Of a stretch of 24,923 bases of DNA, positions 1 to 24,923 are shown piece after piece. The notes beneath the pieces were generated by a model. It had not been told where the DNA came from, did no database searches, and was given only the letters and a program-made list of their open reading frames with translations. The first letter of the stretch is position 1. Each line of letters opens with the position of its first letter. Origin of the DNA: a virus; IMG/VR virus record IMGVR_UViG_3300037137_000512, positions 1 to 24,923 of that record; one strand, written 5' to 3'. The translations under genes and the position numbers were made by a program.

Positions 1-2509
1 TATTTGAATAAAGTGTTTGATAGCCAATCGCTACCCCATAACTATTACTTTGGTTTAAATAAGCAGTTTGATATCCAAGAAATACATTAAAACTCCCAGC
101 CAAAGTGTTATAAGCGGCATAATCACCTATGGCCACGTTTCTTTGAGAACTTGCGGCGTTTGCAAGAGCACTTCCTCCGATAGCAATATTAGATTGCGAA
201 TTATTACCAGCACCTATGGCGTATGTTCCAATGGCGATATTACCGTCTCCCGTGGCGTCTTGCATTGCGATGTAACCGATTGATATATTGGCATTAGAGG
301 TGGTTAGCGATTTTGCGCTAAAATATCCAACGGCAAGATTATAAGAACCACTCGTAATTCCATAAAGTGTTCCATACCCAACCCCAAGATTATAAGTTCC
401 GCTTAAATTATTATAAAGGCTTGAGTACCCGATACCTATATTCCCTCCTCCTGCTACATTGTTTAATAAATTCAACGCATAAGCGCCGATTCCAATATTG
501 TAACTTGATAAATTATTTTCTAAGGCTTTATAACCCAAAGCAACATTATTTCCATAATTATTTCCATGACTAAGTAATTTGCTTAATGTATAAGCTCCAA
601 CTGCGACATTCCCCGTACCATCCTCGTTTAACTCAAGAGCTTTATATCCAATGCCCACATTCGCGCCTAACGTGCTAATGTCTGCGTGGCCTACATTGCC
701 ACCGATATAAACGCATTCGATGTTTGCTCCTGTTCCCGTTCCAAGACTAACGCTATGCAAAATATCATCAAAATTTATTAACCCCGACACTTGTAATTTG
801 TTATTTGGAGCCGCTGTTCCTATTCCAACTCTTCCATTTGTCGTATCAAAATTCATTACTGGCGTTGTTCCGTCTGCTTTCAGAATCTGAATAGCGGTTG
901 TGGAGTCGGCAGCGGGATAATATAGCCCAGATTTTATTTTGTTAAATGCGCCAATACCTGTGGTTGTGAAATTAGCCGCTCCGCCTGATATGTTACCGCC
1001 AGTTTCGGAAAGCACGCTGTCCGCCAACCCTGTCGCCGCAAACTTCGGGATTGTTCCGGCTGTGCCGAGGTTGCCTAAATCAGCATTGACTATTGCACTT
1101 GTAGATAATAATCCCGCCGCTGAATTATGGACAATGCCGGATAAAGATAATCCCGAAAGAGTAAGTCCGGCAAAAGTTGGAGTTGATCCAGTGGTTAATC
1201 CAGCCACCGCTGCTTGGTTTAGCGTGGCATAAGTGGGAACCGTTGCGCTCCCAGCTAAATATGTCCCCGCAGTCCCTACCGCCGTGTAGGTTAAGTCCCC
1301 ATCGGCATCAGAAACTAAGATACTACCAAGTGCGGCTCCGGTGGTGACTTTAAGAGTGGGAACCGTTATTCCACCTGTCATAGTAAGTGTTCCCGTTATA
1401 GTTACATTAGCGTTAAAGGTCAAATATTGATCTGCCGGTAATGCCGCCATAATACCGTAGATTATAGATTGAGTACGACCATTTGCTTCGTTCGCTCTTA
1501 GTCGGTTATCTATTAATAAGGTATCTGCACCAGTTTCTCTTGAACCAGCATAATAACCAATAGAAATATTTCGGTCTGAACTTGCCCCTGCTGATCCACC
1601 TGAATTTGTGCCGATAAAAGTATTGTAACTACCTACGGTATTACCTGCTCCGCTACCAACTACCACATTAAAACTCTCACCTGCCGACGTGGATGCCGAT
1701 GCCCCAAGGCAGGTGTTATTTTCTCCAGTAATACTCTTTCCTGCTTGATAACCAAGGGAAGTGTTATATGCCCCAGAAATTCCACCTGATTGTGCCTGTG
1801 AACCAACTGCGGTATTTCCCGATTGACCCGTAGTCAATATACCCGCACTATCCCCAATAAATACACTATTTCCCCCTATGAGAACCGCACCGGCTTTATA
1901 ACCAACACAGGTATTATAATGAGTGTTGGATAAGTTTAGAGCTAAATAACCAACTGCTACACATTGTTGTCCTGAAGTATTCGTTTTACCTGCACCGTAA
2001 CCTATAAAAACATCGTAACCACCTGATGTTGTTGATAACCCGGCTTCATATCCTAAAAAAGTACTATAAAGTGCATTATTAAAATTGATTAATTTTAATA
2101 CCTGAAAAGTGTTATTAGGGTTTACCCCTATGCCAACCCTTGTCGAACTGATTCTAATAGGTGAATCGGCAAGGCCGACAGTATCGCTAACATGATAAGG
2201 GACATAGTTATCACTTAAAGATATAAGTTTTACAGTATAAAACGTAGGACTGCTGGTATCGGAAAAGTTTAATGCTAAATTATCGCTTAAACTATTTACA
2301 ATATTGTATAGATTGTTTAATCGACCTTGACTACTACCAAGTAAGTTCTGTATAGATTGAAGCCATCTATTCAACTCATTCCAATCATAACCTGTCCCAT
2401 CTACCTTTAAACGTGGTACATTGGGAACCGGAGCCATAATTGTAGCTACCGTAGGCACTTTAGGCGTGTACGTTCCCGTATGTAAGATTGGATCGTTATA
2501 AGTCGTCAA
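1..2509 (-). CDS. Tail fibre / adhesin-like protein with GY-type head repeats (3' end outside window)
   Basis: The minus frame is open from about 2509 to the left edge, at least 836 residues. The N-terminal 80 residues contain a helical stretch of the type that anchors fibres (WNELNRWLQSIQNLLG). Two blocks of short repeats follow (about residues 146-323 and 600-836) with motifs such as NTxxGYxAG, NVAVGY and NIGIGYSSLY. These resemble the beta-roll head repeats of YadA-like trimeric adhesins and of many environmental phage fibres. Each block is introduced by a VGIG...PNNxxQV motif (near residues 120 and 558). A Thr/Gly/Ala-rich linker (TTGSTPTFAGLTLSGLSG) lies between. The start is uncertain: a TTG at 2509 overlaps the upstream stop and has AGAGG about 10 bases before it, while the first ATG (2437) has no clear SD. 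An S74-type chaperone domain often ends such fibres, but that part is not visible. Likely role: receptor binding, as a trimer. Confidence 0.8.
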   Translation of the reverse strand, partial: MTTYNDPILHTGTYTPKVPTVATIMAPVPNVPRLKVDGTGYDWNELNRWLQSIQNLLGSSQGRLNNLYNIVNSLSDNLALNFSDTSSPTFYTVKLISLSDNYVPYHVSDTVGLADSPIRISSTRVGIGVNPNNTFQVLKLINFNNALYSTFLGYEAGLSTTSGGYDVFIGYGAGKTNTSGQQCVAVGYLALNLSNTHYNTCVGYKAGAVLIGGNSVFIGDSAGILTTGQSGNTAVGSQAQSGGISGAYNTSLGYQAGKSITGENNTCLGASASTSAGESFNVVVGSGAGNTVGSYNTFIGTNSGGSAGASSDRNISIGYYAGSRETGADTLLIDNRLRANEANGRTQSIIYGIMAALPADQYLTFNANVTITGTLTMTGGITVPTLKVTTGAALGSILVSDADGDLTYTAVGTAGTYLAGSATVPTYATLNQAAVAGLTTGSTPTFAGLTLSGLSLSGIVHNSAAGLLSTSAIVNADLGNLGTAGTIPKFAATGLADSVLSETGGNISGGAANFTTTGIGAFNKIKSGLYYPAADSTTAIQILKADGTTPVMNFDTTNGRVGIGTAAPNNKLQVSGLINFDDILHSVSLGTGTGANIECVYIGGNVGHADISTLGANVGIGYKALELNEDGTGNVAVGAYTLSKLLSHGNNYGNNVALGYKALENNLSSYNIGIGAYALNLLNNVAGGGNIGIGYSSLYNNLSGTYNLGVGYGTLYGITSGSYNLAVGYFSAKSLTTSNANISIGYIAMQDATGDGNIAIGTYAIGAGNNSQSNIAIGGSALANAASSQRNVAIGDYAAYNTLAGSFNVFLGYQTAYLNQSNSYGVAIGYQTLYSN

Positions 2510-5118
2510 TTCTTTAAAACCTCTACATCTTCAATAGCGCCGACAAGAATCATGTCCTGATTATCAGTCATTCTAAATTCATATTGCCTTGCTCTATATA
2601 TTCCTAATCTTTTAAGGTTTATTATAAAATCATATTGATTAATAGGTATTAAGTCAAAATACATCCAACTTGACCAAGTTTGCCTACCATCATCTCTCCA
2701 TCGAAACATTAATAAGCTAACTGCATCGATTGAAATAACGATAGTACCGTCAAATGTAGCTTCCGGGGTTATAGTAAGATTTGCAGCGGTAATAGCTGTA
2801 AGATTAAACACGCTTGTAGCCGTAATTACCGCTGAAGTGGCGCCACCAAGCACTACGGTAAACGATCCTGCTGTTCGGCCTGTTACCGTGCAAGTAACCT
2901 GATAAACCGTGCCTATGACAGCCGCCTTTGATTGAGATAACACGCTGACATTACCAACCGTATGTTTCCAGCCAGCAGCCCAAGACCCTGTCCAATCTAC
3001 TGAAGTCCAGCCTGTTGAAAGTAAAAACTCAGTTGTCGGGAATGTCTTTACTTTGATCAATAATCCTTTAGATTTTTTTCTATTCCATGATCCATGATCA
3101 ACATGACCAGTTCTACGATAAGATACTATCGGAACACCATCATCGGTAAAGGCATCCCTATCCAATTCGTATATTTCAGCATCGGAACGAGATAAAGTCA
3201 GGGTCTTTCCCCAGGTCTTGATAAAGCATGAATGTTGACCTAAAAACATATTATGTAAACTTGTTCCTGAATCCCAATATCCCCATTTAATCCAGGTATC
3301 ATTTTTGTAATCGTATGCCCAGGTTTGATTTTCAGTAGGAAAAGACAATAGGTATATCGTTACCCCGCCAACACTTATGATGTCACCCACAGCATCATAA
3401 ACGGTCGTCATATCCATTAACACACGGGCAATCGGTTCAGAAATAACCTGCGGGGAGCGGCCTTGCATCTTTATAACCACCCTCTTTTTATCAATGACGC
3501 ATAAGGCAAAGATTGAATTATCAGCCTGCATTAAGGAATAAACTGCCTCAATGCCTATTTCAGCGAAGGCACTTTGTACGGAAACAAAAGGCGTAACGCC
3601 ATCATCCTGAAATACCTCCAATCCCTCACTCCCCCAGGCGTAGATTTCAGACCAGATAGTCGATAATGAAGACAGGGTATCCCCTTTAGCTTCACAGGTA
3701 AGCGGATTTACCGTTGCGCTCCAATAATCGTTTTCAATCAAGCCGGTATTCGGATTAGTGTCAGTCGTTAAAAACCTATTGGTTCCTGGATCGTTAGCAA
3801 TAAACCTATTGTTAATCCAAGCAACAAAAGTCGAATCCGGCGCATTTGAATCCGTAGAATAAAAATAATATACCCCATCTTGAGTAGCAACCAAACCACC
3901 CCCATTGCACATATATAACCAGGGGCTACCTGAAGAATCTTGCCCCCCGGCAAATATAACCGGAGTTCCGGCAACCAAAGATGAAGTTTTAGTAGGTACG
4001 GTATATCCTAAACTATAACCTACGCTTAATAATCCATTATACCAATGTTCGGCAGACCAACCGAAGTCAGCCGTAAGCGCTCCCATTGTTGACGATGCGG
4101 TTATGGATGTTACGGTTTTAAAATATTCAGCACCGGTTGCTATACCTATATTCGGCCCTACAATGACTTCGGACATTGTCGCTTGAAACATTCCTAAACC
4201 TGTAGCCGCTTTAAAATAGGTAACATGACTTAAACGATCATTAGTTGTATGACCACGTTGAATATATCCAAGTTCACCATCAGTTCCAGATGTTACATAA
4301 TTACAGTCAAATGAACCTTGAGATACTTCATTTAAAAACACTTCCACTATTGCAGTTGATTCACTATTGGATTTATCAACCTCAAATCTCCAAATCTGCG
4401 CAACCGTTGTGGAAGGCACAACAATATTTATGCCTACTTCCGTTAAGGCCCCACCTGCTTTAGTTATAAATAAACCATCAGAAGCAAATTTAACATTTAA
4501 TGCCCATGTAGCCGTACCGTAATACAATTCAGCATAATCAAAATTTGCTATGGTTCCTATAGCATCGGTTAAGGTCTGTAATTCTACAGTAAACTTAGCG
4601 GGTGGGGAAACAAGGGTTACTTTTCTCCAAGCATCTGAATCCGTTGCGGCTCCTGTATTAGTATCAAATCTAAATTGACCAGCCGGAGATACTTCGGATA
4701 CAGCAGCAGCAGCAGTATCCGCATCAGTCCACCTATCTAAAGTTAAACAACTTTCATCAAGTATATCAGGAGTCAATACCGGCCCAGGATAAGTTCCAGC
4801 TACCGTGAAATTTATACCTGATAAATCAGATGCACTGGTAATCGTAAAATGATGACCATATAAATCCGGTGGGTTATTGGCAATAGTACTCCAAGGCCCT
4901 GCTCCGGTAGCTGCTGAAACAAATCCATCCGCATCAGCATTTGAAAAATTAAGTTTAACTTCAGATATGCTTTTAAAGTATTTCTTACTTACAACGGTTC
5001 TACCTATTGCGCTTTTAATAGGTACTTTTTTAATCCCTTGAGTAACAAAAGGAATTAGTGACCAAGCCCTTACAATAACCGGATGAATATGATTAATGTA
5101 TTGTCTGTAAATTCCCAT
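2506..5118 (-). CDS. gp10-like packaged-DNA stabilisation / tail hub protein, C-terminal piece with two inserted jelly-roll-like domains
   Basis: 870 aa. Residues about 375-690 and 803-870 match what I recall of P22 gp10-type hub proteins, which close the portal after packaging. Landmarks are WSEIYAWGSEGLEVFQ (489-504), FPTENQTWAYDYKNDTW (593-609), SYRRTGHVDHGSWNRKKSKG (666-685), RWRDDGRQTW (806-815) and YRARQYEFRMTDN (841-853). The conserved pairing RRTGHVDHG...RWRDDGRQTW is interrupted by about 105 residues (695-800) that look like a carbohydrate-binding jelly roll (TGWTSVDWTGSW... ending FDGTIVISIDAVSL). Residues 57-122 plus 316-356 form one copy of the module shared with the next genes upstream, itself interrupted by a LamG/ConA-like stretch (about 123-312). 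Residues 41-57 (TVVSKKYFKS...) look like the second half of a module whose first half ends the protein encoded at 5625-6434. The SD is weak, so coupling to the gene at 5123 is likely. Confidence 0.75.
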   Translation of the reverse strand: MGIYRQYINHIHPVIVRAWSLIPFVTQGIKKVPIKSAIGRTVVSKKYFKSISEVKLNFSNADADGFVSAATGAGPWSTIANNPPDLYGHHFTITSASDLSGINFTVAGTYPGPVLTPDILDESCLTLDRWTDADTAAAAVSEVSPAGQFRFDTNTGAATDSDAWRKVTLVSPPAKFTVELQTLTDAIGTIANFDYAELYYGTATWALNVKFASDGLFITKAGGALTEVGINIVVPSTTVAQIWRFEVDKSNSESTAIVEVFLNEVSQGSFDCNYVTSGTDGELGYIQRGHTTNDRLSHVTYFKAATGLGMFQATMSEVIVGPNIGIATGAEYFKTVTSITASSTMGALTADFGWSAEHWYNGLLSVGYSLGYTVPTKTSSLVAGTPVIFAGGQDSSGSPWLYMCNGGGLVATQDGVYYFYSTDSNAPDSTFVAWINNRFIANDPGTNRFLTTDTNPNTGLIENDYWSATVNPLTCEAKGDTLSSLSTIWSEIYAWGSEGLEVFQDDGVTPFVSVQSAFAEIGIEAVYSLMQADNSIFALCVIDKKRVVIKMQGRSPQVISEPIARVLMDMTTVYDAVGDIISVGGVTIYLLSFPTENQTWAYDYKNDTWIKWGYWDSGTSLHNMFLGQHSCFIKTWGKTLTLSRSDAEIYELDRDAFTDDGVPIVSYRRTGHVDHGSWNRKKSKGLLIKVKTFPTTEFLLSTGWTSVDWTGSWAAGWKHTVGNVSVLSQSKAAVIGTVYQVTCTVTGRTAGSFTVVLGGATSAVITATSVFNLTAITAANLTITPEATFDGTIVISIDAVSLLMFRWRDDGRQTWSSWMYFDLIPINQYDFIINLKRLGIYRARQYEFRMTDNQDMILVGAIEDVEVLKN

Positions 5119-5122
5119 TTAA

Positions 5123-5608
5123 TTAGCTCAATTCTCTAAAGATAACTCCAAAATTCCAACCGGTTAAAGTAGCTGGCGCTGCCGGAAAATATAATACAAA
5201 GGCTTGTGCGACTCTACCCGTCATAACTATTGTTTCATTTTGAGTAGGAACCCAAAGCCAGCCATTCAACACATTAAACGCATCTTCAAAAAGAGTCGTT
5301 AATACACCTGCGCCCTCTGCACTTGCATTAATACCGCTTGTTTTTACGGCAATAGTAGTTGCACCGACAATCTGGGAAGCAGGATCGCCTATTTTAAGTT
5401 TAGTAGGTGTCATAGCTGTAACAGTTTGAAACGCTGTTGCTTTAGTGCATAATGCTATCCTCTGCTGTGCTGAAGTAGCGTTAGCGTGCTGAGATACCCA
5501 ACATCGTATGATTTCTATCGTGTCAGCTGCCGCTGGCATAATAGCAACCAGTGAACATACCGCATTTACAACCGTAATGTTTGCTCCGTAGACTGCATAC
5601 TCTCTCAT
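5123..5608 (-). CDS. Putative minor virion structural protein (161 aa)
   Basis: Starts with ATG at 5608 after a good SD (AAGGAGATAATAAAATG). The sequence is Ala/Thr/Val-rich and predicted mostly beta. The pattern IEIIRCWVSQ...SAQQRIALCTKA, then SGINASAEGAG and FNVLNGWLWVPTQNETIVM, ending PAAPATLTGWNFGVIF, is one I recall from small structural proteins of environmental phages. No enzymatic motif, signal peptide or membrane segment is seen. It sits between two open frames that together look like one gp10-like hub gene, so it may have been inserted there. It does not resemble a homing endonuclease. The next gene begins 4 bases after its stop. Confidence 0.65.
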   Translation of the reverse strand: MREYAVYGANITVVNAVCSLVAIMPAAADTIEIIRCWVSQHANATSAQQRIALCTKATAFQTVTAMTPTKLKIGDPASQIVGATTIAVKTSGINASAEGAGVLTTLFEDAFNVLNGWLWVPTQNETIVMTGRVAQAFVLYFPAAPATLTGWNFGVIFRELS

Positions 5609-5624
5609 TTTATTATCTCCTTAA

Positions 5625-6434
5625 TTAAGTTCCATCCGGCCCGACAAGAGTTTCCTCTTGTTCATTTCCATCTGCATCCAGTCCGGTAATGGTTATAGTT
5701 AATCCGCTCAAATTCATTAATGAAGTTAAAGTAACTTGATGACATAGGTTATCAGGCGCATGAGTTCTATCAAAAAGAATTATGTCTTCATCGGTTGCAC
5801 TTTCGATATGACCTATGAGATTTTCAGCATTATGCAACCGGGTTAAAGGGGTATAAACGCCTGCGCTGGTAACATTAAAAATCTTGCCGTTATTCACGAC
5901 AATAACCTTGTTCATCGGTTCCCAGAAGAAGATACCGTCACCAGCTATATCTAAAGCAGCAGCCCAACCGACATTCATGGTTTCAACACCAAGAGTTGCG
6001 TCTGCCGTAACTGAAGTTAAACTTTTAAAATATGATACGCTGCTAACCGATCCATTATTAGGACCATGCAGACCTGTTTCCGTAAGGGCTAACCCTTCAA
6101 CATCCGTACCCACTAAAGTAAAATGAATACCACTTAGATCGGCTGTTGAAGCAATAGTGACCTTATGACCCCAAATATCGTTAGGTTGACCGGCCATAAC
6201 AAGCCAAGGGCCTGCTCCGGTTGCAGCTACTAAATAACCGTCTACATCGGCAGCAGTCATTCCTGAATCCAAATTGGCAAAATTCACCAATCCAGGCCTT
6301 CGTCTGGTAATTAAACCTATACCTGGAACTGATTCCATATAGCAATCAATCATGTCATCCGAAGATATGGATTCAGCGATAGCATCGGTGTTGTAATATG
6401 GCTTTTTATCGAGAGGTAACGGAACTTGCGCCAT
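5625..6434 (-). CDS. gp10-like hub protein, N-terminal piece (269 aa)
   Basis: The N-terminus (PLPLDKKPYYNTDAIAES...DCYMES...RRRPGLVNF, residues 5-50) has the layout of the start of P22 gp10/packaged-DNA stabilisation proteins: a short hydrophobic lead, an N(C)Y motif, then RRRPG. Residues about 58-160 are a complete copy of the local beta module (DGYLVAATGAGPW ... LSGIHFTLVGTD ... YFKSLTSVTA ... MNVGW). Residues 163-215 resume hub-like sequence (FFWEPMNKVIVVNNGKIFNV). A second module starts near 225 but stops after LVGPDGT. The missing remainder appears to be residues 41 onward of the protein at 2506-5118, so this looks like the front half of a divided gene. Start ATG at 6434 has GGGGATATA before it. 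The piece may still assemble with its partner. Confidence 0.7.
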   Translation of the reverse strand: MAQVPLPLDKKPYYNTDAIAESISSDDMIDCYMESVPGIGLITRRRPGLVNFANLDSGMTAADVDGYLVAATGAGPWLVMAGQPNDIWGHKVTIASTADLSGIHFTLVGTDVEGLALTETGLHGPNNGSVSSVSYFKSLTSVTADATLGVETMNVGWAAALDIAGDGIFFWEPMNKVIVVNNGKIFNVTSAGVYTPLTRLHNAENLIGHIESATDEDIILFDRTHAPDNLCHQVTLTSLMNLSGLTITITGLDADGNEQEETLVGPDGT

Positions 6435-6449
6435 TATATCCCCATGACC

Positions 6450-6701
6450 TTATATGTAAGGAACTTCAGTAAATTTGTCCTTACTTTCAGGTCTTACAAA
6501 AGGAGGTTTTTGACGCTCTTGTCGTGCTCTAATTTGATCGGCAGGATGACGGGGTTCCCAGTCTTGCTTGCAAACCATCATACCGTCCCATCGTTTACGA
6601 AGTTCAGAAGCTTTGAATTTAAAACCGCATTCATCGCAAATACAATTCCAATCTCCCATTTTAAAAAAATCTTTAGACCCTGATCCTTGTGCAAAACTCA
6701 T
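6450..6701 (-). CDS. Small zinc-binding virion-cluster protein (83 aa)
   Basis: CDEC (Cys22, Cys25) and VCKQDWEPRHP (Cys44, with Asp47 or His52 as a possible fourth ligand) suggest one zinc site. The central pattern CGFKFKASELRKRWDGMMVC followed by DWEPRHPAD recurs, from memory, in small proteins of phage head-tail gene clusters; their function is unknown. The C-terminal half is charged and Pro-rich. The start ATG overlaps the upstream stop in an ATGA arrangement, with GAGGG before it, which indicates translational coupling. Confidence 0.7.
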   Translation of the reverse strand: MSFAQGSGSKDFFKMGDWNCICDECGFKFKASELRKRWDGMMVCKQDWEPRHPADQIRARQERQKPPFVRPESKDKFTEVPYI

Positions 6702-7318
6702 GATACCCTCGCTTGTGATACAGTTAAATAAAATATCGCATCTGTATAAGCAGACAATTTAACTCTAACACCGGTTGTGCCTACCAAAGCCTGTGTCTTA
6801 CTATCAACAGTTAAATCGACTGTACCTAACGTCTGCCATGAAGCTGGATTATTTTCATATACATTATCGTTTGTTTGCTGTTTAGTGTATTCAATGGTTC
6901 CAGAGGTTAAATCAAGCGCCAATTCAGTACCAGCATCCGGATAGGTAGCTACAGGATAGGTAGGCGTATAAACATATTCACTTTTACCCCCACCAATCCA
7001 GCCAGCATCATAATGTAACGCCCCAACGGTTGAACTTGCGGTAATAGATACTAAAGTCTTATAGAATTTAACACTATACACTTTAGCATTGTTTCCCCCT
7101 ACCAAACCTTCAGTAACAGACCTATTTTCAGCATCCGTTCCAAGTAAAGTAAAAGTAATACCGCTAAGATCATCGGATGTGTTTATACTTACTTGATGAC
7201 TGCACATATCCCCAGGTTGAGCAAGAAAAGTAACCCAAGGGCCTGCCCCTGTTGCAGAAAGTAAATAACCATCGTCATCCGCAGCCGTCATGGTATATTC
7301 AAATCGTTTAGGCCTCAT
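6698..7318 (-). CDS. Beta-module virion protein, paralogue A (206 aa)
   Basis: Residues about 12-110 are one copy of the shared module: DDDGYLLSATGAGPW, HQVSINTSDDLSGITFTLLG, a GxN turn, FYKTLVSITASSTVGALHYDAGW. The C-terminal 90 residues (QQTNDNVYENNPASW ... QALVGTTGVRVKLSAYTDA ... VSQARVS) match the next upstream protein closely enough that the two are clearly tandem duplicates. The start ATG overlaps the preceding stop by one base (TAATG). Probably a virion or tail-tip component because of its place among hub genes; no function can be read from the sequence. Confidence 0.7.
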   Translation of the reverse strand: MRPKRFEYTMTAADDDGYLLSATGAGPWVTFLAQPGDMCSHQVSINTSDDLSGITFTLLGTDAENRSVTEGLVGGNNAKVYSVKFYKTLVSITASSTVGALHYDAGWIGGGKSEYVYTPTYPVATYPDAGTELALDLTSGTIEYTKQQTNDNVYENNPASWQTLGTVDLTVDSKTQALVGTTGVRVKLSAYTDAIFYLTVSQARVS

Positions 7319-7935
7319 TATGACCTCGCTTGAGATACGGTTACGATAACCACTCCGGTAGTATGCGATGCAACCGTCACTCGTAACCCTGACGTTCCAA
7401 CGAGAGCCTGATTAATTGTATTAGCTGTACCTGAAGCCTGTAAAGCCTGCCATGATGCCGGGTTATTATCGTAAACAGCATCATTAGTTTGCTGTACAGC
7501 ATAATTACAGGTTGTACCGCCTAAATCAACTCCGATTAATGGGCCAGCAGTAGGATAGACATCTGTTGGAAAAGTGGGTGTACGAGCTAATGCCGTCCAG
7601 CCTATATCCATTGTATCCGCTCCGATAGTTGCACTTGGAACAACAGTTACTAAAGTTTTATAATATTTAGTCGAAGTGACAGTATCGGAACCACCGCCAT
7701 GCACATCAGGTAAATTTATAGATTCAGTTATAACTCTATCTTCTGCATCTGTACCCGTAAGAGTAGCAGTTTTTAATTTATGATCCGAAGCTGAATCATT
7801 ATGTATCGTTACAGGATGACTACATCCATCTGCGGCAGTTGTAGCTAATAGCGTCCAGGTTGCTCCTGTTGCGTTTGAAAGATACCCAGTAGCACTTGCA
7901 GCAGCGAGTGTATAAGTAAATTTATGTGGTCTCAT
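7318..7935 (-). CDS. Beta-module virion protein, paralogue B (205 aa)
   Basis: Same architecture as the adjacent downstream protein: a divergent module at about residues 10-115 (ATGYLSNATGATW, HPVTIHND, LTGTDAEDRVITE, YYKTLVTVVPSATIGADTMDIGW) and the C-terminal domain with QQTNDAVYDNNPASW, NQALVGTSGLRVTVAS and VSQARS. Its module carries a short insertion (SDHKLKT) where the others read DLSGI. The start ATG at 7935 follows AAGGAGTAAAAAAAA. Nothing suggests an enzyme; a structural role is inferred from context only. Confidence 0.7.
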   Translation of the reverse strand: MRPHKFTYTLAAASATGYLSNATGATWTLLATTAADGCSHPVTIHNDSASDHKLKTATLTGTDAEDRVITESINLPDVHGGGSDTVTSTKYYKTLVTVVPSATIGADTMDIGWTALARTPTFPTDVYPTAGPLIGVDLGGTTCNYAVQQTNDAVYDNNPASWQALQASGTANTINQALVGTSGLRVTVASHTTGVVIVTVSQARS

Positions 7936-7948
7936 TTTTTTTTACTCC

Positions 7949-9037
<1,089 letters not shown>

Positions 9038-9050
9038 ATCAACCTCCTAA

Positions 9051-9070
9051 GGAAGGGGTTTCCCCCTTCC
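9051..9070 (-). other. Hairpin with GAAA tetraloop just before the collagen gene SD
   Basis: On the minus strand GGAAGGGG-GAAA-CCCCTTCC forms an 8-bp stem closed by a GNRA-type loop. It ends two bases before AGGAGG, the SD of the gene starting at 9037. No T-run follows, so it is not a classic terminator. It could stabilise mRNA ends or tune initiation on the collagen-like gene. Confidence 0.55.
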
Positions 9071-9085
9071 TCAAGTACTTTTAAA

Positions 9086-10018
9086 TTATGACTGAATAGG
9101 AGTAGCTCCGCCAGAAGCAGTATCCCTATTGTCTATAAATGTTCTCTCCGCAGTACCACCAGTAAAAGCATTACCAGCCACACAAGCAATCCTGTTTCCG
9201 ATAGCAGTTAAACCAGTAACAGCGGTTAAGTCAAATCCAATAGATAGAGTTGCACCACCATTACAATCAGAAACAATGTTATCCATAAGTGTTGACTGAG
9301 CAGAATTTCCCATATTTATCGCAGCAGTAATAGTTCCACTATTCATAGTTATAATATTATTACATACATCACACGCAGTAGCTCCAGCAATTTCAATTAC
9401 CGCCCGATGGTTGCCAGCAACCCAAGTTTCAAATCTATTATTTGACAATCTTCCATAGGATAGACCAGATAAAACGGTTGCTATCGTGGATGCAGTTCCC
9501 TGTACCATGTGAAAATAATTATGATGGATATTCATTCTCCATTTTCCAGTGGCGATTGTAACGGCTGAATAATCAACCTTATTAATAATTTGAAACCCTG
9601 TCAATTCGCCATAGGATTCCATAATAACATTTTCATAAGCACCAGTTTGAATTAAAGCGGCTGCCCCAACTGTACCGACATCATATCCACTTCCATTAGT
9701 TCCAACTAAATGAACAGACGATTTTCCAGCCATTGTTAAAGGAACAGTAAGTGAATAAGCCCCGGTTCCTACAATGACGTAATCATTCCGTCCACCCTTG
9801 CAGGCATCAATAGCAGCCTGAATACCTAAACCATCTCCATCATCAGGATGAATAGAAAAAGAACCATCAGGATAACGATTCTGTCGTTTCATGTAGTCCC
9901 CAAAAAAAGATTTACTTTTAAGAATAACATAATAGACATTACCAATATCCAAACCACCACCTAACATGGAACGTCCATTCCAATAAGGGCCACCAATTCC
10001 AAAATTATAATTTCCCAT
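9086..10018 (-). CDS. Parallel beta-helix (pectate-lyase-like) virion protein (310 aa)
   Basis: The start is set at ATG 10018 because GGAGGTGTGAAA precedes it; an in-frame start at 10048 lacks such support. The N-terminus (MGNYNFGIGGPYWNGRSMLG) and the segment DGSFSIHPDDGDGLGIQAAID lead into a long series of beta-helix rungs: FQIINKVDYSAVTI, MNIHHNYFH, RLSNNRFETW, CDVCNNIITMNSG, STLMDNIVSDCNGG, LTAIGNRIACVAG. Asn-rich ladders of this sort occur in pectate-lyase folds and phage tailspikes. No catalytic set can be assigned. It follows the major capsid gene, so it could be a capsid decoration or spike protein; which of these it is cannot be decided here. Confidence 0.7.
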   Translation of the reverse strand: MGNYNFGIGGPYWNGRSMLGGGLDIGNVYYVILKSKSFFGDYMKRQNRYPDGSFSIHPDDGDGLGIQAAIDACKGGRNDYVIVGTGAYSLTVPLTMAGKSSVHLVGTNGSGYDVGTVGAAALIQTGAYENVIMESYGELTGFQIINKVDYSAVTIATGKWRMNIHHNYFHMVQGTASTIATVLSGLSYGRLSNNRFETWVAGNHRAVIEIAGATACDVCNNIITMNSGTITAAINMGNSAQSTLMDNIVSDCNGGATLSIGFDLTAVTGLTAIGNRIACVAGNAFTGGTAERTFIDNRDTASGGATPIQS

Positions 10019-10078
10019 TTTCACACCTCCAGTGTTTCCACCAGACAATTAAGTCCAGAGGTTTTAAAGATTAATAAG

Positions 10079-10106
10079 GTAGGGGTAGTATCCCTACCAC
10101 CCCTAC
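10079..10106 (-). terminator. Hairpin after the major capsid gene, probable (partial) terminator
   Basis: GTAGGGGT and ACCCCTAC form an 8-bp stem around a 12-base loop that can add three inner pairs. On the minus strand it is followed by CTTATTAATCTTT, which is only moderately T-rich. It lies 9 bases past the capsid stop. Attenuation or mRNA end protection after the most abundant product is plausible. Confidence 0.5.
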
Positions 10107-10115
10107 GGTTAAGTG

Positions 10116-11039
10116 TTACGCACCAGGAGAGCCAAATACAGCTCTCGGATCGGCGTTCCCGAATGAACACCGAAAACGCCCTCTAAACTTAGCGTTAGTA
10201 GTGTCAAAATCATTATCAGGAGCAAACTCCTTATCAACACGGTTCATATAAAGCATACCGGTTCCAGCAGGTATTTTATTCCTGATAAACCAAGCATCCG
10301 TATCCGTGAAATAATGATTCACTTTTGCTCCACCAGGGAAGAAACCAGCCGCTTTCAAGGCATTCACATTATGGTTAGCCGAATCATACTGCATAATAGA
10401 ATCCAGGATTCTCATAGCTTCAAACCGATTGCTTTTTTCAATATGCAGACTTTGCGGAATAACCTTAATTTTATTGCCCCTATCATCCGTAAACCCTTCA
10501 ACATCAAGACACGCCTGTTCAAGAGATGCTTCCGATAGATCGGCGGCAATAGCCAATTCATTGGCAAAAGTTCCACCGGCTTTTAGCGGATGAAGTAAAG
10601 AGCAAAGTTCAACACCATCACCATAAGTATAAGAAGCGTTAAACGCTCTGTTATACACGTTGGCTGCTAAAGTCTCTTTAGTTGACCGCATTGCAAAGGC
10701 TAAACCTTTTGCACTTGTTTTACCCAGAGCGGAAATATCGTATTGGTTATCTTCAATCGCCTCAAGAGAAACGATATATCCCGATGTGTAAGTTTTGTTG
10801 TTAAAACGGTTTACAAAAGCCTGCGAAGCCTCGTCAAAAAGGATACCGGCCATTTCCGCTTTTTCTGAAAACAATCCAAAGCCGGAGATGCCCGTAATTT
10901 CCTCAAAAGCCTTATTGCTTTTTTCTTCATCAAATAAATCAAGGTATTCGACAGGCCATGTATCGTAAACCTCTCCAAACCATTTCTTCTGTCCAGGCCA
11001 TAACGCATTACTAAAACTACCAGTATTAATTACTCCCAT
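10116..11039 (-). CDS. Major capsid protein, Mu gpT-like / HK97-type fold (307 aa)
   Basis: N-terminal MGVINTGSFSNALWPGQKKWFGEVYD, then AFEEITGISGFGLFSEKAE and a DNRGNK-like segment (DDRGNKIKVIPQSLHIEKS) followed by CSFGNADPRAVFGSPGA, match the layout of gpT-like major head proteins known from Mu and many environmental podophages. Length is typical. The gene has a strong SD (GGAGGATTAAATAATG). Scaffold and a cement-like protein are encoded just upstream, the usual head-assembly order. No N-terminal delta domain or protease site is seen, in keeping with a separate scaffold gene. Confidence 0.8.
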   Translation of the reverse strand: MGVINTGSFSNALWPGQKKWFGEVYDTWPVEYLDLFDEEKSNKAFEEITGISGFGLFSEKAEMAGILFDEASQAFVNRFNNKTYTSGYIVSLEAIEDNQYDISALGKTSAKGLAFAMRSTKETLAANVYNRAFNASYTYGDGVELCSLLHPLKAGGTFANELAIAADLSEASLEQACLDVEGFTDDRGNKIKVIPQSLHIEKSNRFEAMRILDSIMQYDSANHNVNALKAAGFFPGGAKVNHYFTDTDAWFIRNKIPAGTGMLYMNRVDKEFAPDNDFDTTNAKFRGRFRCSFGNADPRAVFGSPGA

Positions 11040-11053
11040 TATTTAATCCTCCG

Positions 11054-11629
11054 TTAAACGCCAGTAACAGTGCTGGCACGATATTGATGATAATTTAAAC
11101 GCACAAGAAACTTCATATACGCACCCGTTGTCATATTCGGATCAGGTGAAATCCCCAGGATATTTACATCATGGGTGTTAGTCGTTGCCGGAGAAGTTAG
11201 TACCCATTTACTTTCACCTGTAGCCGTACTTCCAGACGTATAAGTAATTAGAGTATTTTCCCCAACATCTTCTTCAGCCCATACAGTACTATCACCCTGA
11301 ACTTCATAAATAGCGCCGGGATCAGTACAAACAAAAAGGTACTGAGCCACGCTCGCTTTATGATAAAACGGGGGAGCAAGAGAACCGGGAAGATATTGAA
11401 ACCCAATAACTACACCAAGTGGAATATTCGTAGTTGTAGCACACGTTTCCACGACCGGATAACCATGATCGTCCGCATTGACACGTCCGATACTACCGCT
11501 TAATTTAACCAAATCACCTTTAAATATAGCAGTAGCGTGAGCGGTATAACATTTAGTAATTTTGCCTTCCATAGGACCGGAAATAGAACCAACCCAACGA
11601 AAGCCAAAAGGTTTATTAGTATTAGCCAT
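11054..11629 (-). CDS. Putative head decoration / cement protein (191 aa)
   Basis: The start is set at ATG 11629 (MANTNKPFGFRWVGS) because GGAGGTTTTAAA precedes it; an upstream in-frame start lacks an SD. The opening MANTN-PFGFRxVGSxxG, the segment FKGDLVKLSGS, and YEVQGDSTV are features I recall from a family of small beta-rich proteins encoded beside gpT-like capsid genes. The C-terminus LVRLNYHQYRAST is also typical. Its likely role is to stabilise the capsid lattice. Predicted mainly beta; no membrane segment. Function is inferred from position and family look only. Confidence 0.65.
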   Translation of the reverse strand: MANTNKPFGFRWVGSISGPMEGKITKCYTAHATAIFKGDLVKLSGSIGRVNADDHGYPVVETCATTTNIPLGVVIGFQYLPGSLAPPFYHKASVAQYLFVCTDPGAIYEVQGDSTVWAEEDVGENTLITYTSGSTATGESKWVLTSPATTNTHDVNILGISPDPNMTTGAYMKFLVRLNYHQYRASTVTGV

Positions 11630-11680
11630 TTTAAAACCTCCATTTGACAATCATAATGATTAATTAATATGACTATCGGA

Positions 11681-12094
11681 TTATTTGTTTTCCACACCTG
11701 GTCCGTAAAATCCCTTGGACCTGTCTGGTTTCATTTGCTTTTCTTTTTCAGCGATATTTTTTTCTTTATTTTTTTGGTCCTCTTTGTACAATTCTTTATC
11801 AATACGCATTAAATAGGCCGTCATTCCTCCACCAACCGGAGTAGATGTTTTCTTACCGATTTTAGTCGGCCTACCGACACCTTTGTCACCGGGTGTCTGA
11901 TCCGATTCCACAAATTCATATCCGCCATCTTGGGCTTGTTGCAGTCTATTTTCCTTATCGTTTACAAAACGATATTCATACTTTTCAGTATCTAAACCTT
12001 TGAATGTAAGCCTGTTCCCTTTTTGAGAAAGGGGAATACGTTTTTTAACACTTCTATCGGGTCTTTCTACATTTTCAATATTTTTTTCTTCCAT
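11681..12094 (-). CDS. Small charged head-module protein of unknown function (137 aa)
   Basis: Highly charged, with Lys/Glu runs near both ends and a Gly-rich centre (TPVGGGMTAYLMRIDKELY). RLTFKGLDTEKYEYRFVNDKENR and GYEFVESDQ recur, from memory, in short genes between scaffold and capsid genes of environmental podophages. The C-terminus reads KGFYGPGVENK. Good SD (AAGGAGATTTGTC). No zinc, nucleotide or membrane motif. It could assist assembly or be a minor virion protein. Confidence 0.6.
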   Translation of the reverse strand: MEEKNIENVERPDRSVKKRIPLSQKGNRLTFKGLDTEKYEYRFVNDKENRLQQAQDGGYEFVESDQTPGDKGVGRPTKIGKKTSTPVGGGMTAYLMRIDKELYKEDQKNKEKNIAEKEKQMKPDRSKGFYGPGVENK

Positions 12095-12105
12095 GACAAA
12101 TCTCC

Positions 12106-12915
12106 TTATTTAAGTTCGCCTATTTCTTCTAAATCATTAAAATACTGTTCATGAGTTACTATTTTATGCCTCCTGACCATTTGTTCATAAACTAACTTCT
12201 GGTCAGGGCTTAATCTGCTTATAGAATGTTTATTATTACCTTTGCTCTCTCCAGATGGACTTTCCACCGGAGATGTTTTTTCATTTTTAGACGTTTTAAA
12301 TTTATCGGGATATAATTTCCTTATTTTAACATCCGTATCCCTCAAAGAACCCTCAAGATCGTTAGGATGTTTAGCGAGATAGCCTTGGTTTATCGCTATA
12401 GCATCAATTCTCATTTCCATATCGTTGTTAAACCATTCATTATTTTTAATCCAAACACTCATAACTTGAGGAACTTCTTGAGGTTCCGCTACGGACTGTT
12501 TTGCCTGTTCATGTTCAACAATGTTTTTGTCAATTTCCTCTACTTTTTCAACGTCACCCTCTTTAATGGCTTCTCTACGTTGAGATTTTAGTTCATCGAC
12601 CGCTTTTTTAATGGCGGCAGCCTTATCTTTTTGAAAATGAGTAGCCATAGCTTCGATGGTTTTCTGCATTTCCTTAATAGATTTAGTTTGCCCCTTAATT
12701 CTTTCAAATAACGGTTCACGTTTTACAAATTCTTCAGCACCTATCCATCCACCTGCGGGACCATCATATTCATTTTTTGGTTTCCAACCCTTAGAAGAGG
12801 CTATTTCCTCATAATTAGATTCTTTTTCTTCAATCTTCTCTTCTTTTTCTTCTACCTTAGTTGTATCTTTAGATTCTTTGAAATCTATCTTTTCCTGTTT
12901 TTGTTCTTCTGACAT
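12106..12915 (-). CDS. Capsid scaffolding protein (269 aa)
   Basis: ATG 12915 (MSEEQKQEKID) is chosen because AGGAGAGATCAAA precedes it; an in-frame start at 12960 has no SD. The first 35 residues are almost all Lys/Glu/Asp/Ser. GWKPKNEYDGPAGGWIGAEEF and REPLFERIKGQTKSIKEMQK then match the typical opening of podophage scaffold proteins. Residues about 75-145 form a long charged helix (coiled coil). A C-terminal helical segment (LSPDQKLVYEQMVRRHKIVTHEQYFND) may bind the capsid protein. The position two genes upstream of the cement-like and capsid genes fits. The product would be lost from mature heads. Confidence 0.8.
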   Translation of the reverse strand: MSEEQKQEKIDFKESKDTTKVEEKEEKIEEKESNYEEIASSKGWKPKNEYDGPAGGWIGAEEFVKREPLFERIKGQTKSIKEMQKTIEAMATHFQKDKAAAIKKAVDELKSQRREAIKEGDVEKVEEIDKNIVEHEQAKQSVAEPQEVPQVMSVWIKNNEWFNNDMEMRIDAIAINQGYLAKHPNDLEGSLRDTDVKIRKLYPDKFKTSKNEKTSPVESPSGESKGNNKHSISRLSPDQKLVYEQMVRRHKIVTHEQYFNDLEEIGELK

Positions 12916-12970
12916 TTTGATCTCTCCTTTGAGATTATTTATTTTAAAACTTATGTACACGGGGCAAACA

Positions 12971-13010
12971 AAAAGGCAGCATAGATGGTATAGACATCTA
13001 TACTGCCTTA
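12971..13010 (-). terminator. Rho-independent terminator between the portal/co-chaperonin block and the scaffold gene
   Basis: AAGGCAG-C-ATAGATG, a 7-base loop, then CATCTAT-A-CTGCCTT form a 7+7 bp stem with one mismatch. On the minus strand CTGCC is followed at once by TTTTTGTTTG. The other side is also fairly T-rich, so weak rightward action is possible. It separates the terminase-portal transcript from the head genes. Confidence 0.75.
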
Positions 13011-13059
13011 TTGTTTCTTGGGTCCTTTATCTGGCCGGATTTAGGACAACCCCGTTTAT

Positions 13060-13251
13060 TTAATTTTTAACTGAAACCTTTTTTCCTTTACAATATCGAG
13101 AACAATAATCATAATTCATTTCAACATCAAACATAATAAAACGATTTTTTTCATTTCTTCCCAAAACCCGTATAGGACAATCGGAAGTCCATCTTTTTTT
13201 ACAAGAGTTGCAATGTTTAAGTAATAATTTCAATAAAAATTTTTTAATCAT
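13060..13251 (-). CDS. Small Cys-rich basic protein (63 aa)
   Basis: ATG at 13251 overlaps the co-chaperonin stop as ATGA, so translation is probably coupled. The N-terminus is hydrophobic and basic (MIKKFLLKLLLK). HCNSC (13-17), Cys25, and CSRYC (50-54) could hold one zinc. An alternative TTG start at 13269 would add six residues. No family is recognised. AT-rich like its neighbours. It ends just before the hairpin terminator at 12971-13010. Confidence 0.5.
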   Translation of the reverse strand: MIKKFLLKLLLKHCNSCKKRWTSDCPIRVLGRNEKNRFIMFDVEMNYDYCSRYCKGKKVSVKN

Positions 13252-13550
13252 TTTGTTATGACAGCACAAACATCCTCATCATTAATTATTCTGAATTTTT
13301 CTTCAGTATCTGGGTCTTGAATCGTATAACCCGCATTTTCGGCCATAGCAATTTTATCACCAACCTTAGCCCAGGGAAGACCATCATCAAACGCTTTCCA
13401 AGCCGTACTGCCAATAGAAATTACAGTTCCAAAAATCTGTTTATAATTCTTAATATCTCTGGTCGTCTCAGGTATGTGTAACCCACCTTTAGTCATTTTT
13501 TCTATTTCATCCGGTTTCACTATGAGCCTATGCCCTACTGGTGTTATCAT
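13248..13550 (-). CDS. GroES-like co-chaperonin (100 aa)
   Basis: The length and order of motifs match GroES/Cpn10: PVGHRLIVKPDE (4-15), the mobile-loop region TKGGLHIPETTRD (20-32) containing the hydrophobic GLHIP that contacts GroEL, GTVISIGS (41-48), KVGDKIAMAENAG (62-74) and the C-terminal strand INDEDVCAVI. Phages carry such proteins to retune the host GroEL chamber for their capsid proteins, T4 gp31 being the known case. It is encoded directly before the head-assembly genes. Strong SD (AGGAGGATAAG). The mobile loop reads IP rather than the common IVLP/IML. Confidence 0.85.
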   Translation of the reverse strand: MITPVGHRLIVKPDEIEKMTKGGLHIPETTRDIKNYKQIFGTVISIGSTAWKAFDDGLPWAKVGDKIAMAENAGYTIQDPDTEEKFRIINDEDVCAVITK

Positions 13551-13583
13551 CTTATCCTCCTATTTTTTATTTACAAATCTCTT

Positions 13584-13913
13584 TTATCCTATATCTTTAA
13601 TCATATGAATAACATTTTTTATATTCTTTCTTTTTTCCCATATTTCTATAATTTTTATATTTCCGATAGAATTAGTCCATAACCCATATCTATAGAAAAA
13701 ACTATTTTCTCTATTTATTCTAAATCTAATTAAAAAACAATAAACCACCCAAGATGATATTAAATTGAGTGTAGTAGGTTCGACATATCTCTTTTTATAA
13801 ATAATAAAAAAAGGGAATACTAAAATTATACATATTTTTGTACGAATATCATTAGTCCAACTGATTCCATATTTACATTCTTTATTTTCAAATCTTCTAT
13901 GAAACAGTATCAT
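13584..13913 (-). CDS. Small predicted membrane protein (109 aa)
   Basis: Two hydrophobic stretches, KICIILVFPFFIIYKK (about 26-41) and NLISSWVVYCFLIRF (about 50-64), and many Arg/Lys give an inside-basic hairpin topology. The ending (WTNSIGNIKIIEIWEKRKNIKN) is soluble. Its SD (AGGAGGATAAT) lies within the last codons of the portal gene, with one base between stop and ATG. No family can be named; very AT-rich. A lysis or superinfection role is possible but not supported by any motif. Confidence 0.5.
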   Translation of the reverse strand: MILFHRRFENKECKYGISWTNDIRTKICIILVFPFFIIYKKRYVEPTTLNLISSWVVYCFLIRFRINRENSFFYRYGLWTNSIGNIKIIEIWEKRKNIKNVIHMIKDIG

Positions 13914-13914
13914 A

Positions 13915-16500
13915 TTATCCTCCTGTTTCTTCTTCCCAAAGTTTTTTTATGCCCTCTCTTTGATTAGGTTGAGCACTCTCTATACCTCTTATATCTTGTT
14001 CGCTTAACTTTGGGATCATTGGTTTAACGGTTTCATTAATATTATAAGGTGCCACCGTAACAATAGGATCAGGTTTATTATATTTAGCTTCATCAATAGT
14101 CATATTAAAATAAAGCAAATCTCTTCTGTTTTCCGGTTTAACATTACGCAAAATAGGCCAATATTTTTCAAGCAATTCAGGACTAATCCCCCACGCTTTA
14201 GCATATTGCATAGGAATCACTTCTATGTCCTGTTTGGCTTTAATCTTTTCAGGGCCTTTTTCTCCTACCCATACGGTTTGACCTTTTTTTACAGTTCCAC
14301 CTTCTTCTCTTCCTGCGGTAACTTCCTCACCTCCAGTATTCGCTCTATTGAGTAAACCCTGCCCAACAGCATTGAGGTCTGGAGCGCCGTTTGCTCCACT
14401 GAGTTGAGATTCAAGGTCGCCCCCCTGCATATCTCCGCTCGGTACACTTCCGCCACCTTCTCCCATAGATTCAGGATTTTGACCGTTGTCGGATGGTTGT
14501 TCCACGCTTCCAGCTCCTCCCGACTCATTTGCTCCATTATCTCCTGTTGCATTTGATTCTCCTTGCGGTTCTGCCGCTTTTTTATTTGCCATTTCAAAAT
14601 CATGTTGCATTTTAATAGAGGCTATCTGAGCCTTATACATATCCAATTGAGACCCTGGTTCCTTAGACTCCGCATCAGCCACATTTTTAATAGCCCTGGT
14701 TTTTAACTCTTCTACCTGAGCAAGCAATAACTCGACTTCTGCTTCCGTCTTTATCTGCTCAATAAGCAATCGTTTGCTCTCAGAATCAGCCTTAGATTGG
14801 GCAGTAATAATGTCGGCCTGAGCTTTGATTAAATTAGGATCAGGTGGAGCTTGATCGGTAAGTAGGGATTGAACCTCTTTTTCCGGTAAAAATCGATTAA
14901 CATCCGGTACGCCGATAGCATCATAATAATATTTAAGTATTTCTATTTTACCACTTTTAGTTGAATTCATTTGTAATGAATTTAACATGGCCTGAGCGCG
15001 GGCAAGGCGCTGGGCTTCTGAGCTTATAGTAGGATCGGCAGTCGGAACAATATCCAAATCCTTCTGCCCGTAATCTGTTTTGAATATCGCCATTTCATCA
15101 TCAAGAACATTAATGTATTCGATTTCATCCATATATATGGAGTTAAGGCGATATAATTTTTTATATTCTGATTTAAGGCTTCTAAAGATTCTTTTATAAA
15201 TACTGGTAAAAACCTTTAACCCTTGTTCGATCATGGCCAATACGGTAGTAGCAGGTGTATTTTGCCCAGGAACTTCACCAGTCATGGTTTCAGATACCGC
15301 CGCTAATTTCATGCCGGTTTCAGTCAATAAACCAAGAAGTTGAAATAAGACGTTAGAAGGCTCCCTAACAGGTAATGGGACCAAATTATCTTTTAACGAA
15401 GCTCCGGTTGTTTCGATGGTCTTCCATTCGAAGGGTTTGAATTTTAAAACCCCACCCTTCATATTTAATCCTTGGGCGACAAATCCACCACTACGATTAG
15501 CCAAAGTACCGGAATCCAATAATTGATTTATGACTGTATTGATTGTTTCATTGATAGGCCCCAGTAAATGGGCAAAACCAAGCATGTAATAACCACCGGC
15601 GGGATCAGGCAAAAACCCATAATCAGTATAATACTGAACAGGCTCTATTCTCCAAATTTTGCCATTTCTTTCTTTTATACCAACATCATCATATCTTGCC
15701 ACTATCCTGCATAATTTTTCAGAATCATGATGAACGGTAGCAATATAAGGTTCTGCATAACCATCATTGTCCAGGTCATACCACATATGCTGTTCAAGAA
15801 ATAATTCTTTTATATCTTCATCGTCGTTTTGTTCCATTACATCGGAAACATCTTCAGTAAATAATCCTAACCGTTCCCGCTCAATGACATCATTTTTATA
15901 CAGCCAAACTTTTTCAGTCATTCTGCGACAAGTCACAAGGTCTTTAATATCTTGATTAACCACAAAATCCATTGGAGAGATACGCACAGATTTATTTCTT
16001 TTTAATATTGGATCACGGTAAGATTTTCTAAAATACATCCCTACAACTGGTAACGAGGTTAAAAGTTGATCGGTATCTTGGTCCCATTCTTCCATCTCGG
16101 TCAATAATTGATAACTCATGTGTTGTCCGACTCGTTTAGACCGTTCTTCCTTTAAAATGCTATTCTTTCCTATAATCTCGCATTTTACAATATCCGGCCC
16201 TTTAACTATCTGAGGATACGCACGAGCGGCAAATTGGATGGATGCCGTTGCAATAAGCGGATACTTAATATTAGCCGCACCTTCCCAGGGAGTATTTTTA
16301 GCCTCTATCTTTTGCCTGGCAATATCGAGACCATAATTAGTTTTATCTTCCCATTCAGTACGTGAAGCCAAATCAATATCATATCCGGCAACAACTCGAC
16401 TTGCTATGTTTTCCAAAACAGTATCGTCTATATCATCAGCAATATTATCTTTGTCTATATTTTTAATAAGCCAAGATATTGGTTTTTTATCTTTATCCAA
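13915..16500 (-). CDS. P22-type portal protein with C-terminal extension (861 aa)
   Basis: Starts with TTG at 16500, directly after the terminase stop, behind a GGGGGGAT SD; the next in-frame Met is over 100 residues in. The body (TPWEGAANIKYPLIATASIQ, ERSKRVGQHMSYQLL, DWxxD-type contacts, GGYYMLGFAHLLGPINETIN, TGEVPGQNTPATTVLAMIEQG) follows the large portal family of P22-like podophages. The dodecameric portal is the DNA entry and exit channel and binds TerL. Residues about 560-630 are a charged helix (barrel-like). Residues about 650-738 are a Gly/Ser/Asn/Glu linker that also encodes a second protein in another frame. After it comes GGTVKKGQTVWVGEKGPE, then about 100 ordered residues ending NQREGIKKLWEEETGG. 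Confidence 0.85.
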   Translation of the reverse strand: MDKDKKPISWLIKNIDKDNIADDIDDTVLENIASRVVAGYDIDLASRTEWEDKTNYGLDIARQKIEAKNTPWEGAANIKYPLIATASIQFAARAYPQIVKGPDIVKCEIIGKNSILKEERSKRVGQHMSYQLLTEMEEWDQDTDQLLTSLPVVGMYFRKSYRDPILKRNKSVRISPMDFVVNQDIKDLVTCRRMTEKVWLYKNDVIERERLGLFTEDVSDVMEQNDDEDIKELFLEQHMWYDLDNDGYAEPYIATVHHDSEKLCRIVARYDDVGIKERNGKIWRIEPVQYYTDYGFLPDPAGGYYMLGFAHLLGPINETINTVINQLLDSGTLANRSGGFVAQGLNMKGGVLKFKPFEWKTIETTGASLKDNLVPLPVREPSNVLFQLLGLLTETGMKLAAVSETMTGEVPGQNTPATTVLAMIEQGLKVFTSIYKRIFRSLKSEYKKLYRLNSIYMDEIEYINVLDDEMAIFKTDYGQKDLDIVPTADPTISSEAQRLARAQAMLNSLQMNSTKSGKIEILKYYYDAIGVPDVNRFLPEKEVQSLLTDQAPPDPNLIKAQADIITAQSKADSESKRLLIEQIKTEAEVELLLAQVEELKTRAIKNVADAESKEPGSQLDMYKAQIASIKMQHDFEMANKKAAEPQGESNATGDNGANESGGAGSVEQPSDNGQNPESMGEGGGSVPSGDMQGGDLESQLSGANGAPDLNAVGQGLLNRANTGGEEVTAGREEGGTVKKGQTVWVGEKGPEKIKAKQDIEVIPMQYAKAWGISPELLEKYWPILRNVKPENRRDLLYFNMTIDEAKYNKPDPIVTVAPYNINETVKPMIPKLSEQDIRGIESAQPNQREGIKKLWEEETGG
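14289..14552 (-). CDS. Overlapping gene nested in the portal gene (87 aa)
   Basis: An out-of-frame gene (+1 relative to the portal) with its own ATG at 14552 and a near-ideal SD, AAGGAG then six bases. The product is a normal-looking, mainly helical, charged protein: MSREELEAWNNHPTTVKILN, then LWEKVAEVYRAE, GATLNLNSVEQTALQT and LLGRVYSIERILEV. The pattern of a short acidic start, W-NHP, a helix, a GATL..S.E.T turn and GR-xxxxxxIL is one I recall from small unnamed phage proteins. In the portal frame the same bases encode a low-complexity Gly/Ser/Asn linker, which suggests that the nested frame is the constrained one here. Function unknown; an assembly helper is a guess. Confidence 0.65.
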   Translation of the reverse strand: MQQEIMEQMSREELEAWNNHPTTVKILNLWEKVAEVYRAEICRGATLNLNSVEQTALQTSMLLGRVYSIERILEVRKLPQEEKKVEL

Positions 16501-18126
16501 TTAATATCCCCCCAATTTTGAACGACCCATTTCAATAGGAGTAAAATCCCCTTCTGCATCTTCATCATCTTCGGGGACACCCATAAATCTAAAACTTTTA
16601 AACATATCGTAAGCGTAAGCGCACATATCCAGAATATCCACATGATAAAACGGGAACTTAAGCATTTCCTCTTTTAGCATATCGATATAGCTTTCATAAA
16701 TATCATTTGAATAAAACAACTTACCATTAGTTAAAGGCCATTGAAGAGCGGCTGAAATACGCTGTTCCTTGCTACGCCCAGCCGGTTTAAGTAAAACCAA
16801 ATTTCTATTTTCAATCGATAAAAATCTTCCCCTGGCCCTTAATGCACCAACAATATGAATTTCAGTTGTAGACAAGCCAACCTTCTCAACCCCCAACTGC
16901 ATTATGATTCCATTTCGAATATACATCTGTACAATATAATTAATGGCTTCGGCATGAGTCATTTTATCAGCTATAAGATCCAATAAATAGACATCACTCG
17001 CGCCAATCTCGTCAATGTAAGGCTTTATACCAACACACCCTATGGACCACATATCTCCAGAGGTCGAATTCTCCTTATCATCACCGGCCTGGTCTATAAC
17101 CATAAACTTATAAATATCCTTGGGAATAAACTTATGTTCAATAGGCTTTAAATAAGTAGGATTTAGTATAACATCGCTTGAGGGAGTAGGATCGCATAAT
17201 TGCTGTGAATTAAAGAATTTTGAAGTTTTAGCCTTTTCCCAAGATTTAGGTTCAAGCAAAATAGGATTACCATCTCTCAACCCATTATCACTTGCCGGAA
17301 TGAGTCTGGTTTCATAAATTTTGCGTTTATCAGGGTATTCCATATCTCGTATCTTTACATTAGGGCCAAAATAAGAATAATAAGTCCCTATTACCCTTGT
17401 TATGTCCGAATCTCGACCGGTTCCCAAGTTTCCTGCCATTTGGAATTTTTCATAAACCTTTTTCAACATATCCGGAGATTCCCTGATATCTTCAGTCTCA
17501 AGATCGTCAAAAACTAATCTCTCAAAGTGTCTGCCTGTTGGCATACCTTCAGTCAACCCCCAAGCCTCCACGCTCGATTCACCACGGGACGCAGATGACC
17601 TGATAAACACCAACCCATCATCTTCACTCCATTTAGGCGACTGAGATTCCGGCTTCTGCCACATTACATCCGGGAACGCCTGCTTAAGCATATCCGATCT
17701 TTCGCAAGTCGTCTTAATTATCCTTAAAAACTTCTTTGCAGCCGGGCGGCTGTAAGCAAGGATACCCGTACAATGATCTGGATGTTTTAGCTCATACTGG
17801 ATAGTTTCCGCAATCGTGATTATCGAACTCTTACCGTGATATCTGGCCCAGATATCCAAGGTATCGCTCTTAGGTCCGGTTTCGACCATCCGACAGGTTT
17901 TAACCCAATGCGGATGATTAGCGTCCCTAACTTCCATTACAAAATATACAATAAACCATAAATCCTGCAATATCAAAGTCCGGCATACCGATACCTCCGG
18001 TAATACCCCCTTCTTAATATCCTCAAATATTCTTACATAATCACCCCGATAGCAAGCCTTATGCTTAGTAGGATCAAGATCCTTCTCGTTTAACGCTATC
18101 TCAGGATGGGGTGTGAAACTAATCAT
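16501..18126 (-). CDS. Terminase large subunit (541 aa)
   Basis: ATPase motor plus headful nuclease that packages DNA into the prohead. The ATPase domain shows a variant Walker A at RYHGKSS (95-101, Lys99) and Walker B LVFDDLE (204-210, with the acidic pair and catalytic Glu). An IGTYYSYFGP segment (246-255) fits the coupling motif, and FFNSQQLCDPTP (304-315) is the usual domain-boundary motif. The RNase H-like nuclease has Asp345 (VIDQAGDD), a Glu414 region (GVEKVG) and Asp497/Asp500 (VDILDMCAYAYDM). Length is normal. The start ATG overlaps the stop of a 59-aa gene (ATGA), with no good SD of its own, so it is probably coupled. The portal gene follows without a gap. Confidence 0.9.
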   Translation of the reverse strand: MISFTPHPEIALNEKDLDPTKHKACYRGDYVRIFEDIKKGVLPEVSVCRTLILQDLWFIVYFVMEVRDANHPHWVKTCRMVETGPKSDTLDIWARYHGKSSIITIAETIQYELKHPDHCTGILAYSRPAAKKFLRIIKTTCERSDMLKQAFPDVMWQKPESQSPKWSEDDGLVFIRSSASRGESSVEAWGLTEGMPTGRHFERLVFDDLETEDIRESPDMLKKVYEKFQMAGNLGTGRDSDITRVIGTYYSYFGPNVKIRDMEYPDKRKIYETRLIPASDNGLRDGNPILLEPKSWEKAKTSKFFNSQQLCDPTPSSDVILNPTYLKPIEHKFIPKDIYKFMVIDQAGDDKENSTSGDMWSIGCVGIKPYIDEIGASDVYLLDLIADKMTHAEAINYIVQMYIRNGIIMQLGVEKVGLSTTEIHIVGALRARGRFLSIENRNLVLLKPAGRSKEQRISAALQWPLTNGKLFYSNDIYESYIDMLKEEMLKFPFYHVDILDMCAYAYDMFKSFRFMGVPEDDEDAEGDFTPIEMGRSKLGGY

Positions 18127-18302
18127 ATTTTGTTATATAGTTTACCGTAAAATTTTATTGGTACAGCCTGTATATTCCCATGATCCCTATTTCCAGTGCC
18201 ATTATCGCATCTATAGATATAATAATTTTTACCACCAATTTTATATTTATCCGGTAATTTTAAATCGTTTTCTATATTAGGATAATATTTTATATTTTTC
18301 AT
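18123..18302 (-). CDS. Small hypothetical protein coupled to TerL (59 aa)
   Basis: ATG at 18302 with a clear SD (AGGAGATAAATAG). Its stop TGA overlaps the TerL start as ATGA, and its own start overlaps the upstream stop the same way. The sequence is rich in Tyr, Asn and Lys (KYKIGGKNYYIYRCDNGTGN, then GNIQAVPIKFYGKLYNK), soluble, with no recognised family. It may mainly serve to deliver ribosomes to TerL, or be a packaging accessory. Confidence 0.6.
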   Translation of the reverse strand: MKNIKYYPNIENDLKLPDKYKIGGKNYYIYRCDNGTGNRDHGNIQAVPIKFYGKLYNKI

Positions 18303-18427
18303 CTATTTATCTCCTTTTCAATAAACCTCTTTAAATTATCCCTGCTAACCCTCCATGCATAAATAGATAACCCTAAACCAAATAAAGAAAATATTAACGC
18401 TACTAATGAAAAGATAATCAACCACAT
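18299..18427 (-). CDS. Single-pass membrane microprotein (42 aa)
   Basis: ATG at 18427. AAGGTGG lies about nine bases upstream. Residues 2-24 (WLIIFSLVALIFSLFGLGLS) are a membrane helix, followed by a basic amphipathic tail (WRVSRDNLKRFIEKEINR). The start overlaps the preceding gene by 10 bases and the stop overlaps the next start as ATGA. No family recognised. The N-out/C-in short form resembles small phage membrane peptides, but no lysis role can be assigned. Confidence 0.55.
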   Translation of the reverse strand: MWLIIFSLVALIFSLFGLGLSIYAWRVSRDNLKRFIEKEINR

Positions 18428-18606
18428 AAGCTCTTACCACCTTTTATTACCCTTAATTTAATCTTTACCTCTTCCCATCCAAGTTTCTTCATTTTCTCAA
18501 CTTTATCCCTATCAATCCATGCCGTGTATTCATCGTCCTTTTCAAAACAGCCAACTCCATCTATAAACCTTAAATGAGATCTGCATTTTGTTTGTGATTC
18601 GTTCAT
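18418..18606 (-). CDS. Small hypothetical protein (62 aa)
   Basis: Opens MNESQTKCRSHLRFIDGVGC and continues with a charged centre (YTAWIDRDKVEKMKKLGWEEVKI) and a short basic tail. The centre looks like a beta-hairpin followed by a helix. No strong SD precedes the ATG; only GGGT is seen nine bases away. Two Cys near the start and one at the end do not make a clear zinc site. It heads the chain of overlapping small genes that leads into TerL. Confidence 0.5.
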   Translation of the reverse strand: MNESQTKCRSHLRFIDGVGCFEKDDEYTAWIDRDKVEKMKKLGWEEVKIKLRVIKGGKSLCG

Positions 18607-18929
18607 GTCGTTACCCGTGAAAGTGAGTTTGTAAAAAATTTAGCGTACCTACGGAGGGGGCTTCATTGTACATATTTACTCACCCCTATCTTTTCCCCCC
18701 GGGATACCCGATTCCAAAATAAACTCATTCAAATCAAATTATTATCAATGATCATTAACACTACACACTCTTACATAACATACATATACTAATCATAATA
18801 TATATAACCTTTGCTAATCGCATTGACTATTGAACACACTCACTTATATCAATCTAAACATAACACTCAGGTTGACATAATACTCCAAATCAGAAGTAAC
18901 CATAACCTAACTCATTTAAGCTTATGTTA
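18607..18929. other. Non-coding gap between the TerS-like gene and the terminase block; possible packaging site
   Basis: No convincing gene. The part at about 18725-18925 is strikingly G-poor on the plus strand and AT-rich (TAATCATAATATATATAACC). The part at 18650-18712 is a sudden GC-rich island with CGGAGGGGGC, CCCCCCGGG and the palindrome CGGGATACCCG. Such an island beside terminase genes could be a cos or pac site. A 21-codon minus frame across it has no support. Confidence 0.35.
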
Positions 18930-19436
18930 TTATGCTTCATTTGATCTAACGCCATAGACGGCTAAATCCAACAATGGCACACCTATATTAACATTGACAT
19001 TGTGATTTATAACAGGATCTACCCTATCATAGACTAATGAAGCCACTGCAATGATATTAGTATCACTTGGGGCAATTTCTTCCTTATAATCAATAACATC
19101 ACCAAGTTTAGTTACGGCTTGCTTAGTTAAGACTCGTACTTCACCATTTAGTATGCGTTCTATCTGTTTTCCAGCTTGTTTCACAATTGAGGGGTGTTTT
19201 AAGAAGTTATTCTTGTATTTACGTTTAAAATGTGAAACGGCTTCAGGCGAAATATTTTCTTTTAAATTTACGTATTTAAGGGCATCTTTTGGTTTTATTC
19301 CAGCGTCTACCATTTTGAACGCTTGTAATGTTTTTGGCAGATATTTTGGTTGATTTTGACCTGAATCCGATTGTAATTGATTATTTATGACTGGTTCATT
19401 TTGAACCGATATATCTTTTAGTGGTTCATTTTGCAT
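18930..19436 (-). CDS. Putative small terminase subunit / DNA-binding protein (168 aa)
   Basis: After a Gln/Asn-rich, flexible N-terminus with QNEP repeated (residues 2-5 and 12-15), residues about 33-75 form an HTH-like unit (LPKTLQAFKMVDAGIKPKDA then SPEAVSHFKRKYKN). Residues 80-140 form a helical region (IVKQAGKQIERILNGE ... VLTKQAVTKLGDVIDY ... TNIIAVASLVYDRVDPV) resembling the oligomerisation core of TerS proteins. The C-terminus (NVNVNIGVPLLDLAVYG) is a beta tail as in many TerS. Location upstream of TerL supports packaging-site recognition. No SD precedes the ATG; the promoter is so close that the mRNA would be essentially leaderless. A pure transcription regulator is the main alternative. 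Confidence 0.5.
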   Translation of the reverse strand: MQNEPLKDISVQNEPVINNQLQSDSGQNQPKYLPKTLQAFKMVDAGIKPKDALKYVNLKENISPEAVSHFKRKYKNNFLKHPSIVKQAGKQIERILNGEVRVLTKQAVTKLGDVIDYKEEIAPSDTNIIAVASLVYDRVDPVINHNVNVNIGVPLLDLAVYGVRSNEA

Positions 19437-19451
19437 GGTTCATATTGAACC
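19393..19451. promoter_or_regulatory. GGTTCA-N3-TGAACC palindromes at and inside the TerS-like gene
   Basis: Perfect 6-bp arms with 3-base spacers occur at 19437-19451 and 19393-19407, their centres 44 bp apart. A half-matching copy lies between them (about 19423-19437). The upstream copy touches the start codon and covers the -10 element; the inner copies encode the repeated QNEP. This looks like a set of protein-binding sites for autoregulation or packaging initiation. Confidence 0.6.
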
Positions 19452-19472
19452 ACTATTGAAAAAGCTTGTCAA
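19444..19472 (-). promoter_or_regulatory. Leftward promoter for the TerS-like gene, predicted leaderless
   Basis: TTGACA at 19472-19467, a 17-base spacer, and TTCAAT (4/6) at 19449-19444. Transcription would begin at about 19438-19436, where the ATG begins, which agrees with the absence of an SD. The -10 box sits inside a GGTTCA...TGAACC palindrome, so a bound repressor would block it. Confidence 0.55.
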
Positions 19473-19483
19473 GCAAAATCTTT

Positions 19484-19532
19484 AATGGTTAAACTATTAC
19501 AATGGTTAAACCATTATAATGGTTAGACCAAT
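19484..19532. repeat. Three 15-bp inverted repeats at exact 17-bp spacing
   Basis: AATGGTTAAACTATT (19484), AATGGTTAAACCATT (19501) and AATGGTTAGACCAAT (19518). The middle copy is a perfect palindrome with 7-bp arms. They lie 12-60 bp upstream of the leftward -35 box, between the divergent promoters. This is a typical arrangement for cooperative binding of a dimeric regulator; the protein is not identified. Confidence 0.65.
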
Positions 19533-19807
19533 CGAATTCACTCTTCCTGGGTTAAGGAATAGCATGAAAAACCCCTTTAAGGACAATAGCTTAATTTAAC
19601 CTAATTTTGATTATTGTAACTTAATTAGATTTAGTGAAGTTTAATGAGAATGAAATTTAAATATAGCTCTCGCTATTGCTTGCTTTCTTGCTTCCGCTTG
19701 CGTGAGCGTTGCTTCAAAAGCTGCGCTATTATATCATATAAAACATGCAAATGCAAGAAAAATCTTATTTTGGAGAAAATTCAGGGTCGAAAAATAAAGG
19801 AGGGAAT
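19533..19807. other. Intergenic stretch with a GCTT-rich cluster; no gene supported
   Basis: TTGCTT recurs at 19676, 19688 and 19709 amid related CTTGC strings, with a small CGCT...AGCG inverted repeat at 19695-19708. The surroundings are A/T-rich. A 62-codon frame from 19644 has no SD and odd composition. The cluster could bind a protein or be an origin-like region, but nothing decides this. Confidence 0.3.
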
Positions 19808-19888
19808 ATGTGTCAAGCAAAATCAGGAGTAGCAATTTACATCACCGAGTCTGAAGTGGATATAAAAACTCTACGTGGGGAGGTATAA
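19808..19888 (+). CDS. 26-aa ORF with strong SD, possibly the remnant start of a longer gene
   Basis: AAGGAGGGAAT precedes ATG 19808. The peptide opens MCQAKSGVAIYITESEVDIK and ends after LRGEV. The MC-AKSG opening is one I recall from longer phage and bacterial proteins of unknown function, so this may be a truncated gene or a leader peptide. A second SD-like GGGGAGG precedes a three-codon frame just after it, and an 11-codon frame (MGKFKNWWVDT) follows. Confidence 0.35.
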   Translation: MCQAKSGVAIYITESEVDIKTLRGEV

Positions 19889-19931
19889 CGATGTACCATT
19901 AGAACATGGGAAAATTTAAAAACTGGTGGGT

Positions 19932-19965
19932 TGACACTTAGTGACACGTAATGACATTAGGTGTC
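19932..19965. repeat. 10-bp-phased TGACA repeats
   Basis: TGACAC, TGACAC and TGACAT begin at 19932, 19942 and 19952, one helical turn apart, and are followed by the inverted form GTGTC at 19961. The half-sites would face the same side of the helix. The block lies about 100 bp upstream of the rightward promoter. Confidence 0.5.
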
Positions 19966-19984
19966 GTAAGATTTTTCTTGACAG

Positions 19985-20020
19985 GATTTAGCTGGATACA
20001 TAACTAAATCTTATGTATCC
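19985..20020. repeat. Two interleaved inverted repeats
   Basis: GATTTAG (19985-19991) pairs with CTAAATC (20004-20010). GGATACATAA (19994-20003) pairs perfectly with TTATGTATCC (20011-20020). Each hairpin uses the other's loop, so in RNA the two are mutually exclusive. The junctions are too tight for an easy pseudoknot. Alternatively these are overlapping protein-binding sites. Confidence 0.55.
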
Positions 20021-20057
20021 ATAAAAACAATTGTGGGTAAATTAATGAAAATACTTA

Positions 20058-20086
20058 TTGACAACCTAACCGATTAGGATTATATT
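20058..20086 (+). promoter_or_regulatory. Rightward early promoter, near-consensus sigma70
   Basis: TTGACA (20058-20063), 17-base spacer, TATATT (20081-20086); expected start about 20093. The spacer contains the inverted repeat CCTAA-CCGA-TTAGG (20065-20078), well placed for a repressor. The gene at 20134 follows with its own SD. Confidence 0.75.
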
Positions 20087-20133
20087 ATAGTCAACGATTG
20101 AGATTATTAACCACCATCAAAAGGAGAAACGCC

Positions 20134-20490
20134 ATGACAGAAAAAAGTATTTATGAAATCCACACCGGCCGAGAGGGAGACTACAGCCCCCAATGGAATG
20201 AGTGTGATGAGATTGATCTGAATGCGGCAATCGAGGCAGCGGCAACGTTAAAACAAACCACAATTGATGAAATTAAAATCCTATTAACAAACGGACATGA
20301 GGTGGCATACGACGAAACATCAAATTATTACTACACCCACGATATGAAACGCATCCGCGTCCGGCCAGCTCCGCGCCCGCAACCGATTATGGTTAAATGT
20401 TCCTGTGGGCACACAATTCCTAAAACGTCGGTCATGAGTGCCTCAATGGGGTCCAGTTGCCCAAACTGTTATGACCGCATGAGCATGTAA
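20134..20490 (+). CDS. Early protein with C-terminal zinc-binding motif (118 aa)
   Basis: ATG 20134 (MTEKSIYEIHTGREGDYSPQ) is chosen for its SD AAGGAGAAACGCC; an in-frame start at 20098 would fall almost at the promoter start site. The C-terminus carries CSCGH...CPNCY, a four-Cys ribbon of about 25 residues. The preceding segment is basic and Pro-rich (RIRVRPAPRPQPIMVK). The front half is alpha/beta, with an acidic patch. First gene of the early operon, so probably a host-takeover or regulatory protein; no family recognised. Confidence 0.65.
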   Translation: MTEKSIYEIHTGREGDYSPQWNECDEIDLNAAIEAAATLKQTTIDEIKILLTNGHEVAYDETSNYYYTHDMKRIRVRPAPRPQPIMVKCSCGHTIPKTSVMSASMGSSCPNCYDRMSM

Positions 20491-20504
20491 TGGAGGAGAA
20501 AATC

Positions 20505-21008
20505 ATGGAAAACGAAAAAGTTACAGTAGAAAATGGACGATTACGAGTAACATTAGATAAATTTGAATTTGAAAAAATAGGCCGGTACGGTGTATTTAAT
20601 GATGCCATGAGAATGTTAGGAAATAAATCAGAGGCCGCAATTTTAGAGCAGGAGCCGATCATAGATGATAAAATTATGACTCAGGCAATAGAAATTGCAT
20701 TTGCGGACTATTTACATGACCATTGCCATTATAATGTATCAGAAACATTAATGCGCTATGATGGAGGTCATCGAATGTCTGAGGGTATGCAGGCGGATGT
20801 ATCAGCAGCCAGATCATATGCTAATACGCATTGGCGAGATTATTCTACCAATGCTAAAACGGGATTGAAAACGATGAGGGATTATGAACTCAAATATCGC
20901 CGCGCCGTCGAAGGTTTATGTGGTGGATGGAAAATTGAAATCATCGGCGCCATGCCCGAATGGATCGGGATGTGCAGATATACGTCTACCGTAGAAATGA
21001 GGGTATAA
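20505..21008 (+). CDS. Hypothetical early protein (167 aa)
   Basis: ATG 20505 (MENEKVTVENGRLRVTLDKF) follows GGAGGAGAAAATC; the upstream ATG at 20490, which overlaps the previous stop, places that SD inside the coding sequence and is less likely. A beta-hairpin-like start is followed by mostly helical sequence (DKIMTQAIEIAFADYLHDHC, RSYANTHWRDYSTNAKTG) and a beta end. No signature of nuclease, HTH or membrane protein was found. The stop overlaps the next start by one base (TAATG). Confidence 0.6.
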   Translation: MENEKVTVENGRLRVTLDKFEFEKIGRYGVFNDAMRMLGNKSEAAILEQEPIIDDKIMTQAIEIAFADYLHDHCHYNVSETLMRYDGGHRMSEGMQADVSAARSYANTHWRDYSTNAKTGLKTMRDYELKYRRAVEGLCGGWKIEIIGAMPEWIGMCRYTSTVEMRV

Positions 21009-21355
21009 TGAATCAATCCGAATTTGAATCCAAAATGCTCCGCGCAAAAACCATGCGCGATTTGGGCGATAAACCAGAGTATTGGGCCGGATACATGCGC
21101 GGATTGCGGAGGCTATATCACGGCGAAAATTTTGAAACCCCTGAGGATCATGAAAAATGGATGTCTCTAACCGGTCCTGATGAGGCCAGAGCAGAGCGCG
21201 GACGGGGTTATCGAGACGGATTTGCAGCAGAGGAAACATCCAAAGCCGCTGCCGCTCTTGGTCGCAAAGGCGGCTCATCGAAATCAGCCGCAAAACAAGC
21301 GGCGGTCCGGGAAAACGGAAAAAAAGGCGGGCGGCCTAAAAAATCGGATAAATAA
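21008..21355 (+). CDS. Basic early protein with KGGRPKK tail (115 aa)
   Basis: ATG 21008 overlaps the preceding stop (TAATG), with GAGGG in front; a frame start at 20960 would overlap the upstream gene by 49 bases. The N-terminal part holds ERGRGYRDGF-type motifs seen in small phage proteins (YWAGYMRGLRRLYHG, RGRGYRDGFAAEE). The C-terminus is low-complexity and basic (AAAALGRKGGSSKSAAKQ, ENGKKGGRPKKSDK). The last motif resembles an AT-hook (GRP flanked by basic residues), so DNA binding is plausible. More GC-rich than the late genes. Ends just before the convergent terminator. Confidence 0.6.
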   Translation: MNQSEFESKMLRAKTMRDLGDKPEYWAGYMRGLRRLYHGENFETPEDHEKWMSLTGPDEARAERGRGYRDGFAAEETSKAAAALGRKGGSSKSAAKQAAVRENGKKGGRPKKSDK

Positions 21356-21361
21356 ATAAAA

Positions 21362-21392
21362 AGCCCTGGATTGCTTCAATCAATCCAGGGCT
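21362..21392 (-). terminator. Terminator between convergent genes
   Basis: AGCCCTGGATTG and CAATCCAGGGCT form a perfect 12-bp stem with a 7-base loop. On the minus strand it is followed by TTTTTATTTATTT, a good rho-independent tail for the leftward genes. The plus-side tail (ATCTTCAATATG) is weak, though the stem may still halt the rightward transcript. Confidence 0.85.
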
Positions 21393-21437
21393 ATCTTCAA
21401 TATGTTTAAATATTATTTTGATCTTACTTCATGGCAA

Positions 21438-21644
21438 TCACCCTCTTTCTCCGTTTGCTGATTGTGCAGATGTACCCGCTTCCTTTTCTTTTTGTTTATC
21501 AAGCCACTCTTGAACCCATTTCTCAAGCGTCGTGGGTTTATCACAGACATAAATCATTGGAAAACCGTCCTCTGCTTTTAATTTCAGGATGGTGTTTCGG
21601 CAGAATCCTGTATATTTTTCGATAACTTTCCAGCCTGTCAGCAT
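21438..21644 (-). CDS. Small HTH (excisionase/MerR-like) DNA-binding protein (68 aa)
   Basis: The opening MLTGWKVIEKYTGFCRNTIL is a helix-turn-helix of the winged type used by excisionase-like and phage regulatory proteins. LKAEDGFPMIYVCDKPTTL fits the wing, and LEKWVQEWLDKQKEK is the closing helix. The start overlaps the end of the nuclease gene by 7 bases, so co-translation is likely. No integrase is visible in the window, so an excision role cannot be claimed; it may regulate the promoters near 19440-20090. Confidence 0.65.
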   Translation of the reverse strand: MLTGWKVIEKYTGFCRNTILKLKAEDGFPMIYVCDKPTTLEKWVQEWLDKQKEKEAGTSAQSANGERG

Positions 21645-21961
21645 GGTCGTTTTCCGAATATGATGTTTTTTATTCCCAGCTTTTCGGCAACTTCTTCAGC
21701 CGATGTGGCCATAAATCCTATTCCGCCGGCGGCTATCCATTTTCTCAAAAACTCTTCCTGATCCGGTGAGAGTTTTTTTCCGGGAATTTTAACTTCAATC
21801 GCCAACGGCTTGCTCTGATAAATCCCGATAATATCGAAAATACCTTTAATCGAACTCATAGGGCCCTGCCATTGCTTCCAATGGAATACACCGACATGAT
21901 GCAGCAGCGCCCGAATCTGTTGGGTAATAATTCCCTCCGGTGTTAATTTTTTATATCTCAC
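21638..21961 (-). CDS. VRR-NUC family nuclease (107 aa)
   Basis: A stand-alone VRR-NUC domain of the PD-(D/E)xK superfamily. It shows the leading helix (TPEGIITQQIRALLHHVG), the active-site Asp43 (KGIFDIIGIY), the EVK motif with Glu56 and Lys58 (LAIEVKIPGKKLSPDQEEFL), and the final GIGFMATSAEEV strand-helix. Phage members are short and act on branched DNA, as Holliday-junction resolvases or accessory endonucleases. An upstream zinc-ribbon gene overlaps it by 4 bases. All catalytic residues look intact. Confidence 0.85.
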   Translation of the reverse strand: MRYKKLTPEGIITQQIRALLHHVGVFHWKQWQGPMSSIKGIFDIIGIYQSKPLAIEVKIPGKKLSPDQEEFLRKWIAAGGIGFMATSAEEVAEKLGIKNIIFGKRPC

Positions 21962-22119
21962 GCTGCACCTCCGATCGCATGCACTAAATTTTCAATATCT
22001 CGTTTCGTTTCCGCCGGAGTTTTACCCGTAAAACATGGGCGACATAACCCGCTTTCCAGATCCATGATCGCTGCATCTTTACCACATGCAGCGCATCGTG
22101 TTGGAGTCGGTTTTTCCAT
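21958..22119 (-). CDS. Small zinc-ribbon protein (53 aa)
   Basis: CAAC...CRPC, two Cys pairs 14 residues apart, give a zinc ribbon; the rest is helical (TPAETKRDIENLVHAIG). ATG 22119 has GGAAGAA about nine bases upstream. The same frame is open further up to 22302, through sequence that looks like the end of a replication protein, so an N-terminally longer product from ATG 22194 (78 aa) cannot be excluded. The stop overlaps the nuclease start (ATGA). Confidence 0.55.
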   Translation of the reverse strand: MEKPTPTRCAACGKDAAIMDLESGLCRPCFTGKTPAETKRDIENLVHAIGGAA

Positions 22120-22302
22120 ATTGATGATTCTTCCGGGTTTTATTGACTCCGTGAAATCTTCCCAGCGCCGCCCACTCAACCAACCCTGCGCCATTTTAGG
22201 CGTTTGCCCCTTTGCTTTAATCTCCGGCCGCCGACGCGCCTCCGCCTTCGCTCCTGCGATTATTTTTGGATAAATTTCATCCAGATTTTTAATATCAAGC
22301 CC
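22120..22302 (-). pseudogene. Headless C-terminal remnant of a replication-initiator-like gene
   Basis: The minus frame from 22302 downward is free of stops and reads like coding sequence: LDIKNLDEIYPKIIAGAKAE, then KGQTPKMAQGWLSGRRWEDF. The last part resembles the common C-terminal tail of phage replication proteins (HPATWLNGRRWED). No ATG, GTG or TTG is available until 22194, and a TAA lies at 22303-22305, so the N-terminal bulk is absent. It is followed in frame by the zinc-ribbon gene. A deletion or recombination event is the simplest reading. Confidence 0.5.
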
Positions 22303-22486
22303 TTATTTCTGTTTAATTTTATTTTGGAATTGCTTATGATCGGCTTCCAAAACATGGTCTAAAATCAATTATTATCACTATCTGCATGTCATAGCATACA
22401 TCATTTTGCCGACGCCAGCAATATGGTCCATAACCAAATATTATGAATCTATAAAATTAATTATTGATATATATATAAAATAATGC
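22303..22486. repeat. Gene-free AT-rich stretch with a 22-bp direct repeat pair
   Basis: ATGGTCTAAAATCAATTATT (22354) and ATGGTCCATAACCAAATATT (22423), each continuing with AT, share 18 of 22 positions and start 69 bp apart, ahead of the promoter at 22487. They may be regulator sites. The rest is AT-rich (GATATATATATAAAATAATG) with no open frame of note. Confidence 0.4.
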
Positions 22487-22515
22487 TTGCAATCTACATT
22501 ATTATGTTATATATT
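22487..22515 (+). promoter_or_regulatory. Rightward promoter of the second accessory operon
   Basis: TTGCAA (22487-22492, 4/6), 17-base spacer, TATATT (22510-22515). The sequence from the -10 box onward, TATATTATAGT, is identical to that of the promoter at 20081, which supports use by the same polymerase. Confidence 0.65.
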
Positions 22516-22564
22516 ATAGTTAAACAGTCGATGATATTAATAACCTTTAAAAACGGAGTAAAAC

Positions 22565-22747
22565 ATGAAGCGATATTGTTTAGTATTTAAAAAATCAGGA
22601 ATTGAATCTAAATGGCAGCGATCTTCAGCAATGACGAAAGAAGAAGCTTTTACAAGTAAAGAGCGAATGATTAAAATGGGATATGTCAATACTATGGTTT
22701 TTGATTATAAACAAAGCGTAAATATCGGATTACCTGATAATGATTAA
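22565..22747 (+). CDS. Hypothetical small protein (60 aa)
   Basis: First gene of the operon, ATG 22565 with CGGAGTAAAAC before it. MKRYCLVFKKSGIESKWQRS followed by MTKEEAFTSKERMIKMGYVN and a short strand suggests a beta-alpha-beta fold of the kind that displays a small binding surface. No cysteine site or membrane helix. Family unknown. Confidence 0.55.
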   Translation: MKRYCLVFKKSGIESKWQRSSAMTKEEAFTSKERMIKMGYVNTMVFDYKQSVNIGLPDND

Positions 22748-22756
22748 TCCATTTTA

Positions 22757-22778
22757 CAGCCCCAATGCCAAGGGGCTG
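22757..22778 (+). other. Intergenic hairpin after the 60-aa gene
   Basis: CAGCCCC and GGGGCTG form a 7-bp GC-rich stem with loop AATGCCAA. No T-run follows on either strand. It precedes the reused leader of the 21-aa gene and may be an RNA processing or stability element. Confidence 0.5.
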
Positions 22779-22826
22779 AATAAACGGATTAATTGCAGTA
22801 AACCACTAACAAAAAGGAGCCAAATC

Positions 22827-22892
22827 ATGATTATCAAAATGCTGCCGATCATTATAACCGTGACACTAATTATTTGTTGGATAATTGCTTAA
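22827..22892 (+). CDS. 21-aa hydrophobic membrane microprotein
   Basis: AAAAAGGAGCCAAATC precedes ATG 22827, an excellent SD. The peptide is essentially one membrane helix (MIIKMLPIIITVTLIICWIIA). Its conserved-looking leader and its place between two hairpins argue for real expression. It resembles in form the small hydrophobic peptides of phage accessory regions and of type I toxins, but neither function nor an antisense RNA can be shown. Confidence 0.55.
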   Translation: MIIKMLPIIITVTLIICWIIA

Positions 22893-22898
22893 ATCCTT

Positions 22899-22933
22899 TT
22901 AATTAGCCTATGATCTTTCATAGGCTAAATTAA
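22899..22933 (+). other. Long intergenic hairpin after the microprotein gene
   Basis: TTAATTAGCCTATGA pairs with TCATAGGCTAAATTAA through 15 bp with a single bulged A and loop TCTT. GGGTATTTG follows, so it is not a classical terminator. Likely an mRNA stability or processing structure, since the next gene has no promoter of its own that I can see. Confidence 0.55.
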
Positions 22934-22973
22934 GGGTATTTGAATAAACCACTAACAAAAGGGAGAAAAAACA

Positions 22974-23588
22974 ATGGCTATTTTAAAATGGAGTGATGGC
23001 CAGATTATCGCCGCCGATGAAAATAAAACCATCAGACAGTTGGTGGAGGTAAACAAGCATAACCTGCGCGGTGCGAACCTGAGCAATGCGAACCTGAGCA
23101 ATGCGGACCTGCGCGATGCGAACCTGCGCGATGCGGACCTGCGCGGTGCGGACCTGCGCGATGCGGACCTGCGCGATGCGGACCTGCGCGATGCGGACCT
23201 GCGCGGTGCGGACCTGCGCGATGCGAACCTGCGCGGTGCGAACCTGAGCGGTGCGGACCTGAGCGGTGCGAACCTGAGCTATGCGAACCTGCGCGGTGCG
23301 AACCTGAGCGGTGCGAACCTGAGCGGTGCGAACCTGCGCGGTGCGGACCTGCGCGGTGCGGACCTGCGCGATGCGAACCTGCGCGGGGCGGACATAGATT
23401 TTTCCTGCTGGCCGCTATGGTGCGGGTCGGCTAATGTAAATATAGATGAACGCACCGCAAAACAATTACTTGCACATGCATTTAATGCAGCAGAAAAATA
23501 TTGGCAGGGCGGTTTGACGCAAAATCAAAAAAATTGGTTAAATGATTTCCACAGAATTAAATCAGATGAATTTCCGAAATTTAAATAA
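22974..23588 (+). CDS. Pentapeptide-repeat protein (204 aa)
   Basis: A 29-residue start ([20 protein letters not shown]) leads into 22 uninterrupted pentapeptides of the A(D/N)LxX type (residues 30-139), which fold as a right-handed square beta-helix. A distinct C-terminal domain ([20 protein letters not shown], then [15 protein letters not shown]) follows. Known pentapeptide proteins such as Qnr and MfpA mimic DNA and shield gyrase; others have no known role, so a gyrase or DNA-mimic function here is only a possibility. Good SD (AAGGGAGAAAAAAC). The repeat DNA is GC-rich in an AT-rich setting. Confidence 0.85.
23061..23390 (+). repeat. 22 tandem 15-bp repeats in the pentapeptide gene
   Basis: Consensus GCG-RAC-CTG-MGC-RRT. 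Ala and Leu codons are invariant, Asn/Asp differ by one base, Arg/Ser by one base, and the last codon is GGT, GAT, AAT or TAT. The near-identity points to recent expansion or homogenisation. Confidence 0.9.
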
Positions 23589-23592
23589 AAAA

Positions 23593-23763
23593 ATGAACCG
23601 GCCACTCCATAACCTGCTTTGTCACTTCCTAAACCCAATCCACTTATATTGTCGATTGCGAGATTTAGGTATTAAGCAGAAACAAGCAAGGCGCATTGCG
23701 AAATGTTGGGAGTATTTGATTAAAAGGATTCTATATAAAAAGGAAAGGGGAATAATTATATGA
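23593..23763 (+). CDS. Small basic protein (56 aa)
   Basis: ATG 23593 is chosen (MNRPLHNLLCHFLNPIHLYC) because it begins just after the pentapeptide gene's stop; an in-frame start at 23542 would lie inside that gene. The remainder (LRDLGIKQKQARRIAKCWEY) is a basic amphipathic helix. I recall similar short phage proteins with the HNxxCHxLNPxHxYCRL pattern, function unknown. No SD, so coupling is likely. The stop overlaps the next start as ATGA. Confidence 0.5.
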   Translation: MNRPLHNLLCHFLNPIHLYCRLRDLGIKQKQARRIAKCWEYLIKRILYKKERGIII

Positions 23764-23945
23764 ACTGGTACAACACAGAATCAATGGCAATAGCAGATGA
23801 AACAATAAAAGCCATATCAGAACAAAGGGATTTCTGGAAGCAGAAATACAGAAGGGAACACGCCACAGTAAAACAATTACGGTATATATTGGGCGTGATC
23901 ATTATTAAACCCGATGAAAAGGAGAAAACAAAATGTCTGAACTAA
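23760..23945 (+). CDS. Small hypothetical coiled-coil protein (61 aa)
   Basis: Start overlaps the previous stop (ATGA), with AAGGGGAAT before it. Mostly helical and charged (IKAISEQRDFWKQKYRREHA) with a short hydrophobic segment (LRYILGVIIIKP). It may form a short coiled coil, reminiscent of phage accessory proteins that carry one central helix. It overlaps the next gene by 13 bases. Confidence 0.5.
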   Translation: MNWYNTESMAIADETIKAISEQRDFWKQKYRREHATVKQLRYILGVIIIKPDEKEKTKCLN

Positions 23946-24139
23946 AACGCAAAATGAATTACAATGTTCGCCAAAGAAATTTATACATCGGCGAAGAAAA
24001 TGGGATTTGGCTTGATGATTATTGCAAACGGCAAACAGAAAAATATGGATTCACCGTCACCCCGTCAAACATTGCACAAACCGCTTTAGTAAAATATCGG
24101 GAAAAAAACGATCCAGGTTATAAACCTAATACGAAATAG
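23933..24139 (+). CDS. Putative ribbon-helix-helix regulator (68 aa)
   Basis: ATG 23933 with a strong SD (AAAGGAGAAAACAAA). The pattern is a short strand (VRQRNLYIGEE), a helix (IWLDDYCKRQTEKYG) and, after a turn, a second helix (TPSNIAQTALVKYREK). This matches the ribbon-helix-helix plan of Arc/CopG-type repressors, where the strand pairs in the dimer and contacts DNA. Its operator could be one of the palindromes in this window. The call rests on predicted secondary structure only. Confidence 0.45.
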   Translation: MSELKRKMNYNVRQRNLYIGEENGIWLDDYCKRQTEKYGFTVTPSNIAQTALVKYREKNDPGYKPNTK

Positions 24140-24155
24140 AAAGGAAGGAAAGAGA

Positions 24156-24923
24156 ATGCAAGAATTAACGCCAAAAAATAAAATTATTACAGGATTTAAG
24201 GCAACAGATGAAAATATGTGCTGCAAAGGATTTCAATTTAAGCTCGGAAAATGGTACACGTTTAAGGGGGAGTTAAAATTATGCAAAAAAGGTTTTCATT
24301 TTTGCCAATATCCATCCGGCCCGTGGTCTTATTATGATTTTGGGCGATTATTTAAAGTAGAAGTAAAACAAGTTTTTTTATCTGTTGGTCCTGGATCGGA
24401 TTTGAAGCATGTTGCAAAAAAAATACGATTGATTGAAGAAATTGAAATTGATGGCGACAGGAACACGGGCTACAGTAACACGGGCGACAGTAACACAGGC
24501 AACGGTAACACAGGCAACGGTAACACGGGCGACGGTAACACGGGCGACAGTAACACGGGCTACAGGAACACGGGCTACAGGAACACGGGCTACAGTAACA
24601 CGGGCGACAGTAACACGGGCGACAGTAACACGGGCGACAGGAACACGGGCTACAGGAACACGGGCGACGGTAACACGGGCGACGGTAACACGGGCGACAG
24701 GAACACGGGCTACAGTAACACGGGCTACAGTAACACGGGCTACAGTAACACGGGCTACAGGAACACGGGCTACAGTAACACGGGCTACAGGAACACGGGC
24801 AACGGTAATTGCGGTAATAATCACACAGGATACTTATCAACTGGAGAAGCTCCGTTTTATATTTTTGATCTACCGGCAATTAAAAAAGATGTTGATTTTG
24901 AGTTGGTTAATAAATTATGCGAC
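24156..24923 (+). CDS. NTGxx-repeat protein with conserved N-terminal domain (3' end outside window)
   Basis: Open from ATG 24156 (SD GGAAAGAG) to the right edge, at least 256 codons. Residues 1-100 form a domain I recall from phage and gut bacterial proteins (DUF7666-like): TGFKATDENMCCKGFQFKLG, then CKKGFHFCQYP, YYDFGRLFKVEV and a final IEEIEI. Residues 103-222 are 23 copies of NTG(Y/D/N)(S/R/G) plus one degenerate copy, which probably make a repetitive beta-solenoid. The tail resumes with HTGYLSTGEAPFYIFDLPAI. Function unknown. It lies next to another 15-bp repeat gene. Confidence 0.75.
   Translation, partial: MQELTPKNKIITGFKATDENMCCKGFQFKLGKWYTFKGELKLCKKGFHFCQYPSGPWSYYDFGRLFKVEVKQVFLSVGPGSDLKHVAKKIRLIEEIEIDGDRNTGYSNTGDSNTGNGNTGNGNTGDGNTGDSNTGYRNTGYRNTGYSNTGDSNTGDSNTGDRNTGYRNTGDGNTGDGNTGDRNTGYSNTGYSNTGYSNTGYRNTGYSNTGYRNTGNGNCGNNHTGYLSTGEAPFYIFDLPAIKKDVDFELVNKLCD
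24462..24821 (+). repeat. 24 tandem 15-bp repeats (NTGxx)
   Basis: Consensus AAC-ACG-GGC-NAC-RGN. The first three codons are nearly invariant (two ACA). Codon 4 is TAC, GAC or AAC and codon 5 is AGT, AGG or GGT. The last unit is degenerate. The pattern leaves two long Cys/Val-rich shadow frames on the minus strand. Confidence 0.9.

Follow-up and report, generated by a model that had tools for sequence, protein, structure and literature searches.

Organisation of the locus

We analysed a linear viral contig of 24,923 bases (the window), whose minus strand carries in this order the genes for the terminase large subunit (16501-18126; PHROG 38, E 1e-28), a portal (13915-16500, 861 codons), a 109-codon open reading frame (ORF) that lies between the portal stop and GroES (13584-13913), the GroES co-chaperonin (13248-13550; Pfam PF00166), a scaffold-like protein, two small proteins and the major head protein. 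The portal matches PHROG 1216 (portal), and its core resembles SU10-like portals such as SU10 gp6 (PMC9509320), with 45.7 bits to Pfam PF23899 against a cut-off of 30.

A second minus-strand ORF of 87 codons lies wholly inside the portal gene (14289-14552). It starts with an ATG at 14552-14550, preceded at six bases by the Shine-Dalgarno (SD) sequence AAGGAG (14564-14559), and its stop ends at 14289; its offset from the portal start is 1 modulo 3, which places it in the +1 frame. The program-called ORF is longer (104 codons, ATG at 14603). We prefer the start at 14552 because the ATG at 14603 has no SD and homologues start near a conserved EExxxW motif. Over the nested ORF, the portal reads as a Gly/Ser/Asn-rich low-complexity stretch (residues 650-736, 14293-14553) in which G, S, N, D, Q, E, P, A and T make up 85% of residues, compared to 52% in residues 1-640. 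The coordinates, frame, length, SD and linker composition given in the initial annotation are thereby confirmed.

The portal frame continues for 374 nt beyond the small gene and adds a C-terminal extension of 125 residues (737-861, 13915-14292), which contains the sequence VWVGEKGPE (residues 744-752). Such an extension, together with a disordered tail, sets the window portal apart from the relatives examined.

The 109-codon ORF has a weak codon score, and a search for its relatives found none; it is absent from relatives whose small gene abuts GroES. Elsewhere, the window is rich in repeats. A collagen-like repeat protein is encoded at 7949-9037 (minus strand; Pfam Collagen, E 2e-20), with tandem arrays of 9, 36 and 45 bp at 8376-8710, and a pentapeptide-repeat protein at 22974-23588 (plus strand) with a 15-bp unit repeated 22 times at 23061-23390. 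A second 15-bp array, GGCTACAGTAACACG x23.7, occupies 24453-24808, where more than one minus-strand frame is open. Finally, a 17-bp repeat, AATGGTTAAACCATTAC x2.8, is found at 19484-19530, near the switch of gene direction.

The nested ORF belongs to a conserved family

A GC-rich, low-complexity linker could hold an open frame by chance, with no gene in it. When the portal protein is kept and its codons are redrawn, 0.95% of 2000 draws leave all 87 nested codons free of stops. Given the portal protein, length alone reaches just P 0.01-0.03, and we dropped ORF length as proof of a gene for being too weak.

Homology is decisive. We used the single nested sequence as query against 9,858 six-frame ORFs of at least 35 codons from the window and 153 fetched loci, and obtained 50 matches with E <= 0.01, every one of them the ORF at the portal end. 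Matches to eleven other loci have E-values from 1e-18 to 1e-8. These relatives were reached only via the portal: searching IMG/VR and phage records with the nested protein alone, by tblastn or by pattern, gave no matches.

An iterated HMM search of the 154 loci (window included), from the portal end to GroES, recovers family members in 142, with one match per locus. The family-profile E-values are partly circular because portal-adjacent candidates were used to build the profile, a circularity that does not affect the single-sequence search. Both phmmer and the HMM place the window's nested protein in the family together with free-standing members. One member, in the isolated Alcaligenes phage vB_Af_QDWS535, is short. 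Among the 12 loci without a counted member, two have truncated portals, two are on contigs ending less than 460 nt from the portal and eight are others in which the absence is either real or a divergence too great to detect. One candidate (L002) gave a weak match only (E 1e-4, probability 57%) and was left out of the count; a small ORF before GroES in another locus (L008) was rejected as it does not match the family profile.

Family members share an EExxxW..HPxT motif in which the Trp (W17) is invariant and the Thr (T23) conserved in at least 90% of the alignment, and the nested protein carries both. The distance from the small-gene start to the Trp is fixed (median 9 residues), and the protein is acidic in 140 of the 142 members. 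GroES is the usual downstream neighbour: the small gene directly precedes it, at -120 to +60 nt, in 101 of 137 loci. The window's gene occupies the family position at the portal end and upstream of GroES, with one extra ORF in between. In a further locus (L009), about 3 kb of other ORFs are inserted between the small gene and GroES (6185-9063 of that locus), including an ORF that looks peptidase-like by eye (8480-8878). We searched Pfam, PHROGs and PDB sequences for the family and found no match.

In the 58 loci whose overlap with the portal reaches 60 nt or more, the small frame is open without exception; 50 of these loci have an SD core of at least 4 bases, compared to 29% of control start codons. 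Related portals with the linker retained and the nested frame or its SD lost, which the initial annotation had named as the refuting observation, were looked for in these 58 loci and none were found. The homologues, their synteny, the conserved SD and the constraint described below contradict a chance frame, to which we assign a negligible probability; judged by sequence homology, the nested ORF is a gene. Its initially suspected likeness to free-standing small phage proteins is also borne out, since homologues are free of the portal or barely overlap it in 67 of 142 loci.

The portal stop moves across the small gene

In relatives, the portal ends either upstream of the small gene or within it, and the overlap between the two genes forms a graded series. 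There is no overlap in 52 loci, where the small gene lies up to 2.4 kb from the portal. Overlaps of 1-8 nt occur in 15 loci, of 9-59 nt in 17, of 60-149 nt in 28 and of at least 150 nt but still partial in 29 (57 loci with 60-242 nt). Complete nesting is found in the window only, among the 142 loci with a small gene. Because the small-gene start stays at a fixed short distance from its motif, the portal stop is the moving part.

We built a portal tree from residues 1-620. It requires at least 18 changes between deep and shallow overlap, at least 12 of which are forced by well-supported branches. Deep overlap is found in 54 of 113 non-redundant loci and persists across long branches. As the tree is unrooted, the direction of change at the family's base is an inference.

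All 75 overlaps longer than 8 nt are in phase +1. Lengthening of an upstream gene at its 3′ end is known to produce long unidirectional phase-1 overlaps (Fonseca et al. 2013, PMC3887535; Sabath et al. 2008, PMC2542354), and the family has the features of that process: a fixed small-gene start, a displaced portal stop and the +1 phase. Where the small gene begins with ATGA, phase 2 gives an immediate TGA and a 4-nt overlap (Fonseca et al., PMC3887535). As in those studies, it is the stop of the upstream gene that shifts, and overlaps are phase 1 when long and of the 4-nt ATGA type when short. Unlike in those studies, a single gene pair here spans the range from a gap to full nesting, 75/75 of its long overlaps are phase 1, and the upstream gene can enclose the downstream one entirely.

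When portal stop loss is simulated in non-overlapping relatives, the portal frame reads a median of 5 codons into the small gene in +1, compared to 1 codon in the other phase. All portal stops can be removed by silent changes because in +1 each starts with the third base of a small-gene codon. Such silent removal as the reason for the exclusive +1 phase is a code-based reading that is consistent with the wobble data below.

The full nesting itself might be artefactual or a simple in-frame neighbourhood, with a portal that in truth stops near the small-gene end and an extension that is a separate gene, joined to it by a contig error. Only a single contig is known to carry the full nesting and the extension of 125 residues. 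In L089, the sister of the window, and in its neighbours, portals end within the small gene after overlaps of 155-242 nt, and the stop of L089, the nearest relative, lies 25 nt before the small-gene end. The extension has no relatives in the 154 loci, IMG/VR pattern searches or phage records, and the pattern VGExGPE, sought across the loci, occurs only in the window portal. Nevertheless, the portal frame is open throughout as one continuous frame, with no need for a frameshift, codon usage of the extension is coding-like in the portal frame (0.261 per codon), and a good SD is missing from all eight in-frame start codons that the extension contains. Accordingly, we consider an artefact or a separate gene improbable.

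Both frames are constrained

The initial annotation had proposed to compare substitutions in the two frames. Using nine independent close pairs, in place of codon-position counts over all related pairs, N/s is 0.48 for the small frame (bootstrap 0.34-0.67) and 1.17 for the portal frame (0.90-1.54); the comparison favours the small frame and gives no such signal for the portal.

Nonetheless, each frame retains more identity than the other imposes. Across ten loci, the portal frame alone would give an identity of 0.161 in the small frame, where 0.363 is observed, and the small frame alone would give 0.189 in the portal frame, where 0.246 is observed; the shuffle number of this test is not a probability because the ten loci are related. 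When the nested protein is kept and its codons are redrawn, the portal frame is open in 0 of 2000 draws.

The clearest footprint is at the wobble positions of the nested gene, where T occupies 5 of 81 sites (6%) compared to 41.5% in four structural genes of the window (binomial P 7e-13). In 56 deep-overlap loci, T at small-gene third positions amounts to 6.1%, compared to 25.8% in the GroES gene of the same loci (53 of the 56); in 64 non-overlapped control loci this difference between small gene and GroES is absent. In contexts where a T would create a stop, its total lack simply follows from the portal frame being open. Outside these contexts T is also lower at nested third positions, at 8% compared to 31%, which shows at the codon level that the portal product avoids residues from T-initial codons beyond what the avoidance of stops requires. 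The depletion of T at these third positions accounts for the abundance of Gly, Ser, Asn, Asp and Glu in the portal stretch, in line with the earlier proposal that its odd composition mirrors a second frame. Together, these data support translation of both frames.

Which frame overprinted the other

The initial annotation described a bona fide overprinted gene. While the gene is real, as its homologues demonstrate, its frame is the widely conserved one and not the young one. Because the nested frame is widely conserved and the portal tail is recent and poorly conserved, the overprinting frame is most likely that of the portal, the reverse of what had been supposed. Homology, synteny, graded overlap, phase bias and two-frame constraint are established from sequence comparison, and the reading we favour is that an old conserved small gene, normally located just after the portal, has very probably been read over by the portal gene.

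Classic overprinting would make the nested ORF a new gene born inside an older portal tail. One argument for it is codon usage: in the overlap, the portal frame is genome-like (0.20 per codon) and the nested frame is not (-0.23). A departure from genomic usage usually marks the young frame, so this criterion would make the portal frame the older one, against the direction we favour and in conflict with the phylogenetic criterion. We propose that the wobble constraint accounts for the atypical usage of the nested frame. The lack of a match to the nested protein in Pfam, PHROGs and PDB sequences would also suit a new gene. On the other hand, homologues with the same Trp, Thr and predicted fold lie outside the portal in 52 loci and 15 further loci barely overlap it, and the small frame is better conserved, while portal tails are common only to near relatives. 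A de novo gene should have no homologues outside the overlap, whereas 52 loci show a gap; classic overprinting in the window is very unlikely. In a weaker form, compatible with the unrooted tree, the family as a whole may have arisen in an ancient portal tail and become free-standing afterwards.

De novo viral frames that are +2 to the ancestral frame are, as a class, predicted to be disordered (review, PMC8227390). The window portal frame is likewise +2 to the small gene and predicted disordered, but unlike in that class, codon usage fails to mark it as the younger frame.

Under the favoured reading of an old gene overrun by the portal, the portal stop would shift back and forth across the small-gene start, always leaving the small gene in +1. 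In the window lineage, whose nearest relatives already show overlaps of 155-242 nt, the stop would have been lost once more and the frame extended 374 nt past the small gene, which therefore would have become fully nested. Ribosomes on the portal message would start the small protein from the SD that precedes its ATG. In the Rz/Rz1 spanin pair of lambda-like phages, a larger gene contains the whole of a small one in its +1 frame, with an internal SD start. The layout of the window's small gene is the same; the pairs are not homologous and belong to different modules and functions.

Predicted structure and putative role

The nested protein is confidently predicted to form a short helix followed by a helical hairpin (residues 11-19, 21-42 and 52-86; pLDDT 91). 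Foldseek against PDB and BFVD gives no match at E <= 0.001. The best Z from VIA-align is 6.6, and such scores are common among helical hairpins. Several uncharacterised phage proteins of 66-92 residues in BFVD look similar (TM 0.58-0.62, Foldseek probability up to 1.00); with E above 0.1, we make no claim that they are relatives. The portal model has pLDDT below 50 at residues 643-760 and shows helices with values of 65-77 in parts of the extension.

Because the gene lies between portal and GroES, is nearly universal and encodes a small acidic helical protein, we give about even chances to a putative role in head assembly, near the portal, the scaffold or a GroES/chaperonin step; this role is read from gene position only. 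The small acidic hairpin would then act in assembly, possibly in a fixed ratio to the portal as suggested initially. In such portals, the C-terminal tail points into the head, and each subunit of the window portal would carry its tail and extension suspended at the C-terminal barrel end.

The overlap could also be kept for function, coupling the amounts of portal and small protein or letting the disordered tail bind the small protein. The persistence of deep overlaps over long branches (54 of 113 non-redundant loci), portal-frame identity above what the small frame forces and the exclusion of T-initial codons without stop risk all fit this explanation, but overlap is repeatedly gained and lost on the tree, the portal frame has an N/s near 1, and long phase-1 overlaps should arise even in the absence of selection (PMC3887535, PMC2542354). 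We regard functional retention as unlikely. A more specific version, also improbable, would make the disordered portal tail and the small protein partners encoded by one DNA stretch, with the moving stop tuning their ratio or binding. If true, the window's full nesting would be the extreme case.

Our analysis defines an unannotated small head-module family, which gene finders can miss because overlap distorts codon usage. It also provides a graded natural series from a gap to complete nesting around one conserved gene, in more than 100 related phage loci and with repeated changes on the tree. With this series, a single system allows one to measure how new C-terminal protein sequence is born and what dual coding costs.
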